DNA of 60,965 bases. It comes from Bacteroidota bacterium. Lineage in GTDB: Bacteria; Bacteroidota; Bacteroidia; Chitinophagales; Chitinophagaceae. Where the stretch lies: assembly GCA_024640225.1 (NCBI GenBank), contig JAHEFK010000017.1:1-60965 (forward strand), in the 5' to 3' direction. The position numbers and the translations under genes were made by a program. The notes below the pieces were generated by a model, which saw nothing but the letters and a program-made list of their open reading frames with translations, had not been told where the DNA came from and did no database searches. Shown here in pieces: positions 1 through 60,965 of this stretch (position 1 is its first letter; the number at the start of each line of letters is the position of its first letter).

Positions 1-2
1 AG

Positions 3-272
3 CCTGTAGTTACCCCTACTGATAGCAAGGCCTACCAAGCAGCGTCTAAAGCTATTCAAACTACTTTTGGCAAGGATCCAATTCCTACGCGCGGTGGTGG
101 TAGTATTCCAATCATTGCCTTGTTTGAACGTGTATTAGGTCTTAAAACTGTATTAATGGGCTTTGGTTTGGATAATGATAATATCCATTCGCCTAACGAA
201 AAATATGATGTGGCTAATTATTTCAAAGGCATCGAAACAATACCTTATTTCCACAAATATTTTGCTGAATAA
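3..272 (+). CDS. M20 family dipeptidase, C-terminal fragment
   Basis: An open frame enters from the left edge and gives the last 89 residues of a protein. The segment contains RGGGSIPI and, further on, GFGLDNDNIHSPNEKYDV. This matches the end of M20/M25 metallodipeptidases of the CNDP/PepV type, where the Gly-rich stretch and the late His-Ser-x-Asn-Glu are conserved. The family is a zinc-dependent cytosolic peptidase. The main metal-binding residues lie outside the window, so activity cannot be judged. The gene ends at a strong hairpin terminator and runs in the same direction as cmk. Confidence 0.8.
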   Translation, partial: PVVTPTDSKAYQAASKAIQTTFGKDPIPTRGGGSIPIIALFERVLGLKTVLMGFGLDNDNIHSPNEKYDVANYFKGIETIPYFHKYFAE

Positions 273-292
273 TAACAGCTGACAATTAAAAC

Positions 293-325
293 AAAAACCA
301 CATCGATTGATGTGGTTTTTTTATA
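293..325 (+). terminator. Rho-independent terminator of the dipeptidase gene
   Basis: A 12-bp perfect stem (AAAAACCACATC pairing with GATGTGGTTTTT) closes a GATT loop and runs into a T tract. It lies 20 bp after the dipeptidase stop codon. Confidence 0.85.
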
Positions 326-396
326 TAAGGTAAGTTTACGTCATTGAATAGCTTTTCAAATTGCTTACTATAATTTCAAATATCAATACATTCTTT

Positions 397-404
397 TACA
401 TTTG
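397..404 (+). promoter_or_regulatory. cmk promoter -7 box
   Basis: TACATTTG matches the Bacteroidota -7 consensus TAnnTTTG and lies 17 bp before the cmk start codon. A TTTC sequence near 374 is a weak candidate for the -33 element. Confidence 0.6.
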
Positions 405-421
405 TAGTAATTACAATTTGC

Positions 422-1108
422 ATGTCTACTAAAAAAATTATCATTGCTATCGATGGCTTTTCTTCTTGCGGGAAGAGCACGCTTGCCAAACGACTGGCTA
501 CGCAATTGTCGTATACGTTTATCGATACCGGCGCTATGTATAGAGCTATTACGCTCTATTTTTTGCGCAACAGTGTAGACTTATCGGATCAACAAGCTAT
601 AGAAGCAGCACTTCAAAACATCGAATTGCATTTTGAAATCAATAGCGCAACGAAGCAATCTGAAATTTTTTTGAACGGCGAAAATGTGGCGCATTTAATA
701 CGCGAACTTTTAGTTGCCGATAAAGTAAGTGAGGTGGCCGCTATTAAAGAGGTACGTCATTTTGCTGTAGCCCAACAACAAGTTATGGGGGCTAAAAAAG
801 GTATTGTGATGGATGGCAGAGATATCGGCACGGTAGTATTTCCTAAGGCTGAACTAAAGATTTTCATGACAGCCGATCCTGAAACTAGAGTCTTAAGGCG
901 CTTCGATGAATTGTATGCCATCAATCCACATATCAGTATCGATGAAGTTCGCCACAATTTAGAACTCCGTGATTATATCGATAGTAACCGTGCAGAGAGT
1001 CCGCTGCGACAAGCAGAGGATGCCCGCGTTTTAGACAATACGCATCTCGATAGGGAACAACAATTTGCTTTGGTGCTCGAATGGGTTAACCATTGTCTTT
1101 CTAATTAA
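422..1108 (+). CDS. cmk: Cytidylate (CMP/dCMP) kinase
   Basis: This 228-residue cytosolic enzyme transfers phosphate from ATP to CMP or dCMP in pyrimidine salvage. The N-terminus holds the P-loop GFSSCGKST (residues 12-20). It is followed by DTGAMYRAITLY, the nucleotide-site motif GRDIGTVVFP and the lid region (ETRVLRR, then NRAESPLRQAEDA). Length and motif order are normal for bacterial Cmk. The ATG sits 17 bp after a good -7 box, which fixes the start. The next gene begins 9 bp after the stop codon, so the two are probably co-transcribed. Confidence 0.96.
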   Translation: MSTKKIIIAIDGFSSCGKSTLAKRLATQLSYTFIDTGAMYRAITLYFLRNSVDLSDQQAIEAALQNIELHFEINSATKQSEIFLNGENVAHLIRELLVADKVSEVAAIKEVRHFAVAQQQVMGAKKGIVMDGRDIGTVVFPKAELKIFMTADPETRVLRRFDELYAINPHISIDEVRHNLELRDYIDSNRAESPLRQAEDARVLDNTHLDREQQFALVLEWVNHCLSN

Positions 1109-1117
1109 TCTAAACTC

Positions 1118-2764
1118 ATGACCAATCATCAAATAGCCGATTGTTTCGACTTGTATGCCAAGTTGCTCGATTTGCATGGCGAAAATAGTTTTAAAGTAAA
1201 AAGTTATGCAAGTGCTGCATTCACTATCGACAAGTGGGCTAGCCCCCTTGCTCAAATGGAACAATCGGCTATTGCCAGCATTCGCGGAATTGGTGCAGCG
1301 CACGCAGAAAAAATATATGCTTTACTACAAAGCGGCACCTTGGCTCCACTGGAAGAACTGATACAACAAACACCTCCGGGTATTTTAGACATTATGCAAA
1401 TTAAGGGCTTAGGACCCAAAAAAATTGCAGTCTTATGGAAGGAGTTACAGATTGAAAGTGTCGGTGAATTGCAATATGCTTGTCAAGAAAATAGACTCTT
1501 AGGACTAAAAGGTTTTGGAGAAAAAACGCAATTAAGCATCTTACAACAAATTCAATTTATACAACAACAGCAAGGATGGTTTTTATGGGCCGAGGCACAC
1601 CAAAGCGCTTTGGCTATCCAACCGCTACTTCAAGCCTCCTTTCCTGATGCCACCTTTTTAATGAGCGGTGCGTATCGCATGCAAGACCCTACCCTTCAGC
1701 AAATAGATTTTGTTTGTGATGTGACTATAGCAAGCTTAAAAAAATGGCTAAGCACCTTTGAAGCGCTTCAAATAAAAGAACAAGAACCTGTATTGTGGGT
1801 GCAATGGCCACAACAAATTCCTTTTCAATTTCATTGTTGCAACAAGGAAAATTTATACACTTCGCTCTTTAAAACATCTTGTAGTGCAGCATTTTTAGAA
1901 ACTTTTACTGAACGCTATACCTTGCCCGATGCTGCTGAAAGTGAGGTGGCAATTTTTGAACAGCATCAAGTGCCATACCTAGCAGCTTGCCTAAGAACAG
2001 ATCCTAAACGATTGGGGCAATCAATGCCTTCGCTTATTCAAGTAAGCGATATTAAAGGCATCATTCATAGTCACTCTACCTGGAGCGATGGCGCTCATAC
2101 GCTGGAGGCAATGGCAGAAGCCGCTAAAGTTAAAGGCTTGGAATACTTAGTGATTAGCGATCACTCACAAGCTGCGTTTTATGCCAATGGTTTGAGTCCG
2201 GAGCGCATCAAAGCACAGCATGAAGAAATCGATCGATTGAATGAGCGCTTAGCACCTTTTAAAATTTTAAAAAGTATAGAAGTCGATATTCTCAACGATG
2301 GACAATTAGATTATGACGACGAAGTATTGGCAAGTTTAGATTTAGTAATTGCTTCTGTGCATAGCAATTTGAAGATGAGTGAAGAAAAAGCGATGGCGCG
2401 TTTGTTAGCCGCTATTGCTCATCCGAGAACCACCATCCTTGGTCATCTTACAGGTCGATTGCTGCTGTCTCGACCAGGCTATCCTATTGCCCATAAAACT
2501 ATAATTGATGCTTGTGCACAACATAAGGTTGCGATAGAGATTAATGCCCATCCGAGAAGATTAGATATCGATTGGGAATGGATACCTTATGCGCTAGAAA
2601 AAGGCGTGCATTTGTCTATCAATCCAGATGCCCATAGCATAGAAGGCTTTGATGATATTTATTACGGTGTGATGGCGGCACAAAAAGGAGGACTTCAAGC
2701 CAATCAAAATTTAAGTAGTTATTCGCTAATAGCATTAGAAGCCTATCTTCAATCAAAGAAATAA
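1118..2764 (+). CDS. polX: PolX-like protein (HhH + degenerate polymerase + PHP phosphoesterase)
   Basis: The order of parts follows bacterial family X DNA polymerases. Helix-hairpin-helix motifs lie near residues 52-72 (IRGIGAAHAEKI), 93-110 (IKGLGPKKIAVL) and 128-146. A nucleotidyltransferase-like middle follows, and a PHP domain runs from about residue 312 to the end (HSHSTWSDG, ISDHS, SVHSN, EINAHPRR, NPDAHS). The PHP domain keeps the His/Asp set for a metal-dependent 3'-5' exonuclease or AP endonuclease. In the polymerase part, where active PolX has GDxD after SGxxRR, this protein reads SGAYRMQD...QQIDF. The first catalytic Asp is therefore replaced by Gln, and the third Asp is not evident. 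It is probably a repair nuclease with a weak or lost polymerase activity. Confidence 0.85.
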   Translation: MTNHQIADCFDLYAKLLDLHGENSFKVKSYASAAFTIDKWASPLAQMEQSAIASIRGIGAAHAEKIYALLQSGTLAPLEELIQQTPPGILDIMQIKGLGPKKIAVLWKELQIESVGELQYACQENRLLGLKGFGEKTQLSILQQIQFIQQQQGWFLWAEAHQSALAIQPLLQASFPDATFLMSGAYRMQDPTLQQIDFVCDVTIASLKKWLSTFEALQIKEQEPVLWVQWPQQIPFQFHCCNKENLYTSLFKTSCSAAFLETFTERYTLPDAAESEVAIFEQHQVPYLAACLRTDPKRLGQSMPSLIQVSDIKGIIHSHSTWSDGAHTLEAMAEAAKVKGLEYLVISDHSQAAFYANGLSPERIKAQHEEIDRLNERLAPFKILKSIEVDILNDGQLDYDDEVLASLDLVIASVHSNLKMSEEKAMARLLAAIAHPRTTILGHLTGRLLLSRPGYPIAHKTIIDACAQHKVAIEINAHPRRLDIDWEWIPYALEKGVHLSINPDAHSIEGFDDIYYGVMAAQKGGLQANQNLSSYSLIALEAYLQSKK

Positions 2765-2776
2765 ATAAATAACATA

Positions 2777-2808
2777 AAAAAAGTCGTTGCTTCGCAACGA
2801 CTTTTTAA
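2777..2808. terminator. Bidirectional terminator between polX and the thiolase gene
   Basis: GTCGTTGC-TTC-GCAACGAC is flanked by an A tract and a T tract, so it can end transcription from both converging genes. Confidence 0.85.
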
Positions 2809-2826
2809 TTTATAATAACATTCGTA

Positions 2827-4005
2827 TTAGCACGCTTCAACGACTACCGCGCTAGCACCGCCACCGCCATTACAGATACCTGCAGCACCATATTTCGCTT
2901 TGTTTTGATGTAAGACGTGAATTAAGCTTACAACAATACGTGCGCCACTACAACCCAAAGGATGCCCTAAGGATACCGCACCACCATTAACATTGGTTTG
3001 CTCAGGAGTAATGCCTAGTAGTTTCATATTTGCTAAACCAACAACGCTAAAAGCTTCGTTGAGTTCGTAGAAACTAATATCTTCTTTTTTCAATCCAGCT
3101 TTTGCAATTGCTTTAGGCACCGCAACTGCTGGAGCTGTTGTAAACCACTCCGGCGCTTGCTCAGCATCAGCATAGCCTTTAAGGATAGCGATAGGTTTCA
3201 AACCCATTGCTTCCGCTTTTTCTTTACTCATCAATACTAAGGCTGCTGCACCATCATTCATAGTAGATGCATTAGCTGCGGTTACGGTACCTTCTTTAGT
3301 AAAGGCTGGGCGTAAACCAGCAATTTTATCAAACTTCACATTGAAGGGCTCTTCATCTTTAGAGAACCATGTAGGATCCCCTTTTTTAGAAGGGATTGCT
3401 ACCGGTATGATTTCCGCTTCAAATTTGCCGGCTTCTATTGCAGCTTGACTACGTTTATAACTTTCGATAGCAAAGGCATCTTGTTCTTCTCTAGAAAATC
3501 CAATTTCTTGAGCGCATAAATCAGCCGCATTTCCCATAGGGTAATTGTGGTAAACATCAGTTAAGCCGTCTTTAGCTAAACCATCAATCATGCTTACATT
3601 ACCATATTTACTACCCCATCTCATGGTAGGACTGTAGAAAGGCACATTGCTCATACTTTCCATTCCACCAGCAACCACTACATCAGCATCGCCCAATAAA
3701 ATAGCTTGTGCCGCTTGTGCAATTGCTTTCATACCCGAAGCACACACTTTATTAATAGTGGTACAATTAACAGCATCTGGCAAACCAGCAAATTTTGCTG
3801 CTTGTCGAGCTGGAGCTTGTCCCACATTAGCTTGCAATACACAGCCCATTAAAACTTCTTGAACATCGGCAGGAGCAATACCTGCTTTTTCTACTGCTCC
3901 TTTAATAGCGATGGCACCCAATTGGGTAGCAGAAAAATCTTTCAAAGAACCACCCCAGCTTCCTAGTGGCGTACGAACGGCAGAGATTATATAAACTTCT
4001 TTCAT
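2827..4005 (-). CDS. Acetyl-CoA C-acetyltransferase (thiolase)
   Basis: This 392-residue thiolase condenses two acetyl-CoA to acetoacetyl-CoA, or cleaves 3-ketoacyl-CoA in the reverse direction. The active-site cysteine is Cys88 in NKVCASGMKAI. The later catalytic blocks are NEAFSVV, GGAVSLGHPLGCSGAR and the C-terminal GICNGGGGASA with the second cysteine. Length is typical of AtoB/PhaA-type enzymes. It is transcribed alone from a near-perfect promoter (4029-4059). Whether its main role is fatty-acid degradation, ketone metabolism or isoprenoid supply cannot be told from the neighbours. Confidence 0.93.
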   Translation of the reverse strand: MKEVYIISAVRTPLGSWGGSLKDFSATQLGAIAIKGAVEKAGIAPADVQEVLMGCVLQANVGQAPARQAAKFAGLPDAVNCTTINKVCASGMKAIAQAAQAILLGDADVVVAGGMESMSNVPFYSPTMRWGSKYGNVSMIDGLAKDGLTDVYHNYPMGNAADLCAQEIGFSREEQDAFAIESYKRSQAAIEAGKFEAEIIPVAIPSKKGDPTWFSKDEEPFNVKFDKIAGLRPAFTKEGTVTAANASTMNDGAAALVLMSKEKAEAMGLKPIAILKGYADAEQAPEWFTTAPAVAVPKAIAKAGLKKEDISFYELNEAFSVVGLANMKLLGITPEQTNVNGGAVSLGHPLGCSGARIVVSLIHVLHQNKAKYGAAGICNGGGGASAVVVEAC

Positions 4006-4028
4006 ATGATTTGGGATTAAAATTTTGG

Positions 4029-4059
4029 CAAAGGTAACTAATTAAATAACAGGTACAAA
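4029..4059 (-). promoter_or_regulatory. Thiolase promoter, full -33/-7 match
   Basis: On the minus strand TTTG (4056-4059) is followed after 19 bp by TACCTTTG (4029-4036), both exact matches to the Bacteroidota consensus. The predicted start of transcription is about 20 bp before the ATG. Confidence 0.75.
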
Positions 4060-4120
4060 GGTTCAATTCATGATAAATAATAGTAAAAAAGACAATGTTT
4101 TAGAAGAAAAAAATAAAAAA

Positions 4121-4153
4121 TTGATGTTGGAATAGAAAAAAAACGTACCTTTG
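4121..4153 (+). promoter_or_regulatory. Ribosomal protein operon promoter
   Basis: TACCTTTG (4146-4153) is an exact -7 box, preceded by TTG-rich sequence at 4121-4129. It is divergent from the thiolase promoter. The leader to rplK is about 80 nt and holds only short inverted repeats (for example GAGT...ACTC at 4198-4213). I could not identify an L1-binding element in it. Confidence 0.65.
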
Positions 4154-4236
4154 CACCCTCATTCTCAGAGTGCTCTTTAATATAATTGCATTTGGGAGAG
4201 TATTTAAACACTCGCTAAAACCAAAAAAAAAGAAAC

Positions 4237-4677
4237 ATGGCTAAAGAAATTTCAGGCTTTGTAAAGCTGCAATGTAAAGGCGGCCAAGCCAATCCAGCGC
4301 CACCAATCGGACCTGCATTAGGTTCTAAAGGTGTTAACATCATGGAATTCTGCAAGCAATTCAATGCTCGCACACAAGACAAAATGGGTAAAGTATTACC
4401 TGTTTTAATCACTGTTTACTCAGACAAATCATTCGATTTTGTCATCAAAACTCCTCCAGCAGCGGTTCAATTAATGGAACATGCTAAGTTGCAAAAAGGT
4501 TCTAAAGAGCCAAATCGTAACAAAGTGGGCAAAGTAACTTGGTCACAAGTAGAAGAAATCGCTAAAGATAAAATGGCTGATTTAAACTGCTTTACGGTAG
4601 AAAGTGCTATGCGCATGGTTGCGGGTACGGCACGTAGTATGGGTTTGATTGTTGAGGGCAACGCTCCTTGGAATTAA
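4237..4677 (+). CDS. rplK: 50S ribosomal protein L11
   Basis: At 146 residues it has the normal length for L11. It contains [20 protein letters not shown] with the conserved PP pair of the N-terminal domain that touches the GTPase-associated centre. The 23S rRNA-binding C-terminal domain ends in the expected GTARSMG region. First gene of a four-gene ribosomal operon. secE and nusG, which normally stand just upstream in this phylum, are absent; a divergent thiolase gene is there instead. Confidence 0.97.
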
Positions 4678-4711
4678 TCCATTGTCTTAATCTTTAAAAA
4701 CATTTGTAACA

Positions 4712-5404
4712 ATGGCACTTAGTAAACAAAGAAAAGCTGTAGAAGCTAAATTCGACAATAATAAAGTTCATACATTAGCTGAAGCATCTCAGTTAGTTAA
4801 ATCTTTGAACTGCACAAAATTTGATAGTTCTGTAGATATGCACATCCGTTTAGGCGTTGACCCTAAGAAAGCGGATCAAGCTATTCGCGGAACAGTAAGC
4901 TTACCGCACGGTACTGGTAAAACAAAACGCGTATTAGTGTTATGTACTCCAGATAAAGAAGCAGAAGCAAAAAATGCGGGCGCTGATTTCGTGGGTTTAG
5001 ACGAATTCGTTCAAAAAATTGAAAGCGGATGGACTGATATCGATGTAATCATCGCTACACCATCTGTAATGCCTAAAATTGGTAAATTAGGTAAAGTATT
5101 AGGTCCACGTAACTTAATGCCAAATCCTAAAACAGGTACCGTAACTAACGATGTTGCTAACGCAGTAACGGATGTTAAAGGTGGTAAAATTGCTTTCAAA
5201 GTTGACAAAGCAGGTATCATTCATGCTTCTATCGGTCGTGTATCATTTGAACCAACAAAAATCGCTGAAAATGCTCAAGAGCTTATCAACGCTTTGGTAC
5301 GTATGAAACCAACTACTGCAAAAGGCACTTATTTAAAAGGTATCAGCATGGCAAGTACCATGAGCCCTGGTATTATTGTTGACACAAAAAGTGTAGTTTC
5401 TTAA
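4712..5404 (+). CDS. rplA: 50S ribosomal protein L1
   Basis: A 230-residue L1 of the stalk region next to the ribosomal E site. Recognisable blocks are [20 protein letters not shown], the central [14 protein letters not shown] signature and the C-terminal [19 protein letters not shown]1 often represses its own operon by binding the leader mRNA, but no clear site is seen here. It follows rplK by 34 bp. Confidence 0.97.
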
Positions 5405-5443
5405 TTGACACTGCAGTATTATTCAACTTAAAAAAATTAGAAC

Positions 5444-6052
5444 ATGACACCAGCTCAAAAAACAGAAGTAATAGAACTTTTAAAAGAGAAATTCTCTCAA
5501 TATTCTAACTTTTACGTTACCGATACAGAATCGTTAACTGTAGAACAAGTTAGCACTCTTCGTCGCGTATGTTTTGAAAAAAATGTAGAGATGAAAGTGG
5601 CTAAAAACACTTTAATTAAAAAAGCATTAGAAAGCTTAGGCGACGAAAAATATGCAGGTATCTACGATTCTTTGCATAATGTAACCGCTTTAATGTTTTC
5701 TGATTCACCAAAAGAACCAGCTGTTATTATTTCTGCATTCAGAAAAGAAAACAACAGCGCAATGCCTATTTTAAAAGCGGCTTTGATCGGTGAAGAAGTT
5801 TATAGTGGCGATAATCAATTAGTTGCATTAACTAAAATCAAAACTAAAAATGAACTTATCGGCGAAGTTATTGGATTGTTACAATCTCCGGCTAAGCGCG
5901 TAATCTCTGCTATGTTAAATCATATCGAGAATGGTTCTACTGCTCCAGCTGCAACAGAAGCAGTTGCTGCGGCTCCTGAAGAAGCACCAGCTACACCAGC
6001 TGAAGCGGCACCAGAAGCACCAGCTGCTGACGCAACACCAGCTGCTGAATAG
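5444..6052 (+). CDS. rplJ: 50S ribosomal protein L10 with Ala/Pro/Glu-rich tail
   Basis: L10 anchors the L7/L12 stalk. The first ~165 residues match the family (TLRRVCFEKNVEMKVAKNTL, then the L12-binding helix near residues 140-165). The last ~37 residues are a low-complexity tail made almost only of Ala, Pro, Glu and Thr, which makes the protein longer (202 residues) than the usual 165-175. The tail codons repeat GCACCAGCT-like units. Only 39 bp separate it from rplA, too little for the long L10 leader used for autoregulation in enterobacteria. Confidence 0.95.
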   Translation: MTPAQKTEVIELLKEKFSQYSNFYVTDTESLTVEQVSTLRRVCFEKNVEMKVAKNTLIKKALESLGDEKYAGIYDSLHNVTALMFSDSPKEPAVIISAFRKENNSAMPILKAALIGEEVYSGDNQLVALTKIKTKNELIGEVIGLLQSPAKRVISAMLNHIENGSTAPAATEAVAAAPEEAPATPAEAAPEAPAADATPAAE

Positions 6053-6143
6053 TACCTCGGAAAGGGTTTCTTTCCAAATAAATTTAGGCTTCCAAGTCCA
6101 CATATAAAAACAATTTTTTTTAAAAACTTAAAACTAAAATATC

Positions 6144-6515
6144 ATGGCAGATGTAAAAGCAATTGCTGAACAGTTAGTAAATTTAACTGTTAAAGAAGTA
6201 CAAGAATTAGCAGACGTATTAAAAGCAGATTATGGTATCGAACCAGCTGCTGCTGCAGTAGTAATGGCTGCAGGTGGTGGCGCTGGCGAAGCAGCTGCTG
6301 AAAAATCAGCATTTGATGTAATCCTTAAAAATGCAGGTGCATCTAAATTAAATGTTGTAAAAGTAGTTAAAGATTTAACTGGATTAGGATTAAAAGAAGC
6401 TAAAGAATTAGTTGATGGCGCTCCTAAAGCGGTTAAAGAAGGCGTAAGCAAAGCTGAAGCTGAAGATATTAAAGCTAAATTAACAGAAGCTGGTGCTGAA
6501 GTTGAAATCGCTTAA
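6144..6515 (+). CDS. rplL: 50S ribosomal protein L7/L12
   Basis: A 123-residue stalk protein. It has an N-terminal dimerisation helix ([21 protein letters not shown]), an Ala/Gly-rich hinge (residues ~32-52) and a C-terminal factor-binding domain with [23 protein letters not shown]. It ends the operon: a strong terminator follows and the next gene is a transcription regulator, whereas rpoB usually follows rplL in bacteria. Confidence 0.97.
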
Positions 6516-6535
6516 TAACGATCTTACTCTACATA

Positions 6536-6567
6536 AAAAAAGCGCTCAATTGGAGCGCTTTTTTTTA
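6536..6567 (+). terminator. Terminator of the rplKAJL operon
   Basis: AAAAAGCGCTC-AATTG-GAGCGCTTTTTTTT is a G/C-rich stem with a long T run that closes the ribosomal operon before the regulator gene. Confidence 0.9.
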
Positions 6568-6597
6568 TTCTTTCCTTGATATCAAGATCATTTTTTG

Positions 6598-6605
6598 TAA
6601 ATTGC
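6598..6605 (+). promoter_or_regulatory. Probable -7 box of the fnr-like gene
   Basis: TAAATTGC resembles TAnnTTGC boxes that stand 20-22 bp before aspS, coaBC and the SDR gene in this window. CTTG at 6575-6578 is a fair -33 element. The box covers the first possible TTG codon (6602), which argues that translation starts later, at TTG 6623. A 10-bp palindrome, TTGATATCAA, overlaps the -33 region (6576-6585). Confidence 0.45.
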
Positions 6606-6622
6606 AACCAAATTATAATAAG

Positions 6623-7342
6623 TTGTCACAACCAAGCAAACATACCTTTAACGAAGATTGCGCTACCTGTAAAAGTAAGAGCAAATCCATTTTTTGCATG
6701 CTACATGCCTCAAAAATGATTGCAGTAGATGATGCAAAATCTTGCATGATGTTCAAAAAAGGTCAAATTGTATTTCAAGAAGGCGGCAATCCAATTGGTA
6801 TCTATTGTATCAATTCAGGAAAAATAAAAATTTCACACGCAGGCACCGAGGGTAAAGACCAAATCGTGCGTCTTGCAAAAGAAGGCGATATATTGGGCTA
6901 TAGAGCGCTTTTAAGCAATGAACGATATAATTCCTCTGCCATTGCCTTAGACGACACCGACGTGTGCTTTATCCCTAAAGAAACGTTCTTTAATGTATTG
7001 AAAGAGAATCCTACCCTTTCAATGGAAATTTTAAAAATGCTTTCTATCGAATTACGTAAAGCCGAACAAATGATTACCGACTTAGCACAAAAACCCGTTC
7101 GGGAGCGTATGGCGGAAGCTTTATTGTTTTTGAAAGAAACCTATGGTTTTGAAGCCGACAATCAAACCATTAATGTAGTGCTTTCTAGAGAAGACATTGC
7201 CAATTTAGTTGGCACGGCAACAGAAACAGCCATTCGTCTATTATCAGAATTTAAACATGATGCCATCGTAGCTTTTGAAGGCAAGAAAATCAAACTCATC
7301 AATATGGACAAACTTATCCATATTGCTAATTTATACAATTAG
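6623..7342 (+). CDS. fnr: Crp/Fnr family regulator, probable Fe-S oxygen sensor
   Basis: An effector-binding jelly-roll domain is followed by a dimer helix and a winged helix-turn-helix (LSREDIANLVGTATETAIRLL). Near the N-terminus lie three cysteines, CATCKSKSKSIFC. A fourth sits in LDDTDVCFIPKETF, which lines up with Cys122 of E. coli FNR (SMVCEIPFETL). This quartet suggests an oxygen-labile [4Fe-4S] cluster. The recognition helix keeps the Glu and Arg that read TGA half-sites, but the FNR serine is replaced by Ile. There is no ATG upstream of the cysteines. I chose TTG 6623, 18 bp after the -7 box; TTG 6602 is the alternative and would add 7 residues. It lies directly before the cbb3 oxidase genes it probably controls. 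Confidence 0.85.
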   Translation: MSQPSKHTFNEDCATCKSKSKSIFCMLHASKMIAVDDAKSCMMFKKGQIVFQEGGNPIGIYCINSGKIKISHAGTEGKDQIVRLAKEGDILGYRALLSNERYNSSAIALDDTDVCFIPKETFFNVLKENPTLSMEILKMLSIELRKAEQMITDLAQKPVRERMAEALLFLKETYGFEADNQTINVVLSREDIANLVGTATETAIRLLSEFKHDAIVAFEGKKIKLINMDKLIHIANLYN

Positions 7343-7361
7343 TTTCCCCTCTTTTTTAGAT

Positions 7362-7375
7362 ATGACGAATATCAT
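7362..7375 (+). promoter_or_regulatory. Distal Crp/Fnr-type site of the ccoI unit
   Basis: ATGACGAATATCAT has TGA-N6-TCA, the half-site spacing used by Crp/Fnr proteins. It ends 44 bp before the -7 box, so its centre is near -62 from the predicted transcription start. Confidence 0.6.
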
Positions 7376-7384
7376 TTCAAGCAA

Positions 7385-7397
7385 ATGAATTCGTCAT
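7385..7397 (+). promoter_or_regulatory. Proximal Crp/Fnr-type site of the ccoI unit
   Basis: ATGAATTCGTCAT has a perfect right half (GTCAT). Its left half is one base too close (TGA-N5-TCA). It ends 22 bp before the -7 box, which centres it near -40, the class II activator position. Confidence 0.5.
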
Positions 7398-7419
7398 ATT
7401 TTTATTTTATGCTTACTGC

Positions 7420-7427
7420 TAGCTTTG
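7420..7427 (+). promoter_or_regulatory. -7 box of the hypothetical-ccoI unit
   Basis: TAGCTTTG is an exact TAnnTTTG match without a TTTG at -33, as expected for an activator-dependent promoter. It overlaps a possible TTG start at 7425 and so rules that start out. Confidence 0.7.
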
Positions 7428-7442
7428 ATTAAAATATGCAGT

Positions 7443-7988
7443 ATGCTCCATCAAACCGTTTCGTCTAATAATAACATCATTGAGTTTATCAATACAAGCT
7501 ATCAGCCCCTACTTCAAGAAATTGAAGAAAATAGACAAGGGCTTTTAACCATTTTCAATAAAAATACTATAAAAGCTACCGCTGATAATAATCTATATTT
7601 AAGCTTAGCCAGTAAATTGATTGAGGAATTAAATACTATGCTTTCCTATAGGCAAGAAACCGTAATTCCATATTTACATACGCTAGCAAAAAAAGTTGCA
7701 GAAGGCCATAATTGTTCCTCTTGCTCTGGCAAATGTAATTTGCCTCATCAGACAATTGTTCAAATGCTTATGGATGACATCACGAAAACACGAGAACATT
7801 TGTATCGAATGTATAAAGTAGCCAAGCCAAACTTATTTGAATTACAAACAGATCAATTGGACTACAAAGCGGTGCGGATCATTATGCATAGTTTAGAGTT
7901 GAACGTATTGCAATTATTATTTTTTGATGAATATGAGTTAATCAATTATACTAAAGACGGTCAAGTACAAATTTATGCCCATGCATAA
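7443..7988 (+). CDS. Helical, Cys-containing protein of unknown function (possible hemerythrin-like fold)
   Basis: I do not recognise a characterised family. The protein (181 residues from ATG 7443) is predicted mostly helical and has no signal peptide or membrane segment. A CX2CX3C cluster (GHNCSSCSGKC, cysteines 91, 94 and 98) sits between two long helices, followed by PHQTIVQMLMDDITKTREHLYRM. The helix pattern resembles hemerythrin/RIC four-helix bundles, but the usual His/Glu iron ligands are mostly missing. It overlaps ccoI by 14 bp and shares its promoter, so a role in copper or iron handling, or in redox sensing for cbb3 oxidase assembly, is a reasonable guess. Confidence 0.7.
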   Translation: MLHQTVSSNNNIIEFINTSYQPLLQEIEENRQGLLTIFNKNTIKATADNNLYLSLASKLIEELNTMLSYRQETVIPYLHTLAKKVAEGHNCSSCSGKCNLPHQTIVQMLMDDITKTREHLYRMYKVAKPNLFELQTDQLDYKAVRIIMHSLELNVLQLLFFDEYELINYTKDGQVQIYAHA

Positions 7989-10401
7989 AGCAGATGACAC
8001 AGCTATAGAATGCCATCATTGTGGTGCTCATTGCCAATTTGGAATCGTAACTTTTGACAATTATCCATTCTGTTGCGAAGGTTGCAAATTAGTATATGAA
8101 CTCTTAAAAAACAATGACCTATGTAATTATTATGCGTTAGCGCAACACCCTGGTCTCCAACAAATAAAACCAAGCACAAAAGAAAAGTTTGCCTATTTAG
8201 ACGATCCTCAAGTACAACAAAAGCTTATTCAATTTACAGACCAAACAATTAGTTTGGTTGAATTTTACTTACCTAATGTGCATTGCAGCTCTTGCATGTG
8301 GCTTATAGAACATTTGAATAGACTAGACAAAGGGGTGCTGGAGAGTAGATTAAATTTTGGAAAGAAAACTGTTCAAATAAAATTCTTAAATGCCGAAACA
8401 AGCATTAGAAAAATTGTTAGCTTACTAAGCATGATTGGGTATGAGCCCTATATAAGTTTAGATGACGTTATACATAAAGAAGCAAAAAATAGTAGTCTTG
8501 ACAAAAGTAAAATTTTTAAATTAGGTATTGCAGGTTTTTGTTTTGGCAATATCATGATGATGAGTTTTCCTGAGTATCTCTCCGACTCCATCTCTACTAT
8601 TGAACAGCACTATACGAGTCTGTTTAGATATATCAATTTACTATTATCGCTACCTGTTTTCTTTTATAGCGCAAGCGAATTTTTCATAACTGCGTGGAAA
8701 GGATTTCAACAGCGCTTTTTAAATATTGACGCTCCCATAGCCTTAGCCATACTCATAACCTTTTCAAGAAGCGTATATGAAATAATAAGTCATACAGGCG
8801 CTGGCTATTTAGACAGTATGAGTGGTATTGTTTTCTTTATGTTAGTAGGTCGTGTATTACAAGAGCGAACACAAGCATCTATTAGTTTCCATAGAAATTA
8901 CACCTCTTATTTCCCTATTTCGGTAAGCATTATTAAAGAGGAAGAAGTAAGCACCAAACAAGTAAGTGAATTAAGAGCAGGAGATCGTATTTTATTGCAT
9001 TCAGATGAAATTGCACCGGCTGATTGCATTGTAAAAAAAGGAACGGCCTTTATAGATTATAGTTTTGTAAGTGGCGAATCTACTCCAATTCGGATAAAAG
9101 AAAACGAGCTCCTATATGCGGGAGGCAAACAAATAAGCGACACGATAGAACTAGAGGTAGTAAAACCTATTGAACAAAGTTATCTAACTTCTTTATGGAA
9201 TCATTTTTCTTTTACTAAAAACAAAGAAGAAGAAAACAAGAGAATTAGTTTTATACCAGTTCTTAGCAATTATTTTAGTAGCATTCTATTTGCAATTGCA
9301 TTCCTTACCGCTGTGTATTGGTATTTTGTAAACCCCAATTTTATACTACCAAGTGTAAGCGCTGTATTAATTGTGGCGTGCCCCTGTGCATTATTATTAA
9401 CCAGCACCTTTACCAATGGCATTATGATGAAACTCTTGAGTGACCATGGCTTATATCTTCGCGATGCAAGTGTATTAGAACAGCTGAGTAAAACAAACCA
9501 TATCGTATTTGATAAAACAGGCACCCTTACGCATGGCCACTACCTTAAAAAACTAAGCGAATATGCCTCACTCAACGATGCGCAAAAATCTTGGATTTAT
9601 AGTGTTGCGCTTCCTAGCCAGCATCCAATGGCAAAAGCGCTGTGCACATATTTAGGGAAGCAGGAAGTTTGCCCTGTTAGCAATTGGACAGAAGTAATTG
9701 GTGCAGGCATTATGGCCACTGTTGCAGAGAAAAATATTCAAATAGGATCAAAAGGATTTATCAACGCTAAACAAGATGTAACAGAAGCCAACTTGTGGAT
9801 TGCCATTGATGGGGAAATCGTTATCGCATTTGAATCTATATCTCAATTACGAAATGATCTGCCAAGCTTGTTTAGTCGTTTAAAGAATCGCTTTCAGTTT
9901 TCATTACTTTCAGGAGATAATGAAAAAGACAAGGCACTTATGCAAGGCATCTTTCCTAAAGAAGCTATTTTACAATTTGGGCAAAAGCCATTAGATAAAT
10001 TGAACTTTATAGAGGGCTTACAAGCACAAAGTAAAAGAGTACTCATGATTGGAGATGGGCTAAACGATGCCGGTGCGCTACAGCAAAGCAATGTAGGTAT
10101 TACCTTATCAGAAAACATCAATAATTTTTCGCCTTCATGCGATGCTATTTTAGACGCCAAGCAATTTGGTCAATTACCGAATCTAATAAAACTAGCTAGG
10201 TTTAGCAATACGATAATAGCAATTACTTTTTTCATTTCCATTTTATACAATATAATAGGCATTGGAATAAGTGTACAAGGCAAATTGAACCCAATGATTG
10301 CAGCCATACTGATGCCTACTAGCACCATTAGTATCATCTTATTAACTACCGGCTTAAGTTATTGGGGTGCTCAGCATTTTTTTAAAGCAACTACCACCTA
10401 A
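7975..10401 (+). CDS. ccoI: Copper-translocating P1B-type ATPase for cbb3 oxidase assembly (CcoI/FixI)
   Basis: This 808-residue inner-membrane pump supplies copper for the CuB site of cbb3 oxidase. The N-terminus has a metal-binding region (CHHCGAHC, CCEGCKLVYELL) and a heavy-metal-associated domain with CSSCMW. Later come the actuator SGES, the transmembrane CPC motif (Cys468-Pro-Cys470, CPCALLL), the phosphorylated Asp513 in DKTGTLTHG, the P1B HP motif (QHPMAKAL) and GDGLNDAGAL near residue 695. The extra N-terminal cysteine domain is typical of CcoI rather than CopA. Placement directly before ccoS and ccoNO supports the call. Confidence 0.95.
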   Translation: MPMHKADDTAIECHHCGAHCQFGIVTFDNYPFCCEGCKLVYELLKNNDLCNYYALAQHPGLQQIKPSTKEKFAYLDDPQVQQKLIQFTDQTISLVEFYLPNVHCSSCMWLIEHLNRLDKGVLESRLNFGKKTVQIKFLNAETSIRKIVSLLSMIGYEPYISLDDVIHKEAKNSSLDKSKIFKLGIAGFCFGNIMMMSFPEYLSDSISTIEQHYTSLFRYINLLLSLPVFFYSASEFFITAWKGFQQRFLNIDAPIALAILITFSRSVYEIISHTGAGYLDSMSGIVFFMLVGRVLQERTQASISFHRNYTSYFPISVSIIKEEEVSTKQVSELRAGDRILLHSDEIAPADCIVKKGTAFIDYSFVSGESTPIRIKENELLYAGGKQISDTIELEVVKPIEQSYLTSLWNHFSFTKNKEEENKRISFIPVLSNYFSSILFAIAFLTAVYWYFVNPNFILPSVSAVLIVACPCALLLTSTFTNGIMMKLLSDHGLYLRDASVLEQLSKTNHIVFDKTGTLTHGHYLKKLSEYASLNDAQKSWIYSVALPSQHPMAKALCTYLGKQEVCPVSNWTEVIGAGIMATVAEKNIQIGSKGFINAKQDVTEANLWIAIDGEIVIAFESISQLRNDLPSLFSRLKNRFQFSLLSGDNEKDKALMQGIFPKEAILQFGQKPLDKLNFIEGLQAQSKRVLMIGDGLNDAGALQQSNVGITLSENINNFSPSCDAILDAKQFGQLPNLIKLARFSNTIIAITFFISILYNIIGIGISVQGKLNPMIAAILMPTSTISIILLTTGLSYWGAQHFFKATTT

Positions 10402-10408
10402 GGGCAAT

Positions 10409-10422
10409 ATGACAACAGTCAT
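10409..10422 (+). promoter_or_regulatory. Distal Crp/Fnr-type site of the cco operon
   Basis: ATGACAACAGTCAT is a perfect ATGAC-N4-GTCAT palindrome (TGA-N6-TCA). It ends 44 bp before the -7 box, the same distance as the distal site of the ccoI unit. Confidence 0.7.
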
Positions 10423-10430
10423 ATTTGTAC

Positions 10431-10444
10431 ATGTGGGCAGTCAT
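10431..10444 (+). promoter_or_regulatory. Proximal Crp/Fnr-type site of the cco operon
   Basis: ATGTGGGCAGTCAT has a perfect right half and a degenerate left half, with TG-N7-TCA spacing. It ends 22 bp before the -7 box, identical to the proximal site of the ccoI unit, and is centred near -40. Confidence 0.6.
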
Positions 10445-10466
10445 AGGGCAATGCAAATAGAGCTTT

Positions 10467-10474
10467 TACTTTTG
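10467..10474 (+). promoter_or_regulatory. -7 box of the ccoS-ccoNOQPGH operon
   Basis: TACTTTTG is an exact TAnnTTTG match 20 bp before ccoS, again without a -33 TTTG. Confidence 0.7.
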
Positions 10475-10494
10475 AAGTATAATTAAAACCCATT

Positions 10495-10635
10495 ATGAGT
10501 GCACTTTTCATTTTAGTTATTGCCAGTTTATTAGTAGCCACCGGCTTTCTAGTAGCGTTTATATGGTCTATAAAAAACAATCAATACGAAGACTTCAAAG
10601 GATCTTCTTGGAGAGCCTTATTTGAAGAAAAATAA
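10495..10635 (+). CDS. ccoS: cbb3 oxidase maturation protein CcoS
   Basis: A 46-residue protein with one N-terminal membrane helix (MSALFILVIASLLVATGFL) and a short cytoplasmic tail. It has the familiar CcoS pattern: helix, then FIWSIKNNQYEDFKGSSWR, close to the family's W-x(n)-GQYDD-x-GPAWR type ending. CcoS is needed to insert cofactors into CcoN, probably by acting with CcoI. It is the first gene of the oxidase operon, 24 bp before ccoNO. Confidence 0.9.
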   Translation: MSALFILVIASLLVATGFLVAFIWSIKNNQYEDFKGSSWRALFEEK

Positions 10636-10658
10636 ATCATTAATCAATTAACCAACAA

Positions 10659-12797
10659 ATGAGTACCAACATGACAGACACATCAGTACAACTAGAACAT
10701 TTTGAATACGATAATAAGATCGTAAAGATGTTTGCTTACGCCACCATTCTATGGGGTATCGTAGGGATGCTCGCAGGATTACTTGCAGCCTTACAATTAG
10801 TATATCCAGTGCTTAATTTTAATTTTGCACCAACCACATTTGGTCGTGTGCGACCTGTACATACGAATGCTATCATTTTTGCATTTGTAGGGAATGGGAT
10901 TTTTATGGGTGTATACTACTCTTTACAGCGCCTTACCAAGTCGCGCATGTTTAGTGATACGCTTAGTAAAATCCACTTCTGGGGATGGCAAACTATTATA
11001 GTACTAGCTGCAGTAACGCTATTAACGGGCTTTACAACCGGTAAAGAATATGCAGAATTAGAGTGGCCAATTGATATATTAATTGCATTGATTTGGGTGG
11101 TGTTTGGATGGAATATGTTTGGCACCATAATTAAGCGTAGAGAGCGTCATTTGTATGTAGCGATCTGGTTTTATATTGCCACTTTTGTAACCGTTGCCAT
11201 GTTGCATATTGTGAATTCATTTGAGATTCCGTTCAGCTTTCTTAAATCTTATTCTTGGTACGCAGGTGTTCAAGATGCATTAGTGCAATGGTGGTATGGA
11301 CATAATGCTGTTGCCTTCTTTTTGACTACACCTTACTTAGGTATCATGTATTATTTCTTACCAAAAGCAGCTTATAGACCTGTTTATTCTTATCGCTTGT
11401 CTATCATTCACTTTTGGGCGCTAATCTTTTTATACATCTGGGCTGGTCCGCACCACTTATTATACACTGCCTTGCCAGATTGGGCACAATCCTTAGGAAC
11501 CGTATTTTCTATTATGCTAATTGCTCCATCTTGGGGTGGTATGATCAATGGTTTATTTACCTTGAGAGGCGCATGGGATCGCGTTCGTGAAGATGTAGTA
11601 TTGAAATTTATGGTAGTTGCAATTACTGCTTATGGTATGGCAACCTTTGAAGGTCCAATGTTGAGTTTGAAAAGTGTGAATGCCATCAGTCACTTTACCG
11701 ATTGGACTATTGCGCATGTGCACGTAGGCGCTTTAGGATGGAATGGGTTTTTAACCTTCGCTGTTTTATATTGGTTGATCCCGCGTATTTTCCAAACAAA
11801 ATTATATTCGCAAAAATTAGCTAATCAACATTTCTGGATAGGCACCTTAGGTATTGTCTTTTATACTGTTCCTATGTATTGGGCTGGTTTCATGCAAAGC
11901 TTAGCATGGAAAGAATTTACGGCAGAAGGCACCATTAAATATCAGTTTTTAGAAACCGTTATTCAAATGCGTCCTTTCTATATGATGCGAGGCATAGGTG
12001 GTGCGTTATACTTAGTAGGTGCTTTAATGATGGTTTACAATCTTGTAAAAACTATTAAAGCAGGAACGCTTTTAGAAAACGAAAAAGCAAGTGCACCTAA
12101 ATTAACTAAAAACTATACTGTACACAGCACCGAACATTGGCACCGATGGATTGAGCGTAGACCGGTACAATTACTAATATTCAGTTTAGTTTTAGTAGGC
12201 ATAGGTGGTATTATCGAAATCGTTCCTACCTTCTTAATCAAAGAGAATATCCCAACCATTACGAGTGTAAAACCATATACCCCACTAGAACTTCAAGGTA
12301 GAGATATCTATATCAGAGAAGGTTGCTATACCTGTCACAGCCAAATGATTCGACCATTTAGAAGTGAAGTAGCTCGTTATGGCGAATACTCTAAGGCTGG
12401 AGAGTTTATCTATGATCATCCATTCCAATGGGGCAGTAAACGAACCGGTCCAGATTTGGCACGTATTGGAGGCAAATATCCTGATAGTTGGCATTACAAT
12501 CACATGTATGAACCCAATAGTATCTCTGATGGCACCATTATGCCAGCTTACCCTTGGTTATTTGAAAATAATATAGATACTGCAATTACGGCTGCAAAAA
12601 TTAGAGCTATGCAAACACTAGGCGTACCCTACCCTAAAGGGTATGACCAAATTGCTAATGCTGATTTAATGCAACAAGCAACCACTATCAGCGACAATTT
12701 GAAGAAAGATAAAATCAATACCGTCAATAATAAAGAGATTATTGCATTGATTGCCTATTTACAACGTGTAGGAACAGATATTAAATTAAAACCTTAA
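10659..12797 (+). CDS. ccoNO: cbb3-type cytochrome c oxidase, fused subunits I and II (CcoN-CcoO)
   Basis: The first ~480 residues are the 12-helix catalytic subunit. His ligands are visible in RPVHTNAIIF (low-spin haem), WYGHNAVAFF (CuB), GPHHLLYT (CuB pair) and IAHVHVGALGWNG (both haems). A linker and a further membrane helix (LLIFSLVLVGIGGIIEI) lead to a CcoO domain with one c-type haem site, GCYTCHSQM, near residue 555, and a distal Met region. The enzyme reduces O2 with high affinity and pumps protons. The N-O fusion is a known feature of Bacteroidota. ATG 10671 is a second possible start. Confidence 0.97.
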   Translation: MSTNMTDTSVQLEHFEYDNKIVKMFAYATILWGIVGMLAGLLAALQLVYPVLNFNFAPTTFGRVRPVHTNAIIFAFVGNGIFMGVYYSLQRLTKSRMFSDTLSKIHFWGWQTIIVLAAVTLLTGFTTGKEYAELEWPIDILIALIWVVFGWNMFGTIIKRRERHLYVAIWFYIATFVTVAMLHIVNSFEIPFSFLKSYSWYAGVQDALVQWWYGHNAVAFFLTTPYLGIMYYFLPKAAYRPVYSYRLSIIHFWALIFLYIWAGPHHLLYTALPDWAQSLGTVFSIMLIAPSWGGMINGLFTLRGAWDRVREDVVLKFMVVAITAYGMATFEGPMLSLKSVNAISHFTDWTIAHVHVGALGWNGFLTFAVLYWLIPRIFQTKLYSQKLANQHFWIGTLGIVFYTVPMYWAGFMQSLAWKEFTAEGTIKYQFLETVIQMRPFYMMRGIGGALYLVGALMMVYNLVKTIKAGTLLENEKASAPKLTKNYTVHSTEHWHRWIERRPVQLLIFSLVLVGIGGIIEIVPTFLIKENIPTITSVKPYTPLELQGRDIYIREGCYTCHSQMIRPFRSEVARYGEYSKAGEFIYDHPFQWGSKRTGPDLARIGGKYPDSWHYNHMYEPNSISDGTIMPAYPWLFENNIDTAITAAKIRAMQTLGVPYPKGYDQIANADLMQQATTISDNLKKDKINTVNNKEIIALIAYLQRVGTDIKLKP

Positions 12798-12807
12798 AAT
12801 CAGTAGT

Positions 12808-12969
12808 ATGAAATTCATTCATTATTTAGAACATATAACGGGAGTAGCCATTTACCCCTTGATTTCATTATTGTTATTTTTTAGTTTTTTCAGCCTTCTC
12901 GGTTGGTGGGCACTACGTGCAAATAAGAACTATATAAATGCCCTTAAGGAGATTCCTTTTAATGACTAA
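12808..12969 (+). CDS. ccoQ: cbb3 oxidase small subunit, CcoQ-like
   Basis: A 53-residue protein with one membrane helix (GVAIYPLISLLLFFSFFSLLGWW) and a short basic tail. Size, single helix and place between ccoNO and ccoP all fit CcoQ/FixQ, which stabilises the CcoP-core interaction. Sequence similarity within this family is low, so the call rests largely on position. It starts 10 bp after ccoNO. Confidence 0.8.
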   Translation: MKFIHYLEHITGVAIYPLISLLLFFSFFSLLGWWALRANKNYINALKEIPFND

Positions 12970-12995
12970 TTACTTCCAATAAAAATATAAAACGT

Positions 12996-14129
12996 ATGAA
13001 ACGAATCCCAATCCATAAAAAGACAATAGGCTTTCTCAGCTTTATGTTATCTACAAGCATCGTATTTGCAGCCGAAACTACTACATCATTATCAGCAGCC
13101 AATACACCCGACAATACCATAAAATATAGCTTAATAGGACTTATAATAGTATTGTTACTTATTATTGGTGCTATGGGCAATGTAGTTATATCCCTATCAA
13201 AAGTATATAGCAACAAACTAAAAAAAGTAAAAAACACTATACTATCTATCATTACATTAGCTCTAGTTGGTATAACGAGCAGTAGTATTGCTCAAGAAGC
13301 AACAAGCGCAGCAAGTGTGCCTGGTGAGGAATTAATAAATGGCATGCATGCAGATACCTATTATTTCTTGATGGGTATAATTGGATTCGAACTTTTCATC
13401 TTATTAAGTTTGTTATTTATCATTCAGGTTTTAATAAAAACAATACGTAGAGATGAAACCAAAGTGGAGGCGCTTAAAAAAGCAATACGCATACCTTTTT
13501 GGGATAAACTAAATAATTCCGTTGCTATTGAAAAAGAAAAAGACATCTTATTAGATCATGACTACGATGGCATTAAAGAATTAGACAATAGCTTACCGCC
13601 ATGGTGGAAGTATGGTTTTTATGTAACCATATTAGTATCTATAATCTATCTCTATTACTATCACGTAGGAGGAAATGGCCCTAGCTCTATTGATGAATTC
13701 AATACCGAAGTAGCAGAAGGCAATGCAGCTGTAGCAGCCTATTTAGCCACAGCAGCAGATAAAGTAGATGAAAATACGATTACGATTTCAACTGACGCTA
13801 CTGTAATAGCTACCGGTAAAAATTTATTTGAAACCAATTGCGCAGCTTGTCACGCTAAAGATGGCGGTGGCGGTGTGGGGCCAAACTTAACAGATGGCTT
13901 TTGGTTACATCAAGGTGATATTAAAAGTATTTTTAAGAGTATTAAATACGGATGGAAAGAAAAAGGTATGAAAAGCTGGAAAGACGACTTTTCTGCTAAA
14001 CAAATTGCAGCACTTGCCAACTATGTATGTACACTAAAAGGCACTAAACCATTAGCTCCCAAAGACCCTCAAGGTGTTGAAGAAACTATTAGTACAACAG
14101 CAAATGCAGACACCACCAAAACCAATTAA
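12996..14129 (+). CDS. ccoP: cbb3 oxidase subunit III (CcoP), mono-haem with extended N-terminus
   Basis: The protein (377 residues) begins with a signal-like hydrophobic segment and has further membrane helices near residues 42-68, 80-100 and 120-150. The conserved CcoP N-terminal helix follows (LPPWWKYGFYVTILVSIIYLYYYHVGG). One cytochrome c domain comes next with NCAACHAKDGGGGVGPNL (CAACH, residues 282-286). Proteobacterial CcoP carries two haems; only one CXXCH is seen here. It passes electrons from cytochrome c to CcoO. The extra N-terminal helices are seen in Bacteroidota homologues. Confidence 0.92.
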   Translation: MKRIPIHKKTIGFLSFMLSTSIVFAAETTTSLSAANTPDNTIKYSLIGLIIVLLLIIGAMGNVVISLSKVYSNKLKKVKNTILSIITLALVGITSSSIAQEATSAASVPGEELINGMHADTYYFLMGIIGFELFILLSLLFIIQVLIKTIRRDETKVEALKKAIRIPFWDKLNNSVAIEKEKDILLDHDYDGIKELDNSLPPWWKYGFYVTILVSIIYLYYYHVGGNGPSSIDEFNTEVAEGNAAVAAYLATAADKVDENTITISTDATVIATGKNLFETNCAACHAKDGGGGVGPNLTDGFWLHQGDIKSIFKSIKYGWKEKGMKSWKDDFSAKQIAALANYVCTLKGTKPLAPKDPQGVEETISTTANADTTKTN

Positions 14130-14140
14130 GTCTAAGTACC

Positions 14141-15550
14141 ATGAATGATGATGTGATGAATGAACAGCCCTCTTTTAGAGATAGTGTAGCCACTATCAGC
14201 AAACAAGGAAAACGAAATTGGATAAGCCCTACGCAACCTAAAGGGAGATTATATAATCTAAGAACGCTATTAAGTATTTTTTACTTAATAGCGTTAATTA
14301 GTTTACCCTTTATCAAAATCAATAAGCATCCATTATTTTTAATCAATATTCTAGAACGTAAGTTCATTTTATTTGGCACGATCTTCTGGCCTCAAGATTT
14401 TTTCATCTTCGGTTTAGGCATGGTAATTTTTATTGTTTTTATTGCCTTATTCACCGTTGTTTTTGGAAGAGTATTTTGCGGCTGGGCTTGTCCACAAACT
14501 ATTTTTTTAGAAATGGTTTTCAGAAAAATAGAATACGCTATAGAAGGTGATGCCGGAAAACAAAAAGCATTAAAAGCGAGTCCATGGAATACTGATAAGT
14601 TTATTAAAAAGTTTTCAAAGTGGATTATCTTTTGGCTGTTAAGTTTTGTATTTGCCAATGTATTTCTTTCCTATATTATTGGCATAGATGAGTTGAAAGC
14701 CATCATTAGCACCCCTATTGCTACGCATAAAGGCGGTTTTTTAGCTATTGTTATTTTCACAAGTATATTCTTTTTCATTTACTCTTGGTTTAGAGAGCAA
14801 GTATGTACCGTTGTTTGTCCGTATGGCCGTATGCAAGGCGTATTACTCGATAGAAATTCGATTGTAGTTAGCTATGACTACCAACGAGGCGAACCAAGAG
14901 CTAAATACACTAAAGAACAACAAGCCAATACGGGCGATTGCATCGATTGTAAACAATGCATTAGAGTATGTCCTACTGGTATTGACATTAGAAATGGAAC
15001 GCAGTTAGAATGTGTGAATTGTACCGCTTGCATAGATGCCTGTGATCATATAATGGAATCAATACATCGCCCTGCTAATTTAATTAAGTTTGCTTCTGAG
15101 CGAAATATTGCAGACCATAAACCTACTCGATTCACCACTAAAATGAAAGCCTACAGTGTAATAATGTTATTATTACTTGGTGTAGAAGTATATTTACTAA
15201 CGAGCAGAACCGATATTGGTATAACCATATTAAGAACTCCAGGACAATTATTTCAAGAGCCGAATGATAGTACTATTACTAATTTATATAACTATACTGT
15301 GCTCAACAAAACTTTTGATGCTAAAACCATTGAACTTAAACCCAATAATTTTAAGGGCACCGTTGCATTGGTTGGAGAGAAAAACATTCAATTAAAATCA
15401 AATCAATCATATAATGGAAGCCTGTTTGTAAGTATTAATAAGAACGATATTCAAGAACGATCTACAAAATTGAAAATTGATGTATTTGAAAACAAACAAA
15501 AAGTATCAACGATAACAATACACTTCTTAGGGCCTTTTAAATTTAAATAA
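14141..15550 (+). CDS. ccoG: cbb3 oxidase accessory ferredoxin-like membrane protein (CcoG/FixG/RdxA)
   Basis: A 469-residue inner-membrane protein. It has several membrane helices and FCGWACPQTIFLEM, typical of the NapH/CcoG group. A soluble part near residues 266-305 holds two [4Fe-4S] motifs (CIDCKQCIRVCP and CVNCTACIDACD). The C-terminal ~120 residues form the Ig-like FixG domain. CcoG reduces Cu(II) to Cu(I) during oxidase maturation. It lies 11 bp after ccoP and 1 bp before ccoH. Confidence 0.95.
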   Translation: MNDDVMNEQPSFRDSVATISKQGKRNWISPTQPKGRLYNLRTLLSIFYLIALISLPFIKINKHPLFLINILERKFILFGTIFWPQDFFIFGLGMVIFIVFIALFTVVFGRVFCGWACPQTIFLEMVFRKIEYAIEGDAGKQKALKASPWNTDKFIKKFSKWIIFWLLSFVFANVFLSYIIGIDELKAIISTPIATHKGGFLAIVIFTSIFFFIYSWFREQVCTVVCPYGRMQGVLLDRNSIVVSYDYQRGEPRAKYTKEQQANTGDCIDCKQCIRVCPTGIDIRNGTQLECVNCTACIDACDHIMESIHRPANLIKFASERNIADHKPTRFTTKMKAYSVIMLLLLGVEVYLLTSRTDIGITILRTPGQLFQEPNDSTITNLYNYTVLNKTFDAKTIELKPNNFKGTVALVGEKNIQLKSNQSYNGSLFVSINKNDIQERSTKLKIDVFENKQKVSTITIHFLGPFKFK

Positions 15551-15551
15551 T

Positions 15552-15989
15552 ATGAATTGGGGAAATAAAATAGCACTCTTATATATTGGCTTTGTCATTA
15601 TGATTGGTTTTTTGGTGTATAAAAGCACGCAACAGCATACAGACTTGGTAAGCGACGACTATTATAACAAAGAAATTGCTTATCAAAAGATCATTGATGC
15701 TAATAACAATAGCCATCAGCTTGCTTCATCCTGTTCGATTCTACACAACAACAATAAGGTACAAATTTCATTCCCAGAAGAATTAAAAAATCAATTGATA
15801 ACTGGCAAGATTGAACTCTATAATGCAGCAAATGCAAAAAATGATACAAGTTTTAATTTTTCTTGTAGCCAAACTATGTTTGAATTTGACTTACAAGGTA
15901 TTCGAAAAGGCAATTATACCGTTAAAATCAATTTCGACTGCAACCGTAAAAACTATTATACAGAACAAGCTTTAAATTTATTTGAATAA
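15552..15989 (+). CDS. ccoH: FixH/CcoH family protein
   Basis: A 145-residue protein with one N-terminal membrane helix (IALLYIGFVIMIGFLVY) followed by the family hallmark DLVSDDYYNKEIAYQ and a beta-rich periplasmic domain. CcoH is an assembly factor that stays bound to the mature oxidase. Its stop codon overlaps the start of the next gene by one base, which implies translational coupling. Confidence 0.9.
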   Translation: MNWGNKIALLYIGFVIMIGFLVYKSTQQHTDLVSDDYYNKEIAYQKIIDANNNSHQLASSCSILHNNNKVQISFPEELKNQLITGKIELYNAANAKNDTSFNFSCSQTMFEFDLQGIRKGNYTVKINFDCNRKNYYTEQALNLFE

Positions 15990-16717
15990 TGGATCTAAAC
16001 TATGGAATCGCTTTCTTAATGGGATTAACAGGTAGTTTACACTGTGCTGGCATGTGCGGACCAATTGTTTTAGCAATCCCATTTGAGAAGAATAAACCAC
16101 AACTAAAAATACTTGCTATCCTACTCTATCAAGCAGGAAGAATTGTTATGTATAGCTTAATGGGATTAGTTTTATTTTCTTTCAAACAATTATTTAATCC
16201 TGCTATACAGCAAATAGTATCTATTCTTATTGGTAGCCTATTATTACTATTTAGTATTCTTTATTTAATTCCCAAATTAGCAATCGTATCGAATATTAAA
16301 TTTCCTTGGCATCAATGGGTGCTAAAGCAATTAGGCAAGGTGTTCCAAGCACCCTCTTTTGGCATGATTAGCCTAGCGGGCTTACTGAATGGGCTTTTAC
16401 CCTGCGGATTAGTATACATGGCTTTAAGCATGAGTATGAGTGCAACTACTAACTATCAAATGGCATTTATGATGTTGAGCTTTGGCGCAGGTACTTTACC
16501 GATGATGATGGGTATTGCGTTTTTAAAAGACAAGATTCACTGGATTAAAAATTATAAATTACAACGCCTTATTCCTGTATTCATTGTTGCTTATGGACTG
16601 CTTTTTATACTAAGGGGAGCCAATTTAGGCATACCTTATATAAGTCCCAAAGTGCAAATGGAACAAACCAACCAACATGAAATAAAAATCAAGCATAGCT
16701 GTTGTCATAAACAGTAG
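15989..16717 (+). CDS. TauE/SafE-type membrane protein (CcoA/DsbD-like), last gene of the cco operon
   Basis: A polytopic membrane protein of 242 residues with six or so helices. It contains the signatures GSLHCAGMCGPIVLAIPF and LAGLLNGLLPCGLVYMALS, with a Cys in each. This is the SafE/'cytochrome biogenesis protein transmembrane region' family found after ccoH in many genomes, where it is thought to help copper delivery or thiol-redox steps. The last residues, HSCCHKQ, look like a metal-binding tail. A terminator follows at once. Confidence 0.85.
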   Translation: MDLNYGIAFLMGLTGSLHCAGMCGPIVLAIPFEKNKPQLKILAILLYQAGRIVMYSLMGLVLFSFKQLFNPAIQQIVSILIGSLLLLFSILYLIPKLAIVSNIKFPWHQWVLKQLGKVFQAPSFGMISLAGLLNGLLPCGLVYMALSMSMSATTNYQMAFMMLSFGAGTLPMMMGIAFLKDKIHWIKNYKLQRLIPVFIVAYGLLFILRGANLGIPYISPKVQMEQTNQHEIKIKHSCCHKQ

Positions 16718-16725
16718 CCCAATAA

Positions 16726-16757
16726 AAAAACGCAAGCTTGAAGCTTGCGTTTTATAT
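16726..16757. terminator. Terminator after the cco operon
   Basis: AAAACGCAAGCTT-G-AAGCTTGCGTTTT is symmetric and lies between converging genes, so it can serve the cco operon and the lipoprotein gene on the other strand. Confidence 0.85.
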
Positions 16758-16773
16758 ATCAACTATAAATGTT

Positions 16774-17313
16774 TTAAAAAATATCTCCATCAATAAAGCC
16801 AATGGCAACATTTTTATAATTTCCGGCACCATCTCCACCACTAAAGTAGAAATAACCACGAATATGATTATTAGTTAATTGTAGTAAGCGGAATCGTCCA
16901 CAGCCACCTTTATTGGTAGCATATACTTTACCACTGCTCATTACCGAAACCGCAGCCACTTGATTAGTTGGAATACCAAAGTAATACGATTCATTTACTT
17001 TACTAGCTTCACTAATGGATATTGCTATTGTATAATCACCAGCAGAAGCGGTAACCACAACATATCCTTGATTGTGTGTAGCTTGATAATTAGCAAAGAC
17101 TAAGGTGTCCTTTTCTACTGCTGCAGAAAACGGAATAGAACCCCACCAGTTAAAACTCGGATTATTTTTACATAAATCCGTTGGTGGATTTAATGGATTA
17201 GGCGTATTGCTCAAAGAACTAGCATTATTAGAGTCAAAAACACCATTGCTACAAGCACTTAATACCGTTGCTAGAACCATTACTAATATACTATATTGTA
17301 AAATCGATTTCAT
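16774..17313 (-). CDS. Hypothetical lipoprotein (DUF6252-like)
   Basis: The first 20 residues form a lipoprotein signal peptide ending in the lipobox LSAC, so the mature protein begins at a lipidated cysteine. A low-complexity Ser/Asn/Pro linker follows, then a beta-rich domain of about 120 residues with IPFSAAVEKDTL and a Gly-rich end (YFYFSGGDGAGNYKNVAIG). The pattern resembles the small Bacteroidota lipoprotein family DUF6252, but I am not certain. It is a single gene with no functional clue from its neighbours. Confidence 0.75.
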   Translation of the reverse strand: MKSILQYSILVMVLATVLSACSNGVFDSNNASSLSNTPNPLNPPTDLCKNNPSFNWWGSIPFSAAVEKDTLVFANYQATHNQGYVVVTASAGDYTIAISISEASKVNESYYFGIPTNQVAAVSVMSSGKVYATNKGGCGRFRLLQLTNNHIRGYFYFSGGDGAGNYKNVAIGFIDGDIF

Positions 17314-17372
17314 TGGTTTATAGTTTTATATTTTAAAGATAGGTATTTAATTATAAAAGTATTACTCCGTTA

Positions 17373-19148
17373 TTATTTTTTTACTGTTGATTGTAATTGC
17401 AATTCAACAAACTGATGGGCATCAATAGCCGAAGGTGCATCAAGCATCACATCTCTACCTGCATTATTTTTAGGGAAGGCTATAAAATCTCGAATCGATT
17501 CTTGTCCACCTAACAAAGCGCACATTCTATCAAAACCAAATGCTATTCCTCCGTGTGGTGGCGCACCATATTCAAAAGCCCCTAGTAAGAAACCAAATTT
17601 CTCTTGCGCTTCTTCTTTGCTCATACCTAAGGCTGCAAACATTTTTTCTTGCAAATCGCGTTGGAAAATACGTATAGAACCGCCACCAATCTCTGTTCCG
17701 TTCAACACAATATCATAGGCATTAGCTTTGATATCGGCATACTTGCTTAGGTCTTGCATCCATGCTATTTGCTCTGGCTTTGGAGAAGTAAATGGATGAT
17801 GTCTTGCCACATAGCGTTTTGATTCTTCATCGTATTCAAACAATGGAAAATCAATAACCCACAATGGCTTGTACACATCAGGATTGCGCAATCCTAATTG
17901 ATTACCCATCTCTAAACGCAGCTCACTTGCGGCTTTTCTAGTTAATGCTTCTTCACCCGCTACGATAGCAATTAAATCTCCTTTTTGAGCATTACAATAA
18001 GTAGCAATAGCCGCTAATTTATCTTCCGAAAAGAATTTATCTACTGTGCTTTTAAAACTTCCATCTTCATTGCAACGAATAAACAATAAACCCGTCATGC
18101 CAATTTGTGGACGCTTTACCCACTCCGTCAATTCATCTGTTTGCTTTCTTGTAAATGACGCTGCACCTGGAATGCTGATGGCAATAATGCTACTTGCCTC
18201 ATTGGTAACTTTGAAATCAACGCCCGCTAATGCATGGCAATAGATTTTTTGATTGACCTTTAGATTATTCAATTTCATTTCGAAACGAATATCTGGTTTG
18301 TCATTCCCGTAATGCCACATCGCATCATCCCATGTCATACGCGGAAAAGCTTCCTTAAACGTAAGTTGTTTTACATCTTCAAAAACATGTTTTACTAAAC
18401 CTTCAAACATATTTAAAATATCTTCTTGCTCCACAAAAGCCATCTCACAATCGATTTGTGTAAACTCTGGCTGGCGATCGGCACGCAAATCTTCATCTCT
18501 AAAGCATTTTACAATTTGATAATAACGATCATACCCGCTAATCATTAATAATTGCTTAAACGTTTGTGGACTTTGTGGCAGGGCATAAAATTGACCTTCA
18601 TTCATGCGTGATGGCACCACGAAATCACGAGCACCCTCTGGCGTCGATTTGATAAGGAATGGGGTTTCTATATCATAAAAGCCTTGCGCATCCATATAAT
18701 TTCTTACGGCACGACTAACTTTGTAACGCAATTCTAAATTTCGTTTTAGGGTTGGCCTACGCAGATCTAAATAGCGATATTTCATACGCAACTCATCGCC
18801 GCCATCGGTTTCTTCTTCGATAGTAAACGGTGGTGTTTGTGCTGCATTTAATATTGTAAACGATTGCACGGCTATCTCAATCTCACCAGTATCTATTTTA
18901 AGGTTTTTATTGCTTCGCTCCACCACTTTACCTTGCACTTGCAAAACAAATTCTCTACCCAATGGGGTTTGATCTAATTGTGCATTCAATTGCTCATCAA
19001 ATAATAACTGCGTGATGCCATAACGATCGCGTAAATCTACGAAGGTAATACTACCAAATTTACGGACGGTTTGCACCCATCCTGCTAAGGTTACTTCTTT
19101 ATTAATATCGGCAATACGCAAGGCGCCACAAGTATGCGAACGGAACAT
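17373..19148 (-). CDS. aspS: Aspartyl-tRNA synthetase
   Basis: A 591-residue class II synthetase that charges tRNA-Asp. The N-terminal OB fold binds the anticodon ([22 protein letters not shown]). The catalytic core includes [18 protein letters not shown] (motif 2), the bacterial GAD insertion domain (about residues 290-420) and the final [13 protein letters not shown] (motif 3). Length is normal for the bacterial type. A TATCTTGC box on the minus strand lies 22 bp upstream of the ATG. Confidence 0.97.
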
Positions 19149-19169
19149 AAAAATCGTTTAAAATTCCTT

Positions 19170-19177
19170 GCAAGATA
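19170..19177 (-). promoter_or_regulatory. Probable aspS -7 box, TAnnTTGC variant
   Basis: Read on the minus strand this is TATCTTGC. The same TAnnTTGC form stands at a similar distance before coaBC, the SDR gene and the fnr-like gene. Confidence 0.45.
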
Positions 19178-19215
19178 AGCAAAATATTGCGATTGTTATG
19201 AGTAAACCAAGATGC

Positions 19216-19938
19216 TTAATCCTGAATAAGTGCGCGAATTGCAACAGAAGCTACGGCGCCACCAAAGGCTGCCGGCAAATAGGAAATAGTGCCGTAAGAG
19301 GACTTCTTAAAATTGGAGCCATCGGTTACCAATAAAGATTCTTTATCCGGCAATTCAGTAGAGAAAACCACCGTGATGCCTTTATGGATTTTTCTTGGTC
19401 GCAAGCGCTTTCTGATAAGCTGCGCAAATGGACAATTAAAGGACTTTGAAATATCAGCTACTTTTAATTGCGTAGGATCCATCTTACCACCAGCACCCAT
19501 ACTACTCACAATACGAAGCCCCTTATGGTAGGCTGCTTCAAGGAAAGTAACTTTTGGGGTAATACTATCAATAGCATCTATTACATAGTCAAAAGGAACT
19601 TTTAAAATTTCTGCTACCATTTCAGGTGCAATAAAGGAATTGATTACGTTCAAATCTAATTCGGGATTGATAGCTTTTAATCGCTCTGCCATGATCGCTG
19701 CTTTTGACACGCCATGATTGGTTGACAATGCAGGCAATTGTCTATTTCTGTTCGATGGATCAACAACATCGCCATCTATAATGGTCATTTTGCCCACACC
19801 GGCTCTACATATAAATTCTGCCGCAAAAGACCCTACACCACCCATGCCTACAACTAAAACATGCGCATTCATTAAACGCTGTAATTTTTCTTCGCCTATG
19901 AGTAAGGTAGTTCGCGACAACCAAGCTGTATCTTTCAT
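19216..19938 (-). CDS. tcdA: tRNA threonylcarbamoyladenosine dehydratase (TcdA/CsdL)
   Basis: A ThiF/E1-like protein (240 residues). The ATP-binding Gly-rich loop is VLVVGMGGVGSFAAEFICRAGVG, followed by IDGDVVDPSNRNRQLPAL and a later DAIDSITPK. These mark the family that uses ATP to convert t6A37 in tRNA into cyclic ct6A. Length and motifs match TcdA rather than MoeB or ThiF, which carry zinc-binding cysteines. Its start overlaps the stop of the TatD gene by one base, so the two are co-transcribed. Confidence 0.9.
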   Translation of the reverse strand: MKDTAWLSRTTLLIGEEKLQRLMNAHVLVVGMGGVGSFAAEFICRAGVGKMTIIDGDVVDPSNRNRQLPALSTNHGVSKAAIMAERLKAINPELDLNVINSFIAPEMVAEILKVPFDYVIDAIDSITPKVTFLEAAYHKGLRIVSSMGAGGKMDPTQLKVADISKSFNCPFAQLIRKRLRPRKIHKGITVVFSTELPDKESLLVTDGSNFKKSSYGTISYLPAAFGGAVASVAIRALIQD

Positions 19939-20576
19939 TATGTTAATTTAAAAACCCTTTTGAAATTTTCTTGAATAGGCAAAATTACATTTTCTATTTC
20001 AGTTTGTAGCAAGTTAGCGGCAGTTTCATAAAGTGTATCAATGGCTATGGGGGCTTCATCTGTTTCTAAAAATAGGTGCTGTAAGGGAATGCTTTTAAAA
20101 CAATGTTGCAATGCAGCATCTTGTAATAAGGCCGATCCAAATGAAATATAATAACCCTGTTGTAAAATTTTTTGTACCACGGGCAATCCTTTTCGAAAGC
20201 CATGAAATATAACCGGCACTTGAGCTGCTTGTAAATAAAGCAAACAAGCATCTACAGCTTGCACACAATGAATAATTAAAGGTTTTTGAAGCGTATTAGC
20301 AATTGTAATTTGCTGTTGAAAAAGGGCCACTTGCAAATCCCAATGCTCTTTATTTCTCTTGTCTAATCCTACTTCACCAATAGCCCAAACAGCATCCTTT
20401 TTCATAGCTCGAAAGGCACTTTCCATTGCAATGGCATCGTAGTGTTGCACCATCATAGGATGCAAACCAACACTGTATATACCAGTAGTAGCAATGGTAT
20501 CAAAAGCGGAATAGATAGCGCAGAGCGCCGTTGATGAGCCTTTTTTTTGATGGGTATGTATATCGATTAAAGACAA
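19938..20576 (-). CDS. TatD family metal-dependent hydrolase
   Basis: A short TatD-like protein (212 residues; the usual length is about 255). Metal-site motifs are present: IDIHTHQ at the N-terminus, GEVGLD in the middle, IIHCVQA, FHGF and FLETDEAP near the end. TatD proteins are 3'-5' DNases or deoxyribonucleases acting in repair. The first in-frame ATG would remove the HxH motif and a stop lies not far upstream, so TTG 20576 is the likely start. Confidence 0.85.
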   Translation of the reverse strand: MSLIDIHTHQKKGSSTALCAIYSAFDTIATTGIYSVGLHPMMVQHYDAIAMESAFRAMKKDAVWAIGEVGLDKRNKEHWDLQVALFQQQITIANTLQKPLIIHCVQAVDACLLYLQAAQVPVIFHGFRKGLPVVQKILQQGYYISFGSALLQDAALQHCFKSIPLQHLFLETDEAPIAIDTLYETAANLLQTEIENVILPIQENFKRVFKLT

Positions 20577-20624
20577 GCGGTAATTATTTCTTAAAAAAAC
20601 TTATATTTACATAAATGAAAAACC

Positions 20625-20852
20625 ATGCGTGGCCTTTATAAAATAAAAGATTTTATTGAGTGGAAAGCGTTCGGCGTTTGCTCGAGCATTGGCGACCGAA
20701 TGGGGATTGCTAGCTCCCGCATACGTTTATGGTTCATCTATATTTCCTTTCTCACCTTGGGCTCTCCAATAATTGTATATATGATTTTAGCCTTCTGGAA
20801 AAACCTTAAGCATTATATACTCTTAAGAAAGAGAAATCCTTTTGTGCATTAA
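20625..20852 (+). CDS. PspC domain membrane protein
   Basis: A 75-residue protein with a PspC-type core: GVCSSIGDRMGIASSRIRLWFIYISFLTLGSPIIVYMILAF contains the amphipathic start and one long membrane segment. PspC proteins sense or buffer envelope stress. It stands alone, divergent from the TatD gene, and its last four bases overlap the end of the convergent carboxylase gene. No other psp genes are near. Confidence 0.8.
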   Translation: MRGLYKIKDFIEWKAFGVCSSIGDRMGIASSRIRLWFIYISFLTLGSPIIVYMILAFWKNLKHYILLRKRNPFVH

Positions 20853-22477
20853 ACTTGAAATACCCCACTCTTCCATTCTTTTTCTATGGGCGCATGATTT
20901 GCTGCTTGTATAGCCAATGCGATTCTGTTGCGCGTTTCTGCTGGATCAATAATCTCATCTACCCATAAACGAGCTGCCGCATAATACACACTTGTTTGTT
21001 TATTATACTTCTCAATTATCTCTTGCAATAATTCTTTTTCTTTTTCCGGATCAATCACTTCACCCTTGGCTTTCAAAGAAGCTACTTGAATTTGCAATAG
21101 GGTTTTAGCCGCTTGCTCACCACCCATTACTGCAATTTTTGCATTTGGCCATGCATAAATAAATCTAGGATCATAGGCTTTGCCACACATTGCATAATTA
21201 CCTGCCCCATATGAATTACCAATAATGATGGTAATCTTTGGAACAACAGAATTCGCGACTGCATTCACTAATTTAGCGCCATCTTTAATGATGCCACTGT
21301 GTTCGCTTCTACTACCCACCATAAAGCCGGTAACATCTTGTAAGAATACTAATGGAATTTTCTTTTGATTACAATTTTGAATAAAGCGCGCTGCTTTATC
21401 TGCACTGTCGTTATAAATCACACCACCCATTTGCATTTCACCCTTACCACTTTTTACAATTTTACGCTGATTGGCTACTATGCCTACAGCCCAACCAGCC
21501 ACACGCGCATAACCACAAACAATTGTCTTGCCATAATCTTCTTTAAACTGATCAAATGAATCCGCATCTACAATTGTTTCTATAACATCAACTACATCAA
21601 AGTTTTTATTGTTTTCTGCACTCACTAAACCATATACTTCTTGGGTAGCAAACTTAGGTGCTACTGCTTCAATTTGATCAAATCCGGCTTGCTCTTGCTT
21701 GCCTATTTTACTAATAATTCGTTTTACTTGATCTAAGCAATCTTGCTCGTTTTCAAATTTATAATCCGCAATTCCACTAATTTCATTATGCGTTGTTGCG
21801 CCGCCTAATGTTTGAATGTCTACATCTTCACCAATCGCTGCTTTTACTAAATAAGGTCCAGCCAAAAAGATCGACCCATTACCTTCCACCATCAAGGTTT
21901 CATCGCTCATGATAGGCAAATATGCACCGCCGGCAACACAACTACCCATTACAGCAGCTATCTGCGTAATGCCCATAGCACTCATCATGGCATTGTTTCT
22001 AAAGATTCGACCGAAGTGTTCTTTATCAGGGAAGATTTCATCTTGCATCGGCAAATAAACACCGGCGCTATCTACAATGTAAATAACGGGCAATTTGTTC
22101 TCCATCGCAATTTCTTGCAAGCGCAAATTTTTCTTTCCGGTTAATGGGAACCAAGCACCGGCTTTTACCGTATTATCATTAGCAATGATCATGCATAATT
22201 TTCCACTCACAAATCCTAAACCACCTACCGTGCCACCAGCCGGACAGCCTCCATGTTCTTGATACATTTCATAGGCTGTAAACGCTCCTATTTCTTGAAA
22301 CTCCGTATCCGCATCTATCAAATAATCGATGCGTTCACGAGGACTTAATTTCCCTTTTTCTTTTGCTTTCTCTATGGCTTTTTTACCACCACCCAAACTA
22401 ATTTGAGCATGGCGTTGGCGCATTTGACTGATGGCCAAACGCATCATATCTTCATTCTTATTAAATTCTAAATTCAT
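20849..22477 (-). CDS. Acyl-CoA carboxylase beta subunit (carboxyltransferase)
   Basis: A 542-residue biotin-dependent carboxyltransferase with both crotonase-like halves. The N-terminal half has GKLSPRERIDYL, EHGGCPAGGTVGGLG and GSCVAGGAYLPIMSDE. The C-terminal half has QDVTGFMVG and IGNSYGAGNYAMCGKAYDPRFIYAWPNA. The wording of the second half (GNYAMCGRAYxPRF) is closer to methylcrotonyl-CoA carboxylase than to propionyl-CoA carboxylase, but substrate cannot be settled here. The biotin carboxylase subunit is not in the window. The gene follows the ABC permease by 15 bp. Confidence 0.9.
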   Translation of the reverse strand: MNLEFNKNEDMMRLAISQMRQRHAQISLGGGKKAIEKAKEKGKLSPRERIDYLIDADTEFQEIGAFTAYEMYQEHGGCPAGGTVGGLGFVSGKLCMIIANDNTVKAGAWFPLTGKKNLRLQEIAMENKLPVIYIVDSAGVYLPMQDEIFPDKEHFGRIFRNNAMMSAMGITQIAAVMGSCVAGGAYLPIMSDETLMVEGNGSIFLAGPYLVKAAIGEDVDIQTLGGATTHNEISGIADYKFENEQDCLDQVKRIISKIGKQEQAGFDQIEAVAPKFATQEVYGLVSAENNKNFDVVDVIETIVDADSFDQFKEDYGKTIVCGYARVAGWAVGIVANQRKIVKSGKGEMQMGGVIYNDSADKAARFIQNCNQKKIPLVFLQDVTGFMVGSRSEHSGIIKDGAKLVNAVANSVVPKITIIIGNSYGAGNYAMCGKAYDPRFIYAWPNAKIAVMGGEQAAKTLLQIQVASLKAKGEVIDPEKEKELLQEIIEKYNKQTSVYYAAARLWVDEIIDPAETRNRIALAIQAANHAPIEKEWKSGVFQV

Positions 22478-22492
22478 ACTTCTGTTTTTAAA

Positions 22493-23587
22493 TTATTCCC
22501 ACTTAAATACTCGAGACGCTAATAAATAAATTCCTAATCCAAATAAACATAATACCAAAATATCTGCTTTTACATCCCATAAATGTGCGCCATCGAAAGC
22601 AATTTTACGCATAGCATCATTTAAATAAGTCAGCGGCATTGCTTTGGTTATGGGTTGCAACCATTTAGGGAAATTATCAATGGAGAAAAAAGTGCCCGCT
22701 AATAAAAACTGCGGTAAGGTAATTAAATTAGCAATAGGCGGAATAGTAGCATCTGTTTTGGCCAAGCCACTTACAACAAAACCAAAACCCATGAAAACAA
22801 TAATACCCAAGGCACTTAAGAGCAACATCTCTAAGCCCGTCCAAAAACCATTTACTAAGGTAAAGCCAAATGCAAAATGGCCAATCACGATAATTACCAA
22901 TGAGGTTAATAATTGAAATAGCATTCTAGCGATGCCTTCACTTACTACAATAATTTCTTTTCTAACTGGCGTTGCGAAAAAACGTTTCAACACAAGTGTT
23001 TGACGCAAATTAAAAAATACAAACGCCGTACCAAACACACTACCTGCTAATAAGGAAAAACCCAATTGGCCGGGCAATATAAAATCAATTGATTTGTAGG
23101 CTCTAACTTGCTGAATGCGTATTTGAACATTGGCGATAGCAGCCATCTTTTGTTGTATTGATGGATCTTGCAATTGAATAACTTGTTTTACTATAGCTTG
23201 CAGTGCAGGTAAATTTTTAGCACCAGAGGATGCAGCCTGTATCACTATTTGTGCCGGTTGCGATGCAATCGGTTGCTGTATAGCAATAGTAGCCGTAATG
23301 GTTCCATTTTGCAATGCAGCATCTATTTCATTTTGCGTAGCAAAGCTTTTCCATTTTAATTGCGGCACTTGGTGCAAAGATCTATTTAAGGAAACTGTGG
23401 TATCACTAGTTAATGCATTAGCCACCGAAAACACAGGATCTTTACCGCCACCTAAAAACCCAAAAACCATGATAAATATTAATGGGAAGGCTACCCCAAA
23501 AACAATGGCTGATGGACTCTTAAAAATAGATTGCAAACTTGCTTTAATTAATGCCCTTAGTGCGGTAAGGTTACTATACGATTTCAT
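22493..23587 (-). CDS. ABC-2 type transporter permease
   Basis: A 364-residue membrane protein. One N-terminal helix (IVFGVAFPLIFIMVFGFLGGG) precedes a large extracytoplasmic domain (about residues 55-165). Five C-terminal helices follow, with the ABC-2 pattern QFLLAGTFFSIDNFPKWLQPITKAMPLTYLNDAMR. This is the permease type of drug or polysaccharide exporters. No ATP-binding subunit lies next to it. Its -7 box is so close to the ATG that the mRNA would have almost no leader. Confidence 0.9.
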   Translation of the reverse strand: MKSYSNLTALRALIKASLQSIFKSPSAIVFGVAFPLIFIMVFGFLGGGKDPVFSVANALTSDTTVSLNRSLHQVPQLKWKSFATQNEIDAALQNGTITATIAIQQPIASQPAQIVIQAASSGAKNLPALQAIVKQVIQLQDPSIQQKMAAIANVQIRIQQVRAYKSIDFILPGQLGFSLLAGSVFGTAFVFFNLRQTLVLKRFFATPVRKEIIVVSEGIARMLFQLLTSLVIIVIGHFAFGFTLVNGFWTGLEMLLLSALGIIVFMGFGFVVSGLAKTDATIPPIANLITLPQFLLAGTFFSIDNFPKWLQPITKAMPLTYLNDAMRKIAFDGAHLWDVKADILVLCLFGLGIYLLASRVFKWE

Positions 23588-23592
23588 AGCTG

Positions 23593-23600
23593 CAAATATA
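23593..23600 (-). promoter_or_regulatory. -7 box of the ABC permease, leaderless type
   Basis: TATATTTG on the minus strand is an exact match. The expected transcription start falls about 2 bases before the ATG. Confidence 0.5.
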
Positions 23601-23632
23601 AGTTTTTATATACGTATTTATGGGTTTCACAA

Positions 23633-24538
23633 TTAATTACAGATTTCTTGAAAAGGACAAATTGCACACTTAGTGGCATCTTCCGTTTTTTCAAAACACC
23701 CCATAGGCTTTGGTTTATTTTCAGCTACATCTTCAAGTAAGTCCAACATTTGTTGTTTACCCGCTGCAATGATGGCATAGGCTTCGTCAATATCCGCGTC
23801 TTCAATTAATCTCCCTACATCAGTGCCCGTTTGAATATAATGTGTATAAGCCTGAATACTTTTGTCACTTGGCTTGATACCATCCACTAACTGTAAACGC
23901 AAGGCATAAATTTTCAATTGGGGAGACAATTCTGTGTGTCGTTCTTTACCAGTTTTCCAATCTATCAATACCAATTGTCCGTCTTGGTTATAAAAACACA
24001 AATCGGGAATGGCATAAACACGCAATCCGTTTACATCAAATTGCATACTTTTAATATCATCGGCATCAACGTATACAAATTGATTAGCAGGAATTGTTTT
24101 TAGGTGTTCATACCAAGTAGATTGTAAGTAGGTCTTTAATAATGATGCTCCTTTTTCAAGCCAATACTGCTCATCAACAGGCAAGTCTTTATAATGTTCT
24201 ATCAACAATAAATTTTTGGGTTGAATAGGACCTTGTGCATTTTTAAATGACAGCGCTAAATCATGTGCTAATCTTTTTTGCAAACTATCTAAAAGGAAAG
24301 GCGCCTCTTTTTCTTTGTGAAGGATACTAAATTTAATACATCGATGCACCACATCGCCCAACCACATATCTAAGGCCGACATCTTTTTTAATTGATATAT
24401 TTTTCTCTTCAAAGGCGGTGCATTCCACAACCAACCATCCCAGTATTCGTAATAATTGTAGAAGTATTTTCTGGGGCAATAGTGAAACAATTCGTTTCTA
24501 CTGAGCGACCAAGAAAATTCATTTTTAAATGTAGCCAT
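23633..24538 (-). CDS. PD-(D/E)XK nuclease family protein with Cas4/AddB-like Fe-S cluster
   Basis: This 301-residue protein has a RecB-family nuclease core: an early FHYCPRKYFYNYY box, a metal-site Asp in YAIPDLCF, and LVLIDWKTGKERHTELSPQLKIYA, which carries the D-x-K and QLxxY motifs. Cys21 together with the final CAICPFQEIC (cysteines 291, 294 and 300) matches the four ligands of the [4Fe-4S] cluster in Cas4 and AddB. There is no helicase or CRISPR gene near. It probably acts in DNA end processing, but its partner is unknown. Confidence 0.85.
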   Translation of the reverse strand: MATFKNEFSWSLSRNELFHYCPRKYFYNYYEYWDGWLWNAPPLKRKIYQLKKMSALDMWLGDVVHRCIKFSILHKEKEAPFLLDSLQKRLAHDLALSFKNAQGPIQPKNLLLIEHYKDLPVDEQYWLEKGASLLKTYLQSTWYEHLKTIPANQFVYVDADDIKSMQFDVNGLRVYAIPDLCFYNQDGQLVLIDWKTGKERHTELSPQLKIYALRLQLVDGIKPSDKSIQAYTHYIQTGTDVGRLIEDADIDEAYAIIAAGKQQMLDLLEDVAENKPKPMGCFEKTEDATKCAICPFQEICN

Positions 24539-24556
24539 GAAGGTTGTTTTCGCAAC

Positions 24557-24564
24557 AAATATAA
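24557..24564 (-). promoter_or_regulatory. -7 box of the nuclease gene
   Basis: TATATTTG on the minus strand, 18 bp before the ATG. The divergent aconitase promoter (TAATTTCG, 24669-24676, with TTTTTG near 24650) lies in the same intergenic region. Confidence 0.55.
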
Positions 24565-24710
24565 GCTCCTAAAGCCAATTCCATAGCTATTTATAGAATA
24601 CCTTGGTACTAAACCCGTCTTAACATCAATTTTCGGTTTTTAAATTAGCCTTTTTGACAAAAAATCGATAATTTCGCACAACTTTAATATTAAAATACAC
24701 CCTCATAATT

Positions 24711-26978
24711 ATGGCTTTCGATTTAGACCTTATCAAAAAAGTATACCAACAACTACCAGAACGAGTTGCTGCTACTAGAAACCTTTTAGGACATCCATTA
24801 ACCCTAACAGAAAAAATCTTGTATGCACACCTTTGTAATACAAGTACTACCCCTTTTGTAAGAGGCGAAAGTTATGTTGATTTTGCACCCGATCGCGTTG
24901 CAATGCAAGATGCCACTGCTCAAATGGCCTTGTTACAATTTATGACTTGCGGAAGAGATAAAGTAGCGGTGCCTTCTACGGTGCATTGCGACCATCTTAT
25001 CCAAGCAAAAGTTGGAGCTAATACCGACTTAGCGTTTGCAAATGAAGAGAGTAAAGAAGTATTTGATTTCTTAGCATCTGTATCTAACAAATATGGTATC
25101 GGTTTCTGGAAACCAGGAGCTGGTATTATTCACCAAATAGTTTTAGAAAATTACGCCTTCCCAGGTGGAATGATGATTGGTACCGATTCGCATACTGTTA
25201 ATGCTGGCGGTTTGGGTATGGTGGCAATTGGTGTTGGCGGTGCTGATGCAGTGGATGTAATGGCTGGTTTACCATGGGAGTTGAAAATGCCAAAAGTAAT
25301 TGGTGTAAAATTGACTGGTAAACTAAACGGATGGGCTGCAGCGAAAGATATTATTTTAAAAGTAGCGGGTATCTTAACCGTTAAAGGTGGAACTGGTGCT
25401 ATTGTAGAATATTTTGGTGAAGGTGCCGATAGCTTAAGCGCAACAGGTAAAGGAACCATTTGTAATATGGGTGCTGAAGTAGGCGCTACTTGTTCTTTAT
25501 TTGGCTATGATGAAAAAATGGCTGAATATTTAAGAGCTACCGGTAGAGCAGCAATTGCAGATGCTGCAAATGAGATTAAAGAACACTTACGTCCAGATGC
25601 TGAAGTATATGCACATCCAGAAAAATATTATGATCAAGTAATCGAAATCAATTTAGATGAATTAGAACCATACGTAAATGGTCCTTTCACTCCAGATTTA
25701 GCAACTCCAATTTCTAAATTAAAAGAAGAGGCTATTAAAAACAATTGGCCTTTAAAAGTGGAAGCAGGTTTAATTGGTTCTTGCACCAACTCTTCTTACG
25801 AAGATATCAGCAGAGCAGTTTCATTAGCACAACAAGTTGCTGATAAGAACTTAAAAACAAAAGCTGAATTCATGATTACACCAGGTTCAGAAATGATTCG
25901 TTACACTATCGAAAGAGACGGTTTCTTATCTACTTTTGATCAAATTGGTGCTAAAGTTTTTGCGAATGCATGCGGACCATGTATTGGTATGTGGGCAAGA
26001 ACAGGGGCAGAGAAAAAAGAAAAAAACACGATCATTCATTCGTTCAATAGAAATTTCCAAGCTCGCCAAGATGGCAATCCAAACACCTATGCATTTGTTG
26101 CATCTCCAGAGATCGTAACAGCCTTAGCTATTGCTGGTGATCTAGGATTCAATCCACTTACCGACACCTTAGTAAATGAAGCAGGTGAAGCAGTAAAATT
26201 AGATGCTCCTGTTGGAAACGAATTGCCAACAAAAGGCTTTGACGTTGAAGATGCTGGCTTTATTGCACCTGCAGTTGATGGCAGTCAAGTACAAGTAAAT
26301 GTAGCCCCAGATTCTGGACGCTTACAATTATTGGCTCCATTTACCGCATGGGAAGGCACTGACTTAAAAGGCTTAAAACTATTGATTAAAGCAAAAGGCA
26401 AATGTACTACCGACCATATCTCTATGGCGGGACCATGGTTGAAATTAAGAGGTCACTTAGATAATATCTCTAACAATTTATTGATAGGTGCTACCAATTT
26501 CTTCAATGAAAAAATCAACAGTGTAAAAAATCAACTTACTAACGAATACGACGCGGTACCATCTGTTCAAAGAGCTTATAAAGCACAAGGTTTTGGATCT
26601 ATTGTAGTAGGTGATGAAAACTATGGCGAAGGTAGCTCTCGTGAGCATGCTGCTATGGAGCCACGTCATTTAGGTGTTCGTGCTATATTAGTAAAATCAT
26701 TTGCTCGTATTCACGAAACCAATTTGAAAAAACAAGGTATGTTGGCATTGACCTTTGCTGACAAAGCAGACTACGATAAAATTAAAGAAGATGATCAATT
26801 TGACATTGTTGGATTAACTTCTTTCAATGCTAATACGCCTTTAAGCTTAGTAATTCATCATGCTGATGGAAGCAATGAAACAATTCAAGTAAACCATAGC
26901 TATAACGACCAACAAATTGAATGGTTTAAAGCTGGTGGTGCATTGAATGTAATTCGTGCAGAATTTGCTAAAAATTAA
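24711..26978 (+). CDS. acn: Aconitate hydratase (mitochondrial type)
   Basis: A 755-residue TCA-cycle enzyme that isomerises citrate to isocitrate with a [4Fe-4S] cluster. The cluster cysteines are in [11 protein letters not shown] and [12 protein letters not shown]. Substrate-site residues are in the early [11 protein letters not shown] and [11 protein letters not shown]. The swivelling domain carries [13 protein letters not shown] and [17 protein letters not shown]. Length fits the mitochondrial aconitase group common in Bacteroidota, not AcnB. It is a single-gene unit ending at a symmetric terminator. Confidence 0.96.
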
Positions 26979-26992
26979 TAGCTAAACCCTAT

Positions 26993-27032
26993 AAAAAAAT
27001 AAAGGACTGCCTAGGCAGTCCTTTATTTTTTT
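26993..27032. terminator. Symmetric terminator between aconitase and prmC
   Basis: A perfect 40-bp palindrome centred on CCTAGG, with A7 on one side and T7 on the other. It serves both converging genes and reaches into the last codons of prmC. Confidence 0.9.
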
Positions 27033-27880
27033 ATAGCTCGTAACATTCTCCAATTTTCAAATATATCTTTAAAGATATTTACGGAATGGTATCCCTTATT
27101 TTCAAATAGAGCCTTTGTTTGCAAGGCAAAATCTTGATGAAGCTCACAATAAACAGCTATAGGACCATAGGTTTGCTGCATAGCATAGTGCGCTATTGCT
27201 TGATAAAATACTAAGGGTGTGTCATTAGGAACAAATAGTGCATTATCTGGCTCATGTTGAACCACATGTTGCTCCATCGTTACTTTTTCTTGTATAGGAA
27301 TATAAGGCGGATTGGAAACAATGATATCAAATTTTGGAAAGACAAGATGTTCATCCAAATTTAAAAAGTCAAATTGCTGGAAATCTATGGAACAATGTTG
27401 CTGCTTGGCATTTTCTTTGGCAACAGCCAACGCTGCTTCACTAATATCTACAGCCAATATATTAGCTGCTTTAAAATGCGCTTTAAGGGCAATGGCAATA
27501 CATCCTGAACCGGTACCAATTTCTAAAATAGAGAGCGGCGCATCACTTGCATGATGTTCTTTAATTAAGTTAATTAATTCTTCTGTTTCTGGTCTTGGTA
27601 TCAATACCGCATTATTAACCGCTAACTTTTTATTCATAAACCAAGCATAGCCCAATACATATTGAATAGGCTCTAATTGTTGCAATCGTTCTAAGGCAGC
27701 ATGATATGTTTGCATTTGCGCTTCAGAGAGCATTTCATTTGCATACATCAAAACATCCAACTTAGCGTACTGCGTAATATGCTCTATTAATAGTTGACTA
27801 ATTGCTCTTGCTTCTCGATCGTCGTAGCTCTTTTGCAAAGCAGCAATACTATCGTTTAAGGCCTGTTTAATTGTAATCAT
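27023..27880 (-). CDS. prmC: Release factor glutamine methyltransferase
   Basis: PrmC methylates the Gln of the GGQ motif in release factors RF1 and RF2. It has the helical N-terminal RF-binding domain, the SAM-binding motif ILEIGTGSGCIAIAL and the catalytic NPPYIP, followed by the expected EPxxALF-type loop (HEPDNALFV). Length is normal at 285 residues. I start it at ATG 27880; TTG 27886 would lie at or before the predicted transcription start set by the -7 box at 27888-27895. Confidence 0.94.
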   Translation of the reverse strand: MITIKQALNDSIAALQKSYDDREARAISQLLIEHITQYAKLDVLMYANEMLSEAQMQTYHAALERLQQLEPIQYVLGYAWFMNKKLAVNNAVLIPRPETEELINLIKEHHASDAPLSILEIGTGSGCIAIALKAHFKAANILAVDISEAALAVAKENAKQQHCSIDFQQFDFLNLDEHLVFPKFDIIVSNPPYIPIQEKVTMEQHVVQHEPDNALFVPNDTPLVFYQAIAHYAMQQTYGPIAVYCELHQDFALQTKALFENKGYHSVNIFKDIFENWRMLRAIKK

Positions 27881-27887
27881 GATCAAT

Positions 27888-27895
27888 CAAAAGTA
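27888..27895 (-). promoter_or_regulatory. prmC -7 box
   Basis: TACTTTTG on the minus strand. The predicted leader is only about 4 bases. Confidence 0.5.
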
Positions 27896-27969
27896 ATAAT
27901 AAAGCCTGATTTTAAAATGAATAATCGAATTTAGAGGGTATATAAAATCTTTTATGCAATTTTACAGTT

Positions 27970-29016
27970 ATGAATCATGAGTTGTTTATGCGTCGCTGTT
28001 TCGACCTTGCTCGAAAAGGAGCCGGTAAAGCGGCACCCAACCCTTTAGTAGGTGCGGTTTTAGTGTATAACAATCGTATTATTGGCGAAGGCTATCATGC
28101 TTATTACGGCGGAGCACATGCAGAGGTAAACTGTATTAACAGCGTTGCGGAACAAGACCAAGAACTGATTGCTCAAAGTTACTTATATGTCAATTTAGAG
28201 CCTTGTGCTCATTTTGGCAAAACACCTCCCTGTTCTCATTTAGTGGTTGCCAGTGGAATCAAACAAGTAGTGATCTGCAACAAAGACCCTTTTGAGCAAG
28301 TAAACGGCAATGGTATTGACTATTTAAAACAACATGGCATCGAAGTACGTTGCGGTATATTAGAGCATGAAGGATTGCAATTAAACAAAGTTTTTTTTAC
28401 CAATATTATAAAAAAAAGGCCTTATATCTATTTGAAATGGGCCGCAACAAGCGATGGGTTTGTAGGCAATTCAAAACAACGCATATCCATTAGCAATCGT
28501 TTGCATAAACTTTGGATGCAGCAAGTACGATCGCAAATACCCTCTATTTTAGTAGGCAGAAATACGGTTTCCGTAGACAATCCCTTGCTTACTAGTAGCT
28601 ATGCTACAGCGCAACAAGCAACGAGACTTGTAATTGACCCATTATTAAAATTAGATTTACAAGCTAGTGTATTTAATAAAGAAAGTAACACAATTATTTT
28701 TAATTACTTAAAAAATGAAAAACGAGAACATTTGGAATGGGTGCGATTAACAGAAGAACAACCTATACCTAATCAAATTTTAGAGTACTTACATACCCAA
28801 CAAATAAGCGCAGTGTTAATTGAAGGCGGACCATTTACCTTAAATGAATTTATTAAAAATGATTTGTGGGACGAAGCCATTGTGTGCGTAAGCAATGCAA
28901 CATTAAATGAAGGCATTAAAGCACCGATCTTAAAAAATGAAATCTGCAAAAGTGCATTTACATTAAAAGACAATAACATTGCTATCTTCAAACATCAAGA
29001 CAATCTATTTATATAA
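27970..29016 (+). CDS. ribD: Bifunctional riboflavin biosynthesis deaminase/reductase
   Basis: The N-terminal half is a zinc-dependent pyrimidine deaminase (APNPLVGAVLV, GGAHAEVNCI, LEPCAHFGKTPPCSHL). The C-terminal half is the 5-amino-6-(5-phosphoribosylamino)uracil reductase (LKWAATSDGFV, RSQIPSILVGRNTV, VLIEGGPFTLNEF). Together they carry out the second and third steps of riboflavin synthesis. Length (348 residues) is normal. The next gene begins directly after its stop codon, so the two belong to one transcript. Other rib genes are not in the window. Confidence 0.95.
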   Translation: MNHELFMRRCFDLARKGAGKAAPNPLVGAVLVYNNRIIGEGYHAYYGGAHAEVNCINSVAEQDQELIAQSYLYVNLEPCAHFGKTPPCSHLVVASGIKQVVICNKDPFEQVNGNGIDYLKQHGIEVRCGILEHEGLQLNKVFFTNIIKKRPYIYLKWAATSDGFVGNSKQRISISNRLHKLWMQQVRSQIPSILVGRNTVSVDNPLLTSSYATAQQATRLVIDPLLKLDLQASVFNKESNTIIFNYLKNEKREHLEWVRLTEEQPIPNQILEYLHTQQISAVLIEGGPFTLNEFIKNDLWDEAIVCVSNATLNEGIKAPILKNEICKSAFTLKDNNIAIFKHQDNLFI

Positions 29017-29889
29017 ATGATTTATTTTATTCTCGTCATCGTATTAAATACCCTTTTATCTGTTTTATTTAAAATCTTCCCAAAGTATAATATAGATACC
29101 TTTCAAGCTATTGTGTTTAATTACATCACCTGTGTTATAACGGGGACTTGGTATTTAGGTGCCATGCCTTTTACAACAACACAAATGCATGCAGCATGGC
29201 TACCCTATGCTATCATAATGGGCATAGCATTTATTAGTGTATTTAATCTAATAGGATATTGCACAAAAACTATTGGTATAACAGCTACAACTATTTCCAA
29301 TAAGCTATCCTTAATAATTCCTGTAATCATTTCTATAATCGCTTATAATGAAACATCTACTACATTAAGAATCATTGGGATTCTATTAGCTATTCCTGCT
29401 GTTTATTTTTCATCTAAAAAAACAGAAAAGGCAGACAAGCAAAATTCTTGGAAACTCATTACACTATTATTTTTACTAAGTGGCCTATTAGATAGCTTTG
29501 TAAAATTTGTAGAAACTACCTTCTTGAATCATACAGAGGATCAAGCCTACTACACCATCTATGTATTTAGTACTGCAGCTATTATAGGCATGGGCATACT
29601 CATCCAAAATCTAATTCGTAAAAAAACCAAATTTGAACTGATGAATGTTATTGCTGGATGCATTTTAGGCATACCCAACTACTTTTCTATTTACTTTTTT
29701 ATTAAACTTCTCAACAGCCATATCATGAATAGCTCTGCAATCATTCCTATTGCCAATATTGGAGTTGTTGTTTGCGCAGCAATAGCAGCACTCTTTTTAT
29801 TTAAAGAACGAATGAATAAAGTCAATACTATTGGACTTCTTTTGGGCATAGCGGCTATCCTACTGATTGCTTTCGAAGATTTATTTTAA
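29017..29889 (+). CDS. EamA/DMT-family transporter
   Basis: A 290-residue protein with ten predicted membrane helices in two repeats, the plan of the drug/metabolite transporter superfamily. The second repeat ends in IANIGVVVCAAIAALFLFKERMNKVNTIGLLLGIAAILLIAF, a typical EamA ending. It begins at the base after the ribD stop codon. The substrate is unknown; co-transcription with ribD makes a flavin or precursor possible but unproven. Confidence 0.85.
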   Translation: MIYFILVIVLNTLLSVLFKIFPKYNIDTFQAIVFNYITCVITGTWYLGAMPFTTTQMHAAWLPYAIIMGIAFISVFNLIGYCTKTIGITATTISNKLSLIIPVIISIIAYNETSTTLRIIGILLAIPAVYFSSKKTEKADKQNSWKLITLLFLLSGLLDSFVKFVETTFLNHTEDQAYYTIYVFSTAAIIGMGILIQNLIRKKTKFELMNVIAGCILGIPNYFSIYFFIKLLNSHIMNSSAIIPIANIGVVVCAAIAALFLFKERMNKVNTIGLLLGIAAILLIAFEDLF

Positions 29890-29893
29890 ATTC

Positions 29894-30505
29894 ATGTCAG
29901 AAAAAATAAACGCCTATACAAGTATCGCAGATAATCAAATTGCCGAGTTTAAGGACCGCGGCAGTAGGTTTATTGCATACTCCTACCCTTTTACTGAGCT
30001 GCGTTTACTAAAACCTATTGTAGAACAATTAAAAAAAGAACATTTTAAAGCGGTTCATTTTTGTTATGCCTTTAGAATGGGAACTAATGGGTTACAATAC
30101 CGAGCTAATGACGATGGAGAACCCGCTGGAAGTGCCGGCAAACCAATCTTAGGACAGATAGACAGTTTGGAGCTTACTGATGTACTTGTAGTGGTGGTTC
30201 GCTATTTTGGGGGCACCTTATTGGGTGTACCGGGATTAATAAATGCTTATAAAACGGCTACTAGATTGGTGCTGCAAGAAAACAAATTAATAACAATAGA
30301 AATTACAAACACGTATCAATTAGAAATTAATTATAATTACTATAATGATGCCTTGGTGGTTTTGAAAAAAAATAATTGCATTATTACACACCAAGATTTA
30401 CAATTATTCTGTATTATTGAATTCAAGGTTGCATTAGCAGTTGAAGAAACAGTGCTGAAGCAATTGCATCTAATGCCCCTATTACAACTCCATAAAATTT
30501 CCTAA
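29894..30505 (+). CDS. YigZ/IMPACT family protein
   Basis: A two-domain protein of about 203 residues. The N-terminal UPF0029/Impact domain has [23 protein letters not shown] and [15 protein letters not shown], then [24 protein letters not shown] short ferredoxin-like C-terminal domain follows. IMPACT homologues bind ribosomes or modulate translation. The start is set at ATG 29894, four bases after the transporter stop; a TTG further upstream would overlap that gene and lacks conserved residues. Confidence 0.9.
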
Positions 30506-30506
30506 T

Positions 30507-31439
30507 ATGCTAAGCAACAAACAACGCATTCAACAAGAAGCCTTACGATTAGGCTTTATGAGTGTTGGTTTTGCTAAAGCTGATTTTTTAGAAGAAGATG
30601 CAGTTCGACTTGAATCCTTTTTGAAAAATAATTACCACGGCAAAATGAGTTATTTAGAAAATCATTTTGACTTACGTGTAGACCCAAGGAAATTAGTGCC
30701 TAATGCTAAAAGTGTTATTACTTTATTACTCAATTATTATCCAGAAGAAAATCAATACAAAACAGCCCCCAAAATTGCTAAGTACGCTTGGGGGAATGAT
30801 TACCATGAGGTGATAAAAGAAAAATTAAAAGCACTTTTCGCTTACATAAATCAACACATTGGACAAATAGATGGCAGAGGATTTGTAGATAGCGCACCCG
30901 TATTAGAGCGCACTTGGGCGAACAAAAGTGGCTTAGGTTGGATAGGTAAAAACGGAAATTTAATTAATAAACAAGCCGGATCTTTTTTCTTTATTGCTAC
31001 CATTATTTGTGATTTAGAATTAGAACCCGATCCTACTTTTAAAACGGATCATTGTGGCACTTGCACCAGATGCATCGATGCTTGCCCAACAGACGCAATC
31101 ATAGACAACAAACGCATTGATGCCTCCAAATGCATCTCTTATCTAACTATTGAATTAAAAGATCAGTTAATTCCCAACGAGTTTGAGGGCAAAATGGATA
31201 ATTGGCTATTCGGCTGTGATGTCTGTCAAGATGTTTGCCCTTGGAATCGATTCTCGAAACCGCATACTGAAAAAGCTTTTAAAGCACACAAAGAAATTCT
31301 TAATTTATCTTCTCAAGAATGGGAAGCTATTGAAGAACATACGTTTAATACCCTATTCAAAAACAGTCCTTTGAAAAGAACTAAATGGAGCGGCATACAA
31401 CGCAACATTCAATTTATAACCAAGCCTAAGGGGGTGTAA
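30507..31439 (+). CDS. queG: Epoxyqueuosine reductase
   Basis: QueG uses cobalamin and two [4Fe-4S] clusters to reduce epoxyqueuosine to queuosine in tRNA. The cofactor-binding N-terminal part has [18 protein letters not shown]. The clusters are in [16 protein letters not shown] and [11 protein letters not shown]. The 310-residue length is the short form without HEAT repeats. It begins one base after the previous stop, and its last 14 bases overlap the end of the convergent SirB1-like gene. Confidence 0.95.
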
Positions 31440-32301
31440 CTTCGTTGAGAAAAGCCTTCAGTAAATCTGCAAGATCATACGCTTCTTTGTAGGTATAAAA
31501 CTGAAACATATTTTCTGTGTAATGCAATAACAAACTCTGATTGGTATGAAAAGGGAAATTGTCTTTTTCAAAATCAACTTCTTGGGTTTTTAAAAAAGCT
31601 TCAATTTCTTCCATTGAATAAATATCACCAAGCAATGGATTGATAAAAAACTGAATAGACTCAACAGGTTTTTGCTCAGGATCTAGAAAAGAAATTTGTG
31701 AATCAACATACGCTAACAAATAATGATCTTCAACTTTAATTAATTTTACTGGCAAGTCTAATACTTGTGCCAATGCCATGTAGAGAGCGCCCATAGACAG
31801 CATATTCCCTTTTTTGAATTGTAAAACAAATTCAATATTGAACAGCTGTTCTTCTTTACTCATATCTAACTCCCCTTTAAAATGGATATGATTAAAAAGA
31901 ACACTATTAAGCGTAGTTATTTTTTCTAGAGCAGTAAGATAGTTATTCAATTCTAACCAACAACTTTTACGAATTTGCTCAAACAATTGTAAGGTAGCTT
32001 CCTTATCAAAATGCACATTGACAATAGCAGAAACAAGCATTAAACCCTCTATAATTGAAGGATTACTTATAGATTGCCATTGCTTAAACTGTTCAATTGC
32101 AGTTTTCAATTGTATTTGATGAATGATGGCATCAATTCTATCTTGCATTAAATCTGAAGTACTGGTATATTGTACTTGCAACAAAGAAGGAACGAGTGCA
32201 GTGCCGTACTCCACTAATTTATTAGAGACCACTTCATACACTTCTGGATCTGGATCTTCTAATAATTGAATAATTGCATTTAATTCGTTGCGCTCGGTCA
32301 T
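31426..32301 (-). CDS. SirB1/transglutaminase-like protein
   Basis: A 291-residue protein with a short HEAT-like start ([21 protein letters not shown]). It is followed by a SirB1/transglutaminase-core-2 domain: [22 protein letters not shown], then [29 protein letters not shown] and HYLLAYVD. The usual catalytic Cys position of true transglutaminases is not obvious (the expected segment reads KKGNMLSMG), so enzyme activity is doubtful. Its function in Bacteroidota is not known. Confidence 0.75.
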
Positions 32302-32343
32302 AGGTTATTCAAAATAAAAACAAATGATTGGTATAATAAACAA

Positions 32344-32374
32344 AAAAACGAATGTGTTTTGCACATTCGTTTTT
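32344..32374 (-). terminator. topA terminator
   Basis: AAAAACGAATGTG-TTTTG-CACATTCGTTTTT lies just past the topA stop codon on the minus strand. Confidence 0.85.
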
Positions 32375-32396
32375 AAAGCTGTTGAAAAATAAAGAT

Positions 32397-34988
32397 TTAT
32401 TTTTTTACGGCAGTTGATTTTTTAGCAACTGCTTTTTTAGTGGCTGTTTTTTTAGTAGTTGCTTTTTTAGCAACTGCTTTTTTTGCACTCGCTTTTTTAG
32501 TAAAAGCATTTGGAATTTTCTCTTCAATTATTTTCTTTACATCTTCCAAACTAAGCGCTTGCAATAAGGCTTCTGTTTGTTTTTCTCCATTTGCAGCTCT
32601 ATCCAATTTGATCATTTGTTTTCCAAAACGAATGAAGGGGCCCCATCGTCCATTTTCAATGGCAATTTTTTCCGTCTCCCAATGTTGAATATAGCGCTTA
32701 GATTCTTTCTCAATTTTTGCATTGATTAAAGTATCGATATCTGCTTTCGACAAATTATCAAAATCAAATCTTCTAGGTACATTAATGTACATGTCATTCC
32801 ATTTGATAAACGGGCCAAATCGACCTGTTCCTTTAGTAACAGGTTTCGAATCAAACGTAGCGATAGGTGCGTCTGCTGCCTGTTTCTCGCTTATGAGTTG
32901 TAATGCTTTAGAAAAATCAACGGTTAAGGGATCTAAACCCTTAGGCAAGGAAACTTTTAGATCGCCCCAACTAATATAAGGGCCAAATCTGCCTGAATGT
33001 ACAATGACATCTATATCTTCTTTTTTACCAACATGCATAGGCAACTTAAATAAATCTAAGGCTTCTTGCAGGGTAATTGTTTGTATACTTTGATTAGGAT
33101 TTAGAGAAGCGAATTGTGGTTTTTCTTCCTCATCTGCAATGCCCATTTGTACCATAGCGCCGTATTTCCCTAAACGTGCTATCACGGGCTTGCCAGATTT
33201 AGGATCTACACCTAACTCCCGCTCTCCAGTAACTCTTCCTTGCTGTGCCATAGAATCTTCTACAGTAGCATGAAAGGGCTTATAAAATTGGCGAAGCATT
33301 TCTTCCCATTCTAATTTCCCAATGGCAATCTCATCAAATTCTTGTTCAATTTTTGCGGTAAAATTATAGTCCATAATTTTATCGAAACCTTCAGAAAGGA
33401 ATTGTGTTACCACTAAACCTAAATCTGTTGGAACTAATTTACCTTTATTACCGCCGGTATTTTCCTTTTCAACACTTTCTTGAATCTGATTGTTTTTCAA
33501 AATCAATTGTTCGAAATTTCTAACAACAGACTCTTGCGTTCCTTTCTCCACATAAGCTCTATCTACAATTGTTTTGATGGTAGGTGCGTATGTAGAAGGT
33601 CTGCCAATTCCCAACTCTTCTAATTTCTTTACCAACGCCGCCTCTGTATAGCGTGCAGGCGGACGAGAAAAGCGTTGCATTGCGCGCATTTCTTTAAAGT
33701 CTACTTGTTGACCAATTTTCAGTGGTGGTAGATTAGAAGCAGCGGCCTCTTTATCGTCTTCTTCATCATCCGTACTTTCTTGGTAAGCTTTCAAAAACCC
33801 GTAAAAAGTAATCACCTCACCACTTGCCGTTAAGAGCGCTTTATTCGTACTTACTTCAATCTTAGCAACGGTACGATCAATTTCAGCATCAGCCATTTGC
33901 GACGCCATGGTGCGTTTCCAAATCAATTCATATAATCGTTGTCCATCGACATCACCCACATCTTCTGTATGCATATCGGTTGGTCGTATCGCTTCATGCG
34001 CCTCTTGAGCCGATTCGTTTTTATTAGCATATTTTCTTCTTTGGAAATAAGAAGCTCCGTATTTATTTGTAACGGCATCTTTAATATTTTCAATAGCTGT
34101 TTCGGAAAGAGAAACAGAATCGGTACGCATATAACTTATATGACCATTTTCATATAGCTTTTGTGCCACCGACATAGTTCGGGTAACCGAGTATCCTAAT
34201 TTTCTACTTGCCTCTTGTTGTAAGGTAGAAGTAGTGAAAGGAGCCGTTGGTGATTTTTTAGTAGGTTTTGTTTGCACATCTACCACTTGGTAGCTAGCAT
34301 TCATACAAGATGCTAAGAAAGCTTTAGCCTCTTCGTTTTTAATAAACTTATCATTGAGTTCTGCTTTGAATTGCAATGGTCTTTTTTCGCTATCGGGAGC
34401 GATCAAATAGGCATCTACTTTAAAATTACTCTGCGATGTAAAGCCATTAATTTCTTGCTCTCTTTCCACAATTAATTTTACAGCTACCGATTGCACTCTC
34501 CCGGCAGATAAATTTGCACCCACTCTTCTCCATAAAACGGGAGAAATTTCAAAACCTACTATACGATCTAAAATACGGCGAGCCTGTTGCGCATTTACTA
34601 AATCTATATTTACCGATCTTGGGCTCTTTACGGCCGACTGAATAGCTTTTGAGGTGATTTCATGGAAAACAATACGTTTTGTTTTTTGAATATTAAGTCC
34701 TAAAACTTCGCAAAGGTGCCAAGAAATAGCTTCTCCTTCACGGTCCTCATCCGTTGCCAACCAAACTTCATCACACTTCTTTAATTCGTCTTTTAGCTCC
34801 TTAACAACCTTTAATTTATCTTTTGAAATCTCATAGGTAGGTTTGAAATTATTTTCAATATCAATACCCATATTCACTTTCGACAATTCACGAATATGAC
34901 CAAAACTTGATTTTACTTTAAATTCTTTGCCTAATATCTTTTCAATTGTTTTAGCTTTCGCTGGCGATTCCACTATCAATAAATTCAT
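32397..34988 (-). CDS. topA: DNA topoisomerase I with Lys/Ala-rich tail
   Basis: A type IA topoisomerase (863 residues) that relaxes negative supercoils. The TOPRIM domain starts at once (VESPAKAKTIEKIL, then WLATDEDREGEAISWHL). The nucleophile Tyr lies in GHISYMRTDS. In place of zinc fingers it has several C-terminal repeats of the form GRFGPFIKW. The last ~33 residues are a histone H1-like run of KKA/AKK/TKK units, probably a DNA-binding tail. Confidence 0.96.
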   Translation of the reverse strand: MNLLIVESPAKAKTIEKILGKEFKVKSSFGHIRELSKVNMGIDIENNFKPTYEISKDKLKVVKELKDELKKCDEVWLATDEDREGEAISWHLCEVLGLNIQKTKRIVFHEITSKAIQSAVKSPRSVNIDLVNAQQARRILDRIVGFEISPVLWRRVGANLSAGRVQSVAVKLIVEREQEINGFTSQSNFKVDAYLIAPDSEKRPLQFKAELNDKFIKNEEAKAFLASCMNASYQVVDVQTKPTKKSPTAPFTTSTLQQEASRKLGYSVTRTMSVAQKLYENGHISYMRTDSVSLSETAIENIKDAVTNKYGASYFQRRKYANKNESAQEAHEAIRPTDMHTEDVGDVDGQRLYELIWKRTMASQMADAEIDRTVAKIEVSTNKALLTASGEVITFYGFLKAYQESTDDEEDDKEAAASNLPPLKIGQQVDFKEMRAMQRFSRPPARYTEAALVKKLEELGIGRPSTYAPTIKTIVDRAYVEKGTQESVVRNFEQLILKNNQIQESVEKENTGGNKGKLVPTDLGLVVTQFLSEGFDKIMDYNFTAKIEQEFDEIAIGKLEWEEMLRQFYKPFHATVEDSMAQQGRVTGERELGVDPKSGKPVIARLGKYGAMVQMGIADEEEKPQFASLNPNQSIQTITLQEALDLFKLPMHVGKKEDIDVIVHSGRFGPYISWGDLKVSLPKGLDPLTVDFSKALQLISEKQAADAPIATFDSKPVTKGTGRFGPFIKWNDMYINVPRRFDFDNLSKADIDTLINAKIEKESKRYIQHWETEKIAIENGRWGPFIRFGKQMIKLDRAANGEKQTEALLQALSLEDVKKIIEEKIPNAFTKKASAKKAVAKKATTKKTATKKAVAKKSTAVKK
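32400..32505 (-). repeat. Short tandem repeats coding the TopA basic tail
   Basis: The coding strand repeats units such as GCTTTTTTAGCAACT with small changes (read here on the plus strand). They encode the AlaLysLys-type tail and may vary in number between strains. Confidence 0.65.
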
Positions 34989-35128
34989 CCTATACGTTTT
35001 AAAATTAATGATTCAACAAGTAAAGAAACCTAAAATTGCTGAAAGGTTGGTTGCAATAATAAAGTTTTGTTTTGTAAAAAAAAATTAAATGCCCTATAAA
35101 TTTTACAATACATAAGCCTTTATAAACT

Positions 35129-35160
35129 AAAAGCCCCGATAAATCGGGGCTTTAATTTTT
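35129..35160 (-). terminator. Terminator of the T9SS protein gene
   Basis: AAAGCCCCGAT-AA-ATCGGGGCTTT with flanking A/T tracts. It lies 15-45 bp past the stop codon of the minus-strand gene. The rest of 34989-35174 holds the topA upstream region and nothing else I can name. Confidence 0.8.
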
Positions 35161-35174
35161 TATATTTTTTTATA

Positions 35175-36521
35175 TTAATGAGCTACTACGAAACGGTTGC
35201 TAACTGTTTGACCGTTTGAAGTGATGCTGTATAAATAAATACCAGCATTTAAATTTGCTACATTAAATACAACATTGTTAGAAGTATTTGCTACTGCTGA
35301 AATTGTTTTTGCATCAACTTCTTGACCTAACATATTCATGATAGCTACTTTAGTAGTTGCATTTTCTGTTGTGTTGAAAGCAATTGACAATACATTAGAA
35401 GCTGGGTTTGGAGATGCTACTACTGATTCGATAGTAGATTTTACATCAGCTACACCAGTGATGTTACAAGTAGTGCAAGATAATTTGATATCAACATATG
35501 GATATTCTAAACCATAAGCTGCAGTATATGCCCAAGTAGGGATATAATCACCAAACCAAGAACTAGAACTTGCTAAAGGTTGAGGTGCTAAGAAACCAGT
35601 ATTGTATTCACCATCTACATAAGTTGGGAAACCACTTGCGTTTTGCTCATACCACAATCCAGTAAATGCATTATAGTTATAAGCAGTACCAGTATACATT
35701 GTACTATAAGGAGCGTAAGTAGCACCATATTTGTAAGCAACACTCATACCAACGATACCATTTGCAGGCACATTGAAATTAGGCACAGCAATTTTGAAGT
35801 AGTTCATACCATTCGATAAGGTATCGTTTACAGAAGCTGCTGTTAATAGTTTATTTACAGTAACCACTGCTGTAGTAACACCTGTATTGTTTGCAGCGAT
35901 GTTCTTAACAGAGTCTTGGAACATATGTGCAAAACGAACGGTATCTTTACCATAGCTAGCCGCCATTCCGGTAAAATAATAAACTGGCATGTTCGTAGTT
36001 GAACCATATCCGTATACGAAAGAAATCTTCAAAGTATCTACTGTTGTAGAACCCGCTTTTCTTTCATAAAAACCATAAACAATTGCAGAGTCAACTTTAA
36101 ATGCATCTGTTGATTTGATAGCAATTTCACCAGGGTATAAAGCACTTGTGTTAAATAATACAGTAGAAGGATCTAATGAAGTACCGAATGAACGAACCCA
36201 TACTGTATCTAAAGTAGTACCGTACATACTTAACATGTCAGCTTTATGCCATAACCAAGTAATATGGTCGTTGTTTGCAACATTTGGATCAACCGCAGTT
36301 AACATATCTACATAATTGTACCATCTAGAACCACCTGCAGTACCTTTGTTAGCCGTTGCATGTTGAGCACTGATTTTATCAGCCTTCATTTGGTTTAAAT
36401 TGATATTTCTTTTTTGTGGAGCCTCTAAAAATTTAGAAGTCATCACAACGGATTGGTTTTGTTGAGCTATTGCCACAAAATTTGACAACGCAACACCCGC
36501 TAATAGTAATAGTTTTTTCAT
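35175..36521 (-). CDS. Secreted protein with T9SS type A sorting domain
   Basis: A Sec signal peptide (MKKLLLLAGVALSNFVAIAQ) leads into a ~340-residue beta-rich region of unknown fold, with many Tyr, Thr and Asn residues. The last ~80 residues are a classical sorting domain: ASPNPASNVLSIAF, MLGQEV, LNAGIYLYSITSNGQTVSNRFVV. The protein should be exported by the type IX system and attached to the cell surface or released. The middle resembles no enzyme I recognise. Similar proteins are often abundant cell-surface proteins. Confidence 0.85.
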   Translation of the reverse strand: MKKLLLLAGVALSNFVAIAQQNQSVVMTSKFLEAPQKRNINLNQMKADKISAQHATANKGTAGGSRWYNYVDMLTAVDPNVANNDHITWLWHKADMLSMYGTTLDTVWVRSFGTSLDPSTVLFNTSALYPGEIAIKSTDAFKVDSAIVYGFYERKAGSTTVDTLKISFVYGYGSTTNMPVYYFTGMAASYGKDTVRFAHMFQDSVKNIAANNTGVTTAVVTVNKLLTAASVNDTLSNGMNYFKIAVPNFNVPANGIVGMSVAYKYGATYAPYSTMYTGTAYNYNAFTGLWYEQNASGFPTYVDGEYNTGFLAPQPLASSSSWFGDYIPTWAYTAAYGLEYPYVDIKLSCTTCNITGVADVKSTIESVVASPNPASNVLSIAFNTTENATTKVAIMNMLGQEVDAKTISAVANTSNNVVFNVANLNAGIYLYSITSNGQTVSNRFVVAH

Positions 36522-36716
36522 GATGTATTGGTTTAAATTGTTTGTTATTGGTTATTTTGATTTATTAATTTGTAAATTAGTTGATAACACCATGCAAATT
36601 GGTTATTACATTTGTGTTATGGAATTGGTTATTTTACATCGTAAAGATAGGGATTTCTTAGAAAGTTCAAAATTTTTTAGTTTTTTTTCTACCTTTTTAA
36701 CTTTGAAATTAAACTA

Positions 36717-36724
36717 TACCTTTG
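36717..36724 (+). promoter_or_regulatory. Proline dehydrogenase -7 box
   Basis: TACCTTTG is an exact match, 22 bp before the ATG. The remainder of 36522-36716 is the A/T-rich divergent control region of the T9SS gene; I see no gene there. Confidence 0.65.
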
Positions 36725-36746
36725 TCTATATTCTAGAATCTAAAAT

Positions 36747-37916
36747 ATGCTACCTCAATTCAACGATACCGAAATTGCTTTTAAGCACCAAAGCAACCGC
36801 TCTCTAAAACAAGCTCATTTCTTATTTTCGGCCATGGGCAACCCTTTGGTTACAAAATTAGGCATTGCAGCTACACAGTGGGCATTTAAATTACATTTAC
36901 CTATTCAATCCCTTATTAAAAACACTATTTTTAAGCAATTTTGTGGTGGAGAAACCATGCAGGAAGCCGCAAAAACAGCACAAATGCTGCATCAATATGG
37001 CGTGGGTGTGATCTTAGATTATGGCGTTGAAGGAAAAGATAGTGAAGCGGCTTTTGATACCGCTGTTCCAGAATTCATCAAAGCAATTGAATACGCCGCA
37101 ACACAACCAAATATTCCGTTTATTAGTGCTAAAATCACCGGGTTTGCGCGCTTTGCATTATTGGAGAAAATAAATAATAAAGAAGTACTTAACGCCGAAG
37201 AGGACGCCGAATGGCAGCGCATCATAGTACGCTTACATCAGCTTTGCCAGCATGCTAAGGCAAATAATATAATGCTTTTAATTGATGCCGAAGAAAGTTG
37301 GATTCAACAACCGGTGGATGACATCACCGATCTGATGATGGCAAGCTACAATACCGAAAAGGTTGTTGTTTTCAATACTTTTCAATTATATCGTCACGAT
37401 CGATTAGCCTTTCTAAAAACTTCTCATCAAAAAGCCTTAGCAGGAAATTACCTATTAGGAGCCAAATTAGTTCGTGGTGCCTATATGGAAAAAGAGCGTG
37501 CTAGAGCACTATCGCTTGGCTACCCAAGTCCAATACAAGAAAACAAGGAAGCTAGTGACGTAGATTATAATGCCGCAGTCAGCTATTGTTTAGATCATAT
37601 TAATTCGATTGTTGTTTTCATAGGCACACACAATGAGAACAGCTGTTTGCTTGCAGCAGAAAAAATGCAGCAATTAAACATAACAAGTAATCACCCTCAT
37701 GTTTTCTTCTCGCAATTGTACGGCATGAGTGACAATATTTCTTTCAATCTCGCTAATGGCCATTATAATATTTCAAAGTACTTACCCTACGGACCTGTAA
37801 AAGATGTTATCCCCTACTTGATGCGAAGAGCACAAGAAAACACTTCGGTAGCTGGACAAACAGGTAGAGAATTATCATTAATTAAAACGGAATTAAAACG
37901 TCGAAAACTTAGTTAA
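36747..37916 (+). CDS. Proline dehydrogenase
   Basis: A 389-residue FAD-dependent enzyme that oxidises proline to pyrroline-5-carboxylate. It shows the TIM-barrel pattern of PRODH: GVILDYGVEGK, AKITGFARFALLEKI, LLIDAEESWIQ, VFNTFQLYRHDRL, GAKLVRGAYMEKER, FIGTHNENS and the closing RRAQENTSVAGQTGRELSLI with conserved arginines. It is the stand-alone form common in Bacteroidota, unlike the fused PutA. The next gene begins one base after its stop. Confidence 0.95.
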   Translation: MLPQFNDTEIAFKHQSNRSLKQAHFLFSAMGNPLVTKLGIAATQWAFKLHLPIQSLIKNTIFKQFCGGETMQEAAKTAQMLHQYGVGVILDYGVEGKDSEAAFDTAVPEFIKAIEYAATQPNIPFISAKITGFARFALLEKINNKEVLNAEEDAEWQRIIVRLHQLCQHAKANNIMLLIDAEESWIQQPVDDITDLMMASYNTEKVVVFNTFQLYRHDRLAFLKTSHQKALAGNYLLGAKLVRGAYMEKERARALSLGYPSPIQENKEASDVDYNAAVSYCLDHINSIVVFIGTHNENSCLLAAEKMQQLNITSNHPHVFFSQLYGMSDNISFNLANGHYNISKYLPYGPVKDVIPYLMRRAQENTSVAGQTGRELSLIKTELKRRKLS

Positions 37917-37917
37917 T

Positions 37918-38436
37918 ATGAAAACATACGCTTGCACTTTAGACCAACTTTCTAAATGGATAACCATTTCGGTATTTATAGCCTTACTTATCCCTGTAAT
38001 TACTATTGCCAATATTACTTTTCATCAACAATCACTTGCCGAGCGCATAGCACTTATTAGCACGAACGCGATTGTATTTATTGGCTTGTCTGTTGCCTAT
38101 CTTTGGAAACCCCTCCAAATTATATTAACAACAGATCAATTAATCGTAAAAAGAAAAATTGGTGATAAGGCATTCTCCATTGCTAGTATACAATCAGCTG
38201 CCATCATCACTAAAAAGCAATTAGGAATGGGCATTCGCCTCTTCGGCTCTGGTGGCTTCTTTGGCTATTATGGGCTTTTCAAATATAAAAACATCGGCAA
38301 TGTCAATGTGTATTGTACGCAACGCGAACCAGTGATTTTAATCGAACTTACTAAAGGTAAAATACTGATTAGTCCGGACGAACCTACTTTGTTTTTAAAC
38401 GATTTGAATGCATTAAAAAAAGCGCCTAATCAATAG
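37918..38436 (+). CDS. PH-like domain membrane protein of unknown function
   Basis: Two membrane helices (about residues 14-32 and 48-64) precede a ~100-residue beta-rich region resembling bacterial PH domains: LTTDQLIVKRKIGDKAFSIASIQSA, then the Gly/Phe-rich RLFGSGGFFGYYGLFKYKN and VILIELTKGKILISPDEP. The Gly/Phe block is conserved in related Bacteroidota proteins. Function is unknown. It is probably co-transcribed with proline dehydrogenase. Its last codons and stop lie inside the terminator stem. Confidence 0.75.
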   Translation: MKTYACTLDQLSKWITISVFIALLIPVITIANITFHQQSLAERIALISTNAIVFIGLSVAYLWKPLQIILTTDQLIVKRKIGDKAFSIASIQSAAIITKKQLGMGIRLFGSGGFFGYYGLFKYKNIGNVNVYCTQREPVILIELTKGKILISPDEPTLFLNDLNALKKAPNQ

Positions 38437-38449
38437 GCGCTTTTTTTTT
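38415..38449. terminator. Terminator overlapping the stop codon of the PH-like gene
   Basis: GCGCCTA-ATCAA-TAGGCGC with A7 before and T9 after. The TAG of the plus-strand gene forms part of the stem, and the minus-strand ftsB-like gene ends in the T run. Confidence 0.9.
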
Positions 38450-38726
38450 ATTTAACGATGTACACATCTTCATCTTCGTACTTCATTTTATATTTTTCTC
38501 TAGCTATTTTTTCTAAAAGCTTTGGATCATTTAAAATCGTTTGATAATCAGCTTCTAAACGTTTTATCTCTTGCTTAAGAAACACAATATTTGCCTCCGC
38601 TTTTTTTAATTCTTGATATTGTTCAACTTGATTTAAAACATTGCTTTGATCAAAAAACAACATCCAAATTAAGAAGACACCTCCTACAATAATGTATCGA
38701 TTATATAAGAAAGAAAAGCGTTTCAT
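38448..38726 (-). CDS. FtsB/DivIC family septum formation initiator
   Basis: A 92-residue bitopic protein. It has one N-terminal helix (YIIVGGVFLIWMLFFD), a coiled coil (about residues 32-65, EQYQELKKAEANIVFLKQEIKRLEADYQ) and the short conserved DPKLLEKIAREKYKM. This is the FtsB/DivIC plan, a divisome component that links with FtsQ and FtsL. It follows enolase by 8 bp on the same strand, an arrangement known from several bacterial groups. Confidence 0.88.
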   Translation of the reverse strand: MKRFSFLYNRYIIVGGVFLIWMLFFDQSNVLNQVEQYQELKKAEANIVFLKQEIKRLEADYQTILNDPKLLEKIAREKYKMKYEDEDVYIVK

Positions 38727-38734
38727 AAGTTCCT

Positions 38735-40036
<1,302 letters not shown>

Positions 40037-40055
40037 TTATTGATTGTATAGATAA

Positions 40056-40063
40056 CAAAAGTA
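40056..40063 (-). promoter_or_regulatory. Enolase/ftsB promoter -7 box
   Basis: TACTTTTG on the minus strand, an exact TAnnTTTG match. Confidence 0.55.
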
Positions 40064-40118
40064 CTTATTTTTTGGAATTTTAATGAGCAGCCTGCTTATT
40101 AATTATTAATTAAAATAA

Positions 40119-40126
40119 TACCTTTG
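40119..40126 (+). promoter_or_regulatory. VF530-family gene -7 box, leaderless type
   Basis: TACCTTTG ends 4 bp before the ATG, so transcription would begin at or next to the start codon. Confidence 0.55.
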
Positions 40127-40130
40127 TAAA

Positions 40131-40346
40131 ATGCAGAAAAACAACCCACTTCACGGTGTTACATTAGAAATGATGATCATTGAGTTAGAAGCGCATTTTG
40201 GATGGGAATCGTTATATAATTTACTACCCGTTAATTGTTTTAGCAACAACCCGAGTATGCAATCATGCTTAAAGTTTTTTAGAAAAACCCCTTGGGCGAG
40301 AGCAAAATTGGAAACTATCTATTTAAATACCTTCTCTTACTCTTAG
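40131..40346 (+). CDS. VF530 family (DUF2132) DNA-binding protein
   Basis: A 71-residue protein with the whole family pattern: NNPLHGVTLEMMIIELEAHFGWESLYNLLPVNCF followed by NPSMQSCLKFFRKTPWARAKLETIYL. The founding member from Vibrio fischeri has a small alpha-helical fold thought to bind DNA; the cellular role is not known. The mRNA appears leaderless. Its last 4 bases overlap the end of the convergent helicase gene. Confidence 0.9.
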   Translation: MQKNNPLHGVTLEMMIIELEAHFGWESLYNLLPVNCFSNNPSMQSCLKFFRKTPWARAKLETIYLNTFSYS

Positions 40347-41665
40347 ATTATTTTGATATAGCACTTTTTAGTTTTTAACTTTTGGTGCATCAATAAAGTA
40401 AAGGCTTCATATATTTTGTCCGACTGGATTGCTACAAAAGAGTAAATATCTTTTACAATAATCAAGCCTATTTCTTCCTTTTTCAAATTCCCTTTTTGCA
40501 TTAAGAAACCGGCAATATCTCCTTTGCTAATTTTATCTTTTTTCCCTCCTTCTATCAGAAGGGTGGTATATGCAATAGCTGTTTCCTTTGGACTATGTTT
40601 CTTAAATTCGAAATTACTAATAGACGAATCAATAAATGCTGGTAAGGTTTCTTCTGGACCAACAAGTATGTATGCATCTCCGCTTGCAAACATGCGCGCT
40701 GTCCTGCCATTTCTATGCACAAAAGTTGCCTCATCTATCGGCATTTGATAATGTACTATCTGATGAATAGCCTCAATATCCAAACCTCTTGCTGCCAAAT
40801 CGGATGCAATCAAATAAGGTGCCGACCCATTGGTAAATTTAGCCATAGCAATATCTCGCTCTTTTTGCTCCATACCACCATGGAAAGCAATAGCCGCTAT
40901 ACCTTGTTCTTTCAAATAATCGGCAATGCGATCAATAGAAGCTCTATGATTGGCAAAAATGATACTTGGCTTTGCTGGCAATTGCACTAGTAATTTATAT
41001 AAGGAAGATAATTTATCTTTTGCTTCACAAGCCACTTGATGCAATTGAAACGCACCGCCCTCTTTTGCCAAATGAGTAAAATCTATCAATTGCACGGCAT
41101 CCATATCTATAAACGGAGGCAATGTAGCTATGTTAGTGGCAGAAACTAAAACGCGTTGTTGTAAGGCCGGCAAGCTAAATACGATGGATTGCATTTCATC
41201 TTCAAATCCTAAAGACAATAATTTATCCATCTCATCAAGAATGAGTGTTTGAATGGAAGTAGTAACAAAGCTCTCCTTTTGAATATGATCCAATACCCTA
41301 CCCGGCGTACCAATAAGTAAGTACGGTGGCTCTTTGAATTTATTAACTTCCTGATCAAAACTGTGACCACCATAACAAACTGTTGCTTTATACGGTGTTT
41401 TCATTTGCTTCCACACCTCAAAAATTTGCATGGCTAATTCTCTCGATGGCGTTAGTATCAAACATTGCACCGCTTTCAATTCTGGATTAATAGAAGCTAA
41501 TAAGGGCACCAGAAACCCAAGCGTTTTCCCAGAACCCGTAGGCGCTATCAGCATTAAAGACGAATGCTTGGCGCAGGCTGCATGCATTGTTTGCTGCATT
41601 TCATTAAATGCATCTAATTGAAGTGCTTGCAACAATTGCTTTTGAGAAAGGGGCGATTGGTTCAT
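40343..41665 (-). CDS. DEAD-box RNA helicase with DbpA-like RNA-binding end
   Basis: A 440-residue helicase. Motif I is APTGSGKTLGF, Ia TPSRELA, Ib GTPGR, II DEMD (instead of DEAD), III SAT, and in the second domain DLAARGLDI and HRNGRTAR (motif VI). The C-terminal ~75 residues (KISKGDIAGFLMQKGNLKKEEIGLI, VKDIYSFVAI) form a DbpA-type RNA-binding domain, which in E. coli DbpA targets 23S rRNA helix 92. This points to 50S subunit assembly. The mRNA appears leaderless. Confidence 0.92.
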   Translation of the reverse strand: MNQSPLSQKQLLQALQLDAFNEMQQTMHAACAKHSSLMLIAPTGSGKTLGFLVPLLASINPELKAVQCLILTPSRELAMQIFEVWKQMKTPYKATVCYGGHSFDQEVNKFKEPPYLLIGTPGRVLDHIQKESFVTTSIQTLILDEMDKLLSLGFEDEMQSIVFSLPALQQRVLVSATNIATLPPFIDMDAVQLIDFTHLAKEGGAFQLHQVACEAKDKLSSLYKLLVQLPAKPSIIFANHRASIDRIADYLKEQGIAAIAFHGGMEQKERDIAMAKFTNGSAPYLIASDLAARGLDIEAIHQIVHYQMPIDEATFVHRNGRTARMFASGDAYILVGPEETLPAFIDSSISNFEFKKHSPKETAIAYTTLLIEGGKKDKISKGDIAGFLMQKGNLKKEEIGLIIVKDIYSFVAIQSDKIYEAFTLLMHQKLKTKKCYIKII

Positions 41666-41669
41666 TTGG

Positions 41670-41677
41670 CAAAGTTA
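41670..41677 (-). promoter_or_regulatory. Helicase gene -7 box, leaderless type
   Basis: TAACTTTG on the minus strand begins 5 bp from the first base of the ATG, giving a predicted leader of 0-1 bases. Confidence 0.5.
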
Positions 41678-41770
41678 GTTTTTTAAACCCTAAGAACCTT
41701 CGAAAAGCTAGGGATAAAGTAGAAAGTTTCAGTTTAAAAAATTAATTTTACCTAATTGAATTAATAAATC

Positions 41771-42592
41771 ATGAAATATCATTTTGTTTTAGGAGAAGAA
41801 GCGGCAACACCCATTATGGAAGCAATTAGTTTAGATGAACAATTGCAAGGAAATGTTTGTGTATTGAAAGACCAATTAAATATAGGTCCCTTGAGTAAAG
41901 CGGAAGAAGATGCTTCTTTTGCAGATACGAGAAATAATTATTGGAAATCGCTTAAGCAAAATGATAAAAACGAACTCACAATTGAAGACCTTGCGTTAGT
42001 ACTCGATGCTTCTAAGGAGTTATTTGCAGACGAACAAGCACAAGCTTGGTTTTGGATGGCTCCAACAGCAGCTAACATTTGCGCATACTACTGGTTGCTT
42101 TCTTATTTTCAAAAACACCCCAATCGTTTTTACATTATCAATATTGCAGGCTTACCTTTCCTAAATACAGAGGGTAAAGTTTTTTATCCAAAAAGCTTTG
42201 CAGAGGTTAGCGCTAAAGAAATTATTAAAGCAAAAAAACTAGCGCGACCAGTTACGCCTTCAGAAATAGAAATGGATACAGAGGAATGGAAAAAAATCGT
42301 AGCGGAAGAAGCACCTATACGCTTCCATGACGGTGGCAAAAAAATTATTCAAAAACCAGCAAATCATTATGATAGCTTGCTTACTAATACTTGTACTACT
42401 CAATTTCAAAAAGCGCACAAAGTCATCCAAAACATAATAAGCAAGAACAACTTACAAGTTGCAGAAGCCTATTTAATGGGACGCATTCGTATTTTAAACG
42501 AACAACATCAACTTATTATTCAAGGAGACGCCTCAAAATCGGCAAGAGATTTTGAAATAAAATTACCAGGAGAAGCTATTCCATTATTGTAA
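41771..42592 (+). CDS. DUF1835 domain-containing protein
   Basis: A 273-residue soluble protein. The N-terminal ~115 residues match DUF1835 (FVLGEEAATPIMEAI, DQLNIGPLS, then WFWMAPTAANICAYYWLL). A C-terminal region matches the companion domain usually annotated DUF3658 (FQKAHKVIQNIISKNNLQVAEAYLMGRIRILNEQHQL). Biochemical function is unknown. The gene stands alone on its strand and its end overlaps the end of the heptose kinase gene by 9 bp. Confidence 0.8.
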   Translation: MKYHFVLGEEAATPIMEAISLDEQLQGNVCVLKDQLNIGPLSKAEEDASFADTRNNYWKSLKQNDKNELTIEDLALVLDASKELFADEQAQAWFWMAPTAANICAYYWLLSYFQKHPNRFYIINIAGLPFLNTEGKVFYPKSFAEVSAKEIIKAKKLARPVTPSEIEMDTEEWKKIVAEEAPIRFHDGGKKIIQKPANHYDSLLTNTCTTQFQKAHKVIQNIISKNNLQVAEAYLMGRIRILNEQHQLIIQGDASKSARDFEIKLPGEAIPLL

Positions 42593-43579
42593 TAGTCGCA
42601 CGCATTCTGCTAACAGCGTTGCTTTATCAATAGGCACTACACCCACTTCTTCGCATACAATACCACCAGCAATATTAGATATAGCAGCCATAATTGCGGG
42701 ATCGTTTGTAATAGCATATACTAGAGCGGCAGTAGCAATTACCGTATCACCGGCTCCAGACACATCTGCTATATTTCTTCTATGACAAGGCAATAAAGCT
42801 TTCTTAGTTCCATCATTATAGTACACACCCTTTTCAGACAAGGTGATAAATGTAGTGCGGTGCTGCAATGTCGCAAACAAAGCTTCATGCACTGCAGTTA
42901 AACTTTGTTCATCTACCGTATCAATAGGCATATGTAACCCTTCTCGAACTTCTTTAAGATTAGGCTTGAAAATAGTTACTTCTTTATAGGCTAGAAAATT
43001 ATTTTTCTTCGGATCAACAGCTGTTATAACGCCTATTTCTTTGCAGTGTTGGGTAATTCTGTGAATAACATTTTCTTTTAAAACCCCTTTGTTATAATCT
43101 TCAAAAATTAATACCTGTGGTTTCTCTCTTTGTAAAAATCGCAATACCATATCAATAAATGGGTGCTCTTCTTCTACCGACAACTCGCTCGTTACTTCAT
43201 CATCTAATCGCAGCACGTGTTGATTTTTACTCATCACGCGTATTTTAGAAGTCGTAGGTCGTTGTTTACTTTTCAATAACAAACTGGTATCCATACCTTG
43301 TTCGGCACACAAGGAAGCTAACAACACGCCATTCGCATCATCACCAACCACGCTTGCAATACTAACTTTAGCACCTAGGGCTTTTAAATTTAAAGCTACA
43401 TTGGCAGCGCCACCCAATCTGCTTTCTTCATGATGCAAGGCAACAATAGGCACTGGTGCTTCGGGCGAAATACGTTCTATATCACCCCACCAATACTTAT
43501 CTAACATGACATCTCCAACGACTACTACATGTAAAGAATCGAATTTTGAAAACAAATCTTGAATAGCTTCCGTATGCAT
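42584..43579 (-). CDS. D-glycero-beta-D-manno-heptose-7-phosphate kinase (RfaE1/HldA-type)
   Basis: A PfkB-family sugar kinase (331 residues) that phosphorylates heptose 7-phosphate at C1 for the ADP-heptose used in LPS core. Characteristic pieces are VVVGDVMLDKYWWGDIERISPEAPVPIV, GGAANVALNLKALGA and the PfkB signature DVSGAGDTVIA with the catalytic Asp. It has only the kinase domain; the adenylyltransferase half of HldE is absent. It lies 3 bp after the permease gene on the same strand. Confidence 0.9.
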   Translation of the reverse strand: MHTEAIQDLFSKFDSLHVVVVGDVMLDKYWWGDIERISPEAPVPIVALHHEESRLGGAANVALNLKALGAKVSIASVVGDDANGVLLASLCAEQGMDTSLLLKSKQRPTTSKIRVMSKNQHVLRLDDEVTSELSVEEEHPFIDMVLRFLQREKPQVLIFEDYNKGVLKENVIHRITQHCKEIGVITAVDPKKNNFLAYKEVTIFKPNLKEVREGLHMPIDTVDEQSLTAVHEALFATLQHRTTFITLSEKGVYYNDGTKKALLPCHRRNIADVSGAGDTVIATAALVYAITNDPAIMAAISNIAGGIVCEEVGVVPIDKATLLAECVRLLQ

Positions 43580-43582
43580 AAT

Positions 43583-44986
43583 TTATGAATGCTTTTTTTG
43601 AATAAAATAATAAATAGGCAAACCTAAAAGTACAATAAGTAAGCCACCACCTGCAAAGGTAGTTTTAGTAATTAATAATATAATACAAATACTGCTTGCT
43701 AAAAGCAAATAAACAAATGGAACAAGCGGATAGCCAAATGCTTTATAAGGTCTTTCGAGATGAGGTTGTTTTTTTCGCAGTATAAAAATCCCAGCAATGG
43801 TAAGTATATAAAACAACAAGACTGTAAAAATGATAAAATCCAAGAGGTCGCCATATTTGCCACTTAAACATAAAAGTGAAGCCCAGATTGCTTGCATCCA
43901 TAATGCTTTTGCGGGCACCCCTTTTTTATTGAGTTGTTGGGCTGCTTTCAAAAACATGCCGTCTTGCGCCATGGTATAATAAACTCTAGCTCCAGATAAT
44001 ATTAAACCGTTATTGCAACCAAAGGTAGATATCATTATCATAACCGCTATAATAGTAGTGCCGGCACTCCCAAAAATTTTCATGGCAGCAGCTAAAGCTA
44101 CTCGCTGATCAGGCGCATGGGCAATCTCTTGAATACTCAGTACATTTAAATACATAATGTTCATACTGAGGTATAAAAAAGTAACCAGTACAGTACCAAT
44201 CAATAAGCTCAGGCCAATATTACGCTCTGGTTTTTTTATCTCTGCAGCAATGAAGGTTACGTTATTCCATGCATCACTCGAAAATAATGCACCCACCATA
44301 GCGGTGCCAATAGCCAATACGAGTGTTTTCCCTTGCAATAATGTATGGCTAATCTGCGAGGTGGTATCAGCAATGGAGAAGGCTGTCCAAGCGTGTTGCC
44401 AATTCATTTGCCATACCGTATGACCTGCCCATAAACCACAAACTACCAATAACACGATAGCCGCAATTTTGGCTAAGGTAAAAATAGATTGTATCCATTT
44501 GCTACCATTCACACCCTGAGCATTGATAAACGTTAACAAGAAAATTAATCCAATAGCTAATAATTGTGAAGCCTTTATACTAAATGTACCGAATGAAAGG
44601 AGTATGTGTTGCTCTCCTAAAGAAGGCCACATATAAGCTGCAAATTTAGCAAAGGCAACACCTACAGCAGCAATGGTGCCCGTTTGTATAACGGCAAAAA
44701 AAGACCAGCCATATAAGAAGCCAAATAGCTTACCATAAGCTTCTCTTAAATACACATACTGGCCACCAGCTTTGGGATACATGCCGCTCAGCTCTCCATA
44801 ACTCAATGCCGCAGCAAGGGTTATAAAACCAGAAAGCAGCCAAACTACAAGTAGCCAAGCTGCACTTCCGATATGTTGAACGATATCTGTACTTACAATA
44901 AATATTCCGGAGCCAATCATAGAGCCTACAACCAGTAGCACTCCATCTAGCAAACTTAATGAACGTTTAAACGAATTAGTTTCCAA
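43583..44986 (-). CDS. APC family amino acid permease
   Basis: Twelve predicted membrane helices in 467 residues. The first helix is the substrate-binding VLLVVGSMIGSGIFIVS, followed by GELSGMYPKAGGQYVYLREAYG and SSDAWNNVTFIAAEIKKPERNI. This is the LAT/serine-threonine exchanger branch of the APC superfamily. No ATG precedes the first helix, so TTG 44986 is the likely start. It may be part of a transcript with the upstream OmpH gene (23 bp gap) and the downstream kinase. Confidence 0.9.
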   Translation of the reverse strand: METNSFKRSLSLLDGVLLVVGSMIGSGIFIVSTDIVQHIGSAAWLLVVWLLSGFITLAAALSYGELSGMYPKAGGQYVYLREAYGKLFGFLYGWSFFAVIQTGTIAAVGVAFAKFAAYMWPSLGEQHILLSFGTFSIKASQLLAIGLIFLLTFINAQGVNGSKWIQSIFTLAKIAAIVLLVVCGLWAGHTVWQMNWQHAWTAFSIADTTSQISHTLLQGKTLVLAIGTAMVGALFSSDAWNNVTFIAAEIKKPERNIGLSLLIGTVLVTFLYLSMNIMYLNVLSIQEIAHAPDQRVALAAAMKIFGSAGTTIIAVMIMISTFGCNNGLILSGARVYYTMAQDGMFLKAAQQLNKKGVPAKALWMQAIWASLLCLSGKYGDLLDFIIFTVLLFYILTIAGIFILRKKQPHLERPYKAFGYPLVPFVYLLLASSICIILLITKTTFAGGGLLIVLLGLPIYYFIQKKHS

Positions 44987-45009
44987 ATAAATAGATTTAG
45001 AATGCTAAT

Positions 45010-45615
45010 TTACTTTTTTTTCTGTTCGTTTTTATACATTTCATTTAAAGCTTCTACCACATCGTTGGTAATGTCTAATTGTTTATTAGCCCAAAGGATA
45101 GAACCACCTTTGGCATAAGACAATATATAATCGAAGCCTCTGTCTTTATTATACTCTTCTAGTAACTTGTCTAAGCTAGCTTGAAAATCTTTATTAAACG
45201 CTTCTTGATCTTTAATCAATTGTTGAGAAAGTGTTTGGCGTCTGAGTTCTAAAGATTGTTGCATTTGATACAAACGTTTTTGCGCGGCTTCGCCTTCTGT
45301 TTGTGATAAGCTTCCTGCTTGCGCTCTTTTTTGCAAGGACTCGTAGTCACTTTGCATTTTCTTTGCTGAAGTTTCTAATTCCGCTTCTGCCGCTGCTTGG
45401 CGTTTTGTAAATTCCTCCTTTTTTACTTTATACAATTCGTATTTGTTTTGCAAGGTATCAATATCGATATAAGCAATACGACCTCCGCCTTTTATTGGAG
45501 TAGCAAAAGCGGCTTTTGTTTTGCCTGCATCTTTTTTATTAAAAAATTGCAAGGCAAATAAAACAGTAACGCCAATAAATGCCAATACACTTAAAACAGT
45601 ACTAATTGTTTTCAT
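45010..45615 (-). CDS. OmpH/Skp family periplasmic chaperone
   Basis: A 201-residue exported protein. It has an N-terminal hydrophobic signal or anchor (VLSVLAFIGVTVLFALQFF), the conserved start GGRIAYIDIDTLQNKYE, a long coiled coil (about residues 65-150, rich in Glu, Lys and Gln) and the closing YDYILSYAKGGSILWANKQLDITNDVVEALN. Skp-like proteins hold outer-membrane proteins in the periplasm. A -7 box (TATTTTTG, 45642-45649) lies upstream. Confidence 0.88.
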   Translation of the reverse strand: MKTISTVLSVLAFIGVTVLFALQFFNKKDAGKTKAAFATPIKGGGRIAYIDIDTLQNKYELYKVKKEEFTKRQAAAEAELETSAKKMQSDYESLQKRAQAGSLSQTEGEAAQKRLYQMQQSLELRRQTLSQQLIKDQEAFNKDFQASLDKLLEEYNKDRGFDYILSYAKGGSILWANKQLDITNDVVEALNEMYKNEQKKK

Positions 45616-45641
45616 AAAATAGGTTTATAGTTGATAGGGCA

Positions 45642-45649
45642 CAAAAATA
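45642..45649 (-). promoter_or_regulatory. OmpH gene -7 box
   Basis: TATTTTTG on the minus strand, 26 bp before the ATG and after the tonB terminator. Confidence 0.5.
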
Positions 45650-45695
45650 ACATTCTAATTGGAGCAAACACGTATAAAAAACCTTAATAAAAGTT

Positions 45696-45726
45696 AAAAA
45701 AGCGGCTCCAGGGAGCCGCTTTTATT
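45696..45726 (-). terminator. Terminator of the exbB-exbD-exbD-tonB operon
   Basis: AAAAAGCGGCTCC-AG-GGAGCCGCTTTT, a strong G/C stem directly after the tonB stop codon. Confidence 0.85.
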
Positions 45727-45747
45727 AAAAACTAAAACTATTAAAAC

Positions 45748-46575
45748 TTATTCGATACTTACCGTAATTGGCAAGGTAAAGATTACAGGAACTGCTTTAC
45801 CATTTTGTTTACCTGCTTTCCATTTTGGAAAACTTCTAACAATACGAAGCGCTTCCTCATCTAAGCCATAACCAACGCCACGTACTAATTTTACATCGGA
45901 GATACTTCCTTCGCTATCAACTATGAAACGAACCGTAACACGTGCCATATCTTGACCAGATTCTCTCGCTGCATCCGATACTCTGAAGTGCTTTTGAATA
46001 AAGTCGGTCATAGCTTTTTCACCACCCGGAAATTCTGGCATTTGTTCAACCCAAGTTACCGGAGCAGGAGGCGCATCACTAACTACGCCATTAGATGGTC
46101 CCTCGCTACCATCACCCGGAGGGGTAATAGCATTGATGTCACCAGGGCCTTCATTTTTAGTTTCCGGACCAGCAGCAGCTGTTTTTAATTCCTCTTTTGT
46201 TGGTGGCGGATCTACCACTTCTTCGTCTTTAACAACTTCAGGAGGTGTAAATTTTACCGTAGGGCGCGGAGGTGCTGGTGGCATTTTAGGTGGTGGTGGC
46301 GGTTCTGGTTTTTTAGGATCCAATGGTGGTGGTTCCTTCATCACCAATTCGCGCTTACTTGTTTTGGGTGCTTCTAAATTTTCAACTACTCCAGAAATTA
46401 GTCTGATAACTAAAGGAATAGCAACTAAAAGAAACATAATAGCCAAAACAATACCAGCCGCTCTTTTAGCACGAACAGGATATTGTTTCCTAAGTTCGTA
46501 GCTACCATAAAGCTTATTTCTACCATCAAAGATGATATCGATATAGTCGCTATTTAATATTTTATTAATGTCCAT
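45748..46575 (-). CDS. tonB: Energy transducer TonB
   Basis: A 275-residue protein anchored by one helix (AAGIVLAIMFLLVAIPLVIRL). Its N-terminal cytoplasmic part contains DIIFDGRNKLYGSYELRKQYP, typical of Bacteroidota TonB. A Pro/Lys/Glu-rich periplasmic spacer (about residues 75-165) follows. The C-terminal TonB domain has MPEFPGGEKAMTDFIQKHF, RVTVRFIVDSEGSISDVKLVRG, LDEEALRIVRSFPKWKAGKQNGK and VPVIFTLPI. It passes proton-motive energy to TonB-dependent outer-membrane receptors. Last gene of its operon. Confidence 0.95.
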   Translation of the reverse strand: MDINKILNSDYIDIIFDGRNKLYGSYELRKQYPVRAKRAAGIVLAIMFLLVAIPLVIRLISGVVENLEAPKTSKRELVMKEPPPLDPKKPEPPPPPKMPPAPPRPTVKFTPPEVVKDEEVVDPPPTKEELKTAAAGPETKNEGPGDINAITPPGDGSEGPSNGVVSDAPPAPVTWVEQMPEFPGGEKAMTDFIQKHFRVSDAARESGQDMARVTVRFIVDSEGSISDVKLVRGVGYGLDEEALRIVRSFPKWKAGKQNGKAVPVIFTLPITVSIE

Positions 46576-46607
46576 TTTAAATTTATTAATTTGTTGAGCA
46601 AACTGTA

Positions 46608-47195
46608 CTAAGGTTGTTTAGCATCGGCTTCTGGCACTGCCAAAAACTCTAGTTCAACTGGAGAGATATCAACGATAGCGAACACAGGCACTTCATTAAT
46701 ATTCATTTCATCCAACATATCAACCATGTCTTTATAGGTACTATTCGGTGTAGCTTTAATTAGTACAGCTACATTGTCTTTAGCGCCTAATTCACCGCTT
46801 GCCTTACGTTGTGCTACTTCTTTCATTTTAGCAATGATAATATCTCTAATACCACCGTTAGGTTTGAAATAGGTAGTTTTAATGGTTGGCGGCGCTGTTT
46901 CCGTTGGTATGCCGGTATAATAATATACTCGGTGATGACTACCTAATAATACCGTTAGTGCACACGATTCCTTTAATTGTTGATTTTTAACCTGTTGGTT
47001 AGGATCTTTAAAAGGCATGTTAATTTCCATACTTTTTGGTTTAGACATAGTAGTCGTAAACATAAAGAAGGTAATTAATAAAAAACCTAAATCCACCATC
47101 GGCGTCATATCTACACGGGTAGATCCTTTTTTTGCTTTCTTGACCCCGGGGCCTTTCTTATGCCCCCCTTTGTCGGAGACGTCCATTTCAGCCAT
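46608..47195 (-). CDS. exbD: ExbD/TolR family protein (second copy)
   Basis: A 195-residue protein with a basic N-terminus, the ExbD signature RVDMTPMVDLGFLLITFFMFTTTM (the Asp in the helix is the proton-carrying residue) and a periplasmic domain ending EMNINEVPVFAIVDISPVE. It forms the ExbB-ExbD motor with the two neighbours. It is shorter and more basic at the start than the other ExbD of the operon. Confidence 0.93.
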   Translation of the reverse strand: MAEMDVSDKGGHKKGPGVKKAKKGSTRVDMTPMVDLGFLLITFFMFTTTMSKPKSMEINMPFKDPNQQVKNQQLKESCALTVLLGSHHRVYYYTGIPTETAPPTIKTTYFKPNGGIRDIIIAKMKEVAQRKASGELGAKDNVAVLIKATPNSTYKDMVDMLDEMNINEVPVFAIVDISPVELEFLAVPEADAKQP

Positions 47196-47222
47196 GGTAT
47201 ATTATTTTAATTCGTTTATAAA

Positions 47223-47876
47223 TTATTTTTTAGCTGTTGATGATTCGTACGCTGCAGTACCTTGAGGTATTGCCTCTAAATCGGTCAACAAATTAAATCG
47301 GTATATGCTTAAGCCAGCAAACGTAGATAAGATATTTTTAATAACAGGATAAGCGGTTTTGCTATCTGCTTTAATAAATATGCGTAAATTAGGATTTACA
47401 TAGCGTGCTTCATTTACCCATACTGCAAATTCGTTTGCTGTATTTGCCGATGAAGAATCTAAAGGAATACCTGCTACGGTTTTATCCATTTGTTTTTGTT
47501 GGCCAGGAGTAGCTGCTAAATAAGATTTTAATTCATTGAAAGGAACCCCTACAGAAGAACCATATTTGAATTTAGTAATCTCTTCAGGCGTTAAATCTAA
47601 ACCTCTAGAAGCATTAATACTATTGATCATTTCCTCGCGTTTGCTTTGATTGTCGATAGAGAAGAACAAGCGTCCGTTCTCATCAACAGTAATCAGCATT
47701 ACATTAGCATCCGGCTGCGGAATGTCAGAAATAGATGAAGGCGTTTTTACAACCACGGGCTCATCTGGCTTAAACTTGGTAGCCAACATGAAAAAGGTAA
47801 GTAGCAAAAAGGCAACATCACACATAGCCGTCATATCGACTACGGTACTCTTGCGTGGTATTTTTACTTTTGGCAT
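47223..47876 (-). CDS. exbD: ExbD/TolR family protein (first copy)
   Basis: A 217-residue ExbD with TVVDMTAMCDVAFLLLTFFMLATKF, where the conserved helix Asp is retained, and a long periplasmic domain (LRIFIKADSKTAYPVIKNILSTFAGLSIYRFNLLTDLE). Two consecutive ExbD genes between exbB and tonB are a standard Bacteroidota arrangement; the two copies probably form a mixed motor. It follows exbB by 72 bp. Confidence 0.93.
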   Translation of the reverse strand: MPKVKIPRKSTVVDMTAMCDVAFLLLTFFMLATKFKPDEPVVVKTPSSISDIPQPDANVMLITVDENGRLFFSIDNQSKREEMINSINASRGLDLTPEEITKFKYGSSVGVPFNELKSYLAATPGQQKQMDKTVAGIPLDSSSANTANEFAVWVNEARYVNPNLRIFIKADSKTAYPVIKNILSTFAGLSIYRFNLLTDLEAIPQGTAAYESSTAKK

Positions 47877-47948
47877 GGTTTATACGTTCTATTTTAATTA
47901 AGACACAAAATGAATTCAATTCCACAATGAAGGGAATAAATTTATTGC

Positions 47949-48758
47949 TTATTTATAATTAGCAACAAAGCTTTGTGTTAAAGTAAAACCACTCTCATCG
48001 ATAGAATACGTAACACCATCGATCATCGTTGTAAAGAAGTTATAACCAATGATAGCAAAGAACGATGTACCAATACCTAAAGCGGTGTTATAAAGCGCCT
48101 CGGAGATACCTGCTGCTAATGCAGAAGAATCTGGTGCACCTGCTTGACCCATTGCATCAAATGAACGAATCATACCTAATACCGTACCTAACAAACCTAA
48201 TAAAGTAGCAACTGATGCAATAGTAGATAAGAATACTAAATTCTTTTCCATCATTGGCAATTCTAAAGCTGTTGCTTCTTCGATTTCTTTTTGGATATTA
48301 GCTACTTTTTGATCGGTATCTAATTCGGTGTTGCTAATCATTTCTTTGTATTTTGTTAATCCTGCACGCATTACATTACCTACAGAACCGCTTTGCTTGT
48401 CGCACTCTGCGATAGCAGCATCTACATTTTTGTTAGCTAAATGATATTGTACTTTTCTTACGAATTCAGCACCATCAATTTTTCCTTTTGCTTTAACGAT
48501 AGTAAGTGCACGCTCAATAATAAAAGTAATAAGTGTTAACAAGGTACCCATCAACATTGGTACAACAGGACCACCTAAATACATTTTTCCTAATACAGTA
48601 TCATGTCCTGCATTTTTCATTACGCCTAAGAAGAAACCCCATGAAATCGCAATACATGCTACTACGATACCTAAGTTCATCATAAAATTGTTGCCATTTT
48701 TTGGCTTACCTGCATGAGATCCAGTGTTTTTTGCTGCGGCTGTTTTTACGTCTGCCAT
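47949..48758 (-). CDS. exbB: MotA/TolQ/ExbB proton channel family protein
   Basis: A 269-residue membrane protein with helices near residues 25-45, 65-85, 165-190 and 215-240. The signature is FLSTIASVATLLGLLGTVLGMIRSFDAM, then AGISEALYNTALGIGTSFFAIIGYNFF. An extra N-terminal helix before the standard three is typical of this phylum. First gene of the operon, with a -7 box (TATCTTTG, 48812-48819). Confidence 0.94.
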   Translation of the reverse strand: MADVKTAAAKNTGSHAGKPKNGNNFMMNLGIVVACIAISWGFFLGVMKNAGHDTVLGKMYLGGPVVPMLMGTLLTLITFIIERALTIVKAKGKIDGAEFVRKVQYHLANKNVDAAIAECDKQSGSVGNVMRAGLTKYKEMISNTELDTDQKVANIQKEIEEATALELPMMEKNLVFLSTIASVATLLGLLGTVLGMIRSFDAMGQAGAPDSSALAAGISEALYNTALGIGTSFFAIIGYNFFTTMIDGVTYSIDESGFTLTQSFVANYK

Positions 48759-48811
48759 AATTGTTGTTTTTGTTTTTGAATAAATAGTTTTAAATAAACG
48801 AAGTTAGGTTG

Positions 48812-48819
48812 CAAAGATA
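48812..48819 (-). promoter_or_regulatory. exbB operon -7 box
   Basis: TATCTTTG on the minus strand, 53 bp before the ATG, with CTTG near 48839 as a weak -33 element. Confidence 0.6.
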
Positions 48820-49084
48820 GAAGTCACAGTTAAAAAAACAAGTTTGTAAAGAAAAAAGTTTTACAACTTAACTATTTCATAATGTTAACATTATTGATCA
48901 TCTCAAGCATTTGTTTTATATACAGCAAAACGAAAGTAATACGTGATTTAGTATACAAACGCTAATTCATGACATTCAAGCCTTTATATAACTTGTTTTA
49001 CGAGCTTATCTAATAGCAACTGCGGTATTCAAACTTCATTATTTTACTAGAATCTCGTATATTTACGCATCTATTTATTGTATC
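48820..49084. other. Intergenic region between exbB and the small TauE gene
   Basis: An A/T-rich divergent control region with no gene that I can find. It holds the exbB promoter at its left end and a perfect 16-bp palindrome ATAATGTTAACATTAT (48879-48894). Just before the next gene there is a weak TATATTTA box. Confidence 0.6.
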
Positions 49085-49501
49085 ATGACTTTACAAACAC
49101 TTTTAGGACTGATTTTATTGGGCGTTATAGCTGGATTTAGCAGTAGCTTAGTAGGCATAGGAGGCGGTATCATTATCGTTCCGGTATTGGTTTTTGTATT
49201 TGGGTTTGATCAAAAAATAGCGCAAGGCACTTCCTTATTTTTGTTGGCAATGCCGGTTGCCTTAGCAGGCGCTATTACGTATTACAAAGCTGGCAATGTT
49301 GATGTAAAAACAGCACTCGTATTAGCAGCTTGTTTTGTAGTAGGTGGATTTTTGGGCGGGAAACTCGCCAATAAACTTGACACTTTTTATGTAAAAAAAA
49401 TATTTGCCATTTTTATGATTATCATGGCAGTGAAATACTTATTCTTTGATAAACCAAGCGCCCCTAAAGCAACCTTAAAAAATGAAACGCACCAAGATTA
49501 A
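49085..49501 (+). CDS. Half-size TauE/SafE family membrane protein
   Basis: A 138-residue protein with four predicted helices. It contains [52 protein letters not shown], the repeat unit of TauE/SafE anion exporters, followed by [16 protein letters not shown]. Full members (about 250 residues) have two such repeats; this one has a single repeat and would need to dimerise. Its end overlaps the start of asnS by 20 bp, which suggests coupled translation. Confidence 0.85.
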
Positions 49502-50915
49502 TTCGCTATTAAACAGTAAAGAAGTTAACTTCCCCGTATGTGTAAAAGGATGGGTTCGATCTTTTAGAAATAATCAATTTATTGCGCTCAACGACGGTTC
49601 TTGTTTGGCTACCCTACAAGTTGTTGTTGGCCTTGACTTGCTTGATGAAAATACATTAAAACAGATAACGAATGGTGCTGCTATTAGTGTGGAAGGAACG
49701 CTAGTTGCTTCTCAAGGCAAAGGTCAATCCGTAGAAGTAACGGCACAAAAAATTGAAATTTTAGGCACTTGTGATAGCGAAGCATATCCCCTACAATTAA
49801 AAAACAAACCTAGTTTAGAATATTTAAGAGAGCATGCGCATCTACGATTTAGAACCAATGTATTTGGTGCTATTTTTAGAGTACGCCACAGCTTAGCCTT
49901 TGCTATTCATAAGTTCTTTAACGAGAAAGGCTTTGTTTATTTGAACACTCCCATCATCACCGCATCGGATGCAGAAGGTGCCGGCGAAATGTTTCGTGTA
50001 ACTACTCTTCCTTTCGAGCAAACGCCTAAAACAGCTAATGGCGACATTAACTTTGAAGAGGATTTCTTTGGCAGAAGCACCAACCTTACAGTAAGCGGAC
50101 AATTAGAAGCTGAATTAGGCGCCATGGCTTTAGGTGAAGTGTATACCTTTGGACCAACCTTTAGAGCAGAAAACTCTAATACTACCCGCCACCTTGCTGA
50201 GTTTTGGATGATCGAACCAGAAGTTGCTTTCAATGATTTATCAGACAATATGGATTTGGCAGAAGCCTGCATTCAATATTTAATAAATTATGTATTAGAA
50301 CATAATATGGAAGACATCAACTTCTTGGACCAACGATTGGCTGAAGAAGAAAAACAAAAACCTACACAAGACAGAAGTGAATTTGGCTTGATTGAGAAAT
50401 TACGCATGGTGATCGATAACAAATTTGAGCGCATCACCTATACAGAAGCCATCGATATTTTATTACAATCGCCAGCCTACAAAAAGAAAAAATTCAAATA
50501 CGATGTTAGTTGGGGTATTGATATGCAAAGCGAACATGAACGCTATTTAGTTGAAAAGCATTTTAAAAAACCAGTTATTGTAACCGATTATCCAAAAGAC
50601 ATTAAGGCCTTTTATATGCGCCAAAATGAAGATGGCAAAACCGTAGCTGCAATGGACATTTTAGCACCAGGTATTGGAGAAATCGTTGGTGGTTCACAAA
50701 GAGAAGAACGCTACGACAAACTGAAACAACGCATGCAAGAAATGCATATTTCAGAAGAGGAATTGTATTGGTATCTCGACACCCGAAAATTTGGAACTGC
50801 ACCACATGCAGGTTTTGGTTTAGGCTTTGAACGTATGGTATTATTTGTAACCGGCATGGGAAATATTAGAGACGTTATCCCGTTCCCTCGCACACCGAAA
50901 AACGCTTCTTTCTAA
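49482..50915 (+). CDS. asnS: Asparaginyl-tRNA synthetase
   Basis: A 477-residue class IIb synthetase. The N-terminal OB fold ([20 protein letters not shown]) binds the anticodon. The core has [21 protein letters not shown] (motif 2) and the ending [31 protein letters not shown] (motif 3), which is specific to AsnRS. Together with the discrete aspS in this window it indicates direct asparaginylation of tRNA-Asn. Confidence 0.97.
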
Positions 50916-50976
50916 ACTATTTTTTTGAAGGCTATGGAATTAGCCTAGATTCGTTTCTTATATAAAAACATAGGTT

Positions 50977-51540
50977 TTGAATTGGAAAACATATAGCAAC
51001 GAATCTGATGAAACGCTTCAACAATTATTTCTAAGTTCTCACAACTTAGTCTTTGTGGGTATTTTATTGGATCGCTATCAGTTACTCCTATTTGGTGTTG
51101 CCATGAATTATTTTAAAAATAAAAGTATGGCCGAAGAAGCAACGCAACAAATTATAGAAATAGCATTAAATAAATGGCCTAAAGAAAAAATAGCAAATGT
51201 AAAAGGTTGGCTATATATCATTATGCGCAATTATTGTTTACAACAATTACGCGATAAAAAAGGAATCGATTCTTTAGATGCGAAGGCATGGATAGACCAA
51301 GAGGATGAAGCCAATCCGTTTTCATTAAGTAATTACTTACCTTATTTAGAAGCCGCTTTACCCAGCTTGCCTGCTAACCAAGAACAATGCATACGATTGT
51401 TTTATTTGCAAGGGAAAAACTATCAAGAAATTATGCATATAACGGGTTACAGCTTTAAAGAAGTAAAAAGTAATTTGCAAAACGGCAAACGCAATTTAAA
51501 AATTAAAATAACGGCAAAACTAAAACAGCATGACGCATAA
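50977..51540 (+). CDS. RNA polymerase sigma-70 family (ECF-like) factor
   Basis: A 187-residue sigma factor. Region 2 covers DRYQLLLFGVAMNYFKNKSMAEEATQQIIEIALNKWPKEKIANVKGWLYIIMRNYCLQQLR. Region 4 is LPSLPANQEQCIRLFYLQGKNYQEIMHITGYSFKEVKSNLQNGKRNLK. There is no ATG before region 2 and a stop codon lies two codons upstream, so TTG 50977 is the only start that keeps the domain whole. Its stop overlaps the next gene by 11 bp. Confidence 0.88.
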   Translation: MNWKTYSNESDETLQQLFLSSHNLVFVGILLDRYQLLLFGVAMNYFKNKSMAEEATQQIIEIALNKWPKEKIANVKGWLYIIMRNYCLQQLRDKKGIDSLDAKAWIDQEDEANPFSLSNYLPYLEAALPSLPANQEQCIRLFYLQGKNYQEIMHITGYSFKEVKSNLQNGKRNLKIKITAKLKQHDA

Positions 51541-51865
51541 TATAGAACCCATAAGCACTGCTGCTATTACTGATTTGCAACTCATTGCCTACCTAGAAGG
51601 CAACTTAAGCGAGGCAGATAAAAGAATGGTAGAAGCCGCTATTTTAGATGACGAAAGCATAGAACAAGCACTCGAAGGATTAGCGATGCTACCCGAAAGT
51701 GATATCAAGAAAATCAAACGCCAGCTTAGTAGCACACTTCATAAACGACTACATCGCAACGAAAAAAGAAAATTAGCCCACTTTACTTGGAAGGATGCAT
51801 TACCCATCTTAATCGTATTAGGCATTGCCCTCCTAGGCTATTTATTTTTACGAATTTTAAAATAA
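51530..51865 (+). CDS. Small membrane protein, possible anti-sigma partner
   Basis: A 111-residue protein with an N-terminal helical region (LQLIAYLEGNLSEADKRMVEAAILDDESIEQALEGL) that resembles the start of anti-sigma factor domains of Bacteroidota. A basic linker and one C-terminal helix (ALPILIVLGIALLGYLFLRIL) follow. No zinc-finger His/Cys set is present. The 11-bp overlap with the sigma gene strongly suggests that it holds that factor at the membrane, which is an inference. Confidence 0.75.
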   Translation: MTHNIEPISTAAITDLQLIAYLEGNLSEADKRMVEAAILDDESIEQALEGLAMLPESDIKKIKRQLSSTLHKRLHRNEKRKLAHFTWKDALPILIVLGIALLGYLFLRILK

Positions 51866-51895
51866 GCAATGCTGAAGCAAAAGCTATAAAAAACG

Positions 51896-51903
51896 TAACT
51901 TGC
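51896..51903 (+). promoter_or_regulatory. coaBC -7 box, TAnnTTGC variant
   Basis: TAACTTGC, 19 bp between the box and the ATG. The same octamer precedes the SDR gene at almost the same distance. Confidence 0.45.
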
Positions 51904-51922
51904 AGTACCACAACTTATAAAC

Positions 51923-53128
51923 ATGAATTTTGAAGGGAAACATATTGTAGTAGCTATCACCGGAAGCATTGCAGCCTATAAAACACCAGAGTTGGTGAGG
52001 CAGTTTGTAAAAGCTGGCGCTGATGTAAAAGTAATCATGACTCCGGATGCAACAAAATTTGTTAGCCCCTTAGTGTTAGCTACCGTTTCTAAAAATGAAG
52101 TACACTATCAAATAAGTTCAGATGCCGCGTGGAATAATCATGTAGCATTGGGCCTTTGGGCAGATCTATTATTAATAGCGCCCTGCAGTGCCAACACCTT
52201 ATCAAAATTAGCAAATGGCAATTGCGACACTATTGTTCAAGCGGTTTATTTATCGGCACGATGCAAGGTTGCTATTGCACCAGCTATGGACGAGGACATG
52301 TATGCCCATCCAAGCACACAAAAAAACATGGACACCCTACGCACTTTTGACAATGTTATTATACCTGCAGCATTTGGGGAATTAGCTAGCGGTCTTATTG
52401 GTCAAGGTAGAATGCCAGAGCCAAGTGAACTAGTAAATATCGCACATGAACTCTTATTTAATAAGGTACTCAGTGGTAAAAAAATACTCATTAACGCTGG
52501 ACCTACTTACGAGAAAATAGATCCTGTTCGTTTCATAGGCAATTTTGCATCGGGCAAAATGGGCATAGCATTGGCGCAACATTGTGCTAATTTAGGCGCC
52601 GAAGTTCAATTAGTTTTAGGACCAAGCACACAAACAATTTCGCATAAACAAATTAACATCACCAAGGTAGTTTCTGCTGATGAAATGTTTAACGCATGTC
52701 TTAGCCATTTGCCAACAAGTGATATTATAATTTTAAGTGCTGCAGTAGCAGATTACAAACCGACGCAGATCGCTGATCAAAAAATTAAAAAAACTAAGCT
52801 AGAAGATGCACCAAGCATTCAACTAGAAAAGACCAAAGATATTTTAGCCCATATAGGGAAAGAAAAAAAAGCACATCAATATCTCGTTGGCTTCGCCTTA
52901 GAAACAAACAATGAACTTGCAAACGCGAAAGAAAAGCTGCATACTAAAAACGCCAACTTAATCATTTTAAATTCACTACAAGATTCAGGTGCTGGATTTG
53001 GTGTAGACACCAATAAAATTACCTTAATTGAAAAGGATAATGAACTAGCCTTTCCATTGATGAGTAAAAAAGAAGTAGCTCGTATTATTGTTGATCATAT
53101 TATAAAAGCACAAACATGCGCAAACTAG
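51923..53128 (+). CDS. coaBC: Bifunctional phosphopantothenoylcysteine decarboxylase/phosphopantothenate-cysteine ligase
   Basis: A 401-residue coenzyme A biosynthesis enzyme. The N-terminal flavoprotein (CoaC) has GSIAAYKTPELVRQFVKAGADVKVIMTP, the catalytic His in NNHVALG, APCSANTLSKLANG and the PAMDEDM substrate clamp. The C-terminal CoaB half has NAGPTYEKIDPVRFIGNFASGKMG, SAAVADYKP and KKTKDI-like Lys residues. It overlaps the DUF4835 gene by 13 bp. Confidence 0.96.
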   Translation: MNFEGKHIVVAITGSIAAYKTPELVRQFVKAGADVKVIMTPDATKFVSPLVLATVSKNEVHYQISSDAAWNNHVALGLWADLLLIAPCSANTLSKLANGNCDTIVQAVYLSARCKVAIAPAMDEDMYAHPSTQKNMDTLRTFDNVIIPAAFGELASGLIGQGRMPEPSELVNIAHELLFNKVLSGKKILINAGPTYEKIDPVRFIGNFASGKMGIALAQHCANLGAEVQLVLGPSTQTISHKQINITKVVSADEMFNACLSHLPTSDIIILSAAVADYKPTQIADQKIKKTKLEDAPSIQLEKTKDILAHIGKEKKAHQYLVGFALETNNELANAKEKLHTKNANLIILNSLQDSGAGFGVDTNKITLIEKDNELAFPLMSKKEVARIIVDHIIKAQTCAN

Positions 53129-54030
53129 TACTTTTTCTTATAGCTGTTAGCTGTTTTTACAAAGCAGGGTCGCAAGAGATTAATTGTAAGATTAAAATCA
53201 TGTCGGATCGCATTCAGAATGTAGACAAACAAATTTTTACCAATATTGAAAATTCAATTCGAGATTTTATCAATCAACGAAAATGGACGAATGATGAGTT
53301 TCAGCCAGAAGAGCGTATTGACATGAATATATTGATCAATCTACTTTCAAAAACTGAAGACGATATTTATGCGGCGACCTTTTCGATACAAACATCACGT
53401 CCTGTTTATAACGCCAGTTATACCAGTGCCTTAGTAAATCATGTCGACAAAGATGTAGTGTTTAAAATAAATCAATACACACAAATACAATTTGACGAAA
53501 ATAGAATCAGCGGGAATGACGCCATGGCTAGTAATTTAAGCGCTTTAATAGCCTATTATGTCTATATTTCTTTAGGCTTAGATTATGACAGTTATAAATT
53601 AAATAGTGGCACCCCTTATTACAACAAAGCACTGAATATTGTTAACAATGCACCAGAAGAAGGCAAGAACATTAGTGGATGGAAAGCTATAGAAGGCACA
53701 AAAAATAGATATTGGTTAATTGACCAGTTATTAAACCCACGATTCGCAGGACTTCGATCTTATATATACACCTATCACCGAGAAGGATTCGATCAGCTCA
53801 TTGCAAAGCCAGAAGAAGCAAAAGCTAAAATATTAGCGGGCATTCCCACTTTAGGCCTCATTCAAAAAGAAAATCCAGGCGCATTTTTATTACAGTTTTT
53901 CTTTAATGCAAAAAGTGATGAGCTTACTAAATTACTAGCGTTAGTACCTCAAGAGAAAAGAGGCACTTACATTAATTTATTAATGCAAATGGATGTTACC
54001 AATGCTAATAAGTATAACAATTTAAAATAG
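53116..54030 (+). CDS. DUF4835 family exported protein
   Basis: A 304-residue protein with a signal peptide (VLFLIAVSCFYKAGSQE) and the DUF4835 pattern: NVDKQIFTNIENSIRDFINQRKWTNDEF, FSIQTSRPVYNASYTSALVNHVDKDVVF, LIAYYVYISLGLDYDSYKLNSGTPYY and a closing MQMDVTNANKYNNL. The family stands behind coaBC in many Bacteroidota and its function is unknown. In most of those genomes recN follows; here a glycosyltransferase does. Confidence 0.9.
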   Translation: MRKLVLFLIAVSCFYKAGSQEINCKIKIMSDRIQNVDKQIFTNIENSIRDFINQRKWTNDEFQPEERIDMNILINLLSKTEDDIYAATFSIQTSRPVYNASYTSALVNHVDKDVVFKINQYTQIQFDENRISGNDAMASNLSALIAYYVYISLGLDYDSYKLNSGTPYYNKALNIVNNAPEEGKNISGWKAIEGTKNRYWLIDQLLNPRFAGLRSYIYTYHREGFDQLIAKPEEAKAKILAGIPTLGLIQKENPGAFLLQFFFNAKSDELTKLLALVPQEKRGTYINLLMQMDVTNANKYNNLK

Positions 54031-54042
54031 CATTGCCCCAAT

Positions 54043-54795
54043 ATGCATCAATTATCTGCCGTCATTATCACCTTAAACGAAGCACGCAATTTAGAGCAAT
54101 GCTTACAATCCTTGGAAGGTATTGCAGATGAGATTATTGTCTTAGATTCCTTTTCTACCGATGCTACCCTAGCTATTGCAAAAAAATATAATTGCCATAT
54201 TGTGCAGGAAAAATTCATAGGATTTGGACCACAAAAAAACAAAGCTATTGCATTGGCAAGTAACGATTGGATTTTATCAATAGATGCTGACGAGTGCCTT
54301 TCTGAAGCATTAAGAATGTCCTTATTAAATTGGAAACAATCAAAAGCTAATGGCGTTTTATACGCAATGAATAGACGCACCAATTATGCAGGGCATTGGA
54401 TTCGCTTTTGCGGTTGGTATCCAGATACTTTATTACGACTTTTCAATAGACATCAAGCACAATTTTCTTCAGCTTTAGTTCATGAAGAAGTAATTTTTGA
54501 AAAGCACTTAAAAGTACTTCCATTAAAAGGAGATATTTTACACTATAGCTTTCCTTTTGTATTTACCCATTTAAGAAAAATTGTAAAATATGCAGCTATA
54601 GGAGCCGAGCATGATATACAAAATGGAAAAAACTGTAGTGCCTTCAAATACTATATTGTTCCATTATGGATTTTCATTACACAGTATATTATTAAGTTAG
54701 GCATACTAGATGGGAAAGCGGGTTGGAAAGTATGTTATTACTCTGCCTTAGCAGCCAAAAGAAAATATGGATTCATTCGCAATGCTGCCAAATAA
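54043..54795 (+). CDS. Glycosyltransferase family 2 (WaaE/KdtX-like)
   Basis: A 250-residue GT-A enzyme: LSAVIITLNEARNLEQCLQSL binds UDP, SIDADECLS carries the DxD metal site, and MNRRTNYAGHWIRFCGWYPDTLLRLFNR plus VHEEV are typical of the WaaE/KdtX group that decorates the LPS core. The C-terminus has a hydrophobic amphipathic region that may touch the membrane. It starts 12 bp after DUF4835 and ends at a terminator. Confidence 0.88.
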   Translation: MHQLSAVIITLNEARNLEQCLQSLEGIADEIIVLDSFSTDATLAIAKKYNCHIVQEKFIGFGPQKNKAIALASNDWILSIDADECLSEALRMSLLNWKQSKANGVLYAMNRRTNYAGHWIRFCGWYPDTLLRLFNRHQAQFSSALVHEEVIFEKHLKVLPLKGDILHYSFPFVFTHLRKIVKYAAIGAEHDIQNGKNCSAFKYYIVPLWIFITQYIIKLGILDGKAGWKVCYYSALAAKRKYGFIRNAAK

Positions 54796-54828
54796 AAAAT
54801 CCCTACTCATCGGTAGGGATTTTTTATT
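54794..54828. terminator. Terminator between glycosyltransferase and FN3 protein genes
   Basis: AAAAATCCCTAC-TCATCG-GTAGGGATTTTTT lies between convergent genes and can act in both directions. Confidence 0.85.
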
Positions 54829-54830
54829 AT

Positions 54831-56195
54831 TTATTTTTTTATCAGTTTTGCAATCATCTGTTGACCCTGCAATTCAAATGAAACATAATATATTCCCGAA
54901 GCTTCCATACTCAAATCAATCTCTAATTTATTTTGTTCTAAATGAATGAATGGAGAAACAGCACCCATAGCATTATATACTTTAATCTTTTCTCTATCTA
55001 CTATTCCCTCTGTTTTCAAAATAAACTTTCCGTTTGCTGATGGATTAGGATATACCATACCATTGTCTTCTAAAAGCACAATCGAGGTGAGATTATTTGT
55101 CTGAAAAGTAGCATTCGCACTATAAGTAGTACCCACACTATTCACCGCTTTGATTCTATAGTTGTAGATTGTATTTGGCGTTAAGCTCGACAAAGAAGCG
55201 CTAACCGCTGTTGCGGTGTTTCCACTTGCCGTACTTGGTGTTGTAGCTAATGTAGAGCCATACGAAGTTGTAAGGCCATATTCTACACTGATCGTTGTAG
55301 TTGCATTATTGGCATTTACATCGGCACTTACTGTTGCCGCATTAGTTGTAATTGCACTTGATGCCACATTCGTGATTGTTGGCAATGCAGTAGCTATAGC
55401 AGTAGTAAATGTTGCATTCGCACTATAGGTAGTACCTACACTATTCACCGCTTTGATTCTATAGTTGTAGATTGTATTTGGTGTTAAGCTCGACAAAGAA
55501 GCGCTAACCGCAGTAGCAGTGTTTCCACTTGCCGTACTTGGTGTTGTAGCCAATGTAGATCCATATGCAGTAGTTAGACCATATTCTACACTGATTGTTG
55601 TAGTTGCATTATTGGCATTTACATCGGCACTTACTGTTGCAGCATTAGTAGTAATAGCACTTGATGCCACATTCGTAATTGTTGGCAAAGCCGTAGAAGC
55701 CGCTTCTAAAAGAGTTAAATTAGCAACGTTATATGCATCGCCATTGGTATTCCCATTGCCATTGGTCATATTTACAGCAATATTAGCTGTTATAGGACCT
55801 GTACCTGCAGCAGGTGCCGTCCATGTAAAGGTCCAACTGACATTACCACTCGTCAAAGTTTTACCACTACTATGAAGCAATTCCAATCCGTTTATAGTTG
55901 TTTGCGCAGGAGCATTACTTAATGCACCTCCACTAAAAAGTAAATCAAAACCAGCTTTAGCTCCAAAGATAGCAGCATAGGATGGATTACTTGCACTTAA
56001 GGTGACCGAATAAGCTGTGCCTGGCACATAGCCGGTTACCGGAATACCTGTCAGCGTAATTACTGTAGATGCAGAAGGTGATCCATGACAAGAACATCCT
56101 GAACTAGCAGCTCCCATTTGTCCACTATCAGTAGACATCATGGTAAGGGCTACTATCAATAAAGCGACACTGGAAACAATGATTTTCTTTTTCAT
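54831..56195 (-). CDS. Secreted protein with choice-of-anchor V domain, two FN3-like repeats and T9SS sorting signal
   Basis: A signal peptide is followed by a choice-of-anchor V (Reeler-like) domain that begins with the family's GCSCHGSPS and contains SVTLSASNPSYAAIFGAKAGFDLLF. Two almost identical fibronectin-like repeats of 101 residues come next (LPTITNVASSAITTNAATV to GTTYSANATF). The C-terminal T9SS domain has VYPNPSANGKFILKTEG, VYNAMGAV and ASGIYYVSFELQGQQMIAKLIKK. It should be a surface or secreted adhesion-type protein. Confidence 0.88.
   Translation of the reverse strand: MKKKIIVSSVALLIVALTMMSTDSGQMGAASSGCSCHGSPSASTVITLTGIPVTGYVPGTAYSVTLSASNPSYAAIFGAKAGFDLLFSGGALSNAPAQTTINGLELLHSSGKTLTSGNVSWTFTWTAPAAGTGPITANIAVNMTNGNGNTNGDAYNVANLTLLEAASTALPTITNVASSAITTNAATVSADVNANNATTTISVEYGLTTAYGSTLATTPSTASGNTATAVSASLSSLTPNTIYNYRIKAVNSVGTTYSANATFTTAIATALPTITNVASSAITTNAATVSADVNANNATTTISVEYGLTTSYGSTLATTPSTASGNTATAVSASLSSLTPNTIYNYRIKAVNSVGTTYSANATFQTNNLTSIVLLEDNGMVYPNPSANGKFILKTEGIVDREKIKVYNAMGAVSPFIHLEQNKLEIDLSMEASGIYYVSFELQGQQMIAKLIKK
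55111..55690 (-). repeat. Tandem 303-bp repeat coding two FN3-like domains
   Basis: The units at about 55111-55387 and 55414-55690 are nearly identical in DNA, with a period of 303 bp (101 codons). This implies a recent in-frame duplication or ongoing homogenisation. Confidence 0.9.
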
Positions 56196-56214
56196 ATTTA
56201 AATTAGTGTTTTAA

Positions 56215-56222
56215 CAAATATA
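56215..56222 (-). promoter_or_regulatory. FN3 protein gene -7 box
   Basis: TATATTTG on the minus strand, 19 bp before the ATG and just past the fumC stop codon. Confidence 0.55.
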
Positions 56223-56230
56223 ACTTAAAA

Positions 56231-57625
56231 TTACATACCCACCATATCTCCTGGTATTACCCAAGCATCAAATTCCTCAGCCGTTACATAACCTAAATCA
56301 ATAGCTGTTTGTTTTAAAGTTTTACCTTCTTTATGTGCCGTTTGTGCAATCTCTGCTGCTTTATAATAACCGATTTTTGTATTTAGTGCGGTAACTAACA
56401 TCAACGAATTATTTAAATGAGCTGAAATATTTTGCTCAATCGGTTCGATGCCTACTGCACATTTATCATTAAAACTCATACAGCCTTCTCCAATTAATCG
56501 AGCACTATGCAAGAAGTTATAAATCATCATTGGCTTATAAACATTTAATTCAAAATGTCCATTCATACCACCGATATTGATAGCTACGTCATTACCCATA
56601 ACTTGTGCTGCAATCATCGTTAATGCTTCACATTGAGTTGGATTTACCTTACCAGGCATGATAGAAGATCCTGGTTCGTTATCTGGAATAAATAACTCAC
56701 CTATACCACAACGAGGACCACTACTTAACATTCTAATATCATTAGCAATTTTCATTAAGCTTGCTGCTACGGTTTTCAAAGCACCATGTGCTTCGACAAT
56801 AGCATCATGCGCTGCTAAACTTTCAAATTTATTTTCAGCCGTCACAAAAGGAAGTCCTGTTAATTCAGCAATTTTTTTAGCTACTAAAGGAGCATAGCCT
56901 TTTGGTGTATTGATACCCGTACCTACTGCTGTTCCGCCCAAAGCTAGTTCTGCTAAATGAGGCAATGTATTATTAATTGCTTTTAAACCATGATCTAATT
57001 GAGATACATAACCACTCAACTCTTGTCCTAAAGTTAAAGGAGTAGCATCCATAAAATGTGTTCTACCAATTTTTACTACATTCATGAATGCAGTAGCTTT
57101 CGCATGTAAGGTATCACGTAATACTTTTATACCTGGGATTGTAACATCAACCAACATTTTATAGGCCGCAATATGCATGGCAGTTGGAAACGTATCATTA
57201 GACGATTGTGATTTGTTAACATCGTCATTCGGGTGAATCATTTTTTCTTTATCGGTTAATTGTCCACCGTTTTTTACATGCGCACGATATGCAATCACTT
57301 CATTTACATTCATATTACTTTGCGTACCCGAACCTGTTTGCCAAACAACCAATGGAAAGGCCTCATTTAAAGAACCTGTTAAGATTTCATCACACACATC
57401 GGCAATTGCTTCACATTTTTTAGCATCTAAAACACCCAGTTCAGTGTTCGTAAGGGCTGCTGCTTTTTTCAAATAGGCAAATGCCGAAATAATTTCTTTT
57501 GGCATTTTATTAATGTCCTGAGCAATTTTAAAATTGTCGATAGAGCGTTGTGTTTGCGCACCAAAATAAGCAGTTTCGGGCACCTTTACTTCGCCCATGG
57601 TATCTTTTTCAATTCTATAATTCAT
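56231..57625 (-). CDS. fumC: Class II fumarate hydratase
   Basis: A 464-residue TCA-cycle enzyme that hydrates fumarate to malate. It shows [68 protein letters not shown] and the superfamily signature [13 protein letters not shown] with the catalytic Ser. It is oxygen-stable, unlike class I fumarases. It is transcribed alone from a TACCTTTG box (57644-57651). Confidence 0.97.
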
Positions 57626-57643
57626 ACAAATAGTTTTATATTA

Positions 57644-57651
57644 CAAAGGTA
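57644..57651 (-). promoter_or_regulatory. fumC -7 box
   Basis: TACCTTTG on the minus strand, 18 bp before the ATG, divergent from the SDR gene. Confidence 0.6.
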
Positions 57652-57677
57652 TAAAATCTCTTTTCTATATTATTCAT

Positions 57678-57685
57678 TAACTTGC
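57678..57685 (+). promoter_or_regulatory. SDR gene -7 box, TAnnTTGC variant
   Basis: TAACTTGC, 20 bp between the box and the ATG. It covers a TTG codon at 57682 and so excludes that codon as the start. Confidence 0.45.
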
Positions 57686-57705
57686 AGAAACTAATAAAAA
57701 TCAGG

Positions 57706-58410
57706 ATGAAAAACGCAGTTATAACAGGTGCTACACAAGGAATTGGCAAGGCTATTGCAGAGAAATTACTTTCCGAAGGCTTAAACCTCGCTTTTTGTGC
57801 TCGAAACGAAGGCGATGTTAAAAAGTGTATGCAGCAATGGCAAGCTCAATTTCCTCATCAAATCATAACGGGTTTTATCGTTGATCTCTCTAAAAAAGAA
57901 GCTGTAATTCAATTTGCAAAGGATGCCTTACATGCATTAGGCAAAATTGAAATACTCATTAATAATGCAGGCATTTATCTGCCAGGCAGCATAGCGACTG
58001 AAGAAGAAGGCAATCTAGAACAACTTTTACAAGTCAATCTACTTAGTGCTTATCACCTAACAAGAAGCCTCCTTCCACATTTGCATACCCATGCAAAAGC
58101 GCATATTTTCAATATGTGTTCCGTTGCAAGTTTGAAAGCATACCCCCATGGAGGTTCTTATAGTATCAGTAAATATGCGCTATTAGGATTTTCAGATAAT
58201 TTGCGTGAAGAACTAAAAGAAAGTACTATTCGCGTTACTGCCATTGAACCTGGAGCTACCTATAGTAGATCTTGGGAAGGAGCGGACATTGCTGCAAGCC
58301 GAATTATGGAAGCCAATGATATAGCCATCATGTTATGGGCTGCATTGCAAGTGAGTCATCAGGCTAATGTGGAGCATATAGTACTGCGTCCACTTAAAGG
58401 TGATCTTTAA
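57706..58410 (+). CDS. Short-chain dehydrogenase/reductase
   Basis: A classical SDR of 234 residues. The cofactor loop is VITGATQGIGKAIAEKLL, followed by LAFCARNEGD (Arg suggests NADP preference), NNAGIYLPG, and the catalytic Ser in MCSVASLKAYPHGGSYSISKYAL with YxxxK. The substrate is unknown; sequence style resembles the 3-ketoacyl-ACP reductase/FabG-like and YdfG-like group. The start is ATG 57706, where the nucleotide-binding fold begins after three residues. Confidence 0.9.
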   Translation: MKNAVITGATQGIGKAIAEKLLSEGLNLAFCARNEGDVKKCMQQWQAQFPHQIITGFIVDLSKKEAVIQFAKDALHALGKIEILINNAGIYLPGSIATEEEGNLEQLLQVNLLSAYHLTRSLLPHLHTHAKAHIFNMCSVASLKAYPHGGSYSISKYALLGFSDNLREELKESTIRVTAIEPGATYSRSWEGADIAASRIMEANDIAIMLWAALQVSHQANVEHIVLRPLKGDL

Positions 58411-59555
58411 TTGATTTGATAAAAAGCTTCGTATTTTTTAAGCGTTGCGTCCCAAGCATGGGTTTGTATTGCCCATTCGTAAGCATGCGTTGCCTTTTCT
58501 TTGGCTAGCGCTCTATTCTCAATTAATGCTTCCACTGCATGAGCAATTGCATCCGTATCTCTAGCCTCCATTAACAAGCCTCGTTCTCCATCGCCCAACT
58601 GCTCTGGCGTACCGCCTGTATTAGTACCAATGATTGGCTTCTTCATGAGCATGGCATCAAGTAAGGATAAAGAATACATTTCATTGTATGAAGGCAAAAC
58701 AAAAATATCTATGGCGTCTAAATAGGCAATATATTCTTTTTGAAATGGAATGCGAATTATCTTGTTCTCTAAATGATTTGATGTTACAATGTCGGTAATC
58801 GCATTTTCTGTAGCCTTACTTTGCGCTTCATATACAGGCTTCCCATCTAAGTCTAAAAAAGCCATTGTTGGCTCGCCAATGATCCAGTATTGTACTTGTT
58901 CTTGTATAGGTGTTGGTAGTTTTAAATAGGATTGGGCAAATTCTAAGTTGCCTTTTTCTTGATCAATCCTACTGAGCATGGCAACTACCATTTTATCTTG
59001 TGCTTGGTATTGATTTCGAATTGTATTTCTTAAAGCTTCTTGCGTTACAAACTGATGCACCGATCTACCATAAGGTATTAAGGTTATTTTATGCTTGTCA
59101 ATAGGTATGTTCTTCATTATGCTTTGATTAGTCAAAGCAGAAGTTGAGCTAATCCCATCTACAAAATGATAAAGAAATTGATAATGCCCCTTATGCTTAT
59201 TTTTATGCATAATCATATAGGTGCTATTTACATGCCGAATACTTCTATTAAAAATACACTTATACCAAGATGCCATCCATATATCAATATTATTATGTGT
59301 ATGGATATGTGTAATGTTTTCTTCCGCTACAATCTTTTTAATTTTAAAAAGTATTGGCAAAGAGAATTTGCTTGCATTTTTAGGAATATAAAAAATAGGT
59401 ATGGCTAATTCTTTTAGTTCGTTAGCTAAACGGGTATTTTTCTTGGTCAATACAGCTAATTCATATCCCGCTTGCTTTTGTTGCACAAGCAATTCTTTGA
59501 CATACAATTCCATGCCGCCAAATGCATCAGAACAAATAAAATGTAATAATTTCAT
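58407..59555 (-). CDS. Glycosyltransferase family 4
   Basis: A 382-residue GT-B enzyme. The N-terminal half starts KLLHFICSDAFGGMELYVKELLVQQKQAGYELAVLT. The C-terminal half has VVAMLSRIDQEKGNLEFAQSY and the GT4 pattern IDIFVLPSYNEMYSLSLLDAMLMKKPIIGTNTGGTPEQL with the E-x7-E catalytic region. It probably adds a sugar to LPS, polysaccharide or a glycoprotein. It is single on its strand and overlaps the SDR stop by 4 bp. Confidence 0.9.
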   Translation of the reverse strand: MKLLHFICSDAFGGMELYVKELLVQQKQAGYELAVLTKKNTRLANELKELAIPIFYIPKNASKFSLPILFKIKKIVAEENITHIHTHNNIDIWMASWYKCIFNRSIRHVNSTYMIMHKNKHKGHYQFLYHFVDGISSTSALTNQSIMKNIPIDKHKITLIPYGRSVHQFVTQEALRNTIRNQYQAQDKMVVAMLSRIDQEKGNLEFAQSYLKLPTPIQEQVQYWIIGEPTMAFLDLDGKPVYEAQSKATENAITDIVTSNHLENKIIRIPFQKEYIAYLDAIDIFVLPSYNEMYSLSLLDAMLMKKPIIGTNTGGTPEQLGDGERGLLMEARDTDAIAHAVEALIENRALAKEKATHAYEWAIQTHAWDATLKKYEAFYQIN

Positions 59556-59869
59556 ACGCTATTAATGCGTTAAAAGTAAATAACAAAGAGCATAAAACAA
59601 AAAGCAAATTACATGACTGTACGTATTTAAACAACCTTATCATTTAAATCAAAAAAATATTTTTCATGAAAAGTAATTTTATTTACATAGATTTGCAGTA
59701 ACGTTAGAAAGTAAAAAACAATTAGTACACATTTTAAAAGACATCTTCTCTTTATTATTCAATACCCTATTGTTTCAACTTCAAATTATTGTGAAATCAA
59801 TTTTATATTGACAAACAGACACTACGTTAAATTAAAATATGTTTTTGTTCATCTTAAAAATAAAATAAA
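59556..59869. other. Intergenic region before the helical stress-type gene
   Basis: About 310 bp of very A/T-rich sequence with no gene that I can find. TAGATTTG at 59688-59695 is an exact -7 box for the plus-strand gene and would give a leader of about 170 nt. Confidence 0.55.
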
Positions 59870-60178
59870 ATGGGAATTTCAAGTTTCTTTAAAAACCTCT
59901 TAGGCAAAGCTAATGTAGATGTAGATGCGTTAGTAAACAAAGCAGAAGGCATGACAGGCAGCGCCCTTGAAAAAGCGAAATCAGCTGCAGCTCCACTAAC
60001 CGACAAAGTTGAAGGATTTGCAGAATCTGCAAAAGCTAAAATTAATGAGTATGTTCCTCAGGCAGGCGACATGATTGACAACTCATTGTCAGCTGCAAAA
60101 GACAAAATGAGTGAACTGGGAAGCAAAGCGGGTGAAATGGCCAAAGACGCTGTTAATACCGTAAAAGAAAAGTTATAG
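59870..60178 (+). CDS. Small helical repeat protein (LEA/YtxH-like), function unknown
   Basis: A 102-residue soluble protein made of amphipathic helix segments in a loose 11-residue rhythm (GSALEKAKSAAAPLTDKVEGFAESAKAKI, SAAKDKMSELGSKAGEMAKDAVNTVKEKL). It is rich in Ala, Lys, Glu and Asp and has no Cys. This composition is shared by LEA-type and YtxH-like proteins linked to stress or membrane surfaces. The N-terminal MGISSFFKNLLG may form a membrane-touching helix. Homology is not certain. Confidence 0.75.
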   Translation: MGISSFFKNLLGKANVDVDALVNKAEGMTGSALEKAKSAAAPLTDKVEGFAESAKAKINEYVPQAGDMIDNSLSAAKDKMSELGSKAGEMAKDAVNTVKEKL

Positions 60179-60355
60179 CAAGCGGATTTTATAATTCATA
60201 GAATTTATATTCTTCGAAACAAACTAAAAGCAGTATTTAATAAGTATTTATTCTAATTGAATCAGGTACTTACTTATATGTCTATGCACATTTTGAAAGC
60301 AATGGAGCGCTAGATTAAAACAGACCTATAATACGACTTTACTAATAAAAAAATC

Positions 60356-60754
60356 ATGCAAAAAAGATTGTATTGTAATACGTGTGGTGAATATATTGGC
60401 AATTGCGAACATTGCATGGGTGAAATGGGTTCGTTCACAAAAACGGGAACATGTAGTAATTGTAATAATCGATATTACGTTACCTGCGATACCAATTGCA
60501 ACGTAGATCAAAGCAATAATGCATATACCACAAAACTAAGTTTATCAGAAGATGGTAAAACATTGCTAGATGATAATGGCATAGTAGTTGCTCGGTTTAA
60601 TTTAGACGTAGTTGTACAAGCAGCTGATAAAAGTACTCCTATAAAGTTACCAGGACATTTACATTGTGTTAATGAGTGTATTGCTTGGGATGCTAATGGA
60701 AAATGTATAAGAACATACCGCAATTGTACATGGGTTTTTGATTCCCTAAAATAA
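60356..60754 (+). CDS. Cysteine-rich small protein of unknown function
   Basis: A 132-residue protein with no signal peptide and twelve cysteines. CNTCGEYIGNCEHC and CSNCNNRYYVTCDTNC suggest one or two zinc ribbons in the first 50 residues. A middle beta-like region (TKLSLSEDGKTLLDDNGIVVARF) and a C-terminal CVNECIAWDANGKCIRTYRNCTW follow. I do not recognise the family. It stands alone between the helical protein gene and the rRNA genes. Confidence 0.7.
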   Translation: MQKRLYCNTCGEYIGNCEHCMGEMGSFTKTGTCSNCNNRYYVTCDTNCNVDQSNNAYTTKLSLSEDGKTLLDDNGIVVARFNLDVVVQAADKSTPIKLPGHLHCVNECIAWDANGKCIRTYRNCTWVFDSLK

Positions 60755-60790
60755 AAAAAGCAAGCAACAAAAATCAAAACAATCCAACAG

Positions 60791-60819
60791 AAAAGCCACC
60801 TATTTAAGGTGGCTTTTGT
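60791..60819 (+). terminator. Terminator of the Cys-rich gene
   Basis: AAAAGCCACCT-ATTTA-AGGTGGCTTTT, 37 bp after the stop codon. Confidence 0.85.
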
Positions 60820-60886
60820 TATAGGTTGTATCTTTAAAAAAGAGTTAGATTAAATTTTATAAAGATTCAGATTGAGTATAAACTAA

Positions 60887-60914
60887 AAAAGCCTCAGATA
60901 AATCTGAGGCTTTT
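60887..60914 (-). terminator. Terminator of the rRNA operon
   Basis: AAAAGCCTCAGAT-AA-ATCTGAGGCTTTT, about 10 bp past the 3' end of the 5S rRNA on the minus strand. Confidence 0.85.
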
Positions 60915-60923
60915 AAAATAAAT

Positions 60924-60965
60924 ATGGCAGCTACCTACTCTCCCGCATTGTTGTGCAGTACCATC
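60924..60965 (-). rRNA. rrf: 5S ribosomal RNA, 3' part only
   Basis: Read on the minus strand the edge sequence contains GATGGTACTGC and GGGAGAGTAGGTAGCTGCCA, the conserved 3' half of 5S rRNA with the end of its closing stem. The 5' part and presumably the 23S and 16S genes lie beyond the right edge. Confidence 0.9.

Follow-up and report, generated by a model that had tools for sequence, protein, structure and literature searches.

The window, the whole stretch of DNA analysed here, is positions 1 to 60,965 of the forward strand of JAHEFK010000017.1 (GCA_024640225.1, Bacteroidota bacterium, Chitinophagaceae). A gene for an Fnr-type regulator is followed by the ccoI unit and then by ccoS and a fused ccoN-ccoO gene, which belong to an oxidase with high affinity for oxygen. 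Two predicted Fnr sites and a -7 box lie upstream of both the ccoI unit and ccoS.

6602..7342, + strand: Fnr-type regulator, cNMP-binding fold and HTH_Crp (PF00027, 9.3e-22; PF13545, 2.9e-14)
7360..7399, + strand: stem-loop, perfect 11-bp inverted repeat (7360-7370/7389-7399) spanning both sites
7363..7374, + strand: distal predicted Fnr site TGACGAATATCA, exact TGA-N6-TCA, centre about -63.5
7385..7396, + strand: proximal predicted Fnr site, only the right half TCA (7394-7396) in register, centre about -41.5
7420..7427, + strand: -7 box TAGCTTTG, predicted +1 near 7432
7443..7988, + strand: hypothetical protein with a CSSCSGKC motif, first gene of the ccoI unit (ORF listed from TTG 7425)
7975..10401, + strand: CcoI-type P-type ATPase (Pfam)
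10406..10425, + strand: perfect 8-bp inverted repeat, AATATGAC-N4-GTCATATT, including the distal Fnr core
10410..10421, + strand: distal predicted Fnr core, centre about -63.5
10432..10443, + strand: proximal predicted Fnr site TGTGGGCAGTCA, TGT-N6-TCA with one core mismatch, centre about -41.5
10467..10474, + strand: -7 box TACTTTTG, predicted +1 near 10479
10495..10635, + strand: ccoS (FixS; Pfam)
10659..12797, + strand: fused ccoN-ccoO (COX1 + FixO; Pfam)

The hypothetical protein matches no Pfam family, and its relatives occupy the same place in some loci. ATG 7443 is a likelier start for it than the listed TTG 7425, which overlaps the box. The inverted repeat at 7360-7399 had been missed by the first-pass annotation.

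Both promoters have the TAnnTTTG -7 box of the Bacteroidota sigma-A promoter. The -33 TTTG element of such promoters is absent from both, as the first-pass annotation had said, and the proximal site occupies its place. The same annotation had put ATGAC at 7362 and 10409, the ends of GTCAT at 7397 and 10444, 22 bp from there to the box and 58 bp from ATGAC to the box, and a check of the sequence finds all of these values correct at both promoters. The TGA-N6-TCA geometry it had described is exact at both distal sites, but the proximal sites deviate: at the ccoI unit the nearest TGA gives a spacing of N5, not N6. There is a two-site arrangement upstream of one promoter at the sequence level, with a half site in the proximal position of the ccoI unit.

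The distal TGA-N6-TCA begins 57 bp and the proximal site 35 bp before the box, and their centres are 22 bp apart. In the mapped promoters of F. psychrophilum the box is at -12 to -5, according to the available text of PMC9723704, which gives the predicted centres of about -63.5 and -41.5. The class II centre of -41.5 is exact only if the box has this position, which is borrowed from another Bacteroidota family.

Weighted matrices were built from 80, 79 and 159 sequences of relatives, leaving out the organism's own genome and that of its sister G001, and were used to rank all 121,900 window positions on both strands. The matrices place 10410 and 7363 first and second, the third position being far below; with the distal matrix 7363 ranks first and 10410 second. 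With the 16-base proximal matrix the ccoS proximal site ranks 22nd and that of the ccoI unit 11,834th. The predicted distal site is strong and the predicted proximal site weak. The layout in the window is real and beyond chance, a chance origin being ruled out by shuffles, reversed patterns and these hold-out matrices.

A perfect ATGAC-N4-GTCAT was too strict as a search key, since it finds only two places genome-wide, 10409 and one inside a coding ORF. Composites based on TGA-N6-TCA were therefore used, with 18 scored bases (two sites and the TAnnTTTG box), along with a reduced pattern of the distal site, the proximal right half and the box. The composite at 7363 has 3 mismatches of 18. Four other places in the own genome equal this (reversed control 2), and the plain mismatch count is thus unremarkable; what sets 7363 apart is its score with the weighted matrices, its match to the reduced pattern and the evidence from relatives. 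The four places are likely to be noise, with the exception of C14:142-206, which reappears under the reduced pattern. This place and one in the sister genome G002 have TAGTTTATTTG in common, and both lie ahead of an ORF that starts MQIEQIYTGCIAEAAYYLK.

Exact copies of the full composite are absent from the own genome, where the reduced pattern occurs at a single further place, with one mismatch. Exact matches to the reduced pattern in three genus genomes are confined to the two window promoters and their counterparts in G001. G001 has the same bases throughout a 78-bp run (7351-7428) that takes in the two sites and the box, with both flanks differing; the identity of ccoI between the two genomes is 84%. 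In G002 (94% complete) there is no ccoNO, no close ccoI match and no array after fnr.

Conservation of the layout among relatives

The sample consisted of 95 ccoI loci from family genomes, together with genome sets of 147 (family) and 296 (phylum). Six genomes in which the CcoI match was split or partial (G034, G043, G054, G108, G137 and G142) and ATPase paralogues of roughly 25-30% identity were left out, and L001-L005 were excluded from the locus counts. L020 and L018, in which the sequence upstream of ccoI is short or missing, are inside the 95. Up to 3 mismatches of 18 were accepted at a locus, within about 1.5 kb upstream of ccoI on one side and anywhere beyond the end of ccoI on the other. 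For the ccoS regions, 83 were kept (12 of the 95 loci lack a usable region), and 82 served for distances to the box, one being too short.

Sites at orthologous cco units, a test set beforehand, are present at 81 of 95 loci on the ccoI side and 83 of 95 on the ccoS/ccoN side (81 and 82 with tighter limits), against 0.006 per side in shuffled loci, where the shuffling preserved base composition only. The composite is absent from 14 and 12 of the 95, respectively. Across the ccoS regions the distal core is exact and 57 bp before the box in 65 of 82, and the proximal core, 35 bp before it, is exact in 46 and has one mismatch in a further 20. The spacing between cores is 22 in 70 of 83 regions, where 0.36 would be expected from the same type of shuffling. 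Near ccoN, named loci have at least 3 mismatches in 13 of the 79 that are usable, 11 of these with 4 to 7, which resembles the composition-preserving shuffles. This set overlaps partly with the family genomes (e.g. L160/G110), and the two are not independent.

Exact composites number 191, in 85 of the 147 family genomes, and the reversed pattern is never found; 62 of the genomes have no exact copy. In the phylum set the composite is present in 21 of 296 genomes (control 0). When the gaps were left free, the site gap was exactly 10 (spacing 22) in 137 of the 150 matches listed, and the box gap was 23 in 117 of the 150 listed, 24 in 15 and 22 in 6, as tallied by eye, twice. The 65-letter layout recurs, exact to the base, across a large family of bacteria. 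It also recurs at other genes, those downstream of exact composites including a hemN-like radical-SAM enzyme, Usp and Hsp20 as well as ccoI, ccoS and ccoNO. Site cores, near flanks and box are informative and the spacers carry little, which fits the original description of a conserved design and not a duplication.

The distal core is invariant across all aligned sequences, in part because the alignment admitted only those with up to 3 mismatches. On the ccoI side (81 aligned) the proximal right half is conserved in 81/80/81 and the left half in 70/67/64; on the ccoS side (82 aligned) the proximal left half is T80 G76 A74 and the right half T75 C72 A82. If one dimer alone bound, at the distal site, the proximal TCAT would be a half-site contact or an RNA polymerase element, and a two-dimer array would not exist, especially not at the ccoI unit. 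The invariance of the distal core, the less conserved ccoI-side left half and the low rank of the ccoI-unit proximal site are consistent with this. Against it are the conservation of both proximal halves on the ccoS side and the abundance of exact two-site composites with an empty reversed control. Binding of a single dimer is considered unlikely, and two predicted dimers are preferred.

The candidate regulator

Numbered from TTG 6602, the Fnr-type regulator has Cys20-x2-Cys23-x8-Cys32 and Cys122, and its recognition helix is TATETAIRLLSEF. It aligns with a solved FNR-type regulator at 1.5e-22; 2gau, which belongs to the Crp/Fnr family and shows no N-terminal cysteines in the alignment, scores better (1.6e-37). 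Cys20, Cys23 and Cys122 match cysteines of the solved FNR, Cys122 falling on that of the motif VCEIP, whereas the third cysteine is spaced C-x8-C here and C-x5-C in the solved protein. Among 24 sequences, this one included, Cys20 is present in 21, Cys23 in 22, Cys32 in 18 and Cys122 in 23. Recognition-helix E and R contact the TGA core; E208 and R212 are found in all 24 sequences and align with the E and R of ETISR in the solved FNR, the residue before R being I here and S there.

Three Crp-type proteins were found in the own genome, and a REC-Crp fusion was not. The TExxIR helix is present only in the adjacent Fnr, which is therefore the best candidate binder in this genome. A REC-Crp fusion is the regulator next to ccoI in 20 of the 95 loci, with arrays of the same appearance, so that an array alone does not indicate an Fe-S Fnr. 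Arrays with up to 3 mismatches are found on the ccoI and ccoS sides in 21 and 22 of 23 loci with a close Fnr relative, in 19 and 17 of 20 with a REC-Crp fusion, and in 41 and 43 of 52 with neither within 1.5 kb. All three types of locus carry them, and co-occurrence therefore does not tell regulator from array.

It might be that each site has its own Crp-family protein, one being bound by Fnr and the other by a REC-Crp fusion or a further paralogue, for instance. The inner base of the ccoS-side left half does differ between the sites (distal C43 T38, proximal G48 T20 C12; n = 82), and REC-Crp fusions do adjoin a share of the ccoI loci. This is nevertheless improbable, as the own genome has the array without a detected REC-Crp and the helices of its two other Crp-like proteins are unlike that of Fnr. 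The same Fnr at both sites is the preferred reading.

The hairpin and the proposed activation

The perfect 11-bp repeat lies beyond the fnr stop and its RNA folds at -17.8 kcal/mol (z -5.1) with a T-rich stretch afterwards, so this hairpin might terminate fnr. That 7360-7399 is just an intrinsic terminator, its resemblance to a site pair arising from the repeat, is very doubtful: the region keeps exactly the register of the family composite, folding is poor in the majority of ccoI-side arrays from relatives (median z -1.11; 16 of 81 below -3), and a terminator scan did not list it. Double use as terminator and site pair is possible. Repression by the array, or damping of the proximal site by the distal one as at E. 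coli yfiD, is the least credible reading, because although upstream FNR sites can repress (yfiD -93.5, melR derivatives -85 to -95, in the available text of PMC11264516), the upstream site here is at about -63.5, the missing -33 element means that an activator is probably needed, and the cbb3 oxidase of F. psychrophilum is strongly up under oxygen limitation (PMC9723704, in the text available).

The promoters are probably activated cooperatively by two abutting Fnr dimers, in a Bacteroidota form of tandem class I/II activation. This supports the first-pass annotation, which had suggested co-activation by the adjacent Fnr-like protein through an array of two dimers. From their sequences we infer Fnr as the binder, cooperativity, activation, control by oxygen and the start sites. 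Both would belong to one rigid class, with two abutting Crp/Fnr dimer sites and 22 bp, or roughly two turns of the helix, from centre to centre. The nearer site would have its centre at about -41.5 and be followed after 23 bp by the sigma-A -7 box, without a -33 element. At low oxygen the adjacent Fnr, with four candidate ligand cysteines of an Fe-S sensor, would most likely bind the strong distal site first and bring another dimer to the weak proximal one, which at the ccoI unit would be a half site. The proximal dimer would stand at the -33 contact position as a class II activator, with the distal dimer as its anchor and a possible partner of the alpha C-terminal domain. The copper-pump unit with CcoI and the ccoS-ccoNO oxidase genes would thereby be induced together.

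More tentatively, and with rather less confidence than doubt, the layout may be a 65-bp cassette of Chitinophagales and other Bacteroidota in which two abutting Crp/Fnr dimers form an obligate cooperative unit that replaces the -33 contact. Such a cassette would be read by either of two sensors, an Fnr that carries the cysteines or a REC-Crp fusion whose recognition helix is nearly the same. Some arrays are shared, being flanked by a -7 box on both sides, which suggests that the cassette could also work bidirectionally.

Relation to known systems

No prior description of this promoter layout was found in searches of an open-access library, and the design has probably been overlooked so far. 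To our knowledge, little is established on how Bacteroidota activators work with the sigma-A that reads TAnnTTTG. A two-dimer cassette of such rigidity, its spacing exact to the base, could be used to search for oxygen regulons in genomes that lack experimental work, and the spacing leads to clear predictions on cooperativity, helical phase and dependence on the proximal site. If two sensor types do read one cassette, promoters outlive their regulator, and lineages could swap their oxygen sensor with the promoters kept.

In Proteobacteria, FnrL and FixK of the Crp/Fnr family control cco/fix operons, as far as is known through single sites. The cbb3 oxidase genes and the predicted Crp/Fnr-family regulator are shared with these systems, while the phylum and the sigma-A box differ. 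In E. coli, Crp/FNR has a class II position at -41.5 and a class I position at -61.5 (PMC5957442, in the text available). The dimer sites described here are similarly placed, the near one at about -41.5 and the far one close to -61.5, but both positions are filled by abutting sites 22 bp apart, at a fixed distance from a Bacteroidota -7 box and with no -35/-33 element. The Crp class III promoter deoC likewise has two Crp-type dimer sites at one promoter, one near -40 and the other near -90 with a CytR site in between (in the same text), whereas the sites here abut. The tandem FNR promoter yfiD also has two FNR dimers, which are predicted here, upstream of one promoter. There the site at -93.5 lowers expression (Barnard, Green and Busby 2003, as cited in the available text of PMC11264516), whereas the upstream site of the cco promoters, at about -63.5, is the better conserved of the pair.

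Predicted paired sites upstream of the ccoI unit and ccoS

The window carries, in order, genes for ribosomal proteins L1, L10 and L7/L12, an Fnr-type regulator, a hypothetical protein, a CcoI-type ATPase, ccoS and a fused ccoN-ccoO. The first-pass annotation claimed one layout upstream of both the hypothetical protein-ccoI unit and ccoS, and this was found at the positions claimed: two predicted Crp/Fnr sites with centres 22 bp apart, followed by a TAnnTTTG box. A -33 TTTG is indeed absent from both promoters. The Crp/Fnr geometry, TGA-N6-TCA, is exact at both distal sites; of the proximal sites, that of ccoS has it nearly and that of the ccoI unit only by half.

Features of the two promoters
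7363-7374, distal core, ccoI-unit promoter, TGACGAATATCA, starting 57 bp before the box
Proximal site, ccoI-unit promoter, starting 35 bp before the box, with only the right half TCA (7394-7396) in register and a TGA-TCA spacing of N5
7420, box, ccoI-unit promoter, TAGCTTTG
10410-10421, distal core, ccoS promoter, TGACAACAGTCA, starting 57 bp before the box
Proximal site, ccoS promoter, TGTGGGCAGTCA, starting 35 bp before the box, with one core mismatch
10467, box, ccoS promoter, TACTTTTG

Promoters of Flavobacterium psychrophilum whose starts have been mapped carry TAnnTTTG at -12 to -5 (PMC9723704). With the box position borrowed from that species, starts are predicted near 7432 and 10479, leaders of 11 nt to the ATG at 7443 and 16 nt to the ATG at 10495, and site centres at -41.5 and -63.5. 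The hypothetical protein (7425-7988, 187 aa as listed) is the first gene of the ccoI unit and has a CSSCSGKC motif; no Pfam families were found for it, and its relatives occupy the same place in some other ccoI loci.

Matrices were built from relatives, leaving out the genome itself and its sister genome G001. With all three training sets, 10410 ranked first and 7363 second among window positions on both strands; joint-matrix scores were 39.2 and 19.0, the third-best place scoring 1.5. A reduced pattern of the distal site, proximal right half and box, with at most one mismatch, occurs at three places in the genome, these being both window promoters (exact) and one place with a mismatch (reversed control 0). 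By plain count the ccoI-unit promoter has three mismatches to the full composite (both cores and the box, 18 fixed bases), equalled by four other places in the genome (reversed control 2).

Recurrence of the composite

A CcoI search of 147 family genomes gave some match, paralogues included, in 139, and 95 ccoI loci were read. Composites with at most 3 of 18 mismatches, as expected if related cco units share the layout, were found in 83 of the 95 on the ccoS side and in 81 upstream of ccoI, against 0.006 per locus at three mismatches, and none at fewer, in 475 shuffled loci. Of 82 usable regions upstream of ccoS, 65 have an exact TGA-N6-TCA core whose start lies precisely 57 bp before the best TAnnTTTG-like box; the core exactly 35 bp before that box is exact in 46/82 and has one mismatch in 20/82. 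Two cores 22 bp apart, one mismatch allowed in each, were found in 70/83 ccoS regions versus 0.36 by shuffling. Of the two sites, the distal one is stronger and varies less; the left half of the proximal site is weaker, most of all on the ccoI side. In the aligned promoters conservation falls on the two cores, the bases directly flanking them and the box, with little information in the spacers. The resemblance between the two promoters is therefore more plausibly due to design than to duplication, as had been proposed.

Across the 147 family genomes there are 191 exact composites in 85, and none of the backward-read pattern. When the site gap was left free (0-30), it was exactly 10 in 137 among the 150 matches listed (11 in 5, 9 in 2, others in 6). 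A free box gap (8-38) was likewise exactly 23 in 117 among the 150 matches listed (24 in 15, 22 in 6, others in 12). In a sample of the phylum, 21 of 296 genomes have an exact copy (control 0), comprising 7/11 of the family, 4/5 of a second family in the order, 8 in the class's other families and two from beyond the class, of which one carries four copies. For 80 named loci, 79 of them usable, the 960 bp upstream of ccoN were also scanned for the best composite. At most two mismatches were found in 66/79 (records including Chitinophaga, Pedobacter, Hymenobacter, Flexithrix and Persicitalea) and three in 2/79, 1,580 shuffles giving 0 and 2; in the remaining 11 the best has four to seven.

Fetched loci hold 58 distinct exact composites (62 listed, four seen twice), and the chosen downstream ORF is ccoI, ccoS or ccoNO for 12. 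Others are a hemN-like radical-SAM enzyme, universal stress proteins, Hsp20, a 2-hydroxyacid dehydrogenase, a pyridine-nucleotide oxidoreductase, a PEP-synthase-like protein and a cytochrome-c-like protein, the hemN, PEP synthase and cytochrome c labels being assigned by eye. Judged by those given names, the set resembles an anaerobic or microaerobic regulon. Some arrays are bidirectional: one site pair is flanked on both sides, at 23 bp, by a TAnnTTTG box and could serve two divergent genes.

Bidirectional arrays (genome:contig:positions)
L107, a fetched locus, G101:C20:8565-8660
G106:C310:269-364
G014:C308:706-801
G020:C106:47638-47733
G207:C11:986315-986410

Candidate regulators and the hairpin

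Fnr (6602-7342, plus strand) has the Crp/Fnr folds by Pfam, and its fourth cysteine is in register with that of the solved FNR. Among 24 sequences, its own included, Cys20 is kept in 21, Cys23 in 22, Cys32 in 18 and Cys122 in 23, and the recognition-helix residues E208 and R212 in all. Two more cysteines are conserved, Cys69 in 23/24 and Cys48 in 19/24. The 78-bp run 7351-7428, holding a T-run, both sites and the box, is identical in G001, while the bases flanking it differ. The sister genome G002 (same genus, 94% complete) retains an 88% identical Fnr; ccoNO, a close ccoI match and the array after fnr were not found in it. G002 (loci L005, L254 and L257) and the genome studied here (L104) share an array-like place before a metallo-beta-lactamase-fold gene, and this may account for the retention of Fnr. 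These are arguments for Fnr as the predicted binder, not proof. In genome G021, a site pair with a box gap of 22 (C16:60333-60396) lies just upstream of an fnr relative (60422-61117), which may control itself.

At 20 of the 95 ccoI loci (e.g. L024, L041, L042, L060) the adjoining regulator is instead a REC-cNMP-HTH_Crp fusion of ~355 aa, a response-regulator receiver joined to a Crp-type activator. One was identified by Pfam; the remaining 19 match the receiver domain of that protein with at least 71% identity. The fusion is divergent from ccoI in 19/20, whereas close Fnr relatives are co-directional with it in 23/23. The stretch VGTATESLIRTLS, present in 17 of 22 fusion sequences (two incomplete), is close to VGTATETAIRLLS of Fnr, and the arrays are the same as elsewhere (ccoI side 19/20, ccoS side 17/20). 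Given the same arrays and near-Fnr helix, the cassette seems readable by either sensor type, the fusion being a predicted two-component route to the same promoters. In the genome studied here, no REC-Crp fusion was found when one served as the query; the search returned two other Crp-like proteins, with helices unlike that of Fnr, which likewise favours Fnr without proving it.

The region 7360-7399 consists of a perfect inverted repeat, with a T-rich stretch behind it, and is identical in G001; as RNA this hairpin could form the end of the fnr transcript. The ccoI-side arrays of relatives mostly fold poorly (median z -1.11; below -3 in 16/81), so the hairpin is not the generally conserved feature. 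In this genus it may have both roles, as transcript end and as site array.

We infer a model for the array. In its simplest reading, a dimer anchored at the distal site would recruit its neighbour across two helical turns. The proximal dimer would take the class II position, replacing the -33 contact, and the two-dimer array would respond more steeply to oxygen than a single site.

Comparison with known systems

No paper listed by searches of an open-access library presents the cassette in Bacteroidota, judging from titles and the opening lines of abstracts. A bioreactor study of Crp/Fnr meta-regulons used a MalR matrix for Flavobacteriales, Saprospiraceae and Ignavibacteria genomes, and the words tandem and spacing are absent from its main text (PMC8510549). 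In 22 of 81 aligned ccoI-side promoters (e.g. L023, L035, L046) the box is TAnnTTGY in the same register. This resembles the F. psychrophilum motif SM5, which in the view of the authors who described it most likely belongs to an alternative sigma factor (PMC9723704). Tandem FNR sites are described in E. coli at yfiD, where the site at -93.5 is repressing, and in melR derivatives (PMC11264516). The E. coli class II and class I activator positions are given as -41.5 and -61.5; the -41.5 predicted here equals the former, and the predicted -63.5 lies near the latter (PMC5957442).
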